This document shows positions 1 to 64,000 of a DNA stretch of 64,000 nucleotides, piece after piece; the stretch's first letter is position 1; each line of letters starts with the position of its first letter. Source of the stretch: Bacteriovoracaceae bacterium. GTDB lineage: Bacteria; Bdellovibrionota; Bacteriovoracia; Bacteriovoracales; Bacteriovoracaceae. Where the stretch lies: contig JAEUWD010000024.1 of assembly GCA_016786485.1 (NCBI GenBank), positions 1-64,000 of the forward strand. The letters are read 5' to 3'. The notes beneath the pieces are model-generated. The model ran no database searches and was not told the DNA's origin. It worked only from the letters and a program-made list of their open reading frames with translations. The translations under genes and the position numbers were made by a program.

Positions 1-759
1 TTCAAAAATGGCTTGAGCTGTGGATATGAAGCGGTTTCAATTCCACTTCGTGTAAGTGACTGTGAGAAGAAATTTGGTCGCTACATCCATATTGACGAAA
101 ATTACAAGGCAGTTATCGGACAAAACTTATTGGTTAAAACCGAAAACAATGAATTCAAATGGGAATTACATCTAGGTTACAAGTCAGACTATCCTGAAGT
201 TTCTCCCGCTGGTTATGCGCTAGACAGCGAAAAGGCCGTTACAAATAGCACGACACAAAACCGCCTAGACTCATTTTATTACACCAACAAAAATGAATGG
301 TTGTATTACGATAAAACTAGCTCTGCTGAATATATTGAAAACGTAAAAACGCGCTCAGTGGAATATGCTGAATATGCCGCAAAAATTCTTCAAAGCACTA
401 AAACACTTGATGCTTTGGTAGTTGATTTCAATAGTCGCGTTGATAGCACTCACAAAGTTTCATTCTTTCATGAAGTCATTAAAAATTTTAATCTGCCTCG
501 ATACAAGAAGTATGAAATCGCTTATGCAGTTAATATTTCACGCCTAATTAAGTTACTGGGCGGCTCAAACTTCAAACTAGCGATGCTTGATCAGTATTAT
601 GCAAAATCATTACTTGTGAATATTTACAGCGAAGAACATGCTCAAGCTTTAAAAGTTATTTTATCGAACGCAAAAGACTTGAGTGCTTATAAATCTGAGA
701 TTCTCAGATTTGGAGTGAACGCAAACTACAAAAACTATTTTACTAATCTTTTGAAATAA
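1..759 (+). CDS. Partial hypothetical protein, 5' end outside window
   Basis: The reading frame is open from the first base, so the true start lies upstream and the TTG at 13 is probably internal. I do not recognise a family. The visible 252 residues are mixed alpha/beta, rich in Tyr, Asn and Lys, with no membrane segment. The next gene starts 10 nt downstream behind a GAGGGG ribosome site, so this is likely part of the same secreted-protein operon that runs to 8055. Function unknown. Confidence 0.7.
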   Translation, partial: FKNGLSCGYEAVSIPLRVSDCEKKFGRYIHIDENYKAVIGQNLLVKTENNEFKWELHLGYKSDYPEVSPAGYALDSEKAVTNSTTQNRLDSFYYTNKNEWLYYDKTSSAEYIENVKTRSVEYAEYAAKILQSTKTLDALVVDFNSRVDSTHKVSFFHEVIKNFNLPRYKKYEIAYAVNISRLIKLLGGSNFKLAMLDQYYAKSLLVNIYSEEHAQALKVILSNAKDLSAYKSEILRFGVNANYKNYFTNLLK

Positions 760-769
760 AGAGGGGACA

Positions 770-1294
770 ATGAAATTACTAATAACATTACTAGCTCTCA
801 CAAATGTTGCTTATGCCGCTAAAGAATGGCGTTGTAGCAGCAATTGCGTTTATCTCGATACAGTTAAAGAAAAGAAACCGTTTGTTATGGGCACTGCTAA
901 AGGTACGAGCGTAGCCGGTGCTGAAGAAGCCTATGATCTTATGATGGATGATTGCCGAACTATTGCGGGAATCAATAACAAAGATATTTCGAATGTTTAC
1001 ATTCTAAATTCATTATCATTTTCTAGAGACGATTCTCAGCATGTTGCGCGCTCGAATTCTCATGAATCATCAACATATCGAAGTGGTGCTGCTTCGTTAA
1101 TACTTCTCTACGGTCGCCGCAGTTCGGGTTACAGCTCAGGCTCAAGCCACTCTTATGAAAAGACAGAGTCTGATACGTTTGCCGCCGACATGGATTTCGC
1201 TTCAGCTTATGATGGGAAAACTTGTCGTGAAGTTGAAGTGAATCCGAAAGCACCGAGAAAAATTTTAAGTAATGGAACAAAGCTACAAGGATAA
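770..1294 (+). CDS. Small secreted Cys-containing protein, unknown function
   Basis: A 174-residue protein with a signal peptide (about residues 1-16, ending in AYA). The mature part begins with a Cys pair (RCSSNCVY), followed by a segment with an AEEAYDLMMDDC motif, giving four cysteines suited to periplasmic disulfides. The region around residues 90-130 is Ser/His/Tyr-rich and low-complexity. A strong GAGGGG site precedes the ATG. Spacing to both neighbours implies co-transcription. Secretion is well supported; function is unknown. Confidence 0.75.
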   Translation: MKLLITLLALTNVAYAAKEWRCSSNCVYLDTVKEKKPFVMGTAKGTSVAGAEEAYDLMMDDCRTIAGINNKDISNVYILNSLSFSRDDSQHVARSNSHESSTYRSGAASLILLYGRRSSGYSSGSSHSYEKTESDTFAADMDFASAYDGKTCREVEVNPKAPRKILSNGTKLQG

Positions 1295-1295
1295 A

Positions 1296-3095
1296 ATGAA
1301 AGTTAGTAAATTAGTTATCACATTCATTCTCTGTTTTAGTTTCAAGCTATTTGGGCATGAATGTGATGTCTACATGTCACCTTATGAAAAGATTCTGACT
1401 TCGCATCAAGAATTTTATAAGACTTCACTTTATAAACCAAAGGCTTGGTTGAATAAATACCTGGAACATATTCAGATACTTAATAAAGAGATCAACAATC
1501 TTCCCATTGGTGATTCTTTTGAAACAAAGAAAATAGCCCAAATGGCGCTAAAATATACTGCTGCGCCATTTGGTCCTACGAAACAAGCATTCTTAGAACT
1601 TACTCGTGAAGACACTTTATACCTTAAGCAATATCCAGCGCTCATGAAAATGTATAAAGCTGCTGTTTTTACAAAAGATCTTTTCAGTCGTTTACCAATG
1701 AATCTTTCAATGGATCTTTTAAAGATTCTTTCTGGACCACGAACCGTGGCACCTTTTACTTATCAACAAAGTGAAAGTCTGGCCTCGCTTCCATCTGAAT
1801 TCACTTATGGCGTTTTAAATACTTTATTGCCGATTCCTTTCAATATCGATTCTAAATTAAACAATATTTTTGTGAAGCAATATTACAATCCGAACTATCG
1901 GCCAAATGAAAGCGAAATCACACTGATTACTAGCAAAAATCTGCAACAAGTTTTTGAAACACGTAAAGAATATTTTAAAAAGCATCCGGTTTGGCATCGA
2001 ATTAAGCAAACCAATAACATCGTTGCAGCTCTTTTAGTTTTAACCTCAACCGGAATGGGCATTACTTATGCCTTAACACTAGATGAAAACCATATTTCCT
2101 ACGAAGAATTTAAAAAAATCGACACACAAGATACGGTCCAGATCATTATTGATGAATCACCATTCCCACATCTCGCACTTAAATTTGATGATGTGGTTTA
2201 CAGTTATGGTGTTTCAGAAATGCACAGTCATACTGTCTATGAATACCTAGGTGTTCGTGAAATTCATGATCTCCTTAAAAAGCGTGGCTATATCAAAGAA
2301 ACGGAGAATAAGAGTACCAAAGTCGCAGAGAAACTAGCGCTCCCACATTCAGCAGTCGTGATCGAACTTAATTTAACAGAAGAAGAAAAAAATCAGCTTC
2401 ATCGCTACATTGAACTACAACGTGGCAAAAACTATAACAACATCACTGGTATCAATGATTGCGCCACAATGATTGCCAAGGCCTTAAGAGAGCACACTTC
2501 TATCCAAATTCCATACTTCCTCGATGAATCTCCTAATTTGATCGGAGTGTATTTAACCGTTCAATATAAGCTAGGAAATAAGGGTGTTAATAAAGTTTAT
2601 CAACTAGCGACTGAAGACGCTGAAAACAAAAACTTTCACACTATCCGTAATACCGTGGTTGCAATGATTGAAGCCAAGTTTATTCTGAGAAATATCACTC
2701 CTATTCTAGGCTATAAAATTTGGGTTGATGAAACGACGCCAAAAGAAGAGATGCAGTGGTGGAGCGAGAGCAAGTTGGCCGAAATTAAAAGTTGGAACAA
2801 ACAAGCGAGAGAAGAACTTTATAATGATCGTTTATATGTAAATGTTCATAAATATTTAGATTCTTTTTTAACTGATACGCCTTTAACAGAAGAAGATAAA
2901 CAAAAGATTCTTAAGTACGAACAAAATCTTTTTAACCGCCTCAATGAAAAGAAAGAACGAATCACTGAATCCCTGGATATTGGTATTAGACAAGACATTG
3001 ATATTTTACTAAGTGCTCAAGAAAAACTCATTGTAATTGAAGAAATGAAACTAAATACAAAAAACAAAATCGATAAGATTATGGAGCGAAAATGA
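1296..3095 (+). CDS. Membrane protein with possible permuted NlpC/P60-like domain
   Basis: I chose the ATG at 1296 over 1272. It follows the upstream stop directly, has AAGG at the right distance, and exposes a signal peptide (MKVSKLVITFILCFSF). The 599-residue product has a long helical N-terminal part, a hydrophobic segment near residues 240-260, then FPHLALKFDDVVYSYG and, about 100 residues later, NDCATMIAKAL. A His in a strand followed later by Cys in an NC/NDC context is the pattern of circularly permuted NlpC/P60 (YiiX/DUF4105-like) thiol enzymes, so a hydrolase or acyltransferase is possible. The C-terminal 150 residues are charged and helical. Its stop overlaps the next start (ATGA). 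Confidence 0.65.
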   Translation: MKVSKLVITFILCFSFKLFGHECDVYMSPYEKILTSHQEFYKTSLYKPKAWLNKYLEHIQILNKEINNLPIGDSFETKKIAQMALKYTAAPFGPTKQAFLELTREDTLYLKQYPALMKMYKAAVFTKDLFSRLPMNLSMDLLKILSGPRTVAPFTYQQSESLASLPSEFTYGVLNTLLPIPFNIDSKLNNIFVKQYYNPNYRPNESEITLITSKNLQQVFETRKEYFKKHPVWHRIKQTNNIVAALLVLTSTGMGITYALTLDENHISYEEFKKIDTQDTVQIIIDESPFPHLALKFDDVVYSYGVSEMHSHTVYEYLGVREIHDLLKKRGYIKETENKSTKVAEKLALPHSAVVIELNLTEEEKNQLHRYIELQRGKNYNNITGINDCATMIAKALREHTSIQIPYFLDESPNLIGVYLTVQYKLGNKGVNKVYQLATEDAENKNFHTIRNTVVAMIEAKFILRNITPILGYKIWVDETTPKEEMQWWSESKLAEIKSWNKQAREELYNDRLYVNVHKYLDSFLTDTPLTEEDKQKILKYEQNLFNRLNEKKERITESLDIGIRQDIDILLSAQEKLIVIEEMKLNTKNKIDKIMERK

Positions 3096-4075
3096 TGAAA
3101 ACTTTTATGACACTCTTCCTGTGCTTCACGCTTTTATGGGATGCAAAGGCACAAATATTTAATGAAGATGAAGTTGCAGCTTACGTCGAGAGTAACTTAC
3201 ATCTTTTAAAAATATTAACTGACATCAAAGAAATTGACGACAACATGCTGCTAAGTTCGACTGAATACAAGAAAAACATTTTGGCCAATTATTGGGCCGG
3301 CAATACCAATAGAATCGAGATTGAAAATACTAAAGATCTTCATAGTATTCATGGTTATTCATTCTACCATGGCGATTCAGCTACCACACTTTTGGTCGAT
3401 TTAGCGGCTATCGGTGTAGGTGTTGCTACATACGTTTATACGTCCAACAAAGCTAATCCAGACAAACTATCTTTTATGGGTTTTTCTGCTGTATTAGCGT
3501 CTATGGGGAGTGGCGCCATAAAGGCATCTTCTCCTTCCTTTAACACTTCTATACAAGATAAAAATGAAAAAGCTATTATTTCTGAAGCGAAACTTGTCAT
3601 CGGCCGTTACTGCCGCGACTATGCAAAAAATGTCGCTATTATTTTTGAGCTTAGTGTCGCTGAAGAAAAAAAACTAGAACTTGCTGCATTTGAAGCAGCA
3701 ATGAGTAACTATTATATTGCGAATCACCACGGCATTAAAGAACCAAAAAAATTCGATGCAATCGTGTACCTAAAAGAAAATAAAATAGCACTAAAAAAAG
3801 TCGAAACTTTTGAGCTCTTTGAAAGAAATTATCAGCAGTATCTAACAAATACGAAGCTAAATGATATTTCTACTGAAAATCAGAGAAAATTAAAAATAAA
3901 TACCCATGATAAATTCACCAATACCATCAACAATATTAATGGCATTCTCGATTCTATTGAAGTCAGAGAAAAATTTATAACAGATCCTATCCTTCTCAAA
4001 AAACTTGATGAGCTACGGCTAAAAACACAAGAGCTTAAAGATAATCATGAATTAACACAAGGGGATCATAAATGA
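3092..4075 (+). CDS. Tandem paralogue family, copy 1: exported membrane/coiled-coil protein
   Basis: First of five adjacent paralogues of an unrecognised family (about 320 residues each). Shared layout: signal peptide; a short helix with a LL.I...I..ID pattern; a loop ending in GDSATTLLVDLA; one or two hydrophobic segments (about residues 105-150); a signature around residues 150-215 (TSI...EK.II.EA, then YAKNVAIIFELS and AAMSNYY); and a charged C-terminal coiled coil with IE.RE...TDP. This copy is the most divergent. ATGA overlaps at both ends indicate translational coupling. An inner-membrane anchored periplasmic rod or scaffold is plausible, but only inferred. Confidence 0.8.
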   Translation: MMKTFMTLFLCFTLLWDAKAQIFNEDEVAAYVESNLHLLKILTDIKEIDDNMLLSSTEYKKNILANYWAGNTNRIEIENTKDLHSIHGYSFYHGDSATTLLVDLAAIGVGVATYVYTSNKANPDKLSFMGFSAVLASMGSGAIKASSPSFNTSIQDKNEKAIISEAKLVIGRYCRDYAKNVAIIFELSVAEEKKLELAAFEAAMSNYYIANHHGIKEPKKFDAIVYLKENKIALKKVETFELFERNYQQYLTNTKLNDISTENQRKLKINTHDKFTNTINNINGILDSIEVREKFITDPILLKKLDELRLKTQELKDNHELTQGDHK

Positions 4076-5049
4076 GATTAAGAATAATTTTCATAACACT
4101 TTTTATCTTTAATCACTTAACGATGAATTCATATTCTCAAACAAACAAATCTGAATACGAAATCGAAACAAATGCAGAAATTATTGCACTCATAACAAAT
4201 ATTCAAGTTCTCGATAACGAGATTTTGAAAACAGCTAAAAATTTTGGGAAGAGAGAGCTAAATAACGAATGGTATAGCTTAAATCACTCCGCAGCTAAAG
4301 ACTCTATCAGCGACCATTGGTATTCAAGTCCTTTTGTTTATTTATCTGCACACCAACAACTCACAACTACCATTACTATTGACCTGGCGATTATAACACT
4401 TGGTTGTTTGGCCCAAAGTTATATAAAACCTGATGCTGATATGTGGATTTCCTTTGGGGTTGGGTTGGCAGGCTGGTCTGCCGTTGGTTCAGCAGCTCAC
4501 TACTCACCATCTTTTCACCTTATGCTAAGTAATAAAACGGAGAAAGAGATCATTAGCAAAGCAGAATCTGAACTGTTAAATGCATCACGTTTATACGCTA
4601 AAAATATGGCCATCATTTTTGAACTTAGTCCTCAAGACGAAAAGCTCGTTGAAAATTGGGCATTTGAATTAGCGATGGATAACTACTACCAGGCCAATCT
4701 CTATGTGAACGAAAGCCGCTATAAAGAATATGATATTTTAAGCTTCTTAAAAGAAAATGGAATCGCTGTTAATCGTGTCGAAATTATACAAGCCTTTGCA
4801 AAAGCTTACCTTGCTTATAATAACGACATGATACGACAAGAAAATAATCTCAAAAAACAAGCTGAAATTAACAAGAAACAAAAAAGTGAATTTGAACAAA
4901 AAATGCATACGCTCGAAGCACTTAAACAATCAATAGAAACAAGGCAAGCCGAGGTTACAGACCCTGCATTTAATAAGCAACTCGATTCACTTGAAAGAAA
5001 ACTGAAAGAGATTAAAGAAAACTATGAAATTACACAAGGAGCTGAATAA
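4072..5049 (+). CDS. Tandem paralogue family, copy 2
   Basis: A 325-residue paralogue with a signal peptide (cleavage after NSYS), the N-terminal helix AEIIALITNIQVLDNEI, the TTITIDLAIITLG hydrophobic segment, and the family signature YAKNMAIIFELS followed by FELAMDNYYQAN. The C-terminal third is a Lys/Glu/Gln coiled coil ending ELKENYE-like (IKENYEITQGAE). It is closest to copy 3, sharing an almost identical N-terminal helix. Start overlaps the preceding stop (ATGA) and its stop overlaps the next start (TAATG). Function unknown. Confidence 0.8.
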   Translation: MRLRIIFITLFIFNHLTMNSYSQTNKSEYEIETNAEIIALITNIQVLDNEILKTAKNFGKRELNNEWYSLNHSAAKDSISDHWYSSPFVYLSAHQQLTTTITIDLAIITLGCLAQSYIKPDADMWISFGVGLAGWSAVGSAAHYSPSFHLMLSNKTEKEIISKAESELLNASRLYAKNMAIIFELSPQDEKLVENWAFELAMDNYYQANLYVNESRYKEYDILSFLKENGIAVNRVEIIQAFAKAYLAYNNDMIRQENNLKKQAEINKKQKSEFEQKMHTLEALKQSIETRQAEVTDPAFNKQLDSLERKLKEIKENYEITQGAE

Positions 5050-6014
5050 TGAAAAAGTTTATATTGTGTACAATCGCATTAATACTGAATTGTAATGTGC
5101 TATATTCCCAAGAATTAAGTTATGACCAAGAGTCTGACGCTGAACTACTCGCACTGATTACCAACATCCAAGTGCTTGACGAAACATTATTTAAAAACAC
5201 CGTCGACTACAATAAAGGTAAGCTCGAGGAGCAATGGTATTTGTCTCATGAATCTTCTGGGGAGAGGCTCAATGGAATACTCTCTGCACCATCTGTTTAT
5301 TTTTCTGCGCATAAACAATCTTCCACCATGCTGACGATTGATGTTGCGATGATTGGCCTAGCACTTATGGCCCAAAATTATTTAATGCCAAACGATGATG
5401 AAATGATTCTCTCAGCAGGTGTAAGCCTTGCTGGTATTTCAGCCGTGGGTTCGATTGCTTATTCGTCACCTGGATTTCATAATTCCATACAAAGCAAAGA
5501 AGAAAAATCGATTATTCATGATACAAAAGTAACCTACTTAAATTATGCTAGGAACTACGCTAGAAATGTAAGTATCATTTTCTCACTAACTCCCATTGAA
5601 GAAAAACTCGTGACAGATTGGGCCTTTGAAATATCAATGCATAATTTCTATCAAACAAATCTCTTTGGACTTAAAAAGAAATATAAAACTTACGATGTCC
5701 TGAGTTTCCTTAAGGAGAAAAAAATCGCTATGGAACGAGTAAATATTATTCAAAAATTTGCAGCAAACTACAAAGCCTTTAGTCAGGAATTAGAAGCAAA
5801 TGCGCAACGGCTTAAACAGCAAAGTGAAATAGAAAAAAAACAAAAAGAAACTTTTGAAAATAAAGTCAAACTTATGGAAGAGCTACAGAATTCTATTGAG
5901 CTTCGTCAGCGAGAGGTCACTGATCCTAAAGCGAAGAGGGAATTGGATGAACTAAGTCGTAAAGCAAAAGAATTGAAAGAAAACTATGAACTCAATATGG
6001 GAGATCTAAAGTGA
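5049..6014 (+). CDS. Tandem paralogue family, copy 3
   Basis: A 321-residue paralogue, nearest to copy 2 (shared LLALITNIQVLDE helix, SAHKQSS/TMLTIDVAM membrane entry). The family core reads YARNVSIIFSLTPIEEK and then FEISMHNFYQTN. The C-terminal coiled coil carries the conserved IELRQREVTDP and ends LKENYELNMGDLK. A signal peptide spans about residues 1-20. Coupled by a one-base TAATG overlap to copy 2 and by a GTG start overlapping its own stop to the 41-codon gene that follows. Confidence 0.8.
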   Translation: MKKFILCTIALILNCNVLYSQELSYDQESDAELLALITNIQVLDETLFKNTVDYNKGKLEEQWYLSHESSGERLNGILSAPSVYFSAHKQSSTMLTIDVAMIGLALMAQNYLMPNDDEMILSAGVSLAGISAVGSIAYSSPGFHNSIQSKEEKSIIHDTKVTYLNYARNYARNVSIIFSLTPIEEKLVTDWAFEISMHNFYQTNLFGLKKKYKTYDVLSFLKEKKIAMERVNIIQKFAANYKAFSQELEANAQRLKQQSEIEKKQKETFENKVKLMEELQNSIELRQREVTDPKAKRELDELSRKAKELKENYELNMGDLK

Positions 6015-6136
6015 AATATCTATTATTAGCATATTTTTTGATTTGCTATCCATTACTTAGCGTCAATGCGCAAGATGAAAACATTCTTGAACAAGAAGCT
6101 GTTGAACTAGACACCGCGGTAAATAAAGGAAAATAA
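6011..6136 (+). CDS. 41-residue secreted peptide or truncated sixth paralogue
   Basis: A GTG start overlaps the preceding TGA (GTGA), and the frame runs 41 codons to a TAA one base before the next ATG. The first 20 residues are a clear signal peptide (YLLLAYFLICYPLLSVNAQ). The mature 21 residues are acidic (DENILEQEAVELDTAVNKGK). The mature part loosely resembles the first helix of the flanking paralogues, so it may be a copy reduced to its N-terminus. Alternatively it is a genuine small exported peptide. The seamless fit between neighbouring genes argues that it is translated. Confidence 0.6.
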   Translation: MKYLLLAYFLICYPLLSVNAQDENILEQEAVELDTAVNKGK

Positions 6137-6137
6137 G

Positions 6138-7085
6138 ATGAGATTGATAATAACATTTTTTTCTTTGCTTTTTATTTTTAACAGCACTGCCGGTTTTGCA
6201 CAAATCAAAAATAATTTTGCAAACGAAACGAATGCAAAAATGCTTAACCTCATGATTGAAATTGCGACTATCGATAAAAGTGTCAAAAGCGCTGCCCGTT
6301 CGCAACATCATAGCTATTATCAATATAATTTTGTTAGACCACCTTGGTCTATTAGTAGTTATGGTGATGTTAGTACGACTATCACTGGTGATCTGGCCGT
6401 TTTGGGTCTTGCCACATTTATTTTTTATCTCATGGAACAAAACTCAGGAAGCAGTAAAGGAGAGCCCGAATTTTCAGTGTGGCCGTCCTTAAGTGTCGTA
6501 TTAGCCTCTGGTGCTGAATCACTACGTAATCAATTCCCATCCATCAACACTTCTATTTTGGATGCCGAAGAAGAGCAAATCATTGAACATGCACGTGCCA
6601 ATTTCAATGAATACGCACGAAACTATGCTCACAATTATACTATTGCTTTTGAATTAACGGCGGTGGAAAAAAATAAAGTCGAAAAAAGACTTTTTAAGTA
6701 TTTCATGGATAACTATTATCAGCTGGCCACAAAGCGCAGCACGAACATCCCCGATTTTAATATTATTAAATACTTAAAATCAGAAGACATCGCAGTCGAT
6801 AGAATTAAAATATATGAAGCGTTCCAGGCGAATCAAAAAGCTTATGAGAACCAAATAAAAAACTCAGCCCGAACTGCGACTCATGATGCTGAAATACTAG
6901 AACAAAAACTAAAGAATTTAAAATCGAAGAAAGAGCAGATTCAGGAATTAGTCGATATTATCGAGACTAGGGAAGCACATAATACTGATCCTCAGCTTGA
7001 TAAAAAACTACAAGAGCTAAAGCGCGAGATCCTTGAGCTACAAGAAAATTATGCACTTGATAGTCTCATGAACGGAGAAAATTAA
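6138..7085 (+). CDS. Tandem paralogue family, copy 4
   Basis: A 315-residue paralogue with a signal peptide (to about GFAQ), the helix AKMLNLMIEIATIDKS, then YGDVSTTITGDLAVLGLATF as first hydrophobic segment. The core signature is YAHNYTIAFELTAVEKNK, followed by MDNYYQLA. A coiled-coil C-terminus carries IETREAHNTDPQLDKKL and LQENYALD. It groups with copy 5 by the YGD.STTIT motif and the REA.NTDP variant. AAGGA ribosome site upstream. Function unknown. Confidence 0.8.
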   Translation: MRLIITFFSLLFIFNSTAGFAQIKNNFANETNAKMLNLMIEIATIDKSVKSAARSQHHSYYQYNFVRPPWSISSYGDVSTTITGDLAVLGLATFIFYLMEQNSGSSKGEPEFSVWPSLSVVLASGAESLRNQFPSINTSILDAEEEQIIEHARANFNEYARNYAHNYTIAFELTAVEKNKVEKRLFKYFMDNYYQLATKRSTNIPDFNIIKYLKSEDIAVDRIKIYEAFQANQKAYENQIKNSARTATHDAEILEQKLKNLKSKKEQIQELVDIIETREAHNTDPQLDKKLQELKREILELQENYALDSLMNGEN

Positions 7086-7086
7086 A

Positions 7087-8055
7087 ATGAAAATATGGCC
7101 CAAACTACTCATTGTACTTTCGTTTCTGCTTTCAACTATGGTCTCTGCACAAGAACAAAATACTATAGAACAAGCTAAATATGATGCCGAGGTTGAGGCC
7201 CAGCTTTTAAATGCGTTAATCAAAATGGCAACGCTTGACGAACACCTACAAGCAGTATCACTTCACGGCGCAGATGAGCTTAATGAGTATCTTTATCATT
7301 TTCACAACGACACCGATGTAACTCCATCTTCATCGCTTCCATTTCTTTCACTTTATGGCGATGGTTCAACCACCATCACTGCTGATTTGGGAATTCTTCT
7401 GATCGGTTTTGTAGCTGAATATATCGTTGTCAATAAATCTAATGTTGATGGCGCTAATATTTCATCACCAGCAGTTATCGTTCTCTCGTCAATTGGTGGC
7501 TTAATTCGTGATTTGTCACCTTCTTCGCATACTTCAATTCTGGGAGAGAGAGAAAAAGCTATTTTTAGCGAAGCCGCTAATAAACGTCATTTGGATGCAC
7601 GGGAATACGCCAAAAATATTGGAATTATTTTTGAATTAACACCGGCAGAGCAAAAAATAATCGAAAAGGATGCCTATCAGTACATGATGGACAACTTCTA
7701 TCGTTACGCACCTCATAGTCCGCGGCACGATGTTGATGCTTTCAATGTCTTTGAAGTTCTAAAATCGCATTCTATTGCTTTGGAAAAAGTCCAGATTATG
7801 GAGGATTTTCTAGCGTATCAAAAAGCTTACGAAATTATGCTCAAAGAAAAAGCTTATGTAGCTGGACAGGACCAAGAGCTACTTAAAAAGCAGTTAAATG
7901 GTCTGAAAACAAAGAAGGATCAAATTTCTGCAACGATCAAGATGATTGAGGCACGTGAGGCTTATAATACCGATCCAGAACTCCAAAAAGAAATTCAGAA
8001 ACTTAAAGAGCAGGTATTAGAATTACAAGCTGCGTATGAGTTAGATACGCTATAG
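7087..8055 (+). CDS. Tandem paralogue family, copy 5 (last)
   Basis: A 322-residue paralogue, closest to copy 4. It has a signal peptide ending SAQ, the helix AQLLNALIKMATLDE, YGDGSTTITADLGILLIG as membrane entry, and the core YAKNIGIIFELTPAEQK with MMDNFYRYA. The C-terminal coiled coil includes IEAREAYNTDPELQKEI and ends LQAAYELDTL. A GGAG site precedes the start. It is the last gene of the run; the next gene, an HNH-type ORF, is convergent, only 22 nt away. Confidence 0.8.
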   Translation: MKIWPKLLIVLSFLLSTMVSAQEQNTIEQAKYDAEVEAQLLNALIKMATLDEHLQAVSLHGADELNEYLYHFHNDTDVTPSSSLPFLSLYGDGSTTITADLGILLIGFVAEYIVVNKSNVDGANISSPAVIVLSSIGGLIRDLSPSSHTSILGEREKAIFSEAANKRHLDAREYAKNIGIIFELTPAEQKIIEKDAYQYMMDNFYRYAPHSPRHDVDAFNVFEVLKSHSIALEKVQIMEDFLAYQKAYEIMLKEKAYVAGQDQELLKKQLNGLKTKKDQISATIKMIEAREAYNTDPELQKEIQKLKEQVLELQAAYELDTL

Positions 8056-8077
8056 AAAAGTAAAAATTAAGGTTTAA

Positions 8078-8545
8078 TTAATTCTTAGTTTCCTTATTGA
8101 TAATCTGAGAAACTCGGGCAAAAGTAAGCTCAAAAGCGTCAGCTATCTGAGCATAGGTATATTTTTTGGCAAGATAAACCATCATTTCAGCACGCAATGA
8201 TTTTTCTTTTTGACCAAATCTCTTCTCTAAAGTCCTAATCACATGATGTGTGTTTTCTTTGTGAGTACACCATTCAAGATTTTTTAAATCATTATTTGAT
8301 TTATTACCATCAATATGGTTCACACATGGTTTATTATCTGGGTTTGGAATAAAAGCCAAGGCCAGTAGGCGATGAATCAGTTGACCTGATCTGCGTCCAT
8401 TGTCACGAATTAAATAAACTCTTAAATAACCGGCATTATCCGGAGCAATCGCTAATTGCTTACCAGTTTGAAGATTTTTAATGATTCCATCAGATGAAAT
8501 GATGTAGCTGGAAAAACCATCGATAGATCTAAATTCAATAGCCAT
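8078..8545 (-). CDS. NUMOD4/HNH homing-endonuclease-like protein
   Basis: A 155-residue protein. The N-terminus matches the NUMOD4 pattern (FRSIDGFSSYIISSDG.I.N). It is followed by an HNH_3-type core (LIHRLLALAFIPNP, then CVNHIDGNKSNN, NLEWCTHKEN), in which the HR, NHIDG and N residues of the beta-beta-alpha metal site are visible. The last 40 residues form a helix-turn-helix (YTYAQIADAFELTFARVSQI) likely used for DNA recognition. It is free-standing, with no intron or intein visible around it, so it is probably a solitary mobile or phage-derived nuclease. Confidence 0.85.
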   Translation of the reverse strand: MAIEFRSIDGFSSYIISSDGIIKNLQTGKQLAIAPDNAGYLRVYLIRDNGRRSGQLIHRLLALAFIPNPDNKPCVNHIDGNKSNNDLKNLEWCTHKENTHHVIRTLEKRFGQKEKSLRAEMMVYLAKKYTYAQIADAFELTFARVSQIINKETKN

Positions 8546-8639
8546 AACACATTATTACACGTTAATACTTTACGTGCAACAGCAAGCGATAATGTTTCTT
8601 ATCGTGCGTTGATATTATATATATGATTTGCTACGACTA

Positions 8640-8655
8640 TGTGCTAACAAGCACA
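8640..8655. promoter_or_regulatory. Small inverted repeat upstream of hydrolase gene
   Basis: Six-base arms TGTGCT and AGCACA separated by AACA, lying 30 nt before the start of the alpha/beta hydrolase gene and just upstream of its AGGAGA site. It could be an operator or a leader hairpin. No regulator can be assigned. Confidence 0.3.
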
Positions 8656-8685
8656 CATTATTGAGCCGCATAGGAGAAAAATCAT

Positions 8686-9468
8686 ATGAAAAAATTCTTA
8701 TATGTCCACGGTGGGCCAGGTTTAAATTCGTATCCTGAAAGCCAATTACTCAAACCCATTTTTGAATCTCATAACCACGAAATTGTCCTTTGGAATGAAC
8801 CTAAGTCTTTCTCTAGTAAAAATTATTATGCCGAAATGGTCGATAACCTTAAGGATTTCATCCTCTCACAAGGTCCAAATCTCAATATCATTTCCCATTC
8901 ATTTGGTTCATATTTAGTCTTAGATCTTATTTCTAAGACAGACTTGCCTGTCAATAGTCTTTGCTTTGTTTCACCCGCATTAGATCTTGAACAAGGAGAT
9001 AAAAATATCTTAAACGTTGGTCTTGAGATCTTAAAAAAAACGAACACCGAACTATCGAAACAACTGGAAACAAAGATCCAATTATTCAAAAAAAATAAAA
9101 CTGAACAGAATAAAATTGATGCCTTATTGCTAGCATTTCAATCAGGATACTTCAGTTTAAATTTTTGTTCAGAAGAGAATTTCAAAAAATACTTCGGACT
9201 CCTTATTAACGAGCATGAATTTAGATTAAATGACTTTTTAAAAATAAAACCAACTATAGCTCCGTTAAAACCCCAAAAAAAGAAGAAATCAATTAAATCG
9301 ATTGCCATTTTTGGTGCTCAAGACCCTATTTTTAAGTATGAAAATGAAATGAAAGTGCTTAATAAATTTATAGAAAAAACTAATGTCAAAATATTTCCTA
9401 ATATATCTCACTATCCGCACATTGAATCACAGCATGATTTTTATTATGAACTTTTAGCTCATATTTAA
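8686..9468 (+). CDS. Alpha/beta hydrolase
   Basis: A 260-residue cytoplasmic protein. The oxyanion-type HGGPG occurs at residues 8-12. The nucleophile elbow is SHSFGS (Ser72), the acid is probably the Asp in FGAQDPIF near residue 213, and the base lies in ISHYPHIESQ near the C-terminus. HGGPG is typical of proline iminopeptidase-like and related hydrolases, but the first elbow Gly is replaced by Ser and substrate cannot be deduced. A strong AGGAGA site precedes the ATG. It converges with the ThiF-like gene 2 nt away, so it may belong functionally to that cluster. Confidence 0.8.
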   Translation: MKKFLYVHGGPGLNSYPESQLLKPIFESHNHEIVLWNEPKSFSSKNYYAEMVDNLKDFILSQGPNLNIISHSFGSYLVLDLISKTDLPVNSLCFVSPALDLEQGDKNILNVGLEILKKTNTELSKQLETKIQLFKKNKTEQNKIDALLLAFQSGYFSLNFCSEENFKKYFGLLINEHEFRLNDFLKIKPTIAPLKPQKKKKSIKSIAIFGAQDPIFKYENEMKVLNKFIEKTNVKIFPNISHYPHIESQHDFYYELLAHI

Positions 9469-9470
9469 GT

Positions 9471-10643
9471 TTAGGCGATTTTATACTTCTGTTTTAGATT
9501 CTTGATATTCATATTTTTTGTGATTTCTAAATCTAAATCTAAAAGTTTTCTTCCTGTCACCAACTCTCCGAGAGCAATATCCAGTACCGCTTTTGATACA
9601 TAACCCGCAAAATAAGATGCTTCCCACGCAAGTTGCGAAAAACCACCGAGGTCCAGGGCCCTAACCCCTAGGATTGTCTGTTTCTGTCTTTCCGATAAAT
9701 TATTCATCCCTCCAGGGAAGAAATCTAGTAATTTAAGAACATACTGATAGGGATCACTTTCTTTTAATTGGTCGAGCGTATCTTCGTTAAAATCAATCTC
9801 ATCATCAATAAGTATTTCTGGTTTATCGTAACGGTAGATAAGCAAACCACCTTTTTCATCAAAGCCAGCAACCATTGGTATTTTTAATCTTCGACAATAG
9901 TCACGAATAAGTAATTTTGTCTTTCCATCATCTGCAGCATCAACAACAATATCTAGATTTTCATTTTGACCAAAGCCTTGGAAGAACTCCACAGCATTGG
10001 CTTTGTTTAAACCTTCTTTATACGTTTTAATATATGTGTATGGATTATATTCATAAATACTCTCACACACCGGGGTGAGTTTATGTTTGCCATATTGCCT
10101 CATTGAATCTTCATACATCCTAGATGAATTTGAAGGTTTCATATTTTTAGGCTCAGCTAACCTGAAATAGGTAAATCCAAGCTTTGAAAGTATTTTCGTG
10201 GCCGATGACCCTACTGAAGCCCCCACTACACCAATTTTTTTCGTTTTGACTAAGCTTTGCTCTGCATCCATAATTTTTTGCTTATTACGCCAGGTTAATA
10301 ACTCATATAAATACAGCTCTGGTAAAACATTTATAATCGTTTTGTATCCCCATGGAAAATAAACAAATTCGCCAAATTTATCCTTACCATTACTTAACTC
10401 ATTTTTAACTTTGGTTTGAATTTGTGACTCATTTAGCTTGTACTTTAATGCAAAAACTTCCTTTAACTCATTGATTTGGATATCTACATTCAAGTCAACA
10501 TAGATCTGATTTGCCAGTGAAAATTCCTTCATCTGCTTAAACTCATGCTGACTGCCTATTGAGATAAACATAGGCTGATCATGCGAGTTAATTTTAATAA
10601 AATTTTCCATAAAATAACTTAAAGACGACACATTTTGATGCAT
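9471..10643 (-). CDS. ThiF/E1-like adenylyltransferase family protein
   Basis: A 390-residue protein. The central Rossmann ATP-binding site reads KIGVVGASVGS (residues about 135-145), followed by RLAEPKNMKPSNSSRM (counterpart of the D..NL.R segment) and DIVVDAADDG. These mark the ThiF/MoeB/HesA/E1 superfamily, which adenylates a C-terminal carboxylate or small acid. No CxxC zinc pairs and no obvious catalytic Cys are present, so it probably stops at adenylation. The arrangement recalls Rv1355c-like ThiF proteins. The N-terminal 130 residues have no recognised domain. A GAGG site lies before the ATG. Confidence 0.8.
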   Translation of the reverse strand: MHQNVSSLSYFMENFIKINSHDQPMFISIGSQHEFKQMKEFSLANQIYVDLNVDIQINELKEVFALKYKLNESQIQTKVKNELSNGKDKFGEFVYFPWGYKTIINVLPELYLYELLTWRNKQKIMDAEQSLVKTKKIGVVGASVGSSATKILSKLGFTYFRLAEPKNMKPSNSSRMYEDSMRQYGKHKLTPVCESIYEYNPYTYIKTYKEGLNKANAVEFFQGFGQNENLDIVVDAADDGKTKLLIRDYCRRLKIPMVAGFDEKGGLLIYRYDKPEILIDDEIDFNEDTLDQLKESDPYQYVLKLLDFFPGGMNNLSERQKQTILGVRALDLGGFSQLAWEASYFAGYVSKAVLDIALGELVTGRKLLDLDLEITKNMNIKNLKQKYKIA

Positions 10644-10673
10644 TATAATGACCTCACAAAGGTAGTTAGATCA

Positions 10674-10713
10674 ATTATAGATAAGAAATAATCTTTATTC
10701 CCCTGGGAATAAA
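10674..10713. promoter_or_regulatory. Divergent promoter with perfect palindromic operator
   Basis: A perfect inverted repeat at 10694-10713 has arms TTTATTCCC and GGGAATAAA with a CT centre. On the minus strand a TATAAT box (10679-10674) lies so that the palindrome covers the expected -35 position of the ThiF-like gene. On the plus strand, TATAAA at 10741-10746 could serve the XRE genes, with the palindrome further upstream. The likely ligand is one of the two XRE-type proteins encoded next door (inference). Confidence 0.6.
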
Positions 10714-10775
10714 ATGCTGTCGACATATAACGGCACCTTGTATAAACTGTCTAATCGACTTATGCGAGGGGCTTT

Positions 10776-11591
10776 ATGGAAAAAAACTTAGAAAACACAT
10801 CAAAAATAATCAGAACAGGGCGAAAATTAATGGGGTTAACCCAGGTCGAACTTGCTGCAAAACTCAATTTTGTCCAAGGAACTGTTTCTAAATATGAATC
10901 TGGCACTTTAATGCCCGGTCTCGAAGAGTGGTTTCGATTTTGTAATTTCATTCGACTAGATATACACGAGGCTTTTGAGCAAGGTGTAATAGACGGAAAT
11001 CCCGAACAAGATTTTTCCAAACACAAATTTAGTATTTCCAAAAAATATAAGAGTGAACAGTTGTTATTTGTGAGAGAGATCACTCCCCTTTTGAGTTTAG
11101 CGAACCAGCAACTTGGCAAAGAAGGTGTCGCAACCTTTTTCAAAAATATTAATTTTGATCAAGATTATCTAAATGTTATGAACGCACCACTTTCAATTAA
11201 TCTTTTCACTGATTTATATCAACTACTTGTGAGCCTTGGAGTAAGAGATCTTGATAATAAAATTTTCACCAAGACGCTAGATTTTGCAAACCATGGACGC
11301 TTCGGAGCAGACTATAAAAAATTTGAAAATAAATTACAGCTGATTCAGAAAATTATCGACAACCAATCTAGCTATAATACAATTTTAAAGTTTCAATCTA
11401 AAAGCCAACGAAATATTAAGTTTCAAACGAATGCAAATATCCCAAGCACTGTAATCGACAATGGTTTCTCTGATTTTTTTTCAGCCTATAAGCTTAAAAA
11501 TATTATCTTTTTGTATGATCAGTTTGGGTATAAATGCAATCACACCTCAGAGCACGGTGAGTATAATATCGAAGTTATGGGAGCCAGTTAA
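10776..11591 (+). CDS. XRE-family transcriptional regulator, copy 1
   Basis: A 271-residue protein. Residues about 10-65 are a canonical XRE helix-turn-helix (GRKLMGLTQVELAAKLN, VQGTVSKYESG). The remaining 200 residues form an unrecognised domain that aligns with the C-terminal domain of the next gene (both contain a KN...D.L.....P...L..D pattern), so the pair are paralogues. The C-terminal domain probably senses a ligand or partner. GAGGGG site before the ATG. Coupled to the next gene by TAATG. Confidence 0.8.
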   Translation: MEKNLENTSKIIRTGRKLMGLTQVELAAKLNFVQGTVSKYESGTLMPGLEEWFRFCNFIRLDIHEAFEQGVIDGNPEQDFSKHKFSISKKYKSEQLLFVREITPLLSLANQQLGKEGVATFFKNINFDQDYLNVMNAPLSINLFTDLYQLLVSLGVRDLDNKIFTKTLDFANHGRFGADYKKFENKLQLIQKIIDNQSSYNTILKFQSKSQRNIKFQTNANIPSTVIDNGFSDFFSAYKLKNIIFLYDQFGYKCNHTSEHGEYNIEVMGAS

Positions 11592-12481
11592 TGCCTAGTC
11601 ACCCGATTATTGACCATGCAAAGATCTGGGATAGCATAGACCGCCTATGCTATATTTCAAAGCTTTCGTTTGAAGATTTCCTAGACCTTATTGAGCTGAC
11701 TCAATATGAATACGCACAACTCAGATTGAATAATGGCGCTGTCCCATTAAAACCCCTCTTTAAACTGTCTAACTATTTCAAAATTACGATGAACTCTATC
11801 ATTGAAGGACAAATCGATTACGCTCGATTAGTGCAACTAAGCTATTCTACGCTGAGAGAAAAATATTCAACTAATGCTTTCAGTAAATGTCGAAGCGTGC
11901 ATTATTCTTTATACTTTATAGAAAAAAAATTTGGCTGGAAAAAAAGAGCACATATACTTAAAAATTTTCAAGTTACGGAAGATTCGCTCATGGATCCAGA
12001 TAAGCCAATTAATTTAAAACTCAATATTGATATCGGTAATTATTTTTTAGAATATTTCAGAAGCCCGGAATTATTAAAATCGATGGGACTCTGTTCTGCT
12101 GTTACAAATAAAAATTCACCCGATTTTTCTATTCTAAAAAATGCAACGACCCTGAGCTCACTCTATGAAATAATGACTGAAATTATTATCCCGTCTAAAA
12201 TTGAAAAAAATTACACTTGGAGAATACATAGCGTATCAGAAAAAAGTATTTACATATCGGGAACGCCAAATCCTGATATCGTTAATTTATTAGGCGCTGA
12301 TTACTTATTAAGTAATAGTGCTTCATTAGTTAGAGAAGGTTTCTTTTCAGCTGTACCAATGTACGTAAACCTATCTGCGGCTGAAGTGACGAAAATAAAA
12401 GACGTGAATAATAATGATCCCTACGACCTATACAAAATAACGTTTGAGGAAAATCATCATTCAGCTTTAGCGATTAAATGA
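11591..12481 (+). CDS. XRE-like regulator paralogue with degenerate HTH, copy 2
   Basis: A 296-residue protein. The N-terminal 75 residues have the length and helix pattern of an XRE domain (LSFEDFLDLIELTQYEYAQLR) but lack the usual Q..LA.....S..E.G residues, so DNA binding may be weakened or altered. The C-terminal domain is related to that of copy 1, with an extra tail (LLGADYLLSNSASLVREG). The one-base overlap with copy 1 suggests equimolar synthesis and possibly a heterodimer. It converges with, and overlaps by 25 nt, the acyltransferase candidate. Confidence 0.7.
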   Translation: MPSHPIIDHAKIWDSIDRLCYISKLSFEDFLDLIELTQYEYAQLRLNNGAVPLKPLFKLSNYFKITMNSIIEGQIDYARLVQLSYSTLREKYSTNAFSKCRSVHYSLYFIEKKFGWKKRAHILKNFQVTEDSLMDPDKPINLKLNIDIGNYFLEYFRSPELLKSMGLCSAVTNKNSPDFSILKNATTLSSLYEIMTEIIIPSKIEKNYTWRIHSVSEKSIYISGTPNPDIVNLLGADYLLSNSASLVREGFFSAVPMYVNLSAAEVTKIKDVNNNDPYDLYKITFEENHHSALAIK

Positions 12482-13212
12482 TTCTTGTCTGCTTCAGTTT
12501 CAATTATTTCTAATCTTTGATTCCAAAAAAATCTATATCTCTCTGCCAATTCTTTTGCTTCAGGAGTGAATGCAGTCAAATGTTGCCAAATAACTTGGTT
12601 ACCATTAATAAGCCTGCAATCAATAGGTGGAAGGTCTGCTCCGTTTAAAGTGATATTTTTAAATCCTAATGGATTATGCAATTTTTTATCTACCTTGTAA
12701 CCTGTTACTGCTCCTCCTACAACTTCTTTAATTCCGTTTGTCACATAGTAAAAATACATAACTGCGGCTGTAACTTCCTTTATTGCGGCCATTAATTCAC
12801 GTTTTGGATGCATCTCTGGAGCAATCGTCCAACCACCAGAATATCCCAAATTAATTTTTTTCTTTTCTGATTCCGCTATGATGTTTTTTATTACCTGATA
12901 ATGATCACGATCTAGTATGGGGTCTAAAATATCCAATGGGGGGAAATTCGTTTTGTACTTCTTGCAAGTCAGATAATCTGTCGCTCGGATACCCATTACA
13001 GGTTTATGCCCATCTTTTTCACATAAAAGTAAATGAGCCGATGTAAAGTCCTCAACACCAAGTGGCAGCGAATCTTTACCGTAAGCACGCGAATATCCTG
13101 CTTTTTTAAGAGCTAGCATTTTTGAAAATATAGACTGCGTAAAATCATTTTCGATTGTAGAGTATGGATCTTTTATTACGACAATCTGGAACTCATTTAA
13201 AATATCATTCAT
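12457..13212 (-). CDS. GNAT/LuxI-like N-acyltransferase candidate
   Basis: A 251-residue protein. The middle (PVMGIRATDYLTCKKY, then NLGYSGGWTIAPEMHPKRELMAAIKEVTAAVMYFYYVTNG) has the order expected of N-acyl amino acid synthase or autoinducer-synthase-like GNAT folds: substrate strand, central strand, then an acyl-CoA/ACP-facing helix. Family assignment rests on this pattern only. An AAGGA site precedes the ATG, inside an inverted repeat (AATATTC 13215-13221, GAATATT 13228-13234). Context with ThiF-like and paired XRE genes suggests production of, or modification with, a small acylated molecule (inference). Confidence 0.5.
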   Translation of the reverse strand: MNDILNEFQIVVIKDPYSTIENDFTQSIFSKMLALKKAGYSRAYGKDSLPLGVEDFTSAHLLLCEKDGHKPVMGIRATDYLTCKKYKTNFPPLDILDPILDRDHYQVIKNIIAESEKKKINLGYSGGWTIAPEMHPKRELMAAIKEVTAAVMYFYYVTNGIKEVVGGAVTGYKVDKKLHNPLGFKNITLNGADLPPIDCRLINGNQVIWQHLTAFTPEAKELAERYRFFWNQRLEIIETEADKNHLIAKAE

Positions 13213-13393
13213 GCAATATTCCTTAATGAATATTTATCGGCACTTTATGGCTTAACATGAATAAAAACAACTTTCACATCAATTAAAAAGATTGAATCGA
13301 GTTAATTTAATTTAAGCTTCTGATAAAAATCGTTGATTTACGTTATGACCTAACCAATCTAAACCTTTCTTAACTTTTTCCGAGAAGCTTTAT

Positions 13394-13756
13394 ATGTCAC
13401 ATATTTTAATTGTAGAAGATGACGACGACATCCGCACAATTCTCAAAGAAACCCTTGAGATGATGGGCCACAAAGTAACGGCTGCAGCGGATGGAAATCA
13501 GGGATATACCGCAAGTGAAGCTGGTGGATTTAACTTAATTATTACCGACTATTTGATGCCCAAACTCGATGGCCTTGCCATGATCGAAAAAATAAAAGAA
13601 AAATCCCAAAGCAAACAGACACCCATTATTATCTTTAGCACTTTTAAAGAAACTATTAATCTTTTGATGGCCAAATACCCGAACGTAAGCTTTGTTAGCA
13701 AGCCGGGGCCACTAGAAAAATTAGCCGAAAAAATTGAAGAACAACTCGCGCTTTAA
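13394..13756 (+). CDS. Single-domain response regulator (CheY-like)
   Basis: A 120-residue stand-alone receiver. The acidic pocket (VEDDDD, residues 7-11), phosphoacceptor Asp in LIITDYLMP, the Ser/Thr position in IIIFST and the Lys in VSKPG are all present, so it should be phosphorylated. It has no output domain and presumably acts on a partner protein. It converges with the next regulator gene, the two stop codons overlapping by four bases. Confidence 0.9.
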   Translation: MSHILIVEDDDDIRTILKETLEMMGHKVTAAADGNQGYTASEAGGFNLIITDYLMPKLDGLAMIEKIKEKSQSKQTPIIIFSTFKETINLLMAKYPNVSFVSKPGPLEKLAEKIEEQLAL

Positions 13757-14442
13757 GCAGTAGCAAAGACAGAAGTATCAGCGGTACTTGTTTTCTGCTC
13801 TTTCGCAGCAACGACTAATGTAAAATAGCCTGCGCCTTCACTGCGAATTTCCAGTTCAGCCTTCTGAATTTTTCTTCTTAAATTATAGAGGTGGACATCG
13901 AGTGTTTTAAAATGAACAACCATCTCGCCCCAGATCTCATTCACGAGAGTATCACGGTGAATTTTATAATCTTGAGCATCCATGAATAGCTTTAAGATTT
14001 TGCTTTCCTTGAACGTTAAGTCCAAGTTTTGTAATCGCTGCTCGAGTTGAGATTTCTGGCGTGAAATAAATTTCAAATTGTTATTTAAAACGAGAGAAAT
14101 TTTTGACAATAATAAATTCACATTAAATGGATAAACTTGATAATCGATAACACCTAGACCGTACATAAATTGAATCAAATCAATATCATCAATTTCTGAA
14201 ACGACAATCAGTGGGATATTTTTATCTTTAAAGTAGTTAGTCTGCATAAGTTTTAAGAAATTCTGATTTTGGTAATCAAAGTAAATAACTAAAACTTCAG
14301 GAGTCTCGGTCTTGAGTTGTTCTAAAAAATTAGGAAAGGCATTTATTTGCTTGGCGTTATAACGAAGCTCTAAATGAACCATAATGCTCTTAGTCAATTT
14401 GTCTGTTTCGTCGTAAACCCAAACTTTTTTGCTGGTATCCAT
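13753..14442 (-). CDS. OmpR-type response-regulator-like DNA-binding protein
   Basis: I chose the ATG at 14442 because GGGGGAAAAG lies immediately upstream; an ATG at 14520 would add an unlikely leader. The 229-residue product has a degenerate receiver-like N-terminus (VWVYDETDKL, then VIYFDYQN as the possible acceptor Asp; the later Lys is not evident). A winged-helix OmpR/PhoB output domain follows (LDLTFKESKILKLFMDAQ, WGEMVVHFKTLDVHLYNLRRKI). It probably binds DNA; whether it is phosphorylated is doubtful. Confidence 0.85.
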   Translation of the reverse strand: MDTSKKVWVYDETDKLTKSIMVHLELRYNAKQINAFPNFLEQLKTETPEVLVIYFDYQNQNFLKLMQTNYFKDKNIPLIVVSEIDDIDLIQFMYGLGVIDYQVYPFNVNLLLSKISLVLNNNLKFISRQKSQLEQRLQNLDLTFKESKILKLFMDAQDYKIHRDTLVNEIWGEMVVHFKTLDVHLYNLRRKIQKAELEIRSEGAGYFTLVVAAKEQKTSTADTSVFATA

Positions 14443-14566
14443 GTCTTTTCCCCCATAAATTTCTAAAAATATTCTATTACGAATATTCAGGGAAAAGATA
14501 GTGTAAAGAAATAGTTGCAAGGTTAATTTACCTTAACTGAAACAATGCAATGGATTAATAGTTATA

Positions 14567-15016
14567 TTATTTTAAGATTTTGCCCAAACTATACTCATCA
14601 AAGCCTGGCGCCTCGTGATCTGGGTGATATCCCTCAATCATATAGCCTTGCTTTAACTTGATGGAAATCATCGGAATATTAAAACTATAGATGGTGCTCA
14701 TAATCTTTTTTACTCCGCGAGATTTTACTTCGGCTTCAATCGCTTCAGAAACCAATTTACCAAAGCCTTTACCGCGATAATCCTTGAAGATAATGGTTTT
14801 AACCGTTTCTGCCAGCGTCTTTGTTTTAAGATAATAACCAGTCATCCCAATCAAATCATCGCCACTATAGGCCCAAAAATAATTCGATGAACCATTCTTA
14901 ATATCTTGTGCTGTTGGCATATAAGGAACGCGGTCGTAATGCTCACGGTGGAAATCTGCGATCTTTTGGCAATTCTCTAAATTTTTTTCAACGGGGACTA
15001 GTTTTACTTTTGTCAT
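14567..15016 (-). CDS. GNAT family N-acetyltransferase
   Basis: A 149-residue protein covering a complete GNAT domain. Motif A is visible as KTIIFKDYRGKGFGKLVSEAI, with the R..G.G loop that binds the acetyl-CoA pyrophosphate. A beta-bulge strand (DDLIGMTGYYLK) precedes it, and a terminal YMIEGYHPDH strand follows. Substrate unknown. Monocistronic, transcribed away from the following methyltransferase gene. Confidence 0.88.
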   Translation of the reverse strand: MTKVKLVPVEKNLENCQKIADFHREHYDRVPYMPTAQDIKNGSSNYFWAYSGDDLIGMTGYYLKTKTLAETVKTIIFKDYRGKGFGKLVSEAIEAEVKSRGVKKIMSTIYSFNIPMISIKLKQGYMIEGYHPDHEAPGFDEYSLGKILK

Positions 15017-15070
15017 GCATTTTATTTATGCTGATTATTTTAGACTGTAAATAGAAAAGCCTGCCTGCCC

Positions 15071-16117
15071 ATGCTAGAATTGATTATGGATCAAAAAGAC
15101 CTACTCTCCATTCCACTTTATACTTATTCGCTATCACGTAGCTTCCTTTATAGTTTTGAATTCAAGTTACTTCAGAAAATTTTTGGAGAAGCTCCGGCCG
15201 GTGAACAACCAACACAAGAGGATTTTGAAAAGCTTCAGGGACAAGTCATAGAACTTTTTAAACAAGACTCAAGAAACATCGTCGATGGTATTTATCCAAT
15301 GCAAGTTTTACTTCCAGAGTCACCATTTAACCATATTATGCGCTTGCCTACTTTAATTACCGATGCACTTCGTTCTCAGAAACAAAAAAAGCGCCGTGAA
15401 TCGAAAAAATTTGAGAAAGATAATAAATATCTCGAAGATAAATTGCCGGAATATTTTAAAAGAAATTTTCATTTTCAAAATCAAGGCTACCTCTCTGAGG
15501 AATCAGCCGTTCTCTACGATCACCAAGTCGAAATGCTTTTTAGTGGCACTGCCAATGCGATGAGACGACTACTCATTCAATCGCTCAAAAAAAATGGTGG
15601 ATATACCTCTAGTAGTCGGATCCGAATTTTAGAACTTGCCTGTGGAACTGGAAGTAGTTCTCGTTTTTTACGTATGGCCTTTCCTAATGCTCATATAACT
15701 ATGACCGATCTTAGTCGGCCTTATTTGAAAACAGCCCGTGAACGTTTGAAACAAGATGATAATTTAGATTTCTTGCAAGCCGATGCAGCGGAACTACCAT
15801 TTAAAGACGAAAGTTTTGATATCGTATGTTCGGTTTTTCTTTTTCATGAAATCCCTCAGGACATTCGCGACAAAGTGATTCAAGAATCAAAACGCGTTCT
15901 CAAAATTGGCGGTTCTATGGGGCATTTGGATTCGATTCAGCTGCATGACCGACCGGAATTTGCGGTCTTTTTGAATAATTTTCCGATTGAATATCATGAA
16001 CCGTTTTTCAAAAATTATATTCAGCATCCGTTAGAAGAACATATAACAAAAGCTGGATTACAAAATATCAAAACCGAACTCGCGCTGCTTTCAAAATGTG
16101 TTTTCAGCACTAAATGA
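15071..16117 (+). CDS. Class I SAM-dependent methyltransferase
   Basis: A 348-residue protein. A helical N-terminal 170 residues precede a Rossmann methyltransferase domain: motif I ILELACGTGSSSRF near residue 187, acidic motif II MTDLS, FLQADAAELPF as motif III, and VCSVFLFHEIP as motif IV. The layout resembles UbiE/Methyltransf_11 enzymes; substrate is unknown. An alternative ATG at 15089 is possible and neither start has a strong ribosome site. The stop overlaps the next start by ATGA, coupling it to an EamA transporter. Confidence 0.87.
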   Translation: MLELIMDQKDLLSIPLYTYSLSRSFLYSFEFKLLQKIFGEAPAGEQPTQEDFEKLQGQVIELFKQDSRNIVDGIYPMQVLLPESPFNHIMRLPTLITDALRSQKQKKRRESKKFEKDNKYLEDKLPEYFKRNFHFQNQGYLSEESAVLYDHQVEMLFSGTANAMRRLLIQSLKKNGGYTSSSRIRILELACGTGSSSRFLRMAFPNAHITMTDLSRPYLKTARERLKQDDNLDFLQADAAELPFKDESFDIVCSVFLFHEIPQDIRDKVIQESKRVLKIGGSMGHLDSIQLHDRPEFAVFLNNFPIEYHEPFFKNYIQHPLEEHITKAGLQNIKTELALLSKCVFSTK

Positions 16118-17022
16118 AAGCCTACGGAATTTCTCCCAAACACTTAGCTCTACTCTTGCTAACCACGGCAAGCTGGGGGATGTCGTACGTTGCGACCAAA
16201 TGGCTTATAGCTGATTTTTCACCTTTATGGATGATGGGCATACGGTTTTTTATTTCTTCGCTACTTAGCATCCCCTTACTCTTTATTGGCAAACAAGAAA
16301 CGAGTAAAAAACTTACTCGCTTACCAATGTTGTGCGGCTTTTTTCTTTTTCTGGCGATTTATTTGCAAATTCTTGGACTGCAATACACGACGGTTGCTAA
16401 AAGTAGTTTCATCACTACCCTTTTTGCATTTTTCACACCGCTGATCATGATGTTTAAAGATCAAGTGAAAATTCGAATCGATTTCTGGCTCCTTTTGCTG
16501 ACCAGTCTTTTTGGTATTTTTCTCATGTGTGAATTGAGTTTCTCTGGTTTTAACTTTGGAGATTTTTTAACACTCATCTGCGCCATATTTTGTGCCTTCC
16601 AAATTTATTATGTGGGAACTGCGACACCTGCTAACGGCAGCGCTATGCTTTTTAATCTTTATCAAAATCTTACGATTGCAATTTTGGCGCTTACCAGTGC
16701 CATCATCTTTGAAACAACACCTGATTGGTCAGTGCTAACTTCAGAAAAAAGCGAAATGATTCTTTTGGCCTTTTTTGTCTTGATAATTTTTTGTACGGTC
16801 ATCGGTTTCGGTTTGCAGGTTTATACCCAACAAGTCATTCCAGCTCATTTAGCAGGAATTTTTTATTTGATGGAATCACCTTTTGCAGCACTTTTTGGCT
16901 TTGTCATGTTAAATGAAACACTCACGCCTCAGGGCATGTTGGGCGCTACCATCGTTACAGCATGTGTAGGTTTAGTTCCATATACCGAGAAATTAACTTC
17001 GAAGGTTAAAAATTATTTTTAA
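16114..17022 (+). CDS. EamA/DMT family membrane transporter
   Basis: A 302-residue protein with about ten hydrophobic segments in two EamA repeats. Marker segments are TASWGMSYVATKWLI at the start of the first repeat and LMESPFAALFGFVMLNETLTPQGMLGA in the second. These are typical of drug/metabolite exporters. Translationally coupled to the preceding methyltransferase, so it might export a methylated product (inference). It overlaps the convergent dcd gene by 17 nt at its 3' end. Confidence 0.9.
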   Translation: MKAYGISPKHLALLLLTTASWGMSYVATKWLIADFSPLWMMGIRFFISSLLSIPLLFIGKQETSKKLTRLPMLCGFFLFLAIYLQILGLQYTTVAKSSFITTLFAFFTPLIMMFKDQVKIRIDFWLLLLTSLFGIFLMCELSFSGFNFGDFLTLICAIFCAFQIYYVGTATPANGSAMLFNLYQNLTIAILALTSAIIFETTPDWSVLTSEKSEMILLAFFVLIIFCTVIGFGLQVYTQQVIPAHLAGIFYLMESPFAALFGFVMLNETLTPQGMLGATIVTACVGLVPYTEKLTSKVKNYF

Positions 17023-17542
17023 ACATCATTGATTCAACTGGAACGTTCGCTTTGGGATTATATTTTGCGTTCGCTTTTACGTTGTATGGTGTTTGTACAT
17101 CACCTTTGATTTCAAAGTAAATCAACTGACCAATTGGCATTCCGGCGTAAACTCGAACCGGTTGCTTAACAGAAATTTCAAGCGTCCAATAGTTACAAAA
17201 TCCAACATCGCCTTTACCAGCAGTTGCATGGATATCAATTCCCAGACGACCAACACTTGATTTTCCTTCTAAGAATGGAACGTGCGCGTGTGTTTCAGTG
17301 TATTCAAGTGTTACACCCAAATAAAACTTACTTGGCTCAAGCACGAAACCTTCAGCTGGAATTTCAAAAGTGGTAATCTCATTATGTTTTTTTGCATCAA
17401 GAATGTCGGTATTATAAGTTGCTAAGGTTTTACCTAAATGAACATCGTAGCTATTCGTCCCAAGAGATTTAATATTGTAAGGCTCAATAACGATAGTGCC
17501 TTTTTCGATTTGATTGAGAATTTCTTTGTCGGTTAAAATCAT
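17006..17542 (-). CDS. dcd: dCTP deaminase
   Basis: A 178-residue enzyme converting dCTP to dUTP for thymidylate synthesis. Family hallmarks are NSYDVHLG near residue 30, EGKSSVGRLGIDIHATAGKGDVGF in the trimer active site, and TLEI, which holds the catalytic Glu. Length fits the family. Whether it also hydrolyses dUTP (DCD-DUT type) cannot be told by eye. Confidence 0.95.
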   Translation of the reverse strand: MILTDKEILNQIEKGTIVIEPYNIKSLGTNSYDVHLGKTLATYNTDILDAKKHNEITTFEIPAEGFVLEPSKFYLGVTLEYTETHAHVPFLEGKSSVGRLGIDIHATAGKGDVGFCNYWTLEISVKQPVRVYAGMPIGQLIYFEIKGDVQTPYNVKANAKYNPKANVPVESMMFKNNF

Positions 17543-17610
17543 ATGCCTCTCTCCTCTAGGAATTTGCTACTGTGTGCTGTAGACTATAAAAAAGCTAACA
17601 CAAAGGTTCA

Positions 17611-18360
17611 ATGATGAATATATTTTTGTTACGTGGTTTAATTCGTGAAGCGGAGCACTGGAAAGGGCTACCAGAGGTCCTTAAACTCCTTTTCCCTCAG
17701 GACAAAATTTTCTTTTTAGAAACACCGGGAACAGGCAAATTTTATTTAAACGATTCCCCTTTAACTGTCTCAAAGATGGTTGATAGTATTCGCCAGCAGT
17801 TTCTAGCGGTCCCCAATGAACCATCGATGCTCATTTCCATCTCGCTAGGCGGGATGATTGCCGGAGAGTGGGTTCATCGTTACCCTGACGATTTTAAGCG
17901 CGCGGTTATTATCAATGCCAGTTTTAAAAATGTTAGCCCCCTTTGGCACCGAATGAAGCCCAATGCCATTTTGGTAACCCTTAAAGGTCTTATTAATCAG
18001 TCACTAGTCTCGCGGGAAAAAAGTATCGTCGACTTAGTTTGTAATAATCAGGGAAATAAGTCTGAAGTTTTAGAACAGTGGATCAAAATCGCCACACAAA
18101 GACCCGTTTCGCGCGCTAATGCCATTCGACAGCTCGTGGCCGCGGGAACCTTTTCCGTAAATAAAAAGAAACCAGTTTCTAAAGTTTTAGTTCTAGCGAG
18201 TAAAGGTGATCGCATGGTCGATTATCGTTGCTCAGAAAAAATTGCCAAACATTGGGGCGCTCCACTGGAACTTCACGAATGGGGCGGACATAGTTTGGCG
18301 GAAGATGATCCGCAATGGGTCGCAAGCACCATCAAGAAATGGGCCGGGCAAAGTGAATAG
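17611..18360 (+). CDS. Alpha/beta hydrolase (BioH/YheT-like)
   Basis: A 249-residue protein with an alpha/beta hydrolase triad: nucleophile in LISISLGGMIAGEW, Asp in ASKGDRMVDY and His in EWGGHSLAEDDP. It shares an 8-nt overlap with the downstream MnmD-like gene, so the two are co-expressed. Substrate unknown; a general esterase role is most likely. Confidence 0.87.
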   Translation: MMNIFLLRGLIREAEHWKGLPEVLKLLFPQDKIFFLETPGTGKFYLNDSPLTVSKMVDSIRQQFLAVPNEPSMLISISLGGMIAGEWVHRYPDDFKRAVIINASFKNVSPLWHRMKPNAILVTLKGLINQSLVSREKSIVDLVCNNQGNKSEVLEQWIKIATQRPVSRANAIRQLVAAGTFSVNKKKPVSKVLVLASKGDRMVDYRCSEKIAKHWGAPLELHEWGGHSLAEDDPQWVASTIKKWAGQSE

Positions 18361-19030
18361 ACCGCAAGTTCCGGGTCACGAATGGGTTGAAACCGAAGAC
18401 GGTAGCTTCACTCTTTTTTCCAAGCGCTTTGAAGAAACTTGTCATTCAACTTCTGGTGCTGCCGCTGAAACTCAAGCTCACTATATTCAAGGTTGTGATG
18501 TCCTAAATAAAGCACTTAAGCAAGGTGCCATTCATATTCTTGAAGTGGGATTTGGATTAGGTATCGGCTGGGAAGAGACCATTAACACACTCAAACTAAA
18601 GGCACCACAAGCTCAAATCTTTTTTGTGAGTCTTGAAATTGATTCTGATTTAGTCGAATGGGTGAAAAAAAATCGCAGACTACCGAGTGAAGGTCTCACT
18701 GTCTTAATTGGTGACGCCCGCACTACCCTTTTAGAATTTTCTCAAAAAAATCCTCAAATTAAATTTGATTGTATTTACCAAGATGCTTTCTCGCCAAAAA
18801 AAAATCCTGATTTGTGGACGAAAGAATGGTTTGAATTATTAAAATCAGTTGGCCATGAAGAAACTATTCTTTCGACTTACAGCTCTTCTACTTCGATTCG
18901 CGCCAATATGATCGATGCGGGTTGGAAAATCCAAAAAGGTGCCGGCTTTGGTCGAAAACGTTCAACCACGCGGGCATATTTAAGGGGCCCATCGGACCCC
19001 CAAATTTTAAAAGAATGTAAAAGAAATTAG
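18353..19030 (+). CDS. MnmD-like tRNA wobble-uridine methyltransferase (monofunctional)
   Basis: I chose the GTG at 18353, which overlaps the upstream stop. The longer frame upstream encodes no family residues. The 225-residue product matches the N-terminal domain of MnmC: DGSFTLFSKRFEETCHS, then ILEVGFGLGIGWEET as SAM motif, and CIYQDAFSPKKNPDLWTKEW near the C-terminus. The reaction would be methylation of nm5U/nm5s2U at tRNA position 34. The FAD oxidoreductase half of MnmC is absent, as in stand-alone MnmD proteins. Confidence 0.88.
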   Translation: MNRPQVPGHEWVETEDGSFTLFSKRFEETCHSTSGAAAETQAHYIQGCDVLNKALKQGAIHILEVGFGLGIGWEETINTLKLKAPQAQIFFVSLEIDSDLVEWVKKNRRLPSEGLTVLIGDARTTLLEFSQKNPQIKFDCIYQDAFSPKKNPDLWTKEWFELLKSVGHEETILSTYSSSTSIRANMIDAGWKIQKGAGFGRKRSTTRAYLRGPSDPQILKECKRN

Positions 19031-19055
19031 CCTTCAGGAATCTGCGTATTTACTA

Positions 19056-19763
19056 CTATAGTCCTTTGAAAGCTTCTGTTTCATCAATCATTTCACTCGA
19101 ATTAGTAGTTGGAGCGGCTTTTACGTATTCAACTTCTGATGAAACTTCATCCCCACAGTGACGTGCTACGTGTTTGTAGGTGAAAAGGATTTCAGCTTTT
19201 TTATCACTTGAAGTAAAAATCATGCCTAGTTGTTTCGCTTTCTCAATTCCAAACGGAAGTTTAGTTCCAGCGTTAAAGATAGCGCCTCTTAAATTGGCCT
19301 TATCTAAATTTTCTGCGCTTGAAAAATCTGAGTTAATTAAATTCGCACCACAGAGGTTAGACGATTCAAAATTAACTTGTTTAAATTCACTATCAGTTAA
19401 CAAAGCACCTTTTAAATTCGCATTGCTTAAATTACTTGAAGCATATTTTGTATGGTGCAAGTGAGCAAATTCTAAATCGGCTTTTGAAAAATTGGTGTTA
19501 ATAAATTGAGAATTCACTCCTAAAAAACCACGCAAACTTTTTGAACTGAAATCTTTATCCGAAATAACTTGGCCTTTTTGTTCGCCACAATCTTCAAAAG
19601 TTTTTTCACGAATATCTTTTTTAGTTCGCTGACACACGAACATAGTAAGAGCTTTGCCACGGTAGAGTGATCCACGTTTTACCGTGTGTAGTGAGTATTT
19701 TGCTACGCTGGCGGTGGCCGAAACGCTAAAGAAAAAAACCACTAATTGAATAAAAAATTTCAT
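19056..19763 (-). CDS. Secreted pentapeptide-repeat protein
   Basis: A 235-residue protein with a signal peptide (FFIQLVVFFFSVSATAS) and a run of A(D/N)LXX pentapeptides from about residue 70 to 165 (e.g. FSKADLEFAHL, LSNANLKGALL, LDKANLRGAIF), predicted to form a right-handed quadrilateral beta-helix. Four cysteines flank or lie within it. The C-terminal 60 residues lack repeats. Periplasmic location follows from the signal peptide; function unknown. Confidence 0.85.
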   Translation of the reverse strand: MKFFIQLVVFFFSVSATASVAKYSLHTVKRGSLYRGKALTMFVCQRTKKDIREKTFEDCGEQKGQVISDKDFSSKSLRGFLGVNSQFINTNFSKADLEFAHLHHTKYASSNLSNANLKGALLTDSEFKQVNFESSNLCGANLINSDFSSAENLDKANLRGAIFNAGTKLPFGIEKAKQLGMIFTSSDKKAEILFTYKHVARHCGDEVSSEVEYVKAAPTTNSSEMIDETEAFKGL

Positions 19764-20003
19764 ACTGATCCCCCTAGTATGTTCATTTATTTATATATAG
19801 ATAAAGCAAGATAGGGGCCAAAAGTCAGCCGCTAAACTCTTGAATTTATAATGGTCACTGGTTGCTGGTCTGTCTAGGTTTGCTCAATCGTCTACTTTTT
19901 AGCATCTTTTCTTATAAACGCATATAACGAAGGCAAATAAACCCTGTAATATCAAATATTTACCCCGTTGCATTTTGGCCCATTATTTGCTCAAATTTAG
20001 CTT

Positions 20004-20348
20004 ATGAAGAGTTTCTTTTTAATCTTGGCCATCATGACGGGCGCATACGCCTCTGAGCTGGAAAACGAGCTAAAAAGCTTTGAAAAACAACAACCTAAGA
20101 TGGTTCAGGCTTACCGTATCTTTAGGAACCTGGCCAAATCCGAGAGCAACGTGCCTGAAATCAAGAAAACCGCACTAAAAAACTATTTTAAGAATTTACG
20201 AGCTTTAGCCGATAAATACAAAGAACAGGGCCAATATCTGACTCCTTACTTCGGATTAGAACCATTGGTAGACCAGGGAAAGTTTGAACAGTTTGTCACA
20301 GACTTAGATGCGACAACTTTAAAAACAATAAAGAATTTAAAAAAATAA
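20004..20348 (+). CDS. Small exported helical protein, unknown
   Basis: A 114-residue protein with a short signal peptide (MKSFFLILAIMTGAYAS) and a mature part that is helical and Lys/Glu-rich. No family recognised. The next gene, a lipoprotein, begins 9 nt downstream, so they form a two-gene operon. The 240 nt upstream (19764-20003) hold no other gene that I can see. Confidence 0.75.
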   Translation: MKSFFLILAIMTGAYASELENELKSFEKQQPKMVQAYRIFRNLAKSESNVPEIKKTALKNYFKNLRALADKYKEQGQYLTPYFGLEPLVDQGKFEQFVTDLDATTLKTIKNLKK

Positions 20349-20357
20349 GGAAGACAT

Positions 20358-21005
20358 ATGAAAAAGAAATTGAGCTTAATCCTTTTAACTTTAAGCTTGG
20401 TAACCTTTATTGGTTGCGATGAAGATGTTGAAGAGATGGTAAAACACCAAGGGGTATTAGCAGATATCAAAATGACTTTCTTACAAGACCCATGTGAAGA
20501 CGATAATACTGAAGTTGAATTTTTTCTGACAGGAAAAATTAATATCTCCACTCCTGAAGCTAATAAAGTGATTAATTTCACCTCCGACCCGGATAAAAAA
20601 ACCAATTTGGTTTCATTGATTGATTGCAGTGCTTTCAAATTTAGTTGGAGCCAATCAGAAACGCATACTGCAAGTTCACCAAGAACTTTTATTTCAGAAA
20701 CGAAAGGCAGCTGTAAGTTTGAAAAAACGGCTTTAACTGAAGGTGCCGGTAACGTGCTAAACTTAACTGTGACAACTGATATAAGCAAAGACAAAATCGA
20801 GCTTGCCAGCAATGCTGTTGGGCAAATCGATTTATCAAAAGTCGCTTTCCAGAATGGTTCATCAACTGCAACTGTAAGTTGTGCTGATGTAAAACCAAAA
20901 ACTGGTGGACGCGTATCAAATGATAGCGGTCGCGAAATTAACTTTAAGCTTGATTTATCAGTTGGTGGCGATTCATCTGACGCCTCGTCAACTAAAGGTC
21001 AATAA
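20358..21005 (+). CDS. Predicted lipoprotein, unknown
   Basis: A 215-residue protein with a lipobox (VTFIGC, Cys20), so it should be lipidated. The mature part is beta-rich and contains three further cysteines (DPCED, LIDCSAF, SCADVK) suited to disulfides. The next residues after the lipid Cys are Asp-Glu, which in enterobacteria favours inner-membrane retention; this may not hold here. Ends one base before the convergent htpX stop. Confidence 0.75.
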   Translation: MKKKLSLILLTLSLVTFIGCDEDVEEMVKHQGVLADIKMTFLQDPCEDDNTEVEFFLTGKINISTPEANKVINFTSDPDKKTNLVSLIDCSAFKFSWSQSETHTASSPRTFISETKGSCKFEKTALTEGAGNVLNLTVTTDISKDKIELASNAVGQIDLSKVAFQNGSSTATVSCADVKPKTGGRVSNDSGREINFKLDLSVGGDSSDASSTKGQ

Positions 21006-21896
21006 TTACATTTTTCTTAAAGCTGCAATTCTGTCATCTAAACTTGGGTGAGTTGAAAGAAAATTCATCAAACCTTTGCGTGACGAAATTTTCATTGCAC
21101 GTAGATTTTCCACTGAATCATCGACTCGACTAAAATTTTGTTTTAATTTTTCGAGCGCGGCCACCATATTATTCGTCCCTGCTAACTGCGCGCCACCTTT
21201 GTCGGCACGGAATTCACGGTAACGAGAGAAGTAAGCTAAAATGAACATACCTAAAAAGCCAAAAAGGATTTCGAAGATAATAACCACAAAATATTGGCCG
21301 ATATGACCAAGACCTGAATTTTCTCTGTCACTATTACCACGTAAGAAGTTATTCAGAGCAAACGCAGCGATACGAGCAAAGAACATAACAAAAGCGTTAA
21401 TAACACCTTGGAGCAGGGCCATGGTCACCATGTCACCGTTTTTAACGTGAGCAATTTCGTGGGCCAAAACGCCATCCACTTCATTGGTATTCATATGACG
21501 TAGCAGTCCGGTTGAAACCGCCACTAAAGAATTATTCTTACTTGGACCTGTTGCAAAAGCATTCACTTCAGGACTTTCATAAACACCAACCTCTGGCATC
21601 TTTTGTAGACCTGCAGCTTGAGCTAACTGGTGCACACGCGAAACGATTTGAGCATAGTTTGGATCGTTGGTGGTTACGATCTTCACACCCATCGCCATTT
21701 TCGCCATGAACTTTGATAACATCAAAGAAACAAATGAACCGACACTACCCCAGAGTAAACAGAAAACAAGCAACGATTGATAATCAATTCCTTGAGCAGT
21801 TATATAGTGATTAAGACCTAGTAGGTTCGAAATCACGGAAAAAGTCACGACCACTAGAATGTTCATGACTGCAAAAAGCATAATTCTTTTAAACAT
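21006..21896 (-). CDS. htpX: HtpX membrane zinc metalloprotease
   Basis: A 296-residue M48B protease. Two N-terminal transmembrane helices are followed by the zinc motif HEIAH (in VLAHEIAHVKNGDMV), two more hydrophobic segments, and the third ligand Glu in YREFRADKGGAQLAG. The C-terminal STHPSLDDRIAAL is family-typical. HtpX degrades misfolded inner-membrane proteins alongside FtsH. Length matches the family. Confidence 0.96.
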   Translation of the reverse strand: MFKRIMLFAVMNILVVVTFSVISNLLGLNHYITAQGIDYQSLLVFCLLWGSVGSFVSLMLSKFMAKMAMGVKIVTTNDPNYAQIVSRVHQLAQAAGLQKMPEVGVYESPEVNAFATGPSKNNSLVAVSTGLLRHMNTNEVDGVLAHEIAHVKNGDMVTMALLQGVINAFVMFFARIAAFALNNFLRGNSDRENSGLGHIGQYFVVIIFEILFGFLGMFILAYFSRYREFRADKGGAQLAGTNNMVAALEKLKQNFSRVDDSVENLRAMKISSRKGLMNFLSTHPSLDDRIAALRKM

Positions 21897-22025
21897 AGTT
21901 TTTTACCTCGTAAAAGTTGTTACTTCTTTAAAGGTAATCATGAAATGACGGGAGTCAAGAGTCACGACTACAACGCAGTGCTTTTTCTAATAGCTAAAGC
22001 GCTTTAAATATGTTTTTATCTGTTT

Positions 22026-22700
22026 ATGTCCCTACATTATCTGAGCATACTCTTTTTGCTGATTTTTTCCGTTAATCTTTCTGCCAAAGAACAGATTGAT
22101 ACGGAGATGTATTGGCTAGGAATCAATATCAATAAGCCGTTGACTGACAAAAATGATTTATTGACAGAACTTCGTCTCAGACAACGTGAAGGCCACTATA
22201 ACATGCACCAAGCTTTTACTCGTTTTTCTGTGGGCCATGCTTTGAACAATCGGTGGAATTTGCGTTTGGGTACTGATGCTATTGCAAATTACGCCAATAC
22301 ATCTTCGGCCCCTACTTACGAGTATCGTTTATGGCCCGGCATACGTTACACATATAACGCAGAAAAATTTCGGTTTATCTCTTTCACACGATATGAATTT
22401 AGAAAACGCGAGTCAGTTGATGATCATGGTGAGCGATTAAGAATGTTTTTTCGCTTTCAGCATCCAAATCTTTCAGGCTATCGCTTCTTTTATCTAAGTA
22501 ACGAATTCTTTTTCAACATCAATCACTCTCAGTGGGGTGATGACCATGCCTTTGATCGGAATCGTTTCGCCATTGGCTTGGCGTTACCATACGATGAAGA
22601 GCACCGACTTGAAATTGAGTACATGAATGAGTATATCCCGCGCACCCAAAATACGAGATACAATCATATTTTGGGTGTCATTCTCGTTTTGAACTTCTAG
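22026..22700 (+). CDS. DUF2490-type outer-membrane beta-barrel protein
   Basis: A 224-residue protein with a signal peptide (LSILFLLIFSVNLSAK). The mature region alternates hydrophobic and polar residues in about ten strands with aromatic girdles (FRFISFTRYEFR, YRFFYLSNEFFFNI) and ends in LVLNF, a terminal Phe typical of barrel-assembly signals. The pattern of W....R.R....D matches DUF2490. Followed 9 nt later by an MFS gene. Confidence 0.8.
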   Translation: MSLHYLSILFLLIFSVNLSAKEQIDTEMYWLGININKPLTDKNDLLTELRLRQREGHYNMHQAFTRFSVGHALNNRWNLRLGTDAIANYANTSSAPTYEYRLWPGIRYTYNAEKFRFISFTRYEFRKRESVDDHGERLRMFFRFQHPNLSGYRFFYLSNEFFFNINHSQWGDDHAFDRNRFAIGLALPYDEEHRLEIEYMNEYIPRTQNTRYNHILGVILVLNF

Positions 22701-22709
22701 AATATATCT

Positions 22710-24050
22710 ATGTGGTTATATTATCTTGATTCGCTTTTCTACAGCTTGATGATTGGAGCTGGAGAAAGTTATTTCCCCGCCTATTCTTTGCGTCTAGGAC
22801 ATACACCGCTACAGGCGAGTTTAGTGGCAACTGTACCGGTTTGCTTAGGTGGTCTTTTTCAAATCATCGTACCGAAGCTGATGTATCGCTTTACCAGTTT
22901 GCGTACTTGGTGTGTGCTCGGCGCTTTTTTACAGGCAATGTGTTTTGTGAGTCTGATTTATTTTCATCCACATTTAGCTAAACATCATGAGTTCCTCATT
23001 TTGATCGTGACCTTCTATTGGATTTTTAATCTGGCGGTCTCACCTGGCTGGTCGACACTGATTGCGGAACAAATTCCTACCGAAAAAATTAATCATTTTT
23101 TTAATTTGCGTGGGATGTTTGGACATATCGGAGTTGTCATTGGTTTAGTCTATGCCGGTTTTGCTATTCAATATGATTGGAAACCTGGTTTTGTTCCAGA
23201 AATTTTTCTAACCATTTTTCTGGTCAGCGCGCTGGCGCGTTTAGTTTCCACTTATCTTTTGTCGCTTTATAAAGATAGTCACAAACACCAAACCCAAGCG
23301 GCGAAACAACAAAGTTCACTCGATCTGAAACAGTTTGAAGATTACCCTAATTTGAAGCGTACCACTTTTTATTTTTCGTTATTTAAACTTTCGGTTTATG
23401 TTTCAGCTGGGTATTTTTCGCCTTACATGTTGGATGAATTACGTTTTACCTATACTGAATTTATGTTGGTGCTCGCTTCGGCATATATTGGTCGAATCAT
23501 TTTTTCCAATTTCTATAATCAATTTCGGACCAAGTTGACGGTTAATAGTATTCTCTTTTTTTCCAGTTTAGGTATTTCTTGTATCCCATTTATTTGGACG
23601 CAGCTGCATACATTTAAGCATATTTTTATGCTCGAAATTTTCACGGGAATTTTCTGGGGCGCTTTTGAACTATCTTTCTTCCTGATTATTTTTAATCGTG
23701 TGCCTTCGACCCTGCAGCGTTATTACATGAGTTACTATAATTTCTATCACTATCTCGGAATTGGTATTGGGACAGCAATTGGTTTGATTCTCTTCCGTTA
23801 TGTTCAAATTGATTATTCGGTTTATTTTTTAGTTTTTAGTGCTTCTTCTGCTTTTAGATTACTTTCGATGATATTTTTTCCTCGGCTAAAAGCTCACATG
23901 CCGGCACAAAAAGTGAACCCGTCCTTTTTCCGCACCTTGGGGATTCGACCTGACTCAGTTGAAAATCGACCGATTTTTTCAGTGATTGAAAAAATGCGCA
24001 AAGAAATTCGTAATAAAATAAAAATTAAACCTTCGGTTGAAAAAGACTAA
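22710..24050 (+). CDS. MFS transporter
   Basis: A 446-residue protein with 11-12 hydrophobic segments, including the first pair around YSLMIGAGESYFPAYSLRLGHTPLQAS and a central loop near residues 190-215. It lacks the classic D-R-x-G-R loop but has the 6+6 layout of the major facilitator superfamily. Substrate unknown. Its 3' end overlaps the convergent DUF486 gene by 26 nt. Confidence 0.8.
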   Translation: MWLYYLDSLFYSLMIGAGESYFPAYSLRLGHTPLQASLVATVPVCLGGLFQIIVPKLMYRFTSLRTWCVLGAFLQAMCFVSLIYFHPHLAKHHEFLILIVTFYWIFNLAVSPGWSTLIAEQIPTEKINHFFNLRGMFGHIGVVIGLVYAGFAIQYDWKPGFVPEIFLTIFLVSALARLVSTYLLSLYKDSHKHQTQAAKQQSSLDLKQFEDYPNLKRTTFYFSLFKLSVYVSAGYFSPYMLDELRFTYTEFMLVLASAYIGRIIFSNFYNQFRTKLTVNSILFFSSLGISCIPFIWTQLHTFKHIFMLEIFTGIFWGAFELSFFLIIFNRVPSTLQRYYMSYYNFYHYLGIGIGTAIGLILFRYVQIDYSVYFLVFSASSAFRLLSMIFFPRLKAHMPAQKVNPSFFRTLGIRPDSVENRPIFSVIEKMRKEIRNKIKIKPSVEKD

Positions 24051-24372
24051 TCCCAACTGCCACGATAATTAACACGAAGGCCAAAATATCATAACGAGTA
24101 AGTGATTCTTTCAGATAGGCCCAAGAGAAAACAGCAAAAACAGAAAAAGTGATAACTTCTTGTAGGACTTTTAATTGGGCCGCGGTGAAATACCCATGAC
24201 CAAAACGATTGGCCGGAACTTGTAAGCAGTATTCAAAAAAAGCTATGCCCCAGCTAACTAATATCACTAACCAAATCGCATGATTTTTATATTTTAAGTG
24301 GCCGTACCAAGCAAAAGTCATGAAAACGTTGCTAAGAATGAGCAGTGAAATTGTTTTGAAAGCAATTGGCAT
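24025..24372 (-). CDS. DUF486 family small membrane protein
   Basis: The ATG at 24372 was chosen because GGGGAGAG precedes it and the 115-residue length fits the family. An ATG at 24408 would fall inside the terminator of the gene upstream. Four hydrophobic helices; motifs FMTFAWYGHLK and ANRFGHGYFTAAQLKVLQEVITF are characteristic of DUF486, a DMT-related group. Function unknown, possibly a small transporter. Confidence 0.88.
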   Translation of the reverse strand: MPIAFKTISLLILSNVFMTFAWYGHLKYKNHAIWLVILVSWGIAFFEYCLQVPANRFGHGYFTAAQLKVLQEVITFSVFAVFSWAYLKESLTRYDILAFVLIIVAVGISLFQPKV

Positions 24373-24387
24373 CTGAATCTCTCCCCA

Positions 24388-24421
24388 TAAAAAAAAAGAG
24401 CAGGTCATACAACCTGCTCTT
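24388..24421 (-). terminator. Rho-independent terminator of the RRM protein gene
   Basis: Ten-base stem (AAGAGCAGGT with ACCTGCTCTT) and 6-nt loop, followed on the minus strand by a run of T residues. It lies 27 nt after the stop of the RNA-binding protein gene. Confidence 0.9.
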
Positions 24422-24447
24422 CTTTATAAACATTAATGCAATATTGA

Positions 24448-24846
24448 TTATTCGTCTCTATTGAATCTGTTACCGCCGCGATCGCCACGACCACCGCCGT
24501 CACGTCCACCACGACCACCACCGAAACCGCCGCCGCCTCTTGGGCCGCCACCGCTACGGTTACCACGGAAGCCACCGCCGCCGCCGCCGCCAGTTCTTTC
24601 ACGATCTTGCGCTACACTTACTTTTAAATTTCTACCGAAAGCTTCTTTCCCATCTAATTGCTCTAAAGCAGCTGATGCAGCTTCTTCTGAAGACATTTCT
24701 ACGAAAGCAAATCCACGACTACGGCCTGTTTCTCTATCAGTAATAATTTTTACTGAAGCTACTTCTCCGGCCTGTGCGAAAAGTTCGTTTACTTCTTGTT
24801 CAGTTGCTTGGAAAGATAAATTTCCTACATACAATTTTGTGCTCAC
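24448..24846 (-). CDS. RRM RNA-binding protein with Gly/Arg-rich tail
   Basis: The GTG at 24846 was chosen: AAAGGAGA lies 7 nt upstream and the protein then begins STKLYVGNLSF, the usual RRM start. The 132-residue product has an RRM (RNP2 LYVGNL; RNP1 RGFAFVEM near residues 45-52) and a 45-residue RGG/GGG tail. These resemble bacterial glycine-rich RNA chaperones induced by cold. The GC-rich tail codons stand out from the AT-rich surroundings. It has its own terminator, so it is monocistronic. Confidence 0.93.
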   Translation of the reverse strand: MSTKLYVGNLSFQATEQEVNELFAQAGEVASVKIITDRETGRSRGFAFVEMSSEEAASAALEQLDGKEAFGRNLKVSVAQDRERTGGGGGGGFRGNRSGGGPRGGGGFGGGRGGRDGGGRGDRGGNRFNRDE

Positions 24847-25073
24847 TTGACATTCTCCTTTGAGGTCACGAAATACTAATTTTTGCATCTTACGTCGAAC
24901 CCAATAAAAATGCTATAGATAAATGCATTTCGTGTCATTTTTATCACGATGCGTCAATGGGCCTGTAATAATGACTAATTAAGTAATAAGATGGCCGTTT
25001 TTTTGTCTATCTTTTACTCAGTCGTTTAAATCTCTACAGTTGAGATTCTCCCTGGGTGAGCTAGAATAAAGTT

Positions 25074-25460
25074 ATGAAAAAAACACTACTATTCGCTATT
25101 TTTATTCTACTGGCCGGCTGTTCTTCGACCAAAGTTCAGACCAAAAAAACACCAAAGATTTTGGCTTTAGGAGAGAATGAAAGAGAAATTCATTATGCTA
25201 TTCAAAATAATATTCAGCACTTTGTCAGCTGCTATAAGCGAGAAAACTCAGACGCCAGACACTTTGTTAAGATGAACTTTGTGGTGGACCCATTAGGAAA
25301 TGTCGCTGCTTCAAAAGTGAAGTCAAATACTGCCAATAAGCGCCTAGAAGAATGTGTAAAATCGATTTTAGACAACATTACTTTTGATAATCCTAACAAA
25401 CAAAACTTTAAGGCCACAAAATCTTTAACTTTTATTCCCTCAAAGCCCAACCAAGGGTAG
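25074..25460 (+). CDS. AgmX/PglI C-terminal-like lipoprotein
   Basis: A 128-residue lipoprotein (lipobox LLAGC, Cys16). The mature part reads VSCYKREN, then NFVVDPLGNVAASKVKSNTANKRLEECVKSIL: paired Cys flanking a G.V.....S segment, as in the AgmX/PglI C-terminal (TonB-like) domain found in delta-proteobacterial and Bdellovibrio-like genomes. Probably periplasmic and outer-membrane anchored. Function unknown. Confidence 0.78.
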   Translation: MKKTLLFAIFILLAGCSSTKVQTKKTPKILALGENEREIHYAIQNNIQHFVSCYKRENSDARHFVKMNFVVDPLGNVAASKVKSNTANKRLEECVKSILDNITFDNPNKQNFKATKSLTFIPSKPNQG

Positions 25461-25531
25461 CTAACCAGTTTTTTTTGTGTCATACATAATTCCTTAAAAG
25501 TTTTTATTACTCAATTTAGGGAAGGTTGAAA

Positions 25532-26899
25532 ATGGCAGCGTTTGAACAGTTAACAGCGGATTTTGTAGGTTTAGTGTGGGGTTTACCACTTATTTTTATT
25601 CTTATTGGCTCAGGGATTATTTTTACTATTTATTTTGGCTTCCCCCAAATCAGATTTTTTAAACACGCGATTCAAATTATTTCAGGCAAATACGATGACC
25701 CGAACGAGAAAGGTGATATTTCACATTTTCAGGCACTTACCACTGCCCTTTCAGCGACAGTTGGATTAGGAAATATTGCAGGTGTTGCTGTGGCCGTGGC
25801 CTTAGGTGGACCTGGTGCTGTTTTCTGGCTTTGGGTAGCAGGCTTTATTGGTATGACCACGAAATTTACCGAAGTAACATTGGCCCTTGGTCACCGAGAC
25901 ATATCTGCTGATGGTCACGCTCATGGTGGACCGATGTTTGTTATCAAAAATGCTTTACCAAAAAAATATATGTTCATGGCTTGGTTCTATGCCTTCTGTG
26001 TTATTTTAAGTTCTTTTGGCGCTGGTAACATGTTTCAATCAAACCAAATGGCATCTATTCTTTTAAGTTCAGCTGGTATTCCTACTTGGGCCAGTGGTTT
26101 GGCCTTCTGTATCTTAGCAGCTTTAATTTTAGTTGGTGGAATCAAGCGTATTGGAAAAGTAACTGAAAAATTAGTGCCAGCGATGATTGGTGTTTATTTT
26201 CTAGGAGCTATCGCTATCGTTCTTACCAAATTTTCGCACATCCCTGATGTTTTCACCAGTATTTTTAGTGGAGCTTTTGCTGGTACTGCTGCCGTTGGCG
26301 GTTTTGCTGGGGCCGCGATTAAAGATGTTGTTATCATGGGTGTTCGAAGAGCAAGCTTTTCGAACGAAGCTGGTATGGGTTCAGCTGCCATGGCCCACTC
26401 GGCTGCGAAATCAACCCCGATCCAAGAAGGTATCGTTGCCCTTCTAGAACCATTCGTTGATACCATCATCGTTTGTACTATTACTGCGATGGCGATTCTC
26501 TTAACTGATAGCTGGCAAGTAGCTGGGATTGAAGGTTCTGAAATGACAGCTCACGCTTTTGAAAGTGTCTTAGGTGGAGCTGGTCGTTGGATCGTGACTT
26601 TAACTGTAACCCTATTTGCTTTCTCGACCATTATTTCGTGGAGCTATTACGGTGAACAAGGTGTGACTTTCCTGTTTGGTGAAAAGCATATTCCGACTTA
26701 TCGTTATGTTTTTATTGCTTTCATTTTTATTGGAGCAATTGCCAAGCTCAATATTGTTCTCAATCTTTCTGACGGTGTTTACGGTCTACTTGTTATCCCA
26801 AATATTTTTGCCTGTTATTATTTACTTAAAAAAGTGAAGTCGTGGCTAGTTGAGTATCAAAGAAAATTAAACGCTGGTGAAATTAAAACTTTCAAATAA
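25532..26899 (+). CDS. Sodium:alanine/glycine symporter (AGCS family)
   Basis: The ATG at 25532 has GGAAGG 6 nt upstream; the TTG two codons earlier is unlikely. The 455-residue protein has about 11 transmembrane segments and AGCS hallmarks: FQALTTALSATVGLGNIAGVAVAVALGGPGAVFW near the start, and GVRRASFSNEAGMGSAAMAHSAAK in the middle. It imports alanine or glycine with Na+. A strong terminator follows. Confidence 0.95.
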   Translation: MAAFEQLTADFVGLVWGLPLIFILIGSGIIFTIYFGFPQIRFFKHAIQIISGKYDDPNEKGDISHFQALTTALSATVGLGNIAGVAVAVALGGPGAVFWLWVAGFIGMTTKFTEVTLALGHRDISADGHAHGGPMFVIKNALPKKYMFMAWFYAFCVILSSFGAGNMFQSNQMASILLSSAGIPTWASGLAFCILAALILVGGIKRIGKVTEKLVPAMIGVYFLGAIAIVLTKFSHIPDVFTSIFSGAFAGTAAVGGFAGAAIKDVVIMGVRRASFSNEAGMGSAAMAHSAAKSTPIQEGIVALLEPFVDTIIVCTITAMAILLTDSWQVAGIEGSEMTAHAFESVLGGAGRWIVTLTVTLFAFSTIISWSYYGEQGVTFLFGEKHIPTYRYVFIAFIFIGAIAKLNIVLNLSDGVYGLLVIPNIFACYYLLKKVKSWLVEYQRKLNAGEIKTFK

Positions 26900-26901
26900 A
26901 T

Positions 26902-26929
26902 AAAAAAGCTCCCGCAAGGGAGCTTTTTT
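26902..26929 (+). terminator. Rho-independent terminator, bidirectional
   Basis: Arms AAAAAAGCTCCC and GGGAGCTTTTTT with a GCAA tetraloop, directly after the AGCS symporter stop. The flanking A and T runs make it usable from both directions, and the downstream gene is convergent. Confidence 0.95.
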
Positions 26930-26973
26930 ATTGGCCCATCCTGGGCAATTCCATCCGTGGAATCACATTTGTA

Positions 26974-29373
26974 TTAGAAACTTACAAGAGCAGAGTTAAT
27001 CGCAGCATCTAAGAGAGTTAAGCCTGCTGGCGTTAAGGTCGTCGCCGAATTATCTGGCAAGAAATAACCTACGCGACGAGCTGGAGCAATTAAGCCTCCG
27101 GCCATCTCTTCATCTTTTTCGTAAACAAACAACACGGGCTTAGTTGGGTCACCTGCAACCGTTGCAACCACTTGAGCGTTATCGTTCAATTTACCCCATA
27201 CGATGCTAGCGTTGGCCTGAAAAACAGTGAAGGTACCTGAAAGTCCTGCCGCTAAAGGGTGCGTAGCATTTGTCACGTTAATTTGAGATTGAAGATCAAC
27301 CACACCATTATCAGTGGCCCCAGCACCACTTAACTGTAAATCATCGTACAAGAATCTCTCCCACGTCATAATCGGAACAGCAACATTGGTGTACTTCGTG
27401 TTAATGTTAGCTGAAGCTGATGATGAAGAGATAACAATCAGATCTTTTCCATTAGCATCCGCAGTGGCGGTTAAATTATCATCTTTCATCGTTACTTCAA
27501 AACCAAGTGAAAGCATTCTAGCTTTAATTTGAGTATCACCTGCATTAAGAGCATTTGGATCCGCCACGATAAACAATAATTTACCAGCAACTAAGATGGT
27601 TAAAGTCGCCGTGTTACTTTCACCGATATCATTAATAACCTGATATCTAATCGTATCTCGACCCGCAAAATTAAAATCAGGAGTATAAATCACATTCGGT
27701 AAAGTTCCACTCACCTCACCATGAAGAGGATAATCAACCAGTACATAAGTATAACCAGCTCCTTCAGCACCAAAGAGTGAACTTAGGTCGATGGTCAAAT
27801 CCGTATTCTTTGCCGTTGTTCGAGCAATATGCCATGCAATTGGAGCTCCTGGGATATTACCAACCGAAAGCAAGAACTGGCTGGTCACTTCTGTTATACC
27901 ATCTGAAAGAGTTAAAATGATCGGAGCAATACCAAATTGATTAGGTCTTGGAGTAATCAAAATAGTTCCACTACCACCATTACCACTATCTGAAACATTC
28001 ACAATGACGTTATTGTTTGGAACAATTTGCGCGTTACCACTTTTCGCATTTAACACCACCACTTGAGTATTTTCATCACTACTACCACCTTCATCAATTG
28101 TAATGTTAATCGAAATCGGCGTACCTTCAGTCGTAAAACGATCAGTCATCGCAGTCATGGTTGGAGCATCGTTAACAGCGTTTACAGTTAAGGTTACCGT
28201 CGCTGAAGCGGTTGTGATGGAATCCGAAACGGTATAATTAAAAGTATGTACACCACTCGTATTCGCTTCTGGAACATAAGTCACTGAACCAGTGTTTGAA
28301 CTATTTAAAGTTAATGTTCCTGAGGCCGGAGTCGTATTCAGACTGTAAGTTAAAACATCTCCATCCGCGTCTGTTCCTGCAAGCGTAAAAGTTAAAGAAG
28401 CATCTTCATTCATTGAAGGCGTCATCGCTGCAGCTACCGGAGCTGAATTGGTTGCAAAGTAAACGGTGTAACGAGCTGTTGAGGTTGGACCATTTGGATT
28501 TGCTACTTGAAAATCAAACCATGTCACACCAGATTTACCATTTGGATTAAATTGGAACTCACCAGTACTAGCATTAACCGTTACACTACCCTTTGCTGGT
28601 TCTTGAGTAATTGAAAACACAGCATTAGGATTATTACCAGTCGTATTTAAAATTCCACTTTGCACCTGGGCCAAATCTAAAGTCGCATTTTGAGCAACTT
28701 TAGCGGTGATTGGAATCACTACCACTTGATTCACATTTAAAGTCACTGTGGCCGAAGCTGTTTTAAATTGATCTGTGACTGAATAATTAAAAGTATAAAC
28801 ACCAAAATCACCAGGAGCAGGAACATAAGTTACAGCACCTGTTGCTGTATTATTTAACGTTAACGTTCCATTTAAAGGTGAACTGGTGATCGCATAAGTT
28901 AAAACGTCGCCATCAGCATCGGAACCATTTAAACTAAAATTAAAAGTTGTATCCTGATTTTGAGTGTAGCTTGCAGCGGCTGCAATAGGACTTGCGTTGC
29001 TTGCAAATTCCACGGTGTATGTTCCGGTAGAAACTGAACCATCCGGATTGCTTACTTGGAATTCAAAAGTTGTTACACCAGAACCACTACTTGGAATAAA
29101 TTCAAACTCACCAGTCGTTGGATCAATCATATTGATCGTGCCTTTTGCTGGCGGTTGGGTAATGGTGAACATAGCGCCTGGATCATTACCAGTAACTTCC
29201 AAAAAGCCGGTTTCACCTTCACTTAATTTCATCACTGTATCTTGAGCAACTTTAGGGACAACTACGACCGGTGTTGTAACTATAGCTTTCTTCTTTTTAC
29301 CGCCTCCACCACCACCGCAGGCACTAAAGATAAGAATCATCGTTAGTAAATTGGCCATATTTAAAGTCTTCAT
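26974..29373 (-). CDS. Large lipoprotein with cadherin-like/VCBS-type repeats
   Basis: A 799-residue lipoprotein (lipobox IFSAC, Cys19, then Gly6 Lys4). Residues about 40-215 and 225-400 are two copies of a double module: a KVAQ(D/N) strand domain with AKG(T/S) and G.(F/V)..F(Q)V.NP, then a cadherin-like domain with GSDADGDVLTY and A(S)ATVTL.V. Further Ig-like domains follow, and residues about 595-799 form a ThuA/glutamine-amidotransferase-like fold (KLLFIVADPNAL, then VGYFLPD). It is likely a surface or outer-membrane anchored adhesion or cell-envelope protein. Confidence 0.85.
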   Translation of the reverse strand: MKTLNMANLLTMILIFSACGGGGGGKKKKAIVTTPVVVVPKVAQDTVMKLSEGETGFLEVTGNDPGAMFTITQPPAKGTINMIDPTTGEFEFIPSSGSGVTTFEFQVSNPDGSVSTGTYTVEFASNASPIAAAASYTQNQDTTFNFSLNGSDADGDVLTYAITSSPLNGTLTLNNTATGAVTYVPAPGDFGVYTFNYSVTDQFKTASATVTLNVNQVVVIPITAKVAQNATLDLAQVQSGILNTTGNNPNAVFSITQEPAKGSVTVNASTGEFQFNPNGKSGVTWFDFQVANPNGPTSTARYTVYFATNSAPVAAAMTPSMNEDASLTFTLAGTDADGDVLTYSLNTTPASGTLTLNSSNTGSVTYVPEANTSGVHTFNYTVSDSITTASATVTLTVNAVNDAPTMTAMTDRFTTEGTPISINITIDEGGSSDENTQVVVLNAKSGNAQIVPNNNVIVNVSDSGNGGSGTILITPRPNQFGIAPIILTLSDGITEVTSQFLLSVGNIPGAPIAWHIARTTAKNTDLTIDLSSLFGAEGAGYTYVLVDYPLHGEVSGTLPNVIYTPDFNFAGRDTIRYQVINDIGESNTATLTILVAGKLLFIVADPNALNAGDTQIKARMLSLGFEVTMKDDNLTATADANGKDLIVISSSSASANINTKYTNVAVPIMTWERFLYDDLQLSGAGATDNGVVDLQSQINVTNATHPLAAGLSGTFTVFQANASIVWGKLNDNAQVVATVAGDPTKPVLFVYEKDEEMAGGLIAPARRVGYFLPDNSATTLTPAGLTLLDAAINSALVSF

Positions 29374-29564
29374 AACTAACCTCCTGAAACTTCCTATTTC
29401 TTGTTAGTTATAGGTTATCGTTCCCTCAAAATTTTTTGGTTTTATATGGCTTAGCTTGCTCTAACTATATGAAATTATTACGGGATGTTCGGGCTTTTAA
29501 GGGCTTAAGTCTTGCATGAGCTAAGTTATTGAAATTATTAAAACTGGCAGAGATTAATGGCGGG

Positions 29565-31016
29565 CTAAGTCTTAGTCATCGTCTTTATAAAGAGTTGGCC
29601 AATAGACTCATTATAATGGGTTAGAGAGGTTAGAAAGGTTTTAAGTTCATCGCGTGAAAGACGCTGTCCGCCTACTAATTTGAGCAACTTAGCAAACTCA
29701 TCGCAAAGACCCACTATCTGGGCCAATGGGTGAACCATGCCTTTGCCTTCGAGTTTATGGAAACCTTTTAATTCATCTTTGCTGGCATTATTCCATTTAT
29801 GGTGTTCAGCTATAATTTGCACCACCGTCGGATTAATATTTTTGAGGGAACTTATCATCTCGACTCCGCGTTTTGGATGACCCAGATAAATTTCGAGTAA
29901 TTCTTTTTCTCTCGACGGCTTAAGCCCTTCACTTTTTAATTCGGCTTCAATTTTTTCTTCTTCGTAGAAAAGGAGATCATCACCTTCACTATAATGTGTA
30001 CGTTTTTTTGATAACCCAATATCATGCAGAGTCGCCGCCATCCCTAAAATCTCGATACACTCTTGCGCCTCAAGACCGTAAGCACGTCCCATCAGACCAG
30101 AAAGTATCGAGACAGCGATAGCATGTTCGTAGGTATTAATATTTTTGAGAAATTTTTTAATGATTTTATTTTGCTCAGAAACTTTTTCTAAAAGTTCATA
30201 AACCGAAGTCGTGTAGTTTTTAGCAAACGTCAAACTATTCTCATCCAAGCCTTGAACGGCGAAAAATTTTAGAACTTCTTCTCCATGATTCATGGTGCGA
30301 TTAATTTTCATATCAGCGGAGACCTTATTCGAAGCTAAAACTTTTTTGGCCAATTTATCACAAAATTCGACGTAGTGCTCTTGAGCATTTTTGCGAATAT
30401 AAAAATACTGTGTTCCACGCAAATTATATTTTTTAATACGCTCAAAATCAAAATCATCTCCTGCTGCCACAATTTTAATATATTTATTGGAATTGATTTT
30501 GATATACACATCAAAATAAGAATACTGACCCGTAATAAAATTTTGAATTTTAATCGGAACAAAGGCAATATCGTTTTCTTGAATTTCTTTATCTTTTGTA
30601 TCCAAAGTATCCCGCACTTCCATGGCACGTGCTTTATCAAATTCTTTCATCCCGATTTGAATAATTTTCACCATCTCTGTTACTTCACGCGCACTTTTGG
30701 CGACACCGTGAATACCCATATCTTCTTTGGTTAAACCTTGCGAGAGTTTATCTAAATCGTCCGTAATCAGATAAACCGGAACTGGAATATGATTTTCATG
30801 ATAAGTTTTAAGTAGTGTAACCCCTTCTTTATTAGAAATTTCAGGATTAATAAAAATTCCATTCAAATTAAATTGCTTATCTTTTAAATATTTTTGAGCT
30901 TCATCGACAGTCGAAACAAAATGCAGATGCAAATTTTCTTCGCCTAAAGATTTTTTAACCTTTTCATAAAATTTTTTATCTTCGACGATCAGAAGTATGG
31001 AAGGCTTTGTTGGCAT
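29565..31016 (-). CDS. Response regulator with HD (HD-GYP-related) output domain
   Basis: The ATG at 31016 gives 483 residues starting MPTKPSILLIVEDKK. The N-terminal 120 residues are a receiver-like domain in which the acceptor position reads GIFINPE, so the Asp appears lost. A middle beta domain spans about 140-230. An HD domain follows with TLHDIG, GHPKRGVEMI, IAEHHKW and LCDEF. Metal ligands of HD-GYP phosphodiesterases are present but the GYP tripeptide is not. Cyclic-di-GMP hydrolysis is possible but unproven. Confidence 0.8.
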   Translation of the reverse strand: MPTKPSILLIVEDKKFYEKVKKSLGEENLHLHFVSTVDEAQKYLKDKQFNLNGIFINPEISNKEGVTLLKTYHENHIPVPVYLITDDLDKLSQGLTKEDMGIHGVAKSAREVTEMVKIIQIGMKEFDKARAMEVRDTLDTKDKEIQENDIAFVPIKIQNFITGQYSYFDVYIKINSNKYIKIVAAGDDFDFERIKKYNLRGTQYFYIRKNAQEHYVEFCDKLAKKVLASNKVSADMKINRTMNHGEEVLKFFAVQGLDENSLTFAKNYTTSVYELLEKVSEQNKIIKKFLKNINTYEHAIAVSILSGLMGRAYGLEAQECIEILGMAATLHDIGLSKKRTHYSEGDDLLFYEEEKIEAELKSEGLKPSREKELLEIYLGHPKRGVEMISSLKNINPTVVQIIAEHHKWNNASKDELKGFHKLEGKGMVHPLAQIVGLCDEFAKLLKLVGGQRLSRDELKTFLTSLTHYNESIGQLFIKTMTKT

Positions 31017-31167
31017 AATTTGACTCTCTATTAAGAATAACAAAATTCAATCTGGGTGCAATGAATTTAAAGATTCCTAAAAAACTGACAAAAACACTTT
31101 GCTTTGAACTTGGAAAAGGTCATGAAAATGGTATTCATCGCGGATACTTTTTCGCTATAATCTCCTC

Positions 31168-32100
31168 ATGCAAACTTCAGAAAATATAATTCATGTGGAT
31201 GGCCTTGATAAAACCTATGCTGGCGGTTATAACGCCCTAAAAAAAATACAATTACAAATTCGTAAAGGTGAAATCTTTGCGTTGCTAGGTCCTAACGGAG
31301 CAGGCAAAACCACTTTGATTAATATTATTTGCGGTATTGTAAATCCTTCTCAGGGAAGAATCAGCGTCGGCGGTTTTGATAATATTAAAAATTATCGACA
31401 AACGCGTTCACTCATTGGCCTCGTCCCACAAGAACTTACAACGGACATGTTCGAAACCGTTTGGAATACCGTAAGCCATAGTCGTGCTTTGTTTGGAAAA
31501 TCGAAAAATCCGGCCTTCATCGAAGAAACGCTGAAGAAACTTTCACTTTGGGATAAACGCCATAATCGCATCATGACTCTTTCGGGTGGAATGAAACGAC
31601 GGGTGATGATCGCCAAAGCACTTTCTCATGAGCCACAAGTCCTTTTTCTCGACGAGCCTACCGCTGGTGTCGATGTTGAACTTCGTAAAGACATGTGGTC
31701 CATGGTGCATAAATTACGACAATCGGGCGTGACGATTATTCTCACGACTCATTATATTGAAGAAGCCGAGATGATGGCGGATCGAATTGGCGTTATTTCT
31801 GAAGGACAAATTATTTTAGTCGAGGAAAAAAAGACGCTAATGAAAAAACTTGGAAAAAAAGAATTAAATTTAGAACTGACGGCACCGTTGACAGCGTTAC
31901 CCGAAAGTTTAAAGAATTTTGATCTAACGCTAACTGATGACAAACGAAATTTGCATTTTATTTACGATACGAAGAAAACTGATGATCAAATTAGTGCATT
32001 GTTTGAAAGATTAAAAGAAAATCATATTTCTTTTAAAGATCTCCAAACCAAACAAAGTTCACTAGAAGACATTTTTATTCAATTAGTGAGAAAAACATGA
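31168..32100 (+). CDS. ABC transporter ATP-binding protein (ABC-2 type)
   Basis: A 310-residue ATPase: Walker [10 protein letters not shown], signature LSGGMKRR, Walker [13 protein letters not shown]-loop TTHYIEEAE. The C-terminal 90 residues are the usual DrrA/CcmA-like extension. It overlaps the permease gene by ATGA, forming a classic two-gene ABC-2 exporter. Substrate unknown (drug or envelope component). Confidence 0.95.
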
Positions 32101-32858
32101 ACTTTCGTTCAATCTTAGCGATTTATAAATTTGAAATGGCCCGCACCTTCCGCACATTAGGAGAAAGTCTGGCCGCTCCGGTTTTATCTACATCTTTGTA
32201 TTTTATTGTTTTTGGCTCGGCCATCGGTTCTCGTATTTCCGATATTGATGGCATCAATTACGGGGCCTTCATTGTCCCAGGGCTTATCATGCTGACAGTC
32301 TTAACTGAAAGTATTTCTAATGCTTCTTTTGGTATTTATATGCCACGCTTTTCCGGAACCATTTATGAAATTCTTTCGGCACCGCTTTCATTTGTGGAAA
32401 TCGTAATGGGTTACGTAGGGGCCGCTGCGACCAAGTCACTCATGGTGGGAACTATCATTCTTATTACCGCTAGTTTTTTTGTGGATATTCAAATCCAACA
32501 TCCTTTTTGGATGATCGGATTTTTTCTTCTCACCGTTATTAGTTTTTGTCTTTTAGGCTTCATTATCGGTGTTTGGGCGGATGGTTTTCAGAAGTTACAA
32601 ATCGTGCCTTCGTTGATTATTTCACCTCTCGCCTTTTTAGGTGGAAGTTTCTATTCTATTAAGATGTTACCGGACTTCTGGTATAAAATTTCACTCGTCA
32701 ATCCAGTCGTTTACTTGATTAGTGGTTTTCGTTGGAGTTTCTATGGAACTTCAGACATTGATGTCACCACATGCTTACTGATGATCCTTATCTTTTTAGT
32801 ATTGTGTCTTACAGTGATCGGATGGATTTTTAAAACGGGTTATAGACTCAAAAGTTAA
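32097..32858 (+). CDS. ABC-2 type transporter permease
   Basis: A 253-residue membrane protein with six hydrophobic segments and the ABC-2 signature region [37 protein letters not shown]. It pairs with the ATPase encoded upstream by ATGA overlap. The exporter would work as a dimer of each subunit. Confidence 0.93.
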
Positions 32859-32859
32859 T

Positions 32860-33432
32860 ATGAAAAAAGAACTGAAAATTGTTGTAACAGGTGGCCCAGG
32901 TGGAGGAAAAACCACTGCGCTGGATTTATTTCAAAGAGAATTTCAATCGAAAGTTAAAATTATTCCTGAAGCCGCAACTATGTTATTTCAAAGTGGTATA
33001 AGAAGAGAAACCTCATCTGAAAAAATAAAATTTATCCAAAAAACTATTTATGATTTACAAATATCGCTTGAATCAATTTCAACCTTTTTAGATGGACATC
33101 AAATTCTCGTTTGTGATCGGGGTACCCTTGATGGCTTGGCATACTGGCCAGATGAGGAAGAAAACTATTTTAAAACTATTAAGTCCACTTTTGCTCAAGA
33201 ATTAAATCGTTATGATGGAATTATTTTTTTCGAAACCGCCGCTTCTAACGGGAATGATATTTTGGGTAACAATCCTTACCGAACAGAGGATGCAAAACGC
33301 GCCATCGAATTAGATAAACGATTACAACGTATCTGGTCGCAACACCCTAAATATCAATTTATAGCTTCCACTCATTCATTCATGTCAAAAATAAATGCTG
33401 GAATTAAGGCCATCGAAAAATTAATTCAATAA
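32860..33432 (+). CDS. AAA_28-type P-loop ATPase
   Basis: A 190-residue protein with a Walker A GGPGGGKTT at residues 12-20 and a Walker-B-like ILVCDRGTLDG near residue 84; PEAAT near residue 44 is typical of AAA_28/NadR-related kinases. Likely a small-molecule kinase or NTPase. It starts one base after the ABC permease stop, so it is co-transcribed, but a functional link to the exporter is unclear. Confidence 0.82.
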   Translation: MKKELKIVVTGGPGGGKTTALDLFQREFQSKVKIIPEAATMLFQSGIRRETSSEKIKFIQKTIYDLQISLESISTFLDGHQILVCDRGTLDGLAYWPDEEENYFKTIKSTFAQELNRYDGIIFFETAASNGNDILGNNPYRTEDAKRAIELDKRLQRIWSQHPKYQFIASTHSFMSKINAGIKAIEKLIQ

Positions 33433-33471
33433 TAAACTTGCCTTAAGTATAAGATAATTTAAAATTCTAGT

Positions 33472-34176
33472 ATGAACAGTTATTTAATTTTAATTCTCAT
33501 TTTCCTTGTTCCATTGGCATCAGCATCAGAAAAACGAAGTGTTTCAACCCAAGGACAAGCTATCAAAGAAATTTATCCTGATCGTTTGCAAATGAATTTT
33601 CAAATTGAAATTATTGAAGACACCGCTGAGGCTTCGAAACAAAAGGCCAGTAACCTTTATAATAAGATTAAAAAACAACTTGAAGCTATGTCACTTAATG
33701 ATAAAGAAATTAAGACAACGCATTTTATTACTCAGCCGCATCGTCCGTGGGAGAACAATAAACAAGTTCTTCGTGGACATCAAACCAGTATTGGTTTGGC
33801 CTTAACATCATCGTCAATGGATAAAATGGGCGAATTAGTTAATGTCGGTGAAAAAGAAAAAAATCTCAGCATCACAGGCCCTAATCCTTATATCTCACGT
33901 GCACTTTATGAAGCCACTTATCAAGACTGTCTCACTATTGCGCTGGCCAACGCCCGAGAGAAAGCACAAAAAATGCTTAAAAGTATCGATGAAAAAGTAG
34001 GCCCTGTGCTAAAAATTATCGAACAAGGTGGACATAACTATCAACCGATGCCGGCCCATCATCGTGGACAAGAAATGATGATGATGAAAGGAGCCGCTGC
34101 TGATAGTGCCCCTCAAATGGAAGTGGGAAAACAAGAAGTCAGCACCATGATCCAGGTTGATTTCGAAATCAAATAA
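33472..34176 (+). CDS. SIMPL (DUF541) domain periplasmic protein
   Basis: A 234-residue protein with a signal peptide (YLILILIFLVPLASAS). The mature part starts RSVSTQGQAIKEIYPDRLQMNF and continues KQKASNLYNKIKKQLEAMSLNDKEIKTTHFITQP, with ALANAREKAQKM later: the SIMPL/DUF541 pattern. A Met/His-rich segment near residues 190-215 (MPAHHRGQEMMMMKGAA) is unusual and may bind metal. Periplasmic; cellular role unknown. Confidence 0.88.
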   Translation: MNSYLILILIFLVPLASASEKRSVSTQGQAIKEIYPDRLQMNFQIEIIEDTAEASKQKASNLYNKIKKQLEAMSLNDKEIKTTHFITQPHRPWENNKQVLRGHQTSIGLALTSSSMDKMGELVNVGEKEKNLSITGPNPYISRALYEATYQDCLTIALANAREKAQKMLKSIDEKVGPVLKIIEQGGHNYQPMPAHHRGQEMMMMKGAAADSAPQMEVGKQEVSTMIQVDFEIK

Positions 34177-34245
34177 CAACTGCCGATAATTTAAGTCAAG
34201 TTTGTAATCCTTTGCAATCACTGTAAATATTCTTAGAATTTAAGA

Positions 34246-35430
34246 GTGAATATTTTAATTTTCTTTATCAGTTTGGCTTGGACGCAAGACTTTGATTATA
34301 GTCAATTCACTCGTTACAACAGTAAATTTAATGCCACTCAACTGAAAACACGTATTACGGCTTTTTTGCAAAAAACAAATACGGTTGGCAACTATTACAG
34401 TTTTAAACCTGGCCAATTTGTTTTGAAAAACCAAAACGGTACAGAAGAATTTAATCTCAAATTACTCACCAAAAATTTTGCGACCAAAACAATGAAGGTG
34501 ATAACACCTTATCGTAAAAAAATTCGTATTGCCCTTGACCCCGGTCATTTTGGTGGGGCCTATTCTATTTTAGAAGCTAGACATTTTCATCAATTCCCAA
34601 GTGCTGAAAATAATCATCGCGACATTTTAGTTAAAGAAGGAAATATTAATTTTCTCACGGCCAAAGTCCTTAAAGAACAATTAGAAGCGATCGGGATTGA
34701 AGTCATGTTAACTCGCAGTGGAATTGGCGAATCAGCTTTCGGCAAGAATTACGATGAATGGTATGATCAAGATCTCAATACTTTTATTGATAATAAAGTG
34801 GCCGAAGTACCTGCGGTCAGTCGCGAACGTGAGCGCACTCGTTTACGAGCTTTAAGCAAAGAAGAAATGTTTTATCATTTCAATCTAGCTGATTTGCAAA
34901 AACGCGCGGACCTGATCAACGAATATAAGCCCGATCTTTCTATCAGTATTCACTACAATTCTTGTGGCAAACAAATTGATAATCAAACTTACTTAGCGGC
35001 ACCTGCTAATTTCACAATGGTTTTTGTCGGAGGCAGTTTAGGTGGTTCATACTTCAAAAACAAAAATTATCGTTACCATTTCTTACGTATGCTCCTTACT
35101 GACCACGTGGATAAAGCGGTTATCATGGCCAAACACTTAGTGCTCGAATTTAAAAAGAATCTCAATATCCCTATTGTAGATCCGACCAAGCATATTGCGC
35201 CCTATCTTAAAAATTCATCCATGAAACACGTGGAAGGTGTGTACTCGCGTGGTCTTTTTATGACTCGCGAAATTGAGTCCGCTGCTATTTTAGGGGAAGC
35301 TTCGTGTATGGATTTCCCGAATGAAGGCGTGCAATTACAGCATGGTGAAGTAACAGAAAACTCTCCACGCATCCAAGCGGTGGCGAAATCTTACTTCAAT
35401 GCTGTGAAGAAAAGTTTTAATCTTAAGTAG
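34246..35430 (+). CDS. N-acetylmuramoyl-L-alanine amidase (Amidase_3)
   Basis: A GTG start gives a short signal peptide (MNILIFFISLAWTQ). The 394-residue protein has an N-terminal domain, then a zinc amidase: IALDPGHFGG (ligand His), VKEGNINFLTAKVL (ligand Glu), RADLINEYKPDLSISIHYNS (ligand His) and FMTREIESAAILGEASCMDFPNE (catalytic Glu region). It cleaves the amide between MurNAc and the stem peptide in the periplasm. A long insertion between the second and third ligands is noteworthy. Confidence 0.9.
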   Translation: MNILIFFISLAWTQDFDYSQFTRYNSKFNATQLKTRITAFLQKTNTVGNYYSFKPGQFVLKNQNGTEEFNLKLLTKNFATKTMKVITPYRKKIRIALDPGHFGGAYSILEARHFHQFPSAENNHRDILVKEGNINFLTAKVLKEQLEAIGIEVMLTRSGIGESAFGKNYDEWYDQDLNTFIDNKVAEVPAVSRERERTRLRALSKEEMFYHFNLADLQKRADLINEYKPDLSISIHYNSCGKQIDNQTYLAAPANFTMVFVGGSLGGSYFKNKNYRYHFLRMLLTDHVDKAVIMAKHLVLEFKKNLNIPIVDPTKHIAPYLKNSSMKHVEGVYSRGLFMTREIESAAILGEASCMDFPNEGVQLQHGEVTENSPRIQAVAKSYFNAVKKSFNLK

Positions 35431-35431
35431 T

Positions 35432-36799
35432 TTATCCAATGACACTCATCGATTTCCATTTCCCTTGTCGAAAACGATAAGTCAGAACAGTTACGATACT
35501 TAGTGAATAAAGAATAACGAAATACCATGAAACAATATCGGCGTTAGGCCGATCCTTCAATAAATAGGCCGGCAGTACCATCACTGGCCACGGTACAATC
35601 AGAGCAATAGCAGAAACAAATTTTGTATCTCCTGCCCCTTTAAGGGCAAAAGAAATATTTAAATACGCACTATCAAAAATAGTGAAGATCGCAACACAGC
35701 CTAAAATTTTTGGTGCTAGTTCAGAGACCTGCGCCCATAGAAGCGCATTTTGTTCATTTTTAAACCAGGATAAATAAAATTCTGGAAACAACCAGAAAGT
35801 CAGTCCCATGATCAACATGTAGATGGAAGAAATTTTAACTCCATCCCACGTAATCACCTGCGCTTCTTCTGGATTTTTCTGTCCTAGTTTTTGTCCCATT
35901 AAAGTCATGACGGCTTGAGCGACACCCATACTTGGAAGAACGGATAACATCATAACAGTGACCGCAATACTCGAACTAGCGAGTGCGGCTTCACCATTTT
36001 GCAGTCGCCCCATGATGATTAAAAAGACAGTAAACGCTAAACCTTCAAGCGCCCACTGTAAGCCACTGGGTAAACCAAATCTTAAAAATTGTTTTAATAA
36101 TGGAAGATCGATCTTCCATTGACTCTTGAGCTTGAATTGATTCTCGTGTGCTTGAGTGAAAATCAAATAAATACCAAAAATCGCAGCACCGTATGTTGCA
36201 ATCGAGGTCGCGTATCCAGCACCTGCCACCCCCATCGCCGAACATCCAAAATTTCCAAAAATAAAAATATAATCTAAAATCGCATTGAGAATTAATCCTA
36301 CAAAATTAATCCAAATAACCGTTTGCGTACGACCAAGGCCAGTAAAAAACCCGCTAATTGCTGCCACTAAGGCCGTAGGAAGCGCCGAATATGATAACGC
36401 ATTAAAATATTCGACTTCAAGAGCTTGTGTCTTGGCCGCATGACCAATTTCACCAAAAAACCAAGACGAAAATAAGTTTAATACCAAAAAGAAAAGGCCG
36501 CCGATGATACTGACATAAAAAGATTGCCACACACTGGCACCAATTTTATGTTGTTCGTTCGCCCCAAAATACTGCGCCACGAATGTTGTGATATAGCCAG
36601 CTGTCCCTTGCAGTAATGCCATCGGGACCCAGAAGACACCCATGACCGCCATCGCAGCGCCAAGTGCTTCAGTTGAATGCATCCCTAAAAAAACTCGGTC
36701 GATAGTTAATTGTAAATTCCAAAAACTATTGGCAATAATTAATGGCCAAGCAATTAAAAGAATCTTTTTCCACCGAGCCGAATATTTTTCAGACATCAT
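35432..36799 (-). CDS. MATE family efflux transporter
   Basis: A 455-residue protein with 12 hydrophobic segments in two halves. MATE markers include LGMHSTEALGAAMAVMGVFWVP and GTAGYITTFVAQYFGANEQHKIGASVW in the first half and VAQAVMTLMGQKLGQKNPEEA in the second. It would export cationic drugs or metabolites with Na+ or H+. The start could be the second ATG. Convergent with the amidase gene. Confidence 0.93.
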   Translation of the reverse strand: MMSEKYSARWKKILLIAWPLIIANSFWNLQLTIDRVFLGMHSTEALGAAMAVMGVFWVPMALLQGTAGYITTFVAQYFGANEQHKIGASVWQSFYVSIIGGLFFLVLNLFSSWFFGEIGHAAKTQALEVEYFNALSYSALPTALVAAISGFFTGLGRTQTVIWINFVGLILNAILDYIFIFGNFGCSAMGVAGAGYATSIATYGAAIFGIYLIFTQAHENQFKLKSQWKIDLPLLKQFLRFGLPSGLQWALEGLAFTVFLIIMGRLQNGEAALASSSIAVTVMMLSVLPSMGVAQAVMTLMGQKLGQKNPEEAQVITWDGVKISSIYMLIMGLTFWLFPEFYLSWFKNEQNALLWAQVSELAPKILGCVAIFTIFDSAYLNISFALKGAGDTKFVSAIALIVPWPVMVLPAYLLKDRPNADIVSWYFVILYSLSIVTVLTYRFRQGKWKSMSVIG

Positions 36800-36933
36800 T
36801 ATTTACCAGCTTCAACTGTCGTTTTTAATTTATTCTCACCTGTTACTGACCAATTACATTTGTGACATGACAAATGGTTTAGTATAGCTCAGTTGTGTTT
36901 TTAGTAATTGATGCGGCAAACGCTAATAGCAAT

Positions 36934-38472
36934 TTATTTTTTGCCTAAGCGACTATTCTTCACACCGTAAGTGAAATAAATCGCAAAACCAATCGCCAAC
37001 CAAACGAATAATCGGAGCCATGTATCCATCGGTAAACCGTACATTACCCATAGACATGAGATCGCGCCTAATGGAGCAATCAACCAATAGGCCGGTACTC
37101 GGAATGGACGCTTAAGATCTGGATGTGTTTTACGAAGAATGAAGACACCTGCACAAACGAGGACGAATGCTAAAAGTGTTCCGATCGAAACAAGCTCACC
37201 AACTAAACTCATTGGCATCGCACCACCACAAAGTGCTACGAAAACACCAGTCGCAATAGTTGCAATATGTGGCGTATGAAACTTTTTATGAATTCTTTCA
37301 AACCATGGGAGTAAACCATCTTTACTCATAGCATAGAAGATTCGTGTTTGGGCCAGCATCATAACCAGGATAACTGAAGTTAAACCAGCAAGAGCACCAA
37401 ATTTCACAGTGCCTGAAATAAGCGCTTTTACACCCGCACTCCAACCATATTTAAGCGTAATGGCATCAACACCAACAGCAACTGGATCTGCAACGCCTAA
37501 TTCTTTATAGGGAACAACACCAGTCATAACCAGTGCCATAAGAATATAAACAGCAGTACAAATAACTAATGAACACAACATACCAATCGGAAGATCACGT
37601 TGCGGATTTTTTGTTTCTTGGGCCGTAGTCGATAAAGCATCAAAACCAATATAAGCAAAGAAAACAACACCGGCACCAGTTAAAACCCCTGGCCACCCAT
37701 AACTTAAATATTCTTGGCCATGGCGAACTGACATTGCTTCAGCAGGAACTAAACGAGCTAAACCACTTGCTGCTTCATTAGCAACCCAGTTAGCACTATC
37801 AACCACACTCCAACCAAGAGCGATAAAGGCAAGAATGATCGTCACTTTGACCACAACCACAATATTGTTAATGAATGAACTTTCTTTAATTCCGCGAAAC
37901 AGAACTGCCGTTACTAATAAAGCAATCAAAGACGCGGGAAGATTCCAAAGACCATGAACTTGAGAGCCATCCGCAAGTGTTACCATTTCCCATGGGCCTT
38001 TAGTAAAGAGCATGATAGTATCCGAAAAATGCCAGCCAAAAGTTTTAGTTAAAAGCGAAACGAAATAACCTGACCATGAAGCTGAAACGGTCACAGCACC
38101 AAAAGCGTATTCTAAAATTAAATCCCAACCAATAATCCAAGCGATGAACTCACCAAGTGTAGCGTATGAATAAGCATAAGCTGAACCCGAAACCGGCACC
38201 ATTGCTGCCATTTCAGCGTAGCAAAGACCAGCGAAAGCACACAAAATCCCGCCAAGCGCGAAACTATAAACAATCCCAGGACCAGCATAATTAGCAGCTG
38301 CAACCCCAGTTAAAGAGAAAATCCCTGCACCTATAATGGCGCCTATCCCCAACATCGTAATACTAAAAGCATTTAAATGACGTTTAAACCCGCCAGAACC
38401 TTCTTCTATATTTGGATCGTGTGCATCCTTAATCAACTGAGCAATATTCTTCTTCGCGAAAAGTTTAGACAT
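36934..38472 (-). CDS. APC-family (CAT-like) amino acid permease
   Basis: A 512-residue transporter with 12 or more hydrophobic segments. The start FSITMLGIGAIIGAGIFSLTG holds the APC GxG substrate loop, followed by FALGGILCAFAGLCYAEMAAMVPVSGSAYAYSY and AYIGFDALSTTAQETKNPQRDLP. These match the cationic amino acid transporter branch (YfnA-like). Monocistronic with a GGAG site upstream. Confidence 0.94.
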   Translation of the reverse strand: MSKLFAKKNIAQLIKDAHDPNIEEGSGGFKRHLNAFSITMLGIGAIIGAGIFSLTGVAAANYAGPGIVYSFALGGILCAFAGLCYAEMAAMVPVSGSAYAYSYATLGEFIAWIIGWDLILEYAFGAVTVSASWSGYFVSLLTKTFGWHFSDTIMLFTKGPWEMVTLADGSQVHGLWNLPASLIALLVTAVLFRGIKESSFINNIVVVVKVTIILAFIALGWSVVDSANWVANEAASGLARLVPAEAMSVRHGQEYLSYGWPGVLTGAGVVFFAYIGFDALSTTAQETKNPQRDLPIGMLCSLVICTAVYILMALVMTGVVPYKELGVADPVAVGVDAITLKYGWSAGVKALISGTVKFGALAGLTSVILVMMLAQTRIFYAMSKDGLLPWFERIHKKFHTPHIATIATGVFVALCGGAMPMSLVGELVSIGTLLAFVLVCAGVFILRKTHPDLKRPFRVPAYWLIAPLGAISCLWVMYGLPMDTWLRLFVWLAIGFAIYFTYGVKNSRLGKK

Positions 38473-38547
38473 AAGGGTCTCCTCGATTATTTAAAAAAAT
38501 TTATGCTAACAGCTAAAAGAAGGATTTTGAAGGGTTTTTTGTATTAA

Positions 38548-40101
38548 TTACTCAGCTAAAAATGTCTTCCAAACCGGAATTTTGGACTTTGAAATTTTCT
38601 TAAACTGGCGAAACTCTACCCATGGAGCGCTCAGAGAGTTTTCGCGGGCCTTTGGAAAAACATCACAATCAGAAATATCGACCTTACAGGCAAAAATATC
38701 GTCCTCGTTTAACGAAACCAGATCAAAATATTTAAGCGGTGAAAGGTCTAGCGGTTCTTCACGAGAAAAAATGACTGCACGGCCAGTCGCTGGATGTAGC
38801 ATAACCGAACCATTTTCTGGAATTAAATTGGCCAATAACGGTGGTGGATTTTGAAAAGGTTTAAGTCCTGAACTCGGCATATAGTTATGACGTAAAGACT
38901 CTGAATAGTTTTGAATTTTTTGCCAAGTCAGCATCGAGTTATGAGATTTCATCACGGCAACTGCGCCTGCGACTAACGCTGCAGCATTCGATGAACCACT
39001 CGTTTCATTCCCATTCGTAAATTGGACTTTCGAATTCATCACCACAAAATCCGGCTTCATTCGTTTATCTTGAGTTGGGCCAACGGCCGAAAGTTTTGAC
39101 TGATCGCCAATAGTAATAACTTGGGCATTGTCCGCAGGAGGCATGATTTCTTGTCCAACCCGTGCATCGGTAAAAATAATCGACTCAGGTTTTTCATCAC
39201 TAATCACAATACGGAAAGTATCTGACGGTAGAAAACCTTCTGACTTACGAGTGATACGCGCGCGATAGACACCACGTTCAAGCAATTTTAAAGAAACACT
39301 CTCACGAGCATAACATGATCGTTTATCGTTTTGATTTTTTGTATCAGGTGCTTCACCTTTTTGAACAAAAGTACTACTCGCGACCACTTCATCTTTCGCA
39401 TTCAAGATTTCCAGATCCATATCTTTAGCACTACATTCGAATTCGCTCTCAGCAAAATCATTCCATGTCAGAGTCACGGTGAAATTATTTTCATCTAAAC
39501 GATTATTGAAGCTAAAAACTTTTTTCTTCTCGCCAATCGAACCAGTATAAACATGCGCGCCGAGATTTCCAGCAGCATTAATCCAAATAATTCCAGCTTC
39601 CGTGGCACGATTGACGACTTCGTTAATAAAACCTTTGCCGTCAAAGTTACTACCAAACATCCAAACCTGAGAATACAGCACAATATCAACTTCTTCTTTA
39701 ACCACAAAATCGACTGCGGCTTTAAAGTTGGTAAAGCCATTGGTATTTACTAAATAAATCTTTGGACCAGTCGCCGTTTTTCCAGTCACGGCCCATAAAA
39801 TCTGTGCCATTCCAAGTCCGTGCGAACTGTTTGACTGTGTCTTCAGAGGTCCTTCAATATACTCGGCAGAATCTGGCAACATGCCTGAACCGGCAACAAA
39901 ACCAGCAAAGCCATTATCGAGAACCGCGACTTTAATATTTGAAAGATTTCTTGAAGCAGAAATATTACCGAGCCGTTTTTTAAGTTCGCTTGGATTAACA
40001 ATTTCTGTATAGGCTTGAAGTTGAGAAGTAAAAAAAACTGTCAGCAAAAAGATTACGAACGAATATACCTTAGTAATTTTCGGCTGACAGTTCATATGCA
40101 T
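38548..40101 (-). CDS. Exported subtilisin-like (S8) serine protease
   Basis: A 517-residue protein with a signal peptide ending QLQA (start may be the third codon, also Met). Catalytic residues fit S8: Asp62 in VAVLDNG, His94 in SSHGLGMAQ, oxyanion Asn179 in NAAGN and Ser371 in GSSNAAALVAGA, where the usual GTSMAAP is altered. A beta-sandwich insertion (about 195-300) separates Asn and Ser. No propeptide domain is obvious. Likely periplasmic or secreted and active. It is followed closely upstream by a small secreted gene (4 nt apart). Confidence 0.85.
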   Translation of the reverse strand: MHMNCQPKITKVYSFVIFLLTVFFTSQLQAYTEIVNPSELKKRLGNISASRNLSNIKVAVLDNGFAGFVAGSGMLPDSAEYIEGPLKTQSNSSHGLGMAQILWAVTGKTATGPKIYLVNTNGFTNFKAAVDFVVKEEVDIVLYSQVWMFGSNFDGKGFINEVVNRATEAGIIWINAAGNLGAHVYTGSIGEKKKVFSFNNRLDENNFTVTLTWNDFAESEFECSAKDMDLEILNAKDEVVASSTFVQKGEAPDTKNQNDKRSCYARESVSLKLLERGVYRARITRKSEGFLPSDTFRIVISDEKPESIIFTDARVGQEIMPPADNAQVITIGDQSKLSAVGPTQDKRMKPDFVVMNSKVQFTNGNETSGSSNAAALVAGAVAVMKSHNSMLTWQKIQNYSESLRHNYMPSSGLKPFQNPPPLLANLIPENGSVMLHPATGRAVIFSREEPLDLSPLKYFDLVSLNEDDIFACKVDISDCDVFPKARENSLSAPWVEFRQFKKISKSKIPVWKTFLAE

Positions 40102-40104
40102 TTT

Positions 40105-40533
40105 TTAGAACCAATAGTAGTAATAATACCAACTATTACCCCAGTTATAATTGAAATAAGGCTGGTAATAAAAATTGTACGTATTAAAACCCCAGTTATA
40201 TCGGAAACCAAAATTGTAGTTATAACCCCAATTCGGGTTGTAAAAGTAGAACCATGATTCAGTTGAAGTCACTTGGTCTAACTCATTATATGTTACCAAA
40301 TTTGTGACTTTATTTTCAGCTACGACATATTTTTCAATAGCTGCTTCAGCCGATGCCGCGTTATCAACTTTGATTGAAGGCGAAACTTTGTAAACTTCAA
40401 CTTTACCATTTTCGTCAACACGAACAACAATTTCCTTCGGTGCTAAGTTTTGCGGATCTAATTCTGTTTGAGCTTGGGCCAAATTTAAAGTTAAAAAGAT
40501 TGCCCATAAAATACTTAGAGATAGAAAATTCAT
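40105..40533 (-). CDS. Small exported protein with Asn/Tyr/Trp-rich tail
   Basis: A 142-residue protein with a signal peptide (LSILWAIFLTLNLAQAQ). The middle is a mixed region with VRVDENGKVEVYKVSPS. The last 45 residues consist almost only of Tyr, Asn, Trp, Phe and Gly (repeats of the NYNWG/FRYNWG kind) and end YYYYYWF. Such tails suggest aggregation, amyloid-like or surface adhesion behaviour. It lies 3 nt before the S8 protease gene, so they form an operon. GGGG ribosome site present. Confidence 0.75.
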   Translation of the reverse strand: MNFLSLSILWAIFLTLNLAQAQTELDPQNLAPKEIVVRVDENGKVEVYKVSPSIKVDNAASAEAAIEKYVVAENKVTNLVTYNELDQVTSTESWFYFYNPNWGYNYNFGFRYNWGFNTYNFYYQPYFNYNWGNSWYYYYYWF

Positions 40534-40676
40534 ACACGTTCCCCTTGTCTAAAAAATTTAAAGGTCAGAACGTTGTTAACACGGTGAGCAAGCGCTAACA
40601 ACTTTTTCTTTAGGGGATAGTGTATTTTCTACAGATTTGTAAAAATTATAAGGCGCTCAGATTTAAAATCAGCCCA

Positions 40677-41666
40677 TTACGTGCACTTACGTTCTTCGAT
40701 AACTAAATGAGCAATTGAAAATTTTTCTTGGATACGGGGACGATAAAAATCACTGCCCTTAAGATTCTGATTCGAAACAACTAGCTCACAAGCGTGGGCA
40801 TTAGGGGCGATTCGCCAGACATGCAAATCTAAAATCTCGAGACTCCTCTCTTCTGGAAAAAGCTTTTGGATATCATCACTACTGATGTCTTTTGAAGGCC
40901 CATCTAATAGTTCCCAGACCGTAGCTTTTGAAAGTCCGTAGGCCCATTTCAAAATAACCAGGCCACCAACGATTCCCATTAACGGATCGGCCCAATTGGC
41001 CTGAAAATACCTACCCATTAAAAGGGCCACAATCGCCAAGACCGAAGTGAAGGCATCCGCAATAACGTGAACGAGAGCACTCTTATGATTATGATCCTGC
41101 TCATGCTTGTGTTCATGAACATGGTCATGTCCATGATCGTGATTGCATTGATGATGATGGTGAGTCGTGGCTTGCACCGGAGTAAACGTAGTCCCATGAT
41201 CATGGTCATGATGATCCATTAAAATCAGCGCTGAAAGCAGGTTGACCACAAAACCAATAACAGAAACTGTAATCGCCGTTTGAAAATGAATGACCTCAGG
41301 AGCAAAAAAACGTTCGATCGATTCAGCAATCATAAAAAGCGCGATGATCCCTAACATCAGGGCACTCGTGTATCCACCGAGTGGAACTAATTTTCCTGTG
41401 CCGAATGAAAAAATACGATTAAGTTTTTCTGAGCGGGCCAATTTATAAACGATGACCGCGATGCCTAAAGCACCCACATGACTTCCCATATGCCAGCCAT
41501 CAGCGAGCAATGCCATGGAACCAGTAATATAGCCGTAAACGATTTCAAAAATCATGGTAATAAAAGTCAGTGCCACCACGATGGTGATTTTCTTTTCGTT
41601 ACTCACTAATTTTTTGTCATTAATAATGTAATTATGCTGATGTTTCATACATATATGATGGATCAT
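40677..41666 (-). CDS. dmeF: DmeF-type cation diffusion facilitator
   Basis: A 329-residue CDF exporter with six transmembrane helices. Diagnostic DmeF-like segments are SMALLADGWHMGSHVGALG (HxxxH where zinc CDFs usually have HxxxD) and FSFGTGKLVPLGGYTSALML. TM5 has HVIADAFTSVL (HxxxD). A His/Asp-rich loop of about 45 residues lies between TM4 and TM5. Cobalt, nickel or iron export is expected from the subfamily. The start may be the internal ATG six codons later; neither has a clear ribosome site. Confidence 0.85.
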   Translation of the reverse strand: MIHHICMKHQHNYIINDKKLVSNEKKITIVVALTFITMIFEIVYGYITGSMALLADGWHMGSHVGALGIAVIVYKLARSEKLNRIFSFGTGKLVPLGGYTSALMLGIIALFMIAESIERFFAPEVIHFQTAITVSVIGFVVNLLSALILMDHHDHDHGTTFTPVQATTHHHHQCNHDHGHDHVHEHKHEQDHNHKSALVHVIADAFTSVLAIVALLMGRYFQANWADPLMGIVGGLVILKWAYGLSKATVWELLDGPSKDISSDDIQKLFPEERSLEILDLHVWRIAPNAHACELVVSNQNLKGSDFYRPRIQEKFSIAHLVIEERKCT

Positions 41667-41845
41667 TTTTTGAGGTTTGTCTCTTTATTGAGCGACTCGA
41701 AAGGAGCCTTGCCGTGAAAGGCCAGTAGGACTTCTTTTTCCTCATAAAAGCGGATTTATAACAAATTTATATTTTTTTCAAAGCTATTTACACACCGTGC
41801 AATAACTAGATAAGACTCGTATTAAATAAAGAAAAAAAATAGTCT

Positions 41846-42640
41846 ATGCACTATTACAAAGCAACGATTCAATACGATGGAACTGATTACGCTGGTTTTC
41901 AGTGGCAAAAAAACGCGCCAACCATTCAAAGTGATCTCAATCAAGCGATCCAACAAATTCTGAGTGGTAAAGTCACAACCATGGGAGCTTCACGGACAGA
42001 TACTGGCGTTCATGCGCTGGAACAAGTCGTGAAAATTTCTTGCGAACATCCACTCGAACCTGAAATTTTTCTGACTGAACTTCGCCGTACCCTTCCACCA
42101 CAAATCAAATGTTTGCAAATAACAACTTGCCATGGTGAATTCAAACCCGCCAAAGAACCTGTTAGCAAAGAATATCGTTACTATTTTACGAATATAAAAT
42201 CAGCTGCACCCGATTGTCGTTTCCTCACAAATTATTATTACCCACTCAATATTGAAAAAATGCAACAGTGTGTGGCCCTACTAATTGGCACACATAACTT
42301 TCAAAATTTCTACTCTACTGGTAGCAACGTCACGAGTACTGTTCGAGAAATATTTGTTAGTGAATTAACACAAGTTAACCCGCAAACTTTTTTTGCAGAT
42401 TCTCCCCTCTTTCATATTCCTGATGAGCTACAAATTTGTTATCAATTGAAAATTGTTGGCAAAGGTTTTCTGAAGCAAATGATTCGTCATTTGATGAGTG
42501 CGCTATGGTTGGTGGGAAGTGAAAAAATGACCGTCAAAGAATTTATGCAATTGCTAGAGGGCCCCAAGCAAGAAAAGAGAAAGTGGAAACCGGCGGTGGC
42601 CAAAGGACTTTTTCTTTATCAAATATCTTATCGAGATTAG
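41846..42640 (+). CDS. truA: tRNA pseudouridine synthase A
   Basis: A 264-residue TruA. The catalytic Asp is in GASRTDTGVHALEQVVKI, after the N-terminal ATIQYDGTDYAGFQWQ. Family segments HNFQNFYSTGS and FLKQMIRHLMSALWLVG are present. It isomerises U38-40 in the tRNA anticodon arm. The ribosome site is weak (AAAGAAAAAA). Convergent with the next gene. Confidence 0.95.
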   Translation: MHYYKATIQYDGTDYAGFQWQKNAPTIQSDLNQAIQQILSGKVTTMGASRTDTGVHALEQVVKISCEHPLEPEIFLTELRRTLPPQIKCLQITTCHGEFKPAKEPVSKEYRYYFTNIKSAAPDCRFLTNYYYPLNIEKMQQCVALLIGTHNFQNFYSTGSNVTSTVREIFVSELTQVNPQTFFADSPLFHIPDELQICYQLKIVGKGFLKQMIRHLMSALWLVGSEKMTVKEFMQLLEGPKQEKRKWKPAVAKGLFLYQISYRD

Positions 42641-42641
42641 A

Positions 42642-43244
42642 TTATCTTTTGTCCGCTGGATTCAAACGAGATCGTCTGACTTGTTTATAAACTCGTAAAT
42701 CCAATTTGTTTTTCTTGAAGGTTGTAATATCAAATTTCTTTAAATCAAATTGTTGTTCTTCACTACGAAATTGCACTAGATCATTGAAGCCTTGGTTATC
42801 AATAATTTCAGTGCCTTCATAATTGTAATTAATAAAAATATCTTGTTTTCCGTCTGCACATTGAAGTTGGAAAGTATAAAGAGCATCTTCCCACCCACTG
42901 ATTTTACTCGCATTGGTCGCAATTAATTGTAATTTCAGTTTTTCACAACCGTTAAAATAGCTATTTTGCTCGCATTGTACGATTCCTTGAATTCCGGCCG
43001 TGTGATTCGCAAGCTTGCCTAACGTTTTATGTTCAACATAATTATAGCTGCTGTAGATCCAAACATTGTGTTTATGTATCTGGCATTTATAGTGATCTAA
43101 AACATCGGCGGTATTACGACCAATACTTTCAACACGATCACCACGACCGATATTAGAGGCAAAGATATCGATCTCAACCGGGATTTGGTCTGCAAAAGCG
43201 GTGCTTGAAATAAGGCCAATGAATAGAAGCAGTATAGATTTCAT
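42642..43244 (-). CDS. Secreted protein of unknown function
   Basis: The ATG at 43244 gives a clean signal peptide (MKSILLLFIGLISSTAFA) and 200 residues; the ATG at 43280 would add 12 residues without one. The mature part is beta-rich with five cysteines. No family recognised. It lies downstream of the cco operon on the same strand, 75 nt after the TauE/SafE-like stop, so it could be read through from it, but no functional link is visible. Confidence 0.75.
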   Translation of the reverse strand: MKSILLLFIGLISSTAFADQIPVEIDIFASNIGRGDRVESIGRNTADVLDHYKCQIHKHNVWIYSSYNYVEHKTLGKLANHTAGIQGIVQCEQNSYFNGCEKLKLQLIATNASKISGWEDALYTFQLQCADGKQDIFINYNYEGTEIIDNQGFNDLVQFRSEEQQFDLKKFDITTFKKNKLDLRVYKQVRRSRLNPADKR

Positions 43245-43319
43245 ATTAGCGCATTGTATCATTAATCGATAAAAACCCAAGAATTACTATCATTTTTGTA
43301 AACATTTCACTCTCATATT

Positions 43320-44024
43320 CTAATGACAGCGATGGACCTTTTGTTCTGGTGTGGTCGAAGCACTCTGTGTCCAAGGATAAGCATATAAACGAGTCGCAAT
43401 CGTCGTAAGTCCAATAAAAATAAAAACCAGTGCATAAACTTTTGGCAGACGTTTTTTCAAAGGTTTTAAAATCTTTTTTACCACTTGAGGTGCGGCCACC
43501 ATCGCAGGTAACGTACCTAACCAAAAAAATAAAAGCGAAAGCATAACATACTGAAATTCGCCTAAGGCCACGGCTGCTAACAAGACACCGTAAACAAGTC
43601 CACAAGGCAACATAATGGATATCAGTCCTATAAAAAAAGAGTGAAATGGACTTTCTTTTGAAACCAAATGGCGAAAAGAATATTGATATATTTTACGTAA
43701 AAAATTAGGGAGCGGAATTTCGGCTTTTCTTCCCTGATAACTTTGAATTCCCCAATATATAAAAAGTAAGCCTAAAATCAAGCCTGAGGTCAGTACCCCT
43801 GACTGCAAAGTAAAAACTTCTTTTAACAAAGAACCAAAAGCGAAGGCCATCGCACCGAGAATCGAATATCCCACCAGCCTACCGGTTTGATAAATCAAAA
43901 CGTCTTTTGGATTATGACAGCTTGCTGTGACTAAGCCTCCACACATGCCTACACAGTGAAGACTGCCAGAGATTCCGGCGATAAAAGAAGCATAAGGTAG
44001 TAAATGATTAGTTAGGTCCAACAA
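43320..44024 (-). CDS. TauE/SafE-like (DsbD_2) membrane protein of cbb3 operon
   Basis: A 234-residue membrane protein with six hydrophobic segments and the family marker GISGSLHCVGMCGGLV near the N-terminus and MLPCGLVYGVL in the middle. Members of this 'sulfite exporter TauE/SafE' group commonly end cbb3 operons and are thought to assist copper or thiol handling during oxidase assembly. Overlaps ccoG by 17 nt. Confidence 0.85.
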   Translation of the reverse strand: MLDLTNHLLPYASFIAGISGSLHCVGMCGGLVTASCHNPKDVLIYQTGRLVGYSILGAMAFAFGSLLKEVFTLQSGVLTSGLILGLLFIYWGIQSYQGRKAEIPLPNFLRKIYQYSFRHLVSKESPFHSFFIGLISIMLPCGLVYGVLLAAVALGEFQYVMLSLLFFWLGTLPAMVAAPQVVKKILKPLKKRLPKVYALVFIFIGLTTIATRLYAYPWTQSASTTPEQKVHRCH

Positions 44025-45399
44025 GGGTAACCTCCTTTTCTGAAAAGACTAACTGAGATTTATGATCGATAGCTTGTACCGTGGCCTTGAATTTACCAGC
44101 GTTAAGTAAATCTGAATGAAAACGGAAAAAGACGACGATTTTTTTTTCCGCTTTATCGAGCTCCACAGGTTGTTTAGGAGTAATAATCTCAATTTTATTG
44201 GCCAGTTCAGGTTCTTGAATTTTTAAATCTACTGAAAGATGTTCACGTCCTTGGTGCGATAATTTCAGTTGAAATTGATTCATAATTTTTCCTTCTTGAG
44301 TCATGCTATAAGGCAACTTTGCTCTAAGAAAAACTAGTTTTAATTTTGTCGATGAATGTAAAAAATAAATAAAGGCCGTCAGCAAGATTAAAGAAATTGA
44401 AAAATAAATTCGACTACGAGGAGTGAAAACCTTGTGTTGCTCTTTACTTTCAGAATTGTATTTGATCAGACCACGAGGCTTTTTTATCTTATCCATGACA
44501 TTGTCACAAGCATCGATACAGCGAGTACAGTGAATGCATTCCAACTGTGTTCCTCTTCGTATATCAATACCGGTCGGACAAACTTTGACACATAAATAAC
44601 AATTAACACAATCGCCTTGAGCGCCTTTTTCAGAGCTACCAAACCGTGGCTCGCCTCGTTTTGCATCGTAGGCCACAACTAATGAATTTTCATCCATCAT
44701 GACCGATTGAATTCTGCCGTAGGGACACATAATGATGCAGAATTGCTCTCGAAACCAACCAAAATCAAAAAGAAAAATACCCGTCACTGTCATGGTGGTC
44801 AAAAAAAGACCCCAATTTTCCAGTGGCGACCCCATTGTTTTTAATAACAATTCACGCGGGCCAAGGAGATATCCTATAAAAGTATGAGCTATGTGAAGTG
44901 ACAACAAGACAAATAAAAACCATTTCAAACCACGCTTAAAAATTTTATGCGCATTCCAGCTTGAAGCATCGAGTTCGCGTTGCTGCTTAGGCGTGCCCTC
45001 AATAAAAGTTTCGATCTTAAGAAAAAGCGCCTGTATAAAAACCGTTTGCGGACAGGCCCAACCACACCATACTCTTCCATAGACACTGGTGATAAAGGCC
45101 ATCATGAACAAAAGGCATGCAGCCGCTAAAAACATCAGGACAGGTTCCATACCGTAAAGAGTTTCTCCTAAAAAAGTAAACTCACGATGAAAAATATCGA
45201 TCTGAAGTGCAGGTTTGCCCTTAATATTAATCCAAGGTAAAACCAGATAGATTCCAATCAAGAACCAAAAGAAAACTGAACGACGTTTTTGCCACTTGCC
45301 GTTTATTTCTTGAGGATGCAAATAAACGCGATTACCATCGACATCAGTCGTTGCAAGTCTTTCCGGATCAAGTTCGAAAATACTTTTACTTGTCGACAA
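44008..45399 (-). CDS. ccoG: cbb3 oxidase accessory protein CcoG (FixG/RdxA)
   Basis: A 463-residue membrane protein with about five transmembrane helices, CGWACPQTVF in the second, and two 4Fe-4S sites (CVNCYLCVKVCPTG and CIHCTRCIDACD, near residues 260-305). A periplasmic Ig-like C-terminus follows a helix at about 330-350. CcoG reduces Cu(II) to Cu(I) for the oxidase CuB site. Overlaps ccoP by 14 nt. No separate ccoH/fixH gene follows. Confidence 0.95.
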   Translation of the reverse strand: MSTSKSIFELDPERLATTDVDGNRVYLHPQEINGKWQKRRSVFFWFLIGIYLVLPWINIKGKPALQIDIFHREFTFLGETLYGMEPVLMFLAAACLLFMMAFITSVYGRVWCGWACPQTVFIQALFLKIETFIEGTPKQQRELDASSWNAHKIFKRGLKWFLFVLLSLHIAHTFIGYLLGPRELLLKTMGSPLENWGLFLTTMTVTGIFLFDFGWFREQFCIIMCPYGRIQSVMMDENSLVVAYDAKRGEPRFGSSEKGAQGDCVNCYLCVKVCPTGIDIRRGTQLECIHCTRCIDACDNVMDKIKKPRGLIKYNSESKEQHKVFTPRSRIYFSISLILLTAFIYFLHSSTKLKLVFLRAKLPYSMTQEGKIMNQFQLKLSHQGREHLSVDLKIQEPELANKIEIITPKQPVELDKAEKKIVVFFRFHSDLLNAGKFKATVQAIDHKSQLVFSEKEVTLVGPN

Positions 45400-45979
45400 T
45401 CTTTTCTCCCTGTGGCTTTTTGCCTTTTTTGAAAGTATTTTTAAAAGTCATGACATAACTTACGGCCTGATAAATTTCGTCTTTAGAAATAACTTCTGAC
45501 CAGATTGGCATTCCATTTTCTTCCGATCCATTAAAGATCACTGAATAGATCGACTCTGGTGTACCTTTAGCTATTAGCCAGTAATCGTCAGTTAAATTTG
45601 GCCCCGTATCCCCGACACCATCTTTCAAATGACAAGGCAGACAGTTAATTTCATAAACTTCTTTGCCTTTCTCAAGACCACCGTCTGCAATAATTTTTTG
45701 ATAGTATGAGTCGTCGAAAAGAGATTCTTTTCGTTTAAATTCAGTCTGCTTCACTATAATCTCAGAATATTCCGTTTGAAACTCTTCGACTAAAGTCGGA
45801 CCTCCCATGAATTGGTAATAGACAAAATATCCGATGGAAAAAACAATTGAAATGGCCCAAATCGTATTCCACCAACTCGGTAAAGGGTGATTGAGTTCTT
45901 GAATATTGTCATAGTTATGATCAAGTAAAAGATGTTTTTCATCTTCTTTGACTTCAATTTTTTCCTCAGTATTATTCAT
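45386..45979 (-). CDS. ccoP: cbb3 oxidase subunit III, short mono-haem CcoP
   Basis: A 197-residue protein. The N-terminus has the CcoP signature HNYDNIQELNHPLPSWW before a single transmembrane helix (about residues 40-60). Only one c-type haem site is present (CLPCH near residue 115), with Met in NGMPIW as likely axial ligand. Proteobacterial CcoP has two CxxCH sites and about 300 residues, so the second haem domain is missing. Overlaps ccoQ by 8 nt. Confidence 0.9.
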   Translation of the reverse strand: MNNTEEKIEVKEDEKHLLLDHNYDNIQELNHPLPSWWNTIWAISIVFSIGYFVYYQFMGGPTLVEEFQTEYSEIIVKQTEFKRKESLFDDSYYQKIIADGGLEKGKEVYEINCLPCHLKDGVGDTGPNLTDDYWLIAKGTPESIYSVIFNGSEENGMPIWSEVISKDEIYQAVSYVMTFKNTFKKGKKPQGEKIVDK

Positions 45980-46160
45980 ATAAATTCCTTTTATGTTTTA
46001 CTTCATCCACCAAGGGAATCTCTGCCATTTGCTGAAAGAAATTTTTATTTTGCGACCGATAGGTCCACCAAAAATAAATGATAAAACAAATGACAAAAAG
46101 AATAAGTGCACTCACTGGTAACCATGGCATATCAAAATGTTGTAATGCTTGTTGTTTCAT
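45972..46160 (-). CDS. ccoQ: CcoQ-like small cbb3 oxidase subunit
   Basis: A 62-residue protein with one transmembrane helix (PVSALILFVICFIIYFWWTY), sitting between ccoNO and ccoP, the usual position and size of CcoQ, which stabilises CcoP association. Sequence identity to CcoQ is not strong, so the name rests on context. One-base overlap with ccoNO. Confidence 0.8.
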   Translation of the reverse strand: MKQQALQHFDMPWLPVSALILFVICFIIYFWWTYRSQNKNFFQQMAEIPLVDEVKHKRNLYE

Positions 46161-48322
46161 TATTTTTCCTCCTGTGCAGGTTCATCAGGGACAGAACCGT
46201 AATCAATTCCAAGTCTTTGGATATATGCAATTAAAGAAACGATTTCCATTTCTGCAAGTTTGGCAGGGACACCACTTTGTGCCAGCTCATCTGCTATTGT
46301 TTTGGCCTGAGCTTTAGCATCATCAATCGAACTTGCGATCTGTTGATCGGTATATGGGACTCCTAATTTTTGCATCACACGCATTTTGGCAGGGATGCCC
46401 GTATAAGGGAGCTTTTGATCAAACAGCCAATGATATCTCGGCATAATAGATCCGGCCGTCATTTCACGTGGATCCCAGAAATGTTTGTAATGCCACATAT
46501 GAGGATATTTTCCCCCAGCGCGCGCAAGATCTGGGCCGGTTCGTTTTGATCCCCATTGAAATGGATGATCGTAAACAAATTCAGCGGCATTGGAAGCCTT
46601 ACCATATCTCACAACCTCATGGGCCATTGGTCTGACTGTTTGAGAGTGACAGGTATAGCAACCTTCTTTGATGTAAATATCACGGCCATGGAGCTCTAAG
46701 GGCGTGTAAGGCTTAATCGCACTCACTTTCACGATGTATTTATCAGCTAAGAGTGAAGGTATAATTTCAATTCCTGAACCAACCAAAATTGCAATTAGTG
46801 AGAGAACGGAAAAGATCATTGGCACACCCTCTAGCTTTCGATGGGCCGAAGCATGTGCTTCAATAGAAGACGCGTCTAAAGCATAAGCTTCATAAATCGT
46901 TTCCTCTTTAACCGAAGCTTGTTTGATTGTGCGATAAAAATTATACATCATTATAATGAAAGAAATTAAAACGGATGTTCCACCAATTGCACGAACCCAA
47001 TACATCGGAACAATCTTTATGACCGTTTCGATGAAATTTGGATAAATCAATCGTCCGGCATCATCCATCGCTCTCCACATAAGTGATTGAGTGATGCCTG
47101 CTACCCACATCGAAACGATGTAAAGAACGAGTCCAAAAGTTGCAAGCCAAAATTGTTGATGCGCAAGTTTTTTAGAATAAAGCTCTGTGTTCCAAAGTTT
47201 TGGAACCAAATAAAAGAGAATCCCTGAGATCAACATATAATTCCAACCAATCGTTCCCGAGTGAACGTGACCAGGAATCCAATCAGTAAAATGTGCGATG
47301 GCATTAACTGATTTAATCGAAAGCAAAGGTCCTTCAAAAGTTGCCATCCCATAAAACGTCACCGCAGTGGCCATGAAACGAACTGAAGGCTCTGTGCGAA
47401 CTTTGTTCCACACTCCACGCAAGGTCATAAGGCCGTTGATCATGCCTCCCCAGCTTGGCATCCACAACATCACTGAAAAAACCATACCTAAGGTCTGCGC
47501 CCATTCTGGTAAAGTTGTATAAAGCAAGTGATGAGGGCCGGCCCAGATATAAATGAAAACTAATGACCAAAAGTGAATAATAGAAAGTCGATAAGAATAC
47601 ACCGGTCGATTAACGGCTTTAGGGATGAAGTAGTACATCAAACCTAAAAAAGGAGTAGTAAGAAAAAATGCGACAGCATTATGTCCATACCACCATTGCA
47701 CTAATGCATCTTGTACACCAGCATAGAGTGAATATGATTTAGTAAAAGAAACAGGAAACTCAAGCGAATTTACAATATGTAAAACGGCGACAGTAATAAT
47801 CGTAGCTATGTAAAACCAAATAGCGACATAGATATGTCGTTCCCGTCGGCGAATGATAGTTCCAAAAAAGTTAACCGCGAAAACCACCCAAATCACTGTG
47901 ATTAAAATATCAATCGGCCACTCAAGCTCTGCATATTCTTTTCCGGTCGTGATACCAAACGGAAGTGTTAAAGCGGCTGAAACAATAATCAATTGCCAGC
48001 CCCAAAAGTGAACTTTCGAAAGAACATCACTGAAGAGGCGACTTTTTAATAGTCGCTGATGGGAATAATAAATACCCGCAAAGATCGCGTTACCACAAAA
48101 AGCAAAAATAGCTGCATTCGTGTGAAGCGGTCTTAACCGACCAAAGGTAAGCCAAGGTATTTCGAAATTAAAACGCCACTCGGCCAGCTGAAATGCGATT
48201 GTTACACCCAGTAGAAGTGCCACTGCTCCCCAGAGCAAAGTCGCAATCACAAATTTTTTAACAATCTCATCATCATAAGTAAAAGTCTCTGGCTTGCCAG
48301 TCCTCATCTGATTCGAACTCAT
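46160..48322 (-). CDS. ccoNO: Fused cbb3 oxidase subunits I and II (CcoN-CcoO)
   Basis: A 720-residue fusion. Residues about 1-480 are CcoN with 12 transmembrane helices and His ligands of the low-spin haem and haem-CuB centre (RPLHTNAAIFAF, QWWYGHNAVAFFLTTPF, WAGPHHLLYTTLP, FTDWIPGHVHSGTIGWNY). After a transmembrane linker near 505-525 comes CcoO with one c-haem (CYTCHSQTVRP near residue 553), WGSKRTGPDLARAGG and MPRYHWLF. It reduces O2 to water at low oxygen. Fusion of the two subunits is as in Bacteroidota-type operons. Confidence 0.96.
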   Translation of the reverse strand: MSSNQMRTGKPETFTYDDEIVKKFVIATLLWGAVALLLGVTIAFQLAEWRFNFEIPWLTFGRLRPLHTNAAIFAFCGNAIFAGIYYSHQRLLKSRLFSDVLSKVHFWGWQLIIVSAALTLPFGITTGKEYAELEWPIDILITVIWVVFAVNFFGTIIRRRERHIYVAIWFYIATIITVAVLHIVNSLEFPVSFTKSYSLYAGVQDALVQWWYGHNAVAFFLTTPFLGLMYYFIPKAVNRPVYSYRLSIIHFWSLVFIYIWAGPHHLLYTTLPEWAQTLGMVFSVMLWMPSWGGMINGLMTLRGVWNKVRTEPSVRFMATAVTFYGMATFEGPLLSIKSVNAIAHFTDWIPGHVHSGTIGWNYMLISGILFYLVPKLWNTELYSKKLAHQQFWLATFGLVLYIVSMWVAGITQSLMWRAMDDAGRLIYPNFIETVIKIVPMYWVRAIGGTSVLISFIIMMYNFYRTIKQASVKEETIYEAYALDASSIEAHASAHRKLEGVPMIFSVLSLIAILVGSGIEIIPSLLADKYIVKVSAIKPYTPLELHGRDIYIKEGCYTCHSQTVRPMAHEVVRYGKASNAAEFVYDHPFQWGSKRTGPDLARAGGKYPHMWHYKHFWDPREMTAGSIMPRYHWLFDQKLPYTGIPAKMRVMQKLGVPYTDQQIASSIDDAKAQAKTIADELAQSGVPAKLAEMEIVSLIAYIQRLGIDYGSVPDEPAQEEK

Positions 48323-48495
48323 ATCTCTTTTCCTTTTTTAGGGTCCATAGGACCTATCGTTTCATCTAAAAGCATTCTATATTTAGGTGTCTCCACATCA
48401 TCGTATTGACCTCTTTTAACCGCCCATAAAAATAAAAAAACAAATAAAGCTCCCATCCCTAATGCCAACGGCATGAGAATAATTAGGATTTCCAT
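48319..48495 (-). CDS. ccoS: cbb3 oxidase maturation protein CcoS
   Basis: A 58-residue protein. It starts MEILIILMPLALGMG, continues as a single transmembrane helix (ALFVFLFLWAVKRGQYDD) and ends Lys-rich; QYDD(V/L)ETP is the CcoS hallmark. It overlaps the end of ccoI by 13 nt and the start of ccoNO by ATGA, the standard position. CcoS is needed for haem insertion into the oxidase. Confidence 0.93.
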   Translation of the reverse strand: MEILIILMPLALGMGALFVFLFLWAVKRGQYDDVETPKYRMLLDETIGPMDPKKGKEI

Positions 48496-50807
48496 AATGA
48501 CCTCATTTTTTTTGTCCCTAGAAGAGTCGAGATAAGAACGGTGAGTGAACTTGCAGGCATGATAATGGCCGCCACTAAGGGACTAATCATACCCATAAAA
48601 ACAAAAACGACCGAAAGGGAATTATAGCAAAGTGAAAGTATTAAATTACGTTTCACGACTTGCATCGTTTCACGAGAGAGAATCAATATTTTTTCGACAC
48701 TGACCAAGCCTGGTGTAGTCAAGTAAACATCCGCAGCACGAAGAGAAATATCCATCGCACCTGAAACGGCAATTCCGACACTAGCCGCTTCTAATGCCAT
48801 GGCATCGTTCGCACCATCACCTACCATCAATGAGTCATTTGTCTTGATGATTTTAACTTTTTCTTCAGGACTGATTTCAGCATAACTATTATCAATACCT
48901 GTTTCGCGCGCCACTTGTTCGACAACCTCGCGACGATCGCCAGAGATAATAGAAACTTTGTGACCTAATTTTTTAAAATGTGAGATAATTGTTTTAGAAT
49001 CGTAGCGAAGAACATCTTGCACTTGAAAAGTCGCTATGACTTTACCATTTTCACGAATTTCACCACGAGAGATGTGATAGAGCTTACCATTTATTATACC
49101 CTGTACTCCCAAACCAGGAATTTCAAGATATTCTGTTACTTCAAGCGGCTTAGCACTCTGTTCAAGTGCAAACTCGACTAATGCACGCCCCACAGGATGA
49201 CGTGATTTTTTTTCTAAACTATAAATGATATTGTTAACCGGAACCTGCGAGTTTAAATTGATGACCTGCAGTCGTCCTAAAGTGATGGTCCCTGTTTTGT
49301 CGAGAAAGATCTCCTTCACCTTGGCCAGCTTTTCAAAAACTTCATCGCTCTTAATAAAAATACCATGTTTTGAAGCTTGAGAGAGACTACGATGGAAAGT
49401 CAGAGGAACGGAAATTGCCAAGGCACAAGGACAAGTGACGATCAGTAGAGTCATCGCTCGTGTTAAAGCTATCTCCATTCCCTCTGGCAAAAGAATAGCA
49501 AATAGTAACAAGGACATAAGAACAACACACAACGTGAAATATTTGGCAACAGTAGAAGTTAAATCGACGGTGCGCGAACGAAGCGCCCAGCCTTGTTCCA
49601 CATTTTTTAATATTTTTCCTAAGCGCGTTTCATGCGCGACTTTCGTTATCTGAATTATTAGCTCATCACCCAGATTCTGGGTTCCAGAAAACACTTGTGC
49701 GCCAACATCGACCTTTACTGGTATAGATTCACCTGTCAAAAGTGAATTATTCATCAATGAAGAACCGGCCAATACAATCCCATCGGCTGGGATAAACTCT
49801 TCGCGATGAACTTTAATAATATCACCCTGATTTAAAAAATCACTATAGACTTCTTCAAAACCATTTGTACTTTGCCGTTGTACACTTTCATTTCGATAAA
49901 AAAAGTGCAGGTCAGTAAGAGAGAGGCCTTTGTCTTGTATTTTTTTTAGAAAATATCGTGACAGTAATAAAAGAAAAACTAGCGTAGTGAGCGAATCGAA
50001 ATAATTTTCTTCTTGTCCATGCCAAAGATTCCAACCTCCCATGATGAATCCCATCAATAAAGAAAGAGCTATAGGTATATCAATCGACAAAGTTTTATTT
50101 CGTATAGATGTTATGGCGCTTTGATAGAATGGCCAGGCACTATAAGTAAATACAGGGATAGCGAGAATCACGGTCAACGCATTAAACAGACTGGCCACGG
50201 ATTTATCTGCGCCTGCATAGAGCGAAAATGAATAGATCATGATATTGCCTGCAGCTGCACCGGCAATACCTAAGCGCTTAAGGTATTTTTTTTCTTCTTG
50301 GATACGAAGATCCTTAGCTTGATTGCTATTTGCCAAAGCATGAGGACGGTAACCGAGCTGATTCAACTCCTGTGCCACTCGAGAAAATTTTCCGGTATGT
50401 GCAATCACAACACTAACCACTGACTTCTCGATATCTAATTTTGCCGAGGCCACACCTTCAACATACTCAGGTAATTTTTCGATCAGCCATAAACATGCCA
50501 AGCAATGGATTCCTTCTAAATAAAAGTCCATCGTCCGCTGGCCCTCATAATTTAAGTAAGAATGTGTCGCTTCAAATCGTTCATCATCTAAAAAATTAAA
50601 GGTCTCAGATGAGGTAGTTACAGGTGAACGCCGTTTGAAAGTGCCTGAAGCATTTTTGATTTTATAGTATGAGGTTAAACTTTTTTCTTTAAGCAATTCA
50701 AAAACGGTTAAACAACCATGACAGCAGAAAGGGAATTGGTATTCCCCGTCTGCAGCAGAGTAAATTGGCCGCAACGCCTGTTCATCGCAATGTGCACACT
50801 TCAACAT
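48483..50807 (-). CDS. ccoI: Copper-transporting P1B ATPase CcoI (FixI)
   Basis: A 774-residue P-type ATPase. The N-terminal Cys-rich segment (CAHCDEQALRPI, FCCHGC) and HMA-like CLACLWLIEKL are CcoI features. Then come LTGES, the metal site TCPCALAIS, the phosphorylated Asp in DKTGTITLG, and MVGDGANDAMAL. It exports Cu(I) to the periplasm for cbb3 assembly, and leads the operon. An FNR-like box is centred about 82 nt upstream of the start. Confidence 0.95.
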   Translation of the reverse strand: MLKCAHCDEQALRPIYSAADGEYQFPFCCHGCLTVFELLKEKSLTSYYKIKNASGTFKRRSPVTTSSETFNFLDDERFEATHSYLNYEGQRTMDFYLEGIHCLACLWLIEKLPEYVEGVASAKLDIEKSVVSVVIAHTGKFSRVAQELNQLGYRPHALANSNQAKDLRIQEEKKYLKRLGIAGAAAGNIMIYSFSLYAGADKSVASLFNALTVILAIPVFTYSAWPFYQSAITSIRNKTLSIDIPIALSLLMGFIMGGWNLWHGQEENYFDSLTTLVFLLLLSRYFLKKIQDKGLSLTDLHFFYRNESVQRQSTNGFEEVYSDFLNQGDIIKVHREEFIPADGIVLAGSSLMNNSLLTGESIPVKVDVGAQVFSGTQNLGDELIIQITKVAHETRLGKILKNVEQGWALRSRTVDLTSTVAKYFTLCVVLMSLLLFAILLPEGMEIALTRAMTLLIVTCPCALAISVPLTFHRSLSQASKHGIFIKSDEVFEKLAKVKEIFLDKTGTITLGRLQVINLNSQVPVNNIIYSLEKKSRHPVGRALVEFALEQSAKPLEVTEYLEIPGLGVQGIINGKLYHISRGEIRENGKVIATFQVQDVLRYDSKTIISHFKKLGHKVSIISGDRREVVEQVARETGIDNSYAEISPEEKVKIIKTNDSLMVGDGANDAMALEAASVGIAVSGAMDISLRAADVYLTTPGLVSVEKILILSRETMQVVKRNLILSLCYNSLSVVFVFMGMISPLVAAIIMPASSLTVLISTLLGTKKMRSLWKS

Positions 50808-50882
50808 ATTTATCCTTATTTTGATGATACTGATCTATTGCTAAGTCGCACTGACGAGCATCATGATTGAAAATAATGAAAA

Positions 50883-50896
50883 ATGATCTTGATCAT
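50883..50896. promoter_or_regulatory. FNR-type box upstream of ccoI
   Basis: ATGATCTTGATCAT has the TGAT-N4-ATCA core of the FNR/DNR half-sites with an A/T change at each outer base. Centred about 82 nt before the ccoI ATG, it could place an activator near -41.5 of a start site about 40 nt downstream. A regulator with an FNR-like recognition helix is encoded 2 kb away. Confidence 0.65.
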
Positions 50897-50900
50897 GTTT

Positions 50901-52298
50901 TTATTCGAGGACAAATTCTTCGCCTAAATAAGGAATATCGACATTCGTAATCGCTAGTTCATTTTGTAGGCGATACTTTAATGCTTTGAGTGCTTGATTT
51001 TCACCATGATTTAAAAAAATATGACGAGGCAGCCGCTGGAAATGAGACAGCCATACCACCGTTTCTTTTGAGTCTGCATGGGCGGAGATTCCTTCTAAAG
51101 TCTCTACCTCGGCCTTAACCTCAATATTCTCATGATGAATTCGAATTCTATCAATACCATTTTGCAACAAGCGTCCCTTAGTCCCGCTTGCCTGAAATCC
51201 TGCAAACAATAGAATATTTTTTTTATCAGGGAGTCGCTGCTTTAAGTGATGAAGAATTCTTCCACCACTCAACATGCCAGCGGCAGAAATAATAATCATG
51301 GGGCCGGATTTTAAATTAAGTGCGCGTGAAGCTTCTGGAGTTGAAACGGCATGAAACTCAGGATCTTCCAAAGAAGTTTCAAAACCCTCTTCACCCTCCA
51401 CTATTTTAAGTTCTTCTTTATAGTTCCGATAAATTTCAGTTGCCTTCAGGGCCATCGGACTGTCCACAAAGACTGGTAGAGGTGGAATTTGTTTATTTTT
51501 TAATAACTTATGAATGTAATAGAGTATTTCTTGTGTTCGTCCAACAGCAAAAGCTGGAATAACCAGTACACCTTCTCGAGACATTACTTTGTGAATAACA
51601 TCCGTCAGCTGTTTTTCTAACTTCTCAGCGTGATGGACTTTATCACCATAGGTTGCTTCTAAAACTAAATAGTCACTTTCAAGAATATTGACAGGACCTT
51701 TTATTATTGGTGACCGATCTGAACCAAGATCACCAGAAAAGGTCAGGATCTTTTGACCGTTACCAGTATCAAAAGAAAATTGGACAAAACTTGAGCCGAG
51801 AATATGACCTGAACGTAACAGCTTTACTGAAAGTCCAGCACCGAGTTCCATCCACTCGTCACGTTTGATGATTTTAAACAATTTTATCGTTTGCTCCACA
51901 TCCTCTAATGTAAAAAGCGGAATCGCGGGATGATGAGATGAGTGTCCTTTGCGATTTGCATAAGCAGCATCCTCTTCTTCGATATGAGCAGCATCAATCA
52001 GAAGAATTTTAGTCAGAGCTGCTGTTGCGGCAGTACAATAAATGGGCCCACGAAAACCATTCTGTACTATTTTTGGCAAATAACCGCTGTGATCAATATG
52101 AGCATGTGTTAAAATCACGCCGTCATATCTATCAGCATGAGGAAGCTCTTCTCGATTAAGTTGTCGCAATTCTTTGGGGCCTTGGTAAGTTCCGCAATCC
52201 ACCAAAAATGACAGATTCTTATAATTAACTTGAGTTTTACTTCCTGTTACTTCCCGCGCTGCCCCTAAGAATTTCAATCTCAAATTATGCTTATTCAT
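50901..52298 (-). CDS. Metallo-beta-lactamase/beta-CASP RNA hydrolase
   Basis: The ATG at 52298 has AAGGAG 9 nt upstream and overlaps the preceding gene by 8 nt. The 465-residue protein has LTHAHIDHSGYLP (motif 2), further MBL ligands in RSGHILGSSFV and FSGDLGSD, and beta-CASP motifs (SAAGMLSGG; HADSKE; FLNHGE as RMMBL). It is a CPSF73-like nuclease of the YSH1/exonuclease type, acting on RNA. Coupled to the Usp-like gene upstream and placed within the oxygen-response block, perhaps for post-transcriptional control. Confidence 0.9.
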   Translation of the reverse strand: MNKHNLRLKFLGAAREVTGSKTQVNYKNLSFLVDCGTYQGPKELRQLNREELPHADRYDGVILTHAHIDHSGYLPKIVQNGFRGPIYCTAATAALTKILLIDAAHIEEEDAAYANRKGHSSHHPAIPLFTLEDVEQTIKLFKIIKRDEWMELGAGLSVKLLRSGHILGSSFVQFSFDTGNGQKILTFSGDLGSDRSPIIKGPVNILESDYLVLEATYGDKVHHAEKLEKQLTDVIHKVMSREGVLVIPAFAVGRTQEILYYIHKLLKNKQIPPLPVFVDSPMALKATEIYRNYKEELKIVEGEEGFETSLEDPEFHAVSTPEASRALNLKSGPMIIISAAGMLSGGRILHHLKQRLPDKKNILLFAGFQASGTKGRLLQNGIDRIRIHHENIEVKAEVETLEGISAHADSKETVVWLSHFQRLPRHIFLNHGENQALKALKYRLQNELAITNVDIPYLGEEFVLE

Positions 52299-52797
52299 TA
52301 AGTAGTGCTCCTTCAGTTTCATTTATTAAAAATAAAACCCTGCCAGAAGAACTCTCTTTATAGATATCATAGATAAGGTTTTTCTTTGTCACTGGTATAG
52401 AAAGAACTGGATAATTCTGCGATTGCAGAAACAAAGCTATATCTCTATGTACATGATCCTCATCACCCAAAATAACCAAATTAATGGCCTTTTTTGAAAG
52501 AAGATTTAAAATGACATTATTTATCGAGCCCATATGAGAAACGGGCATAATGTTTAGCTTTGTATTTTTAGAATAATGACGTGCCCATTCAACTTCTTCT
52601 TCTAGCATTAACTTTGATTTCTGCTTAAGCTCGTCATTATTTTGCAGTAGTTGATTAGGTTCTGTATTCATTTGAACTAAATAAGTATTTAGTAAAAAAA
52701 AATTCAAGTGCTCCTGCGTATTCTGGGACAAATCCAATACGTATCTTAGCAGTGAGCGAGCTTGGGTAGTAAAATCGGTAGGAATAAGAATGTTCAT
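52291..52797 (-). CDS. Universal stress protein-like (UspA fold), divergent
   Basis: A 168-residue protein. N-terminal MNILIPTDFT (strand 1 and ATP-contact Asp) and LVILGDEDH are the recognised UspA landmarks, but the C-terminal G-x2-G-x9-GS nucleotide loop is absent (VHRDIALFLQSQNYPVLSIP). It may therefore be a non-nucleotide-binding Usp. Coupled to the beta-CASP gene by overlap. Usp genes often belong to hypoxia regulons. Confidence 0.8.
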   Translation of the reverse strand: MNILIPTDFTTQARSLLRYVLDLSQNTQEHLNFFLLNTYLVQMNTEPNQLLQNNDELKQKSKLMLEEEVEWARHYSKNTKLNIMPVSHMGSINNVILNLLSKKAINLVILGDEDHVHRDIALFLQSQNYPVLSIPVTKKNLIYDIYKESSSGRVLFLINETEGALLNE

Positions 52798-52870
52798 GAA
52801 TTTAGGGTAAGCTAATTCCTATTGGTACCCCATGACCAGTCTTGGTTGAAATTGTGACTTTTATCAGTTT

Positions 52871-53923
52871 TTAAGGAATACTTTCTAAACCAGCGCGATC
52901 TAAAACTGTAATTTCACGGCCATGAATTTCCACCATCTCATCTTCTTTAAACTCTGCCAAACAACGTATAACAGTTTCAGTGGCTGTTCCTACCATATTG
53001 GCCAAATCATCGCGACTGATTCTGACCGAGTTAGGATTCTTCGCTTTGGCCAATTTCATAAGTTGTAATAGAGCTTCCGCTGTTCTTTTACGAACAGTAT
53101 CGTAAGCCAATCGCAGAAGTTGTTTTTCCTGCTCTTCAACTTGATTAGAAAGAAGTTGAATAAATTTCTGGGCCACGTCTCGATTTTTATAAATTAACGC
53201 CAAAAAATCCTCTTTCGGTATTTTTAGAATTTCACTATCTTCCATAACCAACGCAGTATCAGAATAGAGGTGATTTTCAAACAATGAGACATGACCGAAA
53301 AATTCTCCTGACTGATAAATATTCGTAATCAAATCTTTTCCATCATCATGAGTTTTAAAAACTTTGACACTTCCCTTCACTAGAAAATAAAGATAGTGAG
53401 GTGTATCTCCCATGTGAAAAATAATTTCTTTCTTCTTGTATTTTGAACTTTCACGTCCTTTGGATAAGGACTGAAGCTCTTGAAGCCCACTTGCTTCATC
53501 TAAAAAACGATTAACACCTTTGGCGTCACGAGAAAATTCTTGCTTCAATGCATCTACTTTTTTCAAGCGCATTTCGATGGCATTAAGCAAATCCGTATCT
53601 TCAAAAGGCTTCGTTAGATAATCATCAGCTCCTAGCTCCATGCCTTTGCGCACTTCACTTTTTTCTGCTTTGGCGGTCAAAAAAATAAAAGGAATCGACG
53701 CGGTTTTCGGATCGCGTGAAAGAACATGAAGCACACCATACCCATCCAGCTCTGGCATCATGATGTCGCAAACAATCAGATCTGGCTTTACTTCTTTGGC
53801 CAAAGCACAACCATTTTTTCCGTTAACGGCAGTTTTAACACTAAAGCCGGCAAGCTCTAGAATTTCAGCGGTATTCTCACGCATAACTGTATCATCTTCA
53901 ATTAATAAAATTTTCTTCATCAT
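52871..53923 (-). CDS. Receiver-cNMP-binding-HTH regulator (FNR/CRP family hybrid)
   Basis: A 350-residue protein: receiver domain (IEDD; phosphoacceptor in VCDIMMPELDG, Asp53; LTKPF), linker, CRP-type beta-roll (about residues 160-280; GDTPHYLYFLVKGSVKVF, GEFFGHVSLF), and Crp HTH (RISRDDLANMVGTATETVIRCLAEF). The recognition helix has Glu and Arg in TETVIR, without the CRP-specific Arg, so it should read TGAT-N4-ATCA. No N-terminal iron-sulfur cysteines. Start overlaps the kinase stop (ATGA), giving a two-component pair likely controlling the cco operon. Confidence 0.92.
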   Translation of the reverse strand: MMKKILLIEDDTVMRENTAEILELAGFSVKTAVNGKNGCALAKEVKPDLIVCDIMMPELDGYGVLHVLSRDPKTASIPFIFLTAKAEKSEVRKGMELGADDYLTKPFEDTDLLNAIEMRLKKVDALKQEFSRDAKGVNRFLDEASGLQELQSLSKGRESSKYKKKEIIFHMGDTPHYLYFLVKGSVKVFKTHDDGKDLITNIYQSGEFFGHVSLFENHLYSDTALVMEDSEILKIPKEDFLALIYKNRDVAQKFIQLLSNQVEEQEKQLLRLAYDTVRKRTAEALLQLMKLAKAKNPNSVRISRDDLANMVGTATETVIRCLAEFKEDEMVEIHGREITVLDRAGLESIP

Positions 53924-55149
53924 TTCTCTTTTGGTAATATAACTTGAAAAGTTGTTCCTTCGTTTTCACGACTCGTAAAATGAATGGAGCCACCCATTAA
54001 ATCGACGTAACGTTTTACGATGTTAAGACCTAAGCCTGTACCTTGTAGATTGAGTACATTTTGCGCCCTAAAAAATCGTTCGAATAAATGCTTCTGATCA
54101 GCTACTGGTATACCAACCCCGTAATCCTGGATCTCTAAAGACACTTGCTGATCTTTCAAATTCGTACGAATGTGTATCGTCGTTCCATCCATTGAATATT
54201 TGATAGCATTAGAAACTAAATTAAAGATAATATTTCGGATCATTTCTTTATCTTGAAAAACTTCCAGGTTCTGTATCGCATGTGTAACCTGTAGATCATG
54301 TCCCTTTCCACTCATCTCTTTTAATTCTTCGATCGACTCATCAATGAACTGGGTTAAATAAAAACGTGTCGGACTCGAAGAAATTTTTCCTTGCTCAAGT
54401 TTATCCAAAGAAAGAAAGTCATTAAGAATATTATTAAGATTACGAACTGATTTTTTAATCGTTTGCACATGTTTTTCACGTTTAGGTTCGTCTTCTGTTT
54501 TTGGGTATTTTGCAATTAAAGAAGCAGAAGTGAGAATTCCACCTAATGGCGTTCGAAACTCATGTGAGGCCATTGAGACGAAACGAGACTTGAGTTCATT
54601 AAGCTCTTTCTGTTTTTCGAGCATCTCTCGCATTTGGGCTTCTATTCTTTTTCGATGCTCCATTTCTTGTTGCAAACCTTTATTTGTAACACTGAGTTCC
54701 AACAGGGCATCTGAAAGTTCTTTCGTTCTTTCTGTGACTTTAGATTCCAATTCTTCGGTCATACGAAGTAACTCATCTTCTGCGCGCTTACGTTCAGTAA
54801 TGTCATTAATAAAGCTAACAATTTGACGATGTCCATTGGTCTCAAAAAAGGTAAGACTGATTTCAACTGGAAACGTATCTCCACTTTTTTTCAGTGCCAA
54901 AAGATTAATATTTTTTCCCATCGCCCGAGGATGAGGGTTTTCAATGTATTGTTGACGATATTTAACGTGTCTTTCGCGCAAAGGCTGAGGAATGAGAACT
55001 TCGATGTATTGGCCAATTAGCTCGGTCGTTTCATAACCAAAAATTTTAGAAGCATAAGGATTGGCACGCTCAATAACTCCTTCATCGTTGGATAGAATAA
55101 TCCCAATTGATGAATGTTCGAATAACGCTTTAAAAGTCATTTCATACAT
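53920..55149 (-). CDS. Soluble PAS-domain sensor histidine kinase
   Basis: A 409-residue kinase without transmembrane segments. PAS domain about residues 5-125, with FGYETTELIGQYIEVLIP and RERHVKYRQQY, in which a His occupies the position of the FixL haem ligand. A coiled coil (about 125-185) follows, then HisKA (FVSMASHEFRTPLGG) and HATPase_c (NLVSNAIKYS, DYGVGIP, GTGLGLNIV). It likely phosphorylates the receiver of the next gene. A cytoplasmic signal such as oxygen or redox fits the context. Confidence 0.9.
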   Translation of the reverse strand: MYEMTFKALFEHSSIGIILSNDEGVIERANPYASKIFGYETTELIGQYIEVLIPQPLRERHVKYRQQYIENPHPRAMGKNINLLALKKSGDTFPVEISLTFFETNGHRQIVSFINDITERKRAEDELLRMTEELESKVTERTKELSDALLELSVTNKGLQQEMEHRKRIEAQMREMLEKQKELNELKSRFVSMASHEFRTPLGGILTSASLIAKYPKTEDEPKREKHVQTIKKSVRNLNNILNDFLSLDKLEQGKISSSPTRFYLTQFIDESIEELKEMSGKGHDLQVTHAIQNLEVFQDKEMIRNIIFNLVSNAIKYSMDGTTIHIRTNLKDQQVSLEIQDYGVGIPVADQKHLFERFFRAQNVLNLQGTGLGLNIVKRYVDLMGGSIHFTSRENEGTTFQVILPKEK

Positions 55150-55283
55150 AATTCGGCCAATCCTAACGAAAGACTATGATCTAAGTCACTATATTAGAAT
55201 TATTCACTACAGATGGCCATCATAGCTATCACCAACCATGACAGGAGATTATCTAAACATCTTAACCTTTTTACATAGTAAGA

Positions 55284-55312
55284 TTGACGACTTAGCTTTC
55301 CGCATCTATTTT
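55284..55312 (+). promoter_or_regulatory. Sigma-70-like promoter
   Basis: TTGACG (-35), a 17-nt spacer and TATTTT (-10), ending 30 nt before the ATG at 55342. Likely promoter of the following secreted-protein gene. Confidence 0.5.
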
Positions 55313-55341
55313 GTTTGGCATATCAAACTCAGGAACCAATA

Positions 55342-56838
55342 ATGAAGTTTTTCGTGCTCATATTGCTCATGCTTCCGCTTCATTTATACGCTCAACATGG
55401 CGGCCATGGACATGGTCATCACCATCACACGGATGAATTGGCCGAACAGTATGCGGAGCTTATTCTTCTCATTAAAACACAAAAACCTAGTTATCCTTTA
55501 ATTGCACCGACAGATTTAAAACTCAACCCGATTAAGCTCGGAAATGAAGTGCTTTACGAACTTCCTTCGACTCAATATCTCAAGCAATCACTTGGGATTT
55601 TGAAAGAGATGGTGGTGCATGAGTGTGGGCACACTCATGGATGCCACGTGGGTGCGGCTAAAGAATCGATGAATAAATTTACTTACTGGATGCTGGCCCC
55701 TGCTCGTACCGTGATTTGGAGTTTGAAACTTGCCCACTCACTCGTTATGGGTCTGTGGCATGGTGTGGAGATGTTTGCGCGAGAAACTTGGATCTCATTG
55801 TTTCAATATGAATGGTATTATGCTTTAGTTGGTGGTGCTACTAGTGGCGCGATCGAAGTGGCAGAGCATGCGACACCGCTTGGTAAATTTTTTAATAAAT
55901 TCCCTATTTGTAATTATCTGCAGGCGGCGGTTTGGACTCAGCTGAAGCGTTTAAAAACATCAGTGGAAATTTTCACCCGTAAGTTGCCTAACGGTGATGA
56001 AGTAAACAATAAATTTCTGGCACGCTGGGAAACTTTTTTTAGCAATTGGTATTATCGCAGCCTTTATTTTTCTCATTTACGTAAGGCGCATCAATTGGCC
56101 TACGAAGAAAATCTACCAGAAAATAAAGTTGAACTTATTGAGAAAATCAAACACAAAATTTATGATGATGAAGAACACACGAATCGTTTTATTAAACAGG
56201 TTGAATCAGTTGTCACTAAAGTTCAGCGCACGATTAAAAGTTTTGATGTTGAATATTATGGCTATAAAAAGTTTTCACTTTGGGATGCATCTGAGTCTGC
56301 CATGCTCGAATTCCCCCAAGATCTTTTTGATCAAGAAATTGATTTTTTAATCAACGTTTCTAATAAAGCTGAGCGTGCTTTATTGGTTCAACAACATGTG
56401 GATGGGCTACAATTATTTTCAAAACTGCTTAAAGATATTTTGATTGGGTATAATGAAGAAGGCATTTTGAAAGGTGTACACTATCATTTATGGCTAAAGC
56501 GTTATGGCAAGATGGCGAAGATGCTAGATGATTACACTATCAATTTAAAATTGCTCAGCTTACCAGAAGCACAAACACTTTTAGCAACCGACTCTTCTTT
56601 AGTCAAAAATCAATTGCATCAAGTTTTTGAACAAATGACGAAGTTTGCTCCGCAGCTAGATGAAGCTCACTTGGCCCGTCAGTCGCAGTGGATTCATTAC
56701 AAAGTAAATCAGTGGCCCGTCTATGGGAACTGTCAGCGTTTTTTTGAAAAGAATATTCATCCGAGTATCGAAAGCAGCAAGGTCATTCTCGATAAAATTT
56801 GGCACTCAACTCTGCATGCGGTTGGATATAAACACTAA
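55342..56838 (+). CDS. Exported His-rich-N-terminus protein, unknown
   Basis: The ATG at 55342 (AGGAA 7 nt upstream) gives a signal peptide (FFVLILLMLPLHLYAQ) directly followed by HGGHGHGHHHH, a probable metal-binding tail. The 498-residue protein continues with KEMVVHECGHTHGCHVG (His/Cys cluster, HECGH resembles but is not shown to be a HExxH zinc site), a possible hydrophobic region near residues 120-180, and a helical C-terminus. No family recognised. A HMA/MauE gene is convergent downstream. Confidence 0.72.
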   Translation: MKFFVLILLMLPLHLYAQHGGHGHGHHHHTDELAEQYAELILLIKTQKPSYPLIAPTDLKLNPIKLGNEVLYELPSTQYLKQSLGILKEMVVHECGHTHGCHVGAAKESMNKFTYWMLAPARTVIWSLKLAHSLVMGLWHGVEMFARETWISLFQYEWYYALVGGATSGAIEVAEHATPLGKFFNKFPICNYLQAAVWTQLKRLKTSVEIFTRKLPNGDEVNNKFLARWETFFSNWYYRSLYFSHLRKAHQLAYEENLPENKVELIEKIKHKIYDDEEHTNRFIKQVESVVTKVQRTIKSFDVEYYGYKKFSLWDASESAMLEFPQDLFDQEIDFLINVSNKAERALLVQQHVDGLQLFSKLLKDILIGYNEEGILKGVHYHLWLKRYGKMAKMLDDYTINLKLLSLPEAQTLLATDSSLVKNQLHQVFEQMTKFAPQLDEAHLARQSQWIHYKVNQWPVYGNCQRFFEKNIHPSIESSKVILDKIWHSTLHAVGYKH

Positions 56839-56858
56839 AGACCTTGTCAAACTTGGCT

Positions 56859-57545
56859 TTAAGCAAAGAACATAATGGCCGCCATAACCACCATTAATAG
56901 ATCTTCAAAAAAAGTAATATAAGTCATCGGTAAATTAAAAATCGTTCCAAGACAAGCACACTGAATTTTTGATTTCTTTACCACCGCTTGGATCACACCA
57001 ATACTACTGAAGAGCATCAAGACAAATGTCGCAAGGGAGGTTAGCTCTAAATCAAAGCGTGCGAAGTAAGCGATACCGAGTAGTAATTCTAAAAACGGAT
57101 AAACGTATCCATAGGCACGTACTCTTTTTGCTAAAACATCGTAGGTGCTATATGCCTCTGCAAAGCCTTTCAGATTAAGGAATTTGAAAAATGAAAAGAC
57201 GATAAAAAAACCACCCATAAAATCCAGCATGAGACCGTGTAAAGAAAAAACGCTTCTCACCAATTGTTTTAAAAGTGCGAAACCCGTAATATAGGCGAAA
57301 ATTAAAATGAGTGGATAATAAGTTTTAAAAAAGTTTGGGGTCGCACCTAGCACGTGATACCCAGCTTTTTCCACTAACTTTGTAATCGTAACTTCATTGA
57401 CATCACCTTGGACAGTCAGCGTTTTATCTGGCGATTTCAAATCTACGTCCCATGTGGAAATACCACTTTCATGCTGAAAAACATTTCTTAATTTTTCGAC
57501 ACATTTGCCACAAGCTAAATCAGTTTTAAGTTTTAATGTTGTCAT
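56859..57545 (-). CDS. HMA-domain protein fused to MauE/DoxX-like membrane domain
   Basis: A 228-residue protein. The N-terminal 65 residues form a heavy-metal-associated domain with a CxxC copper site (ACGKC, Cys12-Cys15). A four-helix membrane domain of MauE/DoxX type follows, with paired Cys in KIQCACLGTIFNLPM. Known HMA-MauE fusions are thought to handle copper or disulfides in the membrane. Convergent with the His-rich exported gene, which may share a metal role. Confidence 0.82.
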   Translation of the reverse strand: MTTLKLKTDLACGKCVEKLRNVFQHESGISTWDVDLKSPDKTLTVQGDVNEVTITKLVEKAGYHVLGATPNFFKTYYPLILIFAYITGFALLKQLVRSVFSLHGLMLDFMGGFFIVFSFFKFLNLKGFAEAYSTYDVLAKRVRAYGYVYPFLELLLGIAYFARFDLELTSLATFVLMLFSSIGVIQAVVKKSKIQCACLGTIFNLPMTYITFFEDLLMVVMAAIMFFA

Positions 57546-57847
57546 AAGTTCACCTTTTCTAATCCTATTCTACATTATTCTGGATAAAAAGTGGAAATGC
57601 TCCGCACACTAATGATATAACAGGCTTATGCCCGAATTACCCGATGAGTATTCGGGCATCAACAAACAATCAGCATTTCAAGCGTTTACGACCGAAAATT
57701 AGTCTCAAGCAGATTTCGTCATTTCACCATATTTAATTTGTTTTCACTTTGTTTCATCATTTGAAAAATAAAGTCGGAAAATAAACAATATAACTTTTAG
57801 CAAAAGTATACATTCTAAAGAAAAAAATCTTCCTCTTTTTATTTATG
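57546..57847. other. Intergenic region with perfect hairpin 57628-57659
   Basis: A 302-nt gap between the HMA/MauE and DUF6973-like genes. It holds a hairpin with ten-base arms (ATGCCCGAAT 57628-57637; ATTCGGGCAT 57650-57659) and a 12-nt loop, without a T run. The left arm and loop carry the ATGCCCGAATTACCCGA motif seen again at 59651 and 62297. No gene visible. Confidence 0.6.
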
Positions 57848-58498
57848 TTATCCGAGATTATTAAAACTAAATTTGTCCCTTGTAGAATATGGAAATTCTC
57901 CTGAACTGTGCTTTTTTACAGCATATCCAGGATAAAGCCCCGCTCGAATAGCTTCGATGAATTGTTCCTTGGTCATCATTCGTTTATTCCGAATATCAAA
58001 AAATTCTATATTGGCCCCAGTTCTGTTTTCCCTAATTTTAATAACGAATGACTTGGGTAAACGCTTAATACTCTTAGAGCCTTTATATTTTCTTGAATCA
58101 CTTGGGGTGATAATCAGTTCTCCGTCCTTAAGTGCCTTAAGAAGAGCAAAAAATAATTCTTCGCCTCGCTTGAATTTTTTGCCATAATCTCGTCCAACTG
58201 AATTATTCCACAAATCCATATTGAGAGATGCTAGTTCATTGCTCCTCGGATCAAATTCGTTTAAACGACCAAGTAATTCTGCTGTTTCATAACTAAACTC
58301 AATCACATAGACAGCACTAACATAAGAGTGTCTCAAAGAATCAATATCATTGTCGTTGAAACTCGGATCACTACTTTTTATTGAACCATCTGAATTCCGT
58401 GGCATTTTTTTGTAATGCTTGTCGATTAACTGATAAAGTTCATCGCGGGCTTCTGCCTTTAAGTCCCAAATTTTAATTCCTATTTTTTCGGGAATCAT
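57848..58498 (-). CDS. DUF6973-like protein, copy 1 (putative effector)
   Basis: A 216-residue soluble protein, paralogous along its length to the gene at 59849. Core: DNDIDSLRHSYVSAVYVIEF (residues 49-68; Arg56, His57), ELLGRLNE (74-81), then MDLWNNSVGR (94-103). The RH...E...N.E...MDL.NN.VGR pattern is that of DUF6973-like domains, some of which occur in toxins; I name it from this pattern only. The last 20 residues (KHSSGEFPYSTRDKFSFNNL) are identical in both copies. ATGA overlap with the membrane protein gene upstream makes it the last gene of a five-gene operon. Confidence 0.6.
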   Translation of the reverse strand: MIPEKIGIKIWDLKAEARDELYQLIDKHYKKMPRNSDGSIKSSDPSFNDNDIDSLRHSYVSAVYVIEFSYETAELLGRLNEFDPRSNELASLNMDLWNNSVGRDYGKKFKRGEELFFALLKALKDGELIITPSDSRKYKGSKSIKRLPKSFVIKIRENRTGANIEFFDIRNKRMMTKEQFIEAIRAGLYPGYAVKKHSSGEFPYSTRDKFSFNNLG

Positions 58499-58881
58499 TG
58501 CTTATTCCTAATTACAAATATACTCGTGACCAAAGAAAACAACACAGAACTATATGCTAGATATTTTCGTAAGAAGTACCATTGTGCTTCATCTAAAAAC
58601 TCAAAAGGATTGTGAGAAAACGACACAAACATGAAAAAATTAAAAAAAGCTGCTATAAAAAGGAGAATGATAATCGTCTTTTTAAACTTTCTCTTAGAAT
58701 TTACTAAAGAAAGATAAAAGCCCATATTACAAAGAATAGATACAACAATCATTAACAAAGCTATTTCGAATTTTACTGGATATGGAGTACCTGATTCATC
58801 GTGAAACATGATCCAAAGTATATAAAATAAAATCATGACTCCACAAAATAATTTTATGAAGGATTCTATCGCTTTTATCAT
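58495..58881 (-). CDS. Small membrane protein in DUF6973 operon
   Basis: A 128-residue protein with four hydrophobic helices (about residues 8-26, 38-60, 68-88, 105-123) and short polar loops. No family recognised. ATGA-coupled to the DUF6973-like gene, and begins one base after the stop of the 55-residue basic protein gene. An immunity, anchoring or channel-like role for the DUF6973 partner is a guess from position. Confidence 0.7.
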   Translation of the reverse strand: MIKAIESFIKLFCGVMILFYILWIMFHDESGTPYPVKFEIALLMIVVSILCNMGFYLSLVNSKRKFKKTIIILLFIAAFFNFFMFVSFSHNPFEFLDEAQWYFLRKYLAYSSVLFSLVTSIFVIRNKQ

Positions 58882-58882
58882 T

Positions 58883-59050
58883 CTATGTTTTCTTAAGTGT
58901 TAGTTCAATCAAAGCTATTTCATTTTTAATAATATCTTTATTTCTTCTTCGTCTCAGACGTTTAACTACAGTTTTGGCTTCATGTCGAGTGCCCCAGTAT
59001 CCTCCACCATTTTTTGCACCGGTATGTTCCGTTTTTAACTTTTTACTCAT
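58883..59050 (-). CDS. 55-residue basic protein (GAKNGGGYWG family), copy 1
   Basis: Too short for ordinary gene calling. Begins SKKLKTEHTGAKNGGGYWG and continues TRHEAKTVVKRLRRRRNK, then an acidic-hydrophobic tail. Extremely basic in the middle (RLRRRR), so nucleic-acid binding is likely. It starts 3 nt after the RHH gene stop behind AAGGG and is followed immediately by the membrane gene. A homologue lies at 61288-61443 and differs mostly at third codon positions, showing selection on the protein. I recall similar small proteins in other genomes but no function. Confidence 0.75.
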   Translation of the reverse strand: MSKKLKTEHTGAKNGGGYWGTRHEAKTVVKRLRRRRNKDIIKNEIALIELTLKKT

Positions 59051-59053
59051 TAT

Positions 59054-59329
59054 TTAACTACCCTTTTTTTCATCAATAAAAACTTTCCTTAAAACATCAT
59101 TAATTAAAGATGAGTAAGAGACCTCGTACTCGTCTGCGGCAGCTCTCACTGCCTCTAGAACATCCGAATCAAAATTCGCAGTGATTTTCTCTTTCGTCAC
59201 CTTGGTTAAACATGGCAAACTAGACAAATCAACACTGACATTACCAAAAAAACTTTCAGCTAGATTATCTACTTTTCTTAGTGCGCTTTTTAAGCTTGGT
59301 TTTTTCATTCTGTTTTTTTTCTGTACCAT
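59054..59329 (-). CDS. RHH-type antitoxin-like protein
   Basis: The ATG at 59329 has GGGAGG 6 nt upstream; the 91-residue product starts MVQKKNRMKKPSL. The C-terminal half (ITANFDSDVLEAVRAAADEYEVSYSSLINDVLRKVF) is a ribbon-helix-helix of BrnA/CopG type. Its first 65 nt lie inside the 3' end of the DUF4160 gene in another frame. This is a compact toxin-antitoxin-like arrangement in which it would repress the operon. Confidence 0.75.
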   Translation of the reverse strand: MVQKKNRMKKPSLKSALRKVDNLAESFFGNVSVDLSSLPCLTKVTKEKITANFDSDVLEAVRAAADEYEVSYSSLINDVLRKVFIDEKKGS

Positions 59330-59573
59330 GGAGAACCTCCCAACACTTCCAGAGAAATTCATAGTTCTCATGGATATAATTAATAATGCCTTTAACTGTT
59401 CTCTTATCAAAATTTGTGGAGCCAATTACTCCTAGTGTTACAAGCGAAATTTTCACCTCGGCTTTCTCACCTTTTGCAATAACATGAACATGAGGTGGGC
59501 CATGTTCTTTTGGTGGTGCAAAAACCTTAATCTTCCACTTTTCGTTTTCAATAACTGTTCCCACTTTCATCAA
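59265..59573 (-). CDS. DUF4160 protein, toxin-like partner
   Basis: A 102-residue protein (the start could be the second ATG). Segments KIKVFAPPKEHGPPHVHVIAKGEKAEVKI and IINYIHENYEFLWKCWEVLHG are DUF4160 hallmarks (GPPHVHV). The Lys/Arg-rich tail from residue 84 is overlapped by the RHH gene. DUF4160 proteins are commonly encoded next to DUF2442 or RHH proteins in predicted toxin-antitoxin pairs. It leads the five-gene operon. Confidence 0.82.
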   Translation of the reverse strand: MMKVGTVIENEKWKIKVFAPPKEHGPPHVHVIAKGEKAEVKISLVTLGVIGSTNFDKRTVKGIINYIHENYEFLWKCWEVLHGTEKKQNEKTKLKKRTKKSR

Positions 59574-59650
59574 GATATGATACCATACTTTTATATGTAT
59601 ATAAAGCCATCAATATTATTCTATAAATACATTTAAAATCAATAGGTTAT

Positions 59651-59814
59651 ATGCCAGAGTTACCCGAGCTGTAGTTGCTGACTAATTGAAAATCATTAAA
59701 AACAAAAACTTACGAATGAAATGAGGGCTTTATGCGTTTTTTCTTTTTCACTCTACTTCATATGAATTCAGAAAAATTCATCTTTCCGCTGGCATGGCTG
59801 GCATGGCTGGCATG
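59651..59814. repeat. Intergenic repeat element, copy A
   Basis: Starts ATGCCAGAGTTACCCGAGC, has a middle stretch (about 59681-59723) nearly identical to the matching part of copy B at 62297-62451, and ends in three tandem GCTGGCATG units (59788-59814). It lies just past the 3' end of the DUF6973-like copy 2 gene. The first codons would read MPELPEL then stop. Confidence 0.8.
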
Positions 59815-59848
59815 AGAGTAGCTGAAAATTTGACTTAAGCAAAATTAA

Positions 59849-60499
59849 CTAACCAAGATTATTAAAGCTAAACTTATCTCTTGTCGAATATGGAAACTCA
59901 CCAGAACTATGCTTTTTGATAGCATAGCCAGGATATTTACCCTGTCTGATAGCCGCGATGAAATCAATCTTAGTCATAACAATTTTTTTTCGAACATCCA
60001 AAAACTCAGTATTAGCTCCAGTCTTATTCTCCTTAATCTTAATGACAAAAAACTTAGGCATTCGTTTGATTTTTTTGTCACCTTTATACTTTCTATCATC
60101 TTTCAAATCGATAATAAGCTGATTGTCTTTCAAGGCCTTCATCAGACTTAAATAAAGCTCATCCCAAGTTTTCGATTTCTTTCCGAATGTTCTGCCAACA
60201 GCATTATTCCACAAATCCATATTTTCGCTCACAGCTGAGGTTGAGCTTGAGTCAAATGATGTTAATTCATTCAGACGACCCATTAGTTCAGCCGTTTCTT
60301 CACTATATTCCATCGTATATACACCGCTAATATAGGCATGCCTCAAAGCATCTACATCATTATCCTCCAATCCAAGCCCGTACGGATCAATACTCCTATC
60401 AGACTTCTTAGGCATCGGACGCAAATCCTTGTCTAACCTATTATAAAGGTCAATCAAAGCTTCATCTTTTAAATGGTAAATCTTGAGAATGTTTCCCAT
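59849..60499 (-). CDS. DUF6973-like protein, copy 2
   Basis: A 216-residue paralogue of 57848-58498 with the same core: DNDVDALRHAYISGVYTMEY (residues 46-65; Arg53, His54), ELMGRLNEL, MDLWNNAVGR (94-103) and an identical C-terminal stretch. No membrane partner, RHH or DUF4160 gene is attached; the upstream neighbour is divergent. It may therefore act alone or depend on the partners of copy 1. Repeat element A follows its stop. Confidence 0.6.
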   Translation of the reverse strand: MGNILKIYHLKDEALIDLYNRLDKDLRPMPKKSDRSIDPYGLGLEDNDVDALRHAYISGVYTMEYSEETAELMGRLNELTSFDSSSTSAVSENMDLWNNAVGRTFGKKSKTWDELYLSLMKALKDNQLIIDLKDDRKYKGDKKIKRMPKFFVIKIKENKTGANTEFLDVRKKIVMTKIDFIAAIRQGKYPGYAIKKHSSGEFPYSTRDKFSFNNLG

Positions 60500-60513
60500 A
60501 ATAAAAGAATATC

Positions 60514-61287
60514 ATGAAAAAACCAAAAATAATCTTTTTGCTCATTCCTGTTTTGATTTTAGTTTATTCAATTTGTTTTGAACCTTATCAGCTAGAAATT
60601 TCTTTTCATGAGCTAGAAATTGGTACAAAAGGTAAAAATATAATCGCAGCTCATATAACCGATCTCCATACCAGTAGCGTAGGAACTTTAGAGCTTAAGT
60701 TGATTGATTCCATTCTCACAACAAAGCCTGATATTATTTTTATAACAGGAGATATCGCTACGCCCGGCGGAACAGTTGAGGGTTACATGCATGTGCTTTC
60801 ACAATTTCATGCTCCTCTCGGAGTTTATTTTGTCCAGGGAAACTGGGAGTATTGGGAACCGATAAAAGAATTGAGTGATATTTTAAAAAAAACAAATATT
60901 GTCGACCTGACAAATAAGATCGTTCATATCAAAGATGACCTTTGGCTGGCAGGTCTTGATGATGAGCTCGCCGGTTCACCTGAGCTTGATATTTATGAGA
61001 GTATTCCTAAGAATGCTAAAATTATCTCAATATTTCATTCACCTACATTATTCAATTCTATCAATAATAAAACAGACTTGGCCTTCGCAGGTCACTCTCA
61101 TGGCGGACAAATTCGCTTTCCTTTCATTGGCCCTTTGTGGACGCCAGAGGGAACTGGAAGTTATGATTCCGGTTGGTTTCAAGAAGAACGAGCGAGAATG
61201 TATGTGAGCAGAGGATTAGGAAACTCAATACTACCCATTCGGTTTAACTGCAAACCTGAAATCGCATTTATCAAAATAAATTATTAG
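60514..61287 (+). CDS. YkuE/YaeI-like metallophosphoesterase
   Basis: A 257-residue protein with an N-terminal membrane anchor (IIFLLIPVLILVYSIC) and calcineurin-like motifs: AAHITDLHTSS (D.H), FITGDIATP (GD), GNWEYW where GNH(D/E) is usual, and FAGHSHGGQIRFP (GHxH). The Trp replaces the His of GNH, so catalysis may be altered. Related YkuE/YaeI proteins act on lipids or phosphoesters at the membrane. Divergent from DUF6973 copy 2 (15 nt) and convergent with the basic-protein homologue. Confidence 0.88.
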   Translation: MKKPKIIFLLIPVLILVYSICFEPYQLEISFHELEIGTKGKNIIAAHITDLHTSSVGTLELKLIDSILTTKPDIIFITGDIATPGGTVEGYMHVLSQFHAPLGVYFVQGNWEYWEPIKELSDILKKTNIVDLTNKIVHIKDDLWLAGLDDELAGSPELDIYESIPKNAKIISIFHSPTLFNSINNKTDLAFAGHSHGGQIRFPFIGPLWTPEGTGSYDSGWFQEERARMYVSRGLGNSILPIRFNCKPEIAFIKINY

Positions 61288-61443
61288 CTATTTAATTATC
61301 GAACTATCTTTTTCATTTTTGGCCATGGCCTTATTTCTTCTGCGTCTCAAGCGCTTAATCAAGGTTTTTGCCTCATGTCGTGTTCCCCTGTGTCCACCAC
61401 CATTTTTTGCACCTGCATGCTCTGTTTTTAATTTTTTAGTAAT
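61288..61443 (-). CDS. Basic small protein, copy 2, ATT in place of ATG
   Basis: The 51-codon frame encodes TKKLKTEHAGAKNGGGHRG then TRHEAKTLIKRLRRRRNK, matching the 59050-58883 gene. The aligned first codon is ATT, not ATG; an upstream in-frame stop lies three codons before and no other good start is present. Substitutions relative to copy 1 are mostly synonymous, so it was under selection until recently. Either ATT is used as a rare start or the gene has just been inactivated. Confidence 0.55.
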   Translation of the reverse strand: MTKKLKTEHAGAKNGGGHRGTRHEAKTLIKRLRRRRNKAMAKNEKDSSIIK

Positions 61444-61505
61444 AAATTAACAATCGTTTTTTTCTGAAAGTAAGATATAGCTTATTCAGGGCCAATGAAT
61501 TTTTA

Positions 61506-61808
61506 TTAACTTACTTTTAATTTTAATTCAGGTTCTAACTTCAAATAAAGACCAATTAAGCGATCAGTAGAAAACTCATCAATTCTATGATGAAGAATTT
61601 TGCTTACCTTGGCCTCATCCACTTCTAATGTCTGAGCTAACTCTCTTTGATTAATTTTGTGCAATTTTTTATATGTAATAAATTTTTGGCATAAATCCCA
61701 ACGGAATTTTTCTAGAGCAGTTGCATTTGCTTTTAATGCCAAAGTCCCATCAACCTTTTCTAATTTTTTGAGGGCTTGCTCTATGTCTTTCTTATTTGGA
61801 AATCCCAT
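61506..61808 (-). CDS. HigA-like XRE antitoxin candidate
   Basis: A 100-residue protein with a C-terminal helix-turn-helix (INQRELAQTLEVDEAKVSKILHHR, about residues 52-75) of HigA/HTH_37 type. AGGAG for its start lies inside the end of the toxin-like gene 3 nt upstream. With the toxin it forms a bicistronic module with the toxin first, as in HigBA. It would bind the palindrome at 62118-62139. Confidence 0.78.
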   Translation of the reverse strand: MGFPNKKDIEQALKKLEKVDGTLALKANATALEKFRWDLCQKFITYKKLHKINQRELAQTLEVDEAKVSKILHHRIDEFSTDRLIGLYLKLEPELKLKVS

Positions 61809-61810
61809 AA

Positions 61811-62101
61811 CTAACTCCTATATGCGTTAATAACGCCAATATAAATTTCATTTTCTTCTAAAAGCCAAATCAGCTTATAAAACTTTTCATCTAATTCTAT
61901 TTTGTCCGTTACAAAATAGAAATAAGGTGGCTTTTCATCGTCCGGCTCAAAACTTTTTCCATCTAGTGATTTAACCAGAGACAAAATAATCTCGTCATTC
62001 ACACTTTCAGCATGCTTTTCCTCATAGTGAGGATCAATGATGGCCTTAGTAATTAGGATGCCATTGATTTTTACGCGTACACTATATTCGCGACGATTCA
62101 T
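61811..62101 (-). CDS. Toxin-like protein of HigBA-type module
   Basis: A 96-residue protein. No firm family name: the C-terminus KIELDEKFYKLIWLLEENEIYIGVINAYRS resembles the core strands of RelE/HigB- or DUF4258-like toxins. The N-terminal half has KINGILITKAIIDPHYEEKHAES. Placement directly before a HigA-like gene and an upstream perfect palindrome support a toxin role. Confidence 0.6.
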   Translation of the reverse strand: MNRREYSVRVKINGILITKAIIDPHYEEKHAESVNDEIILSLVKSLDGKSFEPDDEKPPYFYFVTDKIELDEKFYKLIWLLEENEIYIGVINAYRS

Positions 62102-62117
62102 CCTACTAGAATATCAC

Positions 62118-62139
62118 AACTTGCCAATTATGGCAAGTT
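62118..62139. promoter_or_regulatory. Perfect operator palindrome of the toxin-antitoxin operon
   Basis: Nine-base arms AACTTGCCA (62118-62126) and TGGCAAGTT (62131-62139) around ATTA, 17 nt upstream of the toxin-like ATG. Position and symmetry fit autoregulation by the HigA-like protein. Confidence 0.7.
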
Positions 62140-62296
62140 TAGCATCTTGACTGGCCTAGCGCTGGCATCTGCTGGTATGACTGGCGCAGCATAATAGAAA
62201 ACTTCCATGATTCTAAGATGTTGAGACCTAGATGCCCGAACCGAAGTAAGTCTAGAATTGATAGACTTTTCATCAATAAAATCATATAGATACAGC

Positions 62297-62451
62297 ATGC
62301 CCGAATTACCCGAGCTGTAATTGCCGACTAATTGAAAATCATTAAAAACAAAAACTTACGAATGAAATCAGGGCCTTCTGCGTTTTTTCTTTTTCACTAT
62401 ACTTCATATTAATTCACAGAAATTCATCACCCCGCTGGCATGGCTGGCATT
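62297..62451. repeat. Intergenic repeat element, copy B
   Basis: Begins ATGCCCGAATTACCCGAGC, shares a long near-identical stretch with copy A and ends with two GCTGGCATG units (62434-62450, the second incomplete). It fills most of the 425-nt gap between the TA operon and the next minus-strand gene. Another ATGCCCGAA occurs at 62232-62240. I see no gene in the gap. Confidence 0.8.
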
Positions 62452-62526
62452 TTAAAGTAAGCAATTTACCATAAATTGTTCGTTATCAATTTTGAGTTGA
62501 CAGATATTTGCTTTTTCTAACAAGAT

Positions 62527-63291
62527 CTAAATTTCGCGTAAAATCTTTTCTTCGACATATTTTAAACCTGGAATTGTGATCTTGTAACAACCAGCTTTCT
62601 CAAATAAGTATGCCTTCTCTTTGTCTAAAATTGTAAGCGTACGCTTCAAATTTTTTTTCATTTTTGGCAGTGACCAGTCAACTAGTTCTTTATAGGTTGC
62701 CCCAAGCATTCCCCTGTCATAAAGGAGTACCATACAAAAATCACCAGAAGAAAGTTTTGGATTTAAAACTTTTGGGTGTCCATCAAAATTTTGAATAAGT
62801 GGTATTTTTCGCGTAACAAGCTCGTTTACTATTTTCTGTGCTTCATCAGGATTTACTCCGTGATAAAGACGAACGAATTCAGCCAATACCCAATCTAAAA
62901 TTGCACATACCAAAGTGGCATCTTGCAAATTTGGGTCAATACCATCTGCAAGGTGAGCCGCATTTCTACAACTGCGGATATCATAAACCACTCTAAGGGC
63001 CCTAGGAATATGCAATCGAATGGAGTCTAAAAATTTATTTTTTTGCAAATTACCAAGTGTTACTAACAATTTGTCGATTTCTAATGAGCGGCCCAAAGGA
63101 GTATAAGCACCAGTTGTAATATATTCGATAAGACGAAAAGCAGCTTCACAAAAACGCCCGCCTTCCACACTTTGTAAACGTAAACCTCCCGAAAAAAAGT
63201 TCTGCTTCGATTCCTTATATGTAGTTAGTAATTCGTCTACTAATTTAGAATCTAATTTTAAAATCAGCTCTGACCTAATCCTTGAATCCAT
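62527..63291 (-). CDS. Unknown protein, C-terminal winged-helix-like end
   Basis: A 254-residue soluble protein. Conspicuous segment: RLQSVEGGRFCEAAFRLIEYITTGAYTPLG, then IPRALRVVYDIRSCRNAAHLADGIDPNLQDATLVCAILDWVLAEFVRLYHG (residues about 95-150), mostly helical. The final 60 residues look like a winged helix ending YKITIPGLKYVEEKIL. The end matches that of the next gene (YKVTIAGINYVESML). I recall similar proteins in accessory and defence islands but cannot assign a function. Confidence 0.65.
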   Translation of the reverse strand: MDSRIRSELILKLDSKLVDELLTTYKESKQNFFSGGLRLQSVEGGRFCEAAFRLIEYITTGAYTPLGRSLEIDKLLVTLGNLQKNKFLDSIRLHIPRALRVVYDIRSCRNAAHLADGIDPNLQDATLVCAILDWVLAEFVRLYHGVNPDEAQKIVNELVTRKIPLIQNFDGHPKVLNPKLSSGDFCMVLLYDRGMLGATYKELVDWSLPKMKKNLKRTLTILDKEKAYLFEKAGCYKITIPGLKYVEEKILREI

Positions 63292-63359
63292 TCAATCCCA
63301 CGACCTTTTATACTAAGAATTATCATCACCGTAATTCCTAGCATATTGTAATCCTTGCT

Positions 63360-63932
63360 CTAGTTGTTAAGCATCGACTCTACATAATTTATTCCAGCAA
63401 TAGTCACTTTATATACTTTTCTAGCTTGCTTCGCCTTCCCAGTTTTTTTGAGCTGAACTACTAATTGCGGCTCTTTTACAATCAACTTATTAAACTCTTT
63501 CGATATTTCACTGACTTTATGGCCGAAATTTTGTAGTTCTTTATTTATTGAAGCCGAATCGAATTGATTTAATTTTCCAACAACCTGCTTGTAAGCGGCT
63601 ATGGCCAAAATTTTCTCTTGATGCGTCTTAGGTTTTGCTTGGCCGAAAAACTCTGCTGCAGTTTCAAAAGATTCAATTTTAGTTTGTGGAGGTTTTTTTG
63701 ACGAGAACTTATTTATATCATAATCGACACCATTATCGTCTTCCTCATGAACTTTATTATTAAGATTTACATTTCCTGCAAATCTCGACATTACCCAATT
63801 TAAAACCCTTTCAAGTTCAACCGAGTTCAAGTCAACAAGGGCCCCCCCAATAACGCTCATAGCTTCTAATTCATTATTAAACGAGTTCAATGCTTTGCCA
63901 GTTACACTTGTATTCTGCTCAGTTTCGTTCAT
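63360..63932 (-). CDS. Unknown protein paired with 62527 gene
   Basis: A 190-residue protein. The N-terminal LVDLNSVELERVLNWVMSRFAGN resembles a short helical motif often found at the start of accessory-region proteins. The middle is acidic, then helical (FETAAEFFGQAKPKTHQEKILAIAAY). The C-terminus AKQARKVYKVTIAGINYVESMLNN is a winged-helix-like end shared with the downstream gene. Spacing of 68 nt to that gene suggests one transcription unit. Function unknown. Confidence 0.65.
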   Translation of the reverse strand: MNETEQNTSVTGKALNSFNNELEAMSVIGGALVDLNSVELERVLNWVMSRFAGNVNLNNKVHEEDDNGVDYDINKFSSKKPPQTKIESFETAAEFFGQAKPKTHQEKILAIAAYKQVVGKLNQFDSASINKELQNFGHKVSEISKEFNKLIVKEPQLVVQLKKTGKAKQARKVYKVTIAGINYVESMLNN

Positions 63933-64000
63933 TTACTACTCCGTTGTTTTGTTTTTTATTTTTCACTGCCGATGCTTTCCAAGTCCCTTTCACAGAAGGG

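Follow-up and report, generated by a model that had tools for sequence, protein, structure and literature searches.

The kinase-regulator pair encoded upstream of the cbb3 oxidase genes in the window (the whole 64,000-nucleotide stretch analyzed here, from a member of the Bdellovibrionota related to predatory bacteria) quite probably constitutes a FixK/FNR switch in two-component form, derived from Bacteroidota, which took over a cbb3 locus and a set of boxes that are served by an iron-sulfur FNR in sister genera. The pair consists of two genes:

53920-55149, minus strand: soluble PAS sensor histidine kinase, 409 aa (Pfam PAS_9, HisKA, HATPase_c)
52871-53923, minus strand: response regulator with receiver, CNB and Crp-type HTH, 350 aa (Pfam Response_reg, cNMP_binding, HTH_Crp_2)

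Their reading frames are joined by an ATGA overlap, and the PAS domain of the kinase begins at about residue 4, leaving no space for an N-terminal membrane segment. The initial annotation had described exactly this arrangement, with a receiver fused to an FNR-type DNA reader and coupled through ATGA to a soluble PAS kinase, and was right on both counts. The regulator displays the full signature of a two-component receiver (acid pocket, phospho-Asp at Asp53, Thr/Ser and Lys) and a recognition helix reading TETVIRCL; residues D10, D53, T83, K105, E316, I319 and R320 are invariant in 26 homologues. The phospho-acceptor of the kinase, His196, is invariant in 21 kinases. A cognate relationship is further indicated by gene order, as a kinase gene immediately precedes the regulator gene both in the window and at 65 of the 78 homologous loci.

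Both output domains place the regulator in the Crp/Fnr superfamily (PF00027, 8.4e-25; PF13545, 7e-16), and a fold search returned Crp/FNR structures as top matches. Full-length TM-scores were low because the domain arrangement in the model is uncertain, and we therefore draw no conclusion on that arrangement. Control by cAMP or by an iron-sulfur cluster was ruled out on residues: the phosphate-binding cassette FFGHVSLFENHLYSDTA offers no equivalents of Glu72/Arg82 of the cAMP receptor CRP, and the CxxCx5-8C cluster motif of iron-sulfur FNR is absent from the sequence. A FixJ-type LuxR/NarL HTH is likewise missing, the output being CNB plus HTH_Crp_2.

Downstream of the pair follow a Usp-like gene, a beta-CASP gene and a cbb3 cluster in which ccoN, ccoO, ccoP, ccoG and ccoI are all recognized by Pfam or NCBIfam models:

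52291-52797, minus strand: Usp-like protein, 168 aa (Pfam Usp E=1.5e-4, slightly under the curated cut-off)
50901-52322, minus strand: beta-CASP metallo-beta-lactamase-fold protein (Pfam Beta-Casp, RMMBL; start probably at 52298)
48483-50807, minus strand: ccoI-type copper P-type ATPase (Pfam ATPase-cat_bd, E1-E2_ATPase)
46160-48322, minus strand: fused ccoN-ccoO cbb3 oxidase subunit (NCBIfam PRK14485 over cut-off)
45386-45979, minus strand: short ccoP, 197 aa (Pfam FixP_N, Cytochrome_CBB3)
44008-45399, minus strand: ccoG (NCBIfam TIGR02745 over cut-off)
43320-44024, minus strand: DsbD_2-type membrane protein of the cco cluster (Pfam DsbD_2)

The non-coding DNA of this block harbors four FNR-class boxes, two of which precede ccoI, one Usp and one the kinase:

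55177-55188, minus strand: box TGACTTAGATCA, a putative autoregulation site, centered 33 nt upstream of the kinase ATG
52855-52866, minus strand: box TGATAAAAGTCA, centered 63 nt upstream of the Usp ATG
50884-50895, minus strand: box TGATCAAGATCA, centered 82 nt upstream of the ccoI ATG
50852-50863, minus strand: second ccoI box TGATGCTCGTCA, centered 50 nt upstream of the ATG and 32 bp from the first

The TGAT-N4-ATCA box at 50884-50895 is the one the initial annotation had placed upstream of ccoI. Taken alone it is weak evidence, since the window holds eight copies of TGATN4ATCA against 2.6 expected, mostly within genes. Together, the four TGAY-N4-RTCA boxes in 725 bp are far beyond chance (mean of 0.10 and maximum of 2 in 4,000 shuffles). 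The site itself is thus genuine, but its consensus needs revision, and the three further boxes, including the one before the kinase gene, had been missed. In 41 Bdellovibrionota boxes, the position 5' of TGA is occupied by A 45, C 25, T 8 and G 4 times (T depletion p = 9e-7), and at the mostly Bacteroidota loci the fractions are A 0.47, C 0.34 and T 0.11. The T immediately before TGA that characterizes the E. coli and rhizobial FNR-FixK box (TTGAT/C-N4-G/ATCAA) is not preferred. By sequence, the box family is [A/C]TGAY-N4-RTCA[G/T] rather than TTGAT-N4-ATCAA. The E. coli-type TTGATN4ATCAA shows no enrichment in the window, and a genome-wide scan with it, close to the TGAT-N4-ATCA scan proposed in the initial annotation, yielded 26 sites, mostly within genes. 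We dropped that regulon because the consensus was wrong; the analysis of the own-genome regulon covered about 1.3 Mb together with whole-genome pattern lists. Earlier palindrome counts were also discarded as evidence of enrichment, as the regions had been picked around sites and crude gene calls had over-filled the intergenic DNA.

A scan of all 4-mer inverted repeats with gaps of 0-10 in 120,813 bp of intergenic DNA from 80 loci, mostly of Bacteroidota, that share this regulator ranks TGAT-N4-ATCA first, with 75 occurrences against 5.5 expected. Kinase genes form the largest target class (30 boxes), followed by usp (26), ccoNO (13), hemN (9) and ccoI (6), and ccoNO lies within 10 kb of the regulator in 22 loci. 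On the Hymenobacter swuensis plasmid pHsw1, the homologous pair adjoins truncated haemoglobin genes and ccoI-ccoS-ccoN; ccoI and ccoN are each preceded by tandem boxes. Such Bacteroidota pairs are annotated generically as "response regulator" and "PAS domain-containing sensor histidine kinase", and we found no functional description of them. While hemN is a target elsewhere, it was rejected as one in the window's genome, where no orthologue was found (best match 29% over 184 residues).

These features can be best explained by a circuit in which the soluble PAS kinase, probably of the heme type, would sense low oxygen and phosphorylate Asp53 of the receiver fused to the Fe-S-free CNB-HTH module. 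As a phosphorylated dimer, the regulator is predicted to bind the [A/C]TGAY-N4-RTCA[G/T] boxes that precede ccoI, Usp and the operon of the pair itself, and would thereby set the synthesis of the cbb3 oxidase.

Oxygen is the likely signal. His61 of the PAS domain aligns with the heme-ligand histidine in the RSRH motif of FixL and is invariant in 21 kinases. The best PDB relatives of this domain are nearly all heme PAS domains of the oxygen sensors FixL and DosP, while a control PAS domain encoded elsewhere in this genome matches mainly LOV/flavin-type domains. The distal Arg220 of FixL is replaced by Ile81, and the position is hydrophobic in most Bdellovibrionota kinase orthologues, which may alter or abolish oxygen ligation. 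Eight Bacteroidota partner kinases have a receiver-like sequence in place of the PAS aligned in the others, indicating that the kinase input varies. Together with the truncated haemoglobin gene beside the pair on pHsw1, these observations leave a real, if smaller, chance that the same circuit responds, by way of a heme or some other ligand of the PAS, to redox state, NO/CO or electron flux rather than directly to O2. Against such indirect sensing speak the conserved histidine and its heme-sensor relatives, the presence of the entire FixL heme motif, GIGR included, in some partner kinases at homologous loci, and the targets cco and hemN, which are classical low-oxygen genes.

Activation by the phosphorylated regulator also has a competitor, which we regard as rather unlikely: the protein might act mainly as a repressor, or independently of phosphorylation with a receiver that serves dimerization only. 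At -33, the kinase box sits nearer to the start codon than ordinary class II activation would allow and may therefore act in repression; a comparably short distance is seen for many kinase boxes of Bacteroidota. The invariance of the acid pocket, Asp53, Thr83 and Lys105 and the very common kinase linkage are at odds with a phosphorylation-independent role, while the position of the ccoI box, -82, would suit class II activation if the leader is about 41 nt long.

The predicted recognition of the boxes by this regulator is strengthened by the inventory of the genome (98% complete), in which it is the sole PF13545 protein above the Pfam cut-off. Eight other CNB domains are encoded there, and in sister genera an iron-sulfur FNR goes with this same box, which would leave room for another Crp/Fnr-type regulator at the boxes and a different function for the receiver-fused protein. 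We consider this very improbable, as none of the eight carries a Crp HTH above cut-off, no iron-sulfur FNR was found in the window's genome, and the boxes lie in front of the pair itself and, in Bacteroidota, go along with the regulator. That the ccoI box is a chance palindrome, as the many intragenic copies of TGATN4ATCA and the unenriched TTGATN4ATCAA might hint, is already contradicted by the shuffles and the cross-phylum enrichment and hardly deserves consideration.

In sister genera, a Cys4 iron-sulfur FNR with an ETLIR helix is found beside the same cbb3 genes and the same boxes, with the ccoI box at -46 and -55 in G003 and G005. All 24 cbb3-bearing family members have one of the two regulator types and only one (G020) has both, so that the two are nearly mutually exclusive in a count that includes some incomplete MAGs (66-88%) among the regulator carriers. 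In quick SH-aLRT trees, the window's cbb3 genes fall among those of FNR carriers, with six changes of regulator type across the ccoNO tree, and the Bdellovibrionota regulators form one clade inside Bacteroidota. This suggests that the pair came from Bacteroidota, replaced the iron-sulfur FNR of close relatives and kept the DNA switch sites. The initial annotation had likened the pair to a FixL-FixJ-FixK cascade compressed into two proteins; the FixL-FixK-like logic holds, whereas the pair appears to be a widespread Bacteroidota module rather than a local invention. The broader proposition, to which we give even chances, is that, in some genera of Bdellovibrionota, the role of master low-oxygen regulator passed from iron-sulfur FNR to a mobile Bacteroidota two-component FNR family, also plasmid-borne, with the operator [A/C]TGAY-N4-RTCA[G/T] fixed, the sensor being swapped and the targets not rewired. 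The operator language would then be unchanged because both regulators share the ET-(L/V)-IR recognition helix.

With rhizobial FixL-FixJ-FixK, the pair shares a PAS kinase of probable FixL-like heme type, predicted receiver phosphorylation, an Fe-S-free CNB-HTH output and a cbb3 (fixNOQP) target. In rhizobia, FixJ is distinct from FixK and recognizes a different DNA motif of its own (PMC4999443), whereas here a single protein combines receiver and FNR-type reader, the kinase lacks a membrane segment and Arg220, and the box flank is A/C instead of TTGA. In the hFixL-FxkR-FixKf system of Rhizobium etli/leguminosarum, a kinase and a response regulator also feed an FNR-family output to cbb3, but through three proteins with a transcriptional relay, and FxkR binds GTTACA-N4-GTTACA (PMC4999443). 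Iron-sulfur FNR of E. coli and of the sister Bdellovibrionota genera has in common the CNB-HTH, the recognition-helix Glu and Arg, the TGA-N6-TCA box and, in the latter, the cco locus; it differs in one-component sensing by an N-terminal CxxCx8C cluster, in place of which a receiver and kinase are found here.

By the definition of a 2026 review, FNR/CRP proteins transduce signals as one-component systems and have neither kinase nor response-regulator domains (PMC12937710), and the receiver-fused family would be a large, systematic exception, with motif and regulon predicted. CheY-linked CNB domains are mentioned in a 2007 survey (PMC2246266); the literature searched, which did not extend to subscription papers such as response-regulator censuses, held no dedicated study of receiver-Crp fusions. 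For the abundant Bacteroidota pair, today labeled simply "response regulator", the boxes provide a regulon prediction, and the Bdellovibrionota loci may represent a natural experiment in which the sensor was replaced while the operators stayed fixed. A candidate, testable specificity rule also emerges, as Ile at the position of E. coli FNR Ser212 accompanies A/C rather than T before TGA.

The regulator is encoded second in a block of genes on the minus strand:

55149-53920, minus strand, PAS kinase, first gene of the block
53923-52871, minus strand, regulator with receiver, cNMP_binding and HTH_Crp_2 domains (Pfam), overlapping the kinase gene by ATGA

The fusion of a receiver to an FNR-type DNA reader and the ATGA coupling to the kinase, both proposed in the initial annotation, are thus borne out. 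Genes for a Usp-like protein, a beta-CASP protein, ccoI, fused ccoNO (46160-48322), ccoP, ccoG and a DsbD_2 protein follow. The CcoP (45386-45979) has only 197 aa and one cytochrome c match, compared with the usual two-heme CcoP. The regulator sequence contains neither the Glu/Arg of the cAMP cassette nor the FNR-type cysteine cluster, the latter absence ruling out an iron-sulfur FNR. Nine CNB domains occur in this genome (98% complete, 2.98 Mb), and the regulator alone passes the Crp-HTH cut-off. Elsewhere on the minus strand, 57848-58498 and 59849-60499 encode two 216-aa paralogues, 1.4 kb apart and identical in the C-terminal stretch HSSGEFPYSTRDKFSFNNLG.

Since TGAT-N4-ATCA is frequent in coding DNA of the window, the ccoI box is unconvincing when taken alone. 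Within the block, however, 725 bp of non-coding gaps hold four TGAY-N4-RTCA boxes, placed here by box centre:

kinase box, -33 from the kinase start
Usp box, -63 from the Usp start
tandem ccoI boxes, -82 and -50 from the ccoI start

Dinucleotide shuffles of these gaps gave a mean of 0.10 boxes (maximum 2 in 4,000), TGA is the only half-site trinucleotide with more than one match, and the remaining non-coding DNA of the window (6,541 bp) contains one box. The degenerate core was picked partly after looking at relatives; hence, more weight falls on an independent scan of loci retrieved with the regulator (80 loci, nearly all Bacteroidota, 48-66% identity). In their intergenic DNA (120,813 bp), every four-base inverted repeat (256 in all) was counted with spacers of 0-10, and TGAT-N4-ATCA came out on top (75 observed, 5.5 expected). 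Next came its extension CTGA-N6-TCAG (26 against 1.3) and, close behind, TGAC-N4-GTCA (31 against 2.3). In the Bdellovibrionota relatives, TGAT-N4-ATCA is the top repeat that is not purely A/T (8 against 1.5). Together with the four boxes of the block, this ranking substantiates the FNR-class box initially annotated before ccoI.

Genes 3' of the boxes in the 80 loci, named by sequence inspection and similarity to window proteins, are kinase (30), usp (26), ccoNO (13), hemN (9), ccoI (6), Hsp20 (5) and glutamyl-tRNA reductase-like genes (4). Although boxes often precede hemN (oxygen-independent coproporphyrinogen oxidase) in relatives, no orthologue of it was found in the whole genome carrying the window. 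Possible further regulon members there are a 490-aa protein lacking a Pfam match (L113:2060-3532; CTGATAATTATCAT box 52 nt upstream) and a cupredoxin-domain protein (L119, near 2001; ATGATTTTCATCAT box 32 nt upstream of the called start). The base preceding TGA is A or C, with T depleted. The recognition helix of the regulator keeps Glu316 and Arg320 and has Ile319 in place of Ser212 of E. coli FNR, a plausible cause of the changed flank. In this flank, the boxes differ from the published FixK/FnrN motif, TTGANCNNGATCAANG (PMC4999443).

A kinase lies immediately upstream of the regulator in 65 of 78 loci, mostly overlapping or at most 20 bp apart, and ccoNO lies within 10 kb of the regulator in 22. 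On the mobilizable plasmid pHsw1 of Hymenobacter swuensis (L329), the pair adjoins truncated haemoglobins and ccoI-ccoS-ccoN. Both ccoI and ccoN are preceded there by tandem boxes, an arrangement resembling the tandem ccoI boxes of the window; by its gene content, this set is a predicted portable low-oxygen respiration module. In G034, a family member, pair and cbb3 genes lie on separate contigs (L088, L285) and a box, ATGACGGATGTCAT, stands at -41 of ccoI, which suggests that the regulator may act in trans.

Thirteen of the 14 solved relatives of the kinase PAS (E <= 0.001) are heme domains from FixL or DosP, and one is a kinase PAS (10jx). Another PAS from the same genome matched mainly LOV/flavin-type PAS, so the search discriminates. 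His61, which occupies the heme-ligand position of FixL, is conserved without exception in 21 partner kinases, and a few Bacteroidota partners carry the complete FixL motif including GIGR. Although the window kinase lacks the distal Arg (Ile81 at that position), these features make heme binding and O2 sensing likely. Low oxygen would activate the kinase, phosphate would pass from His196 to Asp53, and the regulator dimer would bind the ccoI and Usp boxes and adjust its own operon via the kinase box. With a 41-nt leader, the -82 box of ccoI would be suitably placed for activation at -41.5, and the position of the kinase box suggests negative feedback.

Of the FixL-FixJ-FixK cascade initially invoked, a FixL-FixK-like function can be retained by analogy, while a FixLJ system is ruled out, as the LuxR-type output of FixJ is missing. 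FNR/CRP regulators are treated as one-component in a 2026 review (PMC12937710), CheY-linked CNB domains are merely mentioned in a 2007 survey (PMC2246266), and no dedicated study of this system was found in the open-access library searched.

Ten sister genera of the family carry a 234-252 aa FNR with CxxCx8C...C in or adjoining the cco cluster; in several, ccoI follows it immediately or after one small gene. Same-type boxes precede fnr or ccoI in most of them, and their FNRs share an ET-L/V-IR helix with the regulator. A box precedes a CBS-domain gene in the window's genome (L107, -89) and again in a sister (G003, L273, -69); therefore, some of the regulon seems to have outlived a regulator swap. 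Among 24 cbb3-bearing family members, 19 have FNR and six the receiver-fused regulator, with both only in G020. Random assignment would give all five FNR-less genomes the receiver-fused regulator with a chance of 19/134,596 = 1.4e-4 (8e-4 without counting the divergent FNR of G001). The near-exclusive distribution is only supportive, because species are non-independent and some genomes incomplete (G013 66%, G018 87%, G015 88%; the window's genome and G034 at least 98%). By ccoNO phylogeny, the window falls together with four FNR carriers (100% SH-aLRT), and six changes of regulator type occur along the tree; in the tree of the regulators, the seven proteins from Bdellovibrionota make up a single clade (98%) nested inside Bacteroidota. 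The simplest reading would be horizontal acquisition of the regulator followed by replacement of FNR, with the direction taken from nesting in quick trees.

Directly downstream of the cbb3-linked iron-sulfur FNR, sister genera encode a protein of 110-133 aa:

L272:7571-7945, lone CNB (Pfam)
L273:4025-4357, CNB just below the Pfam cut-off
L274:4263-4595, L275:4519-4920 and L276:4913-5287, similar in appearance

This CNB-like protein is possibly an FNR partner. In some sister genera, a box precedes its gene.
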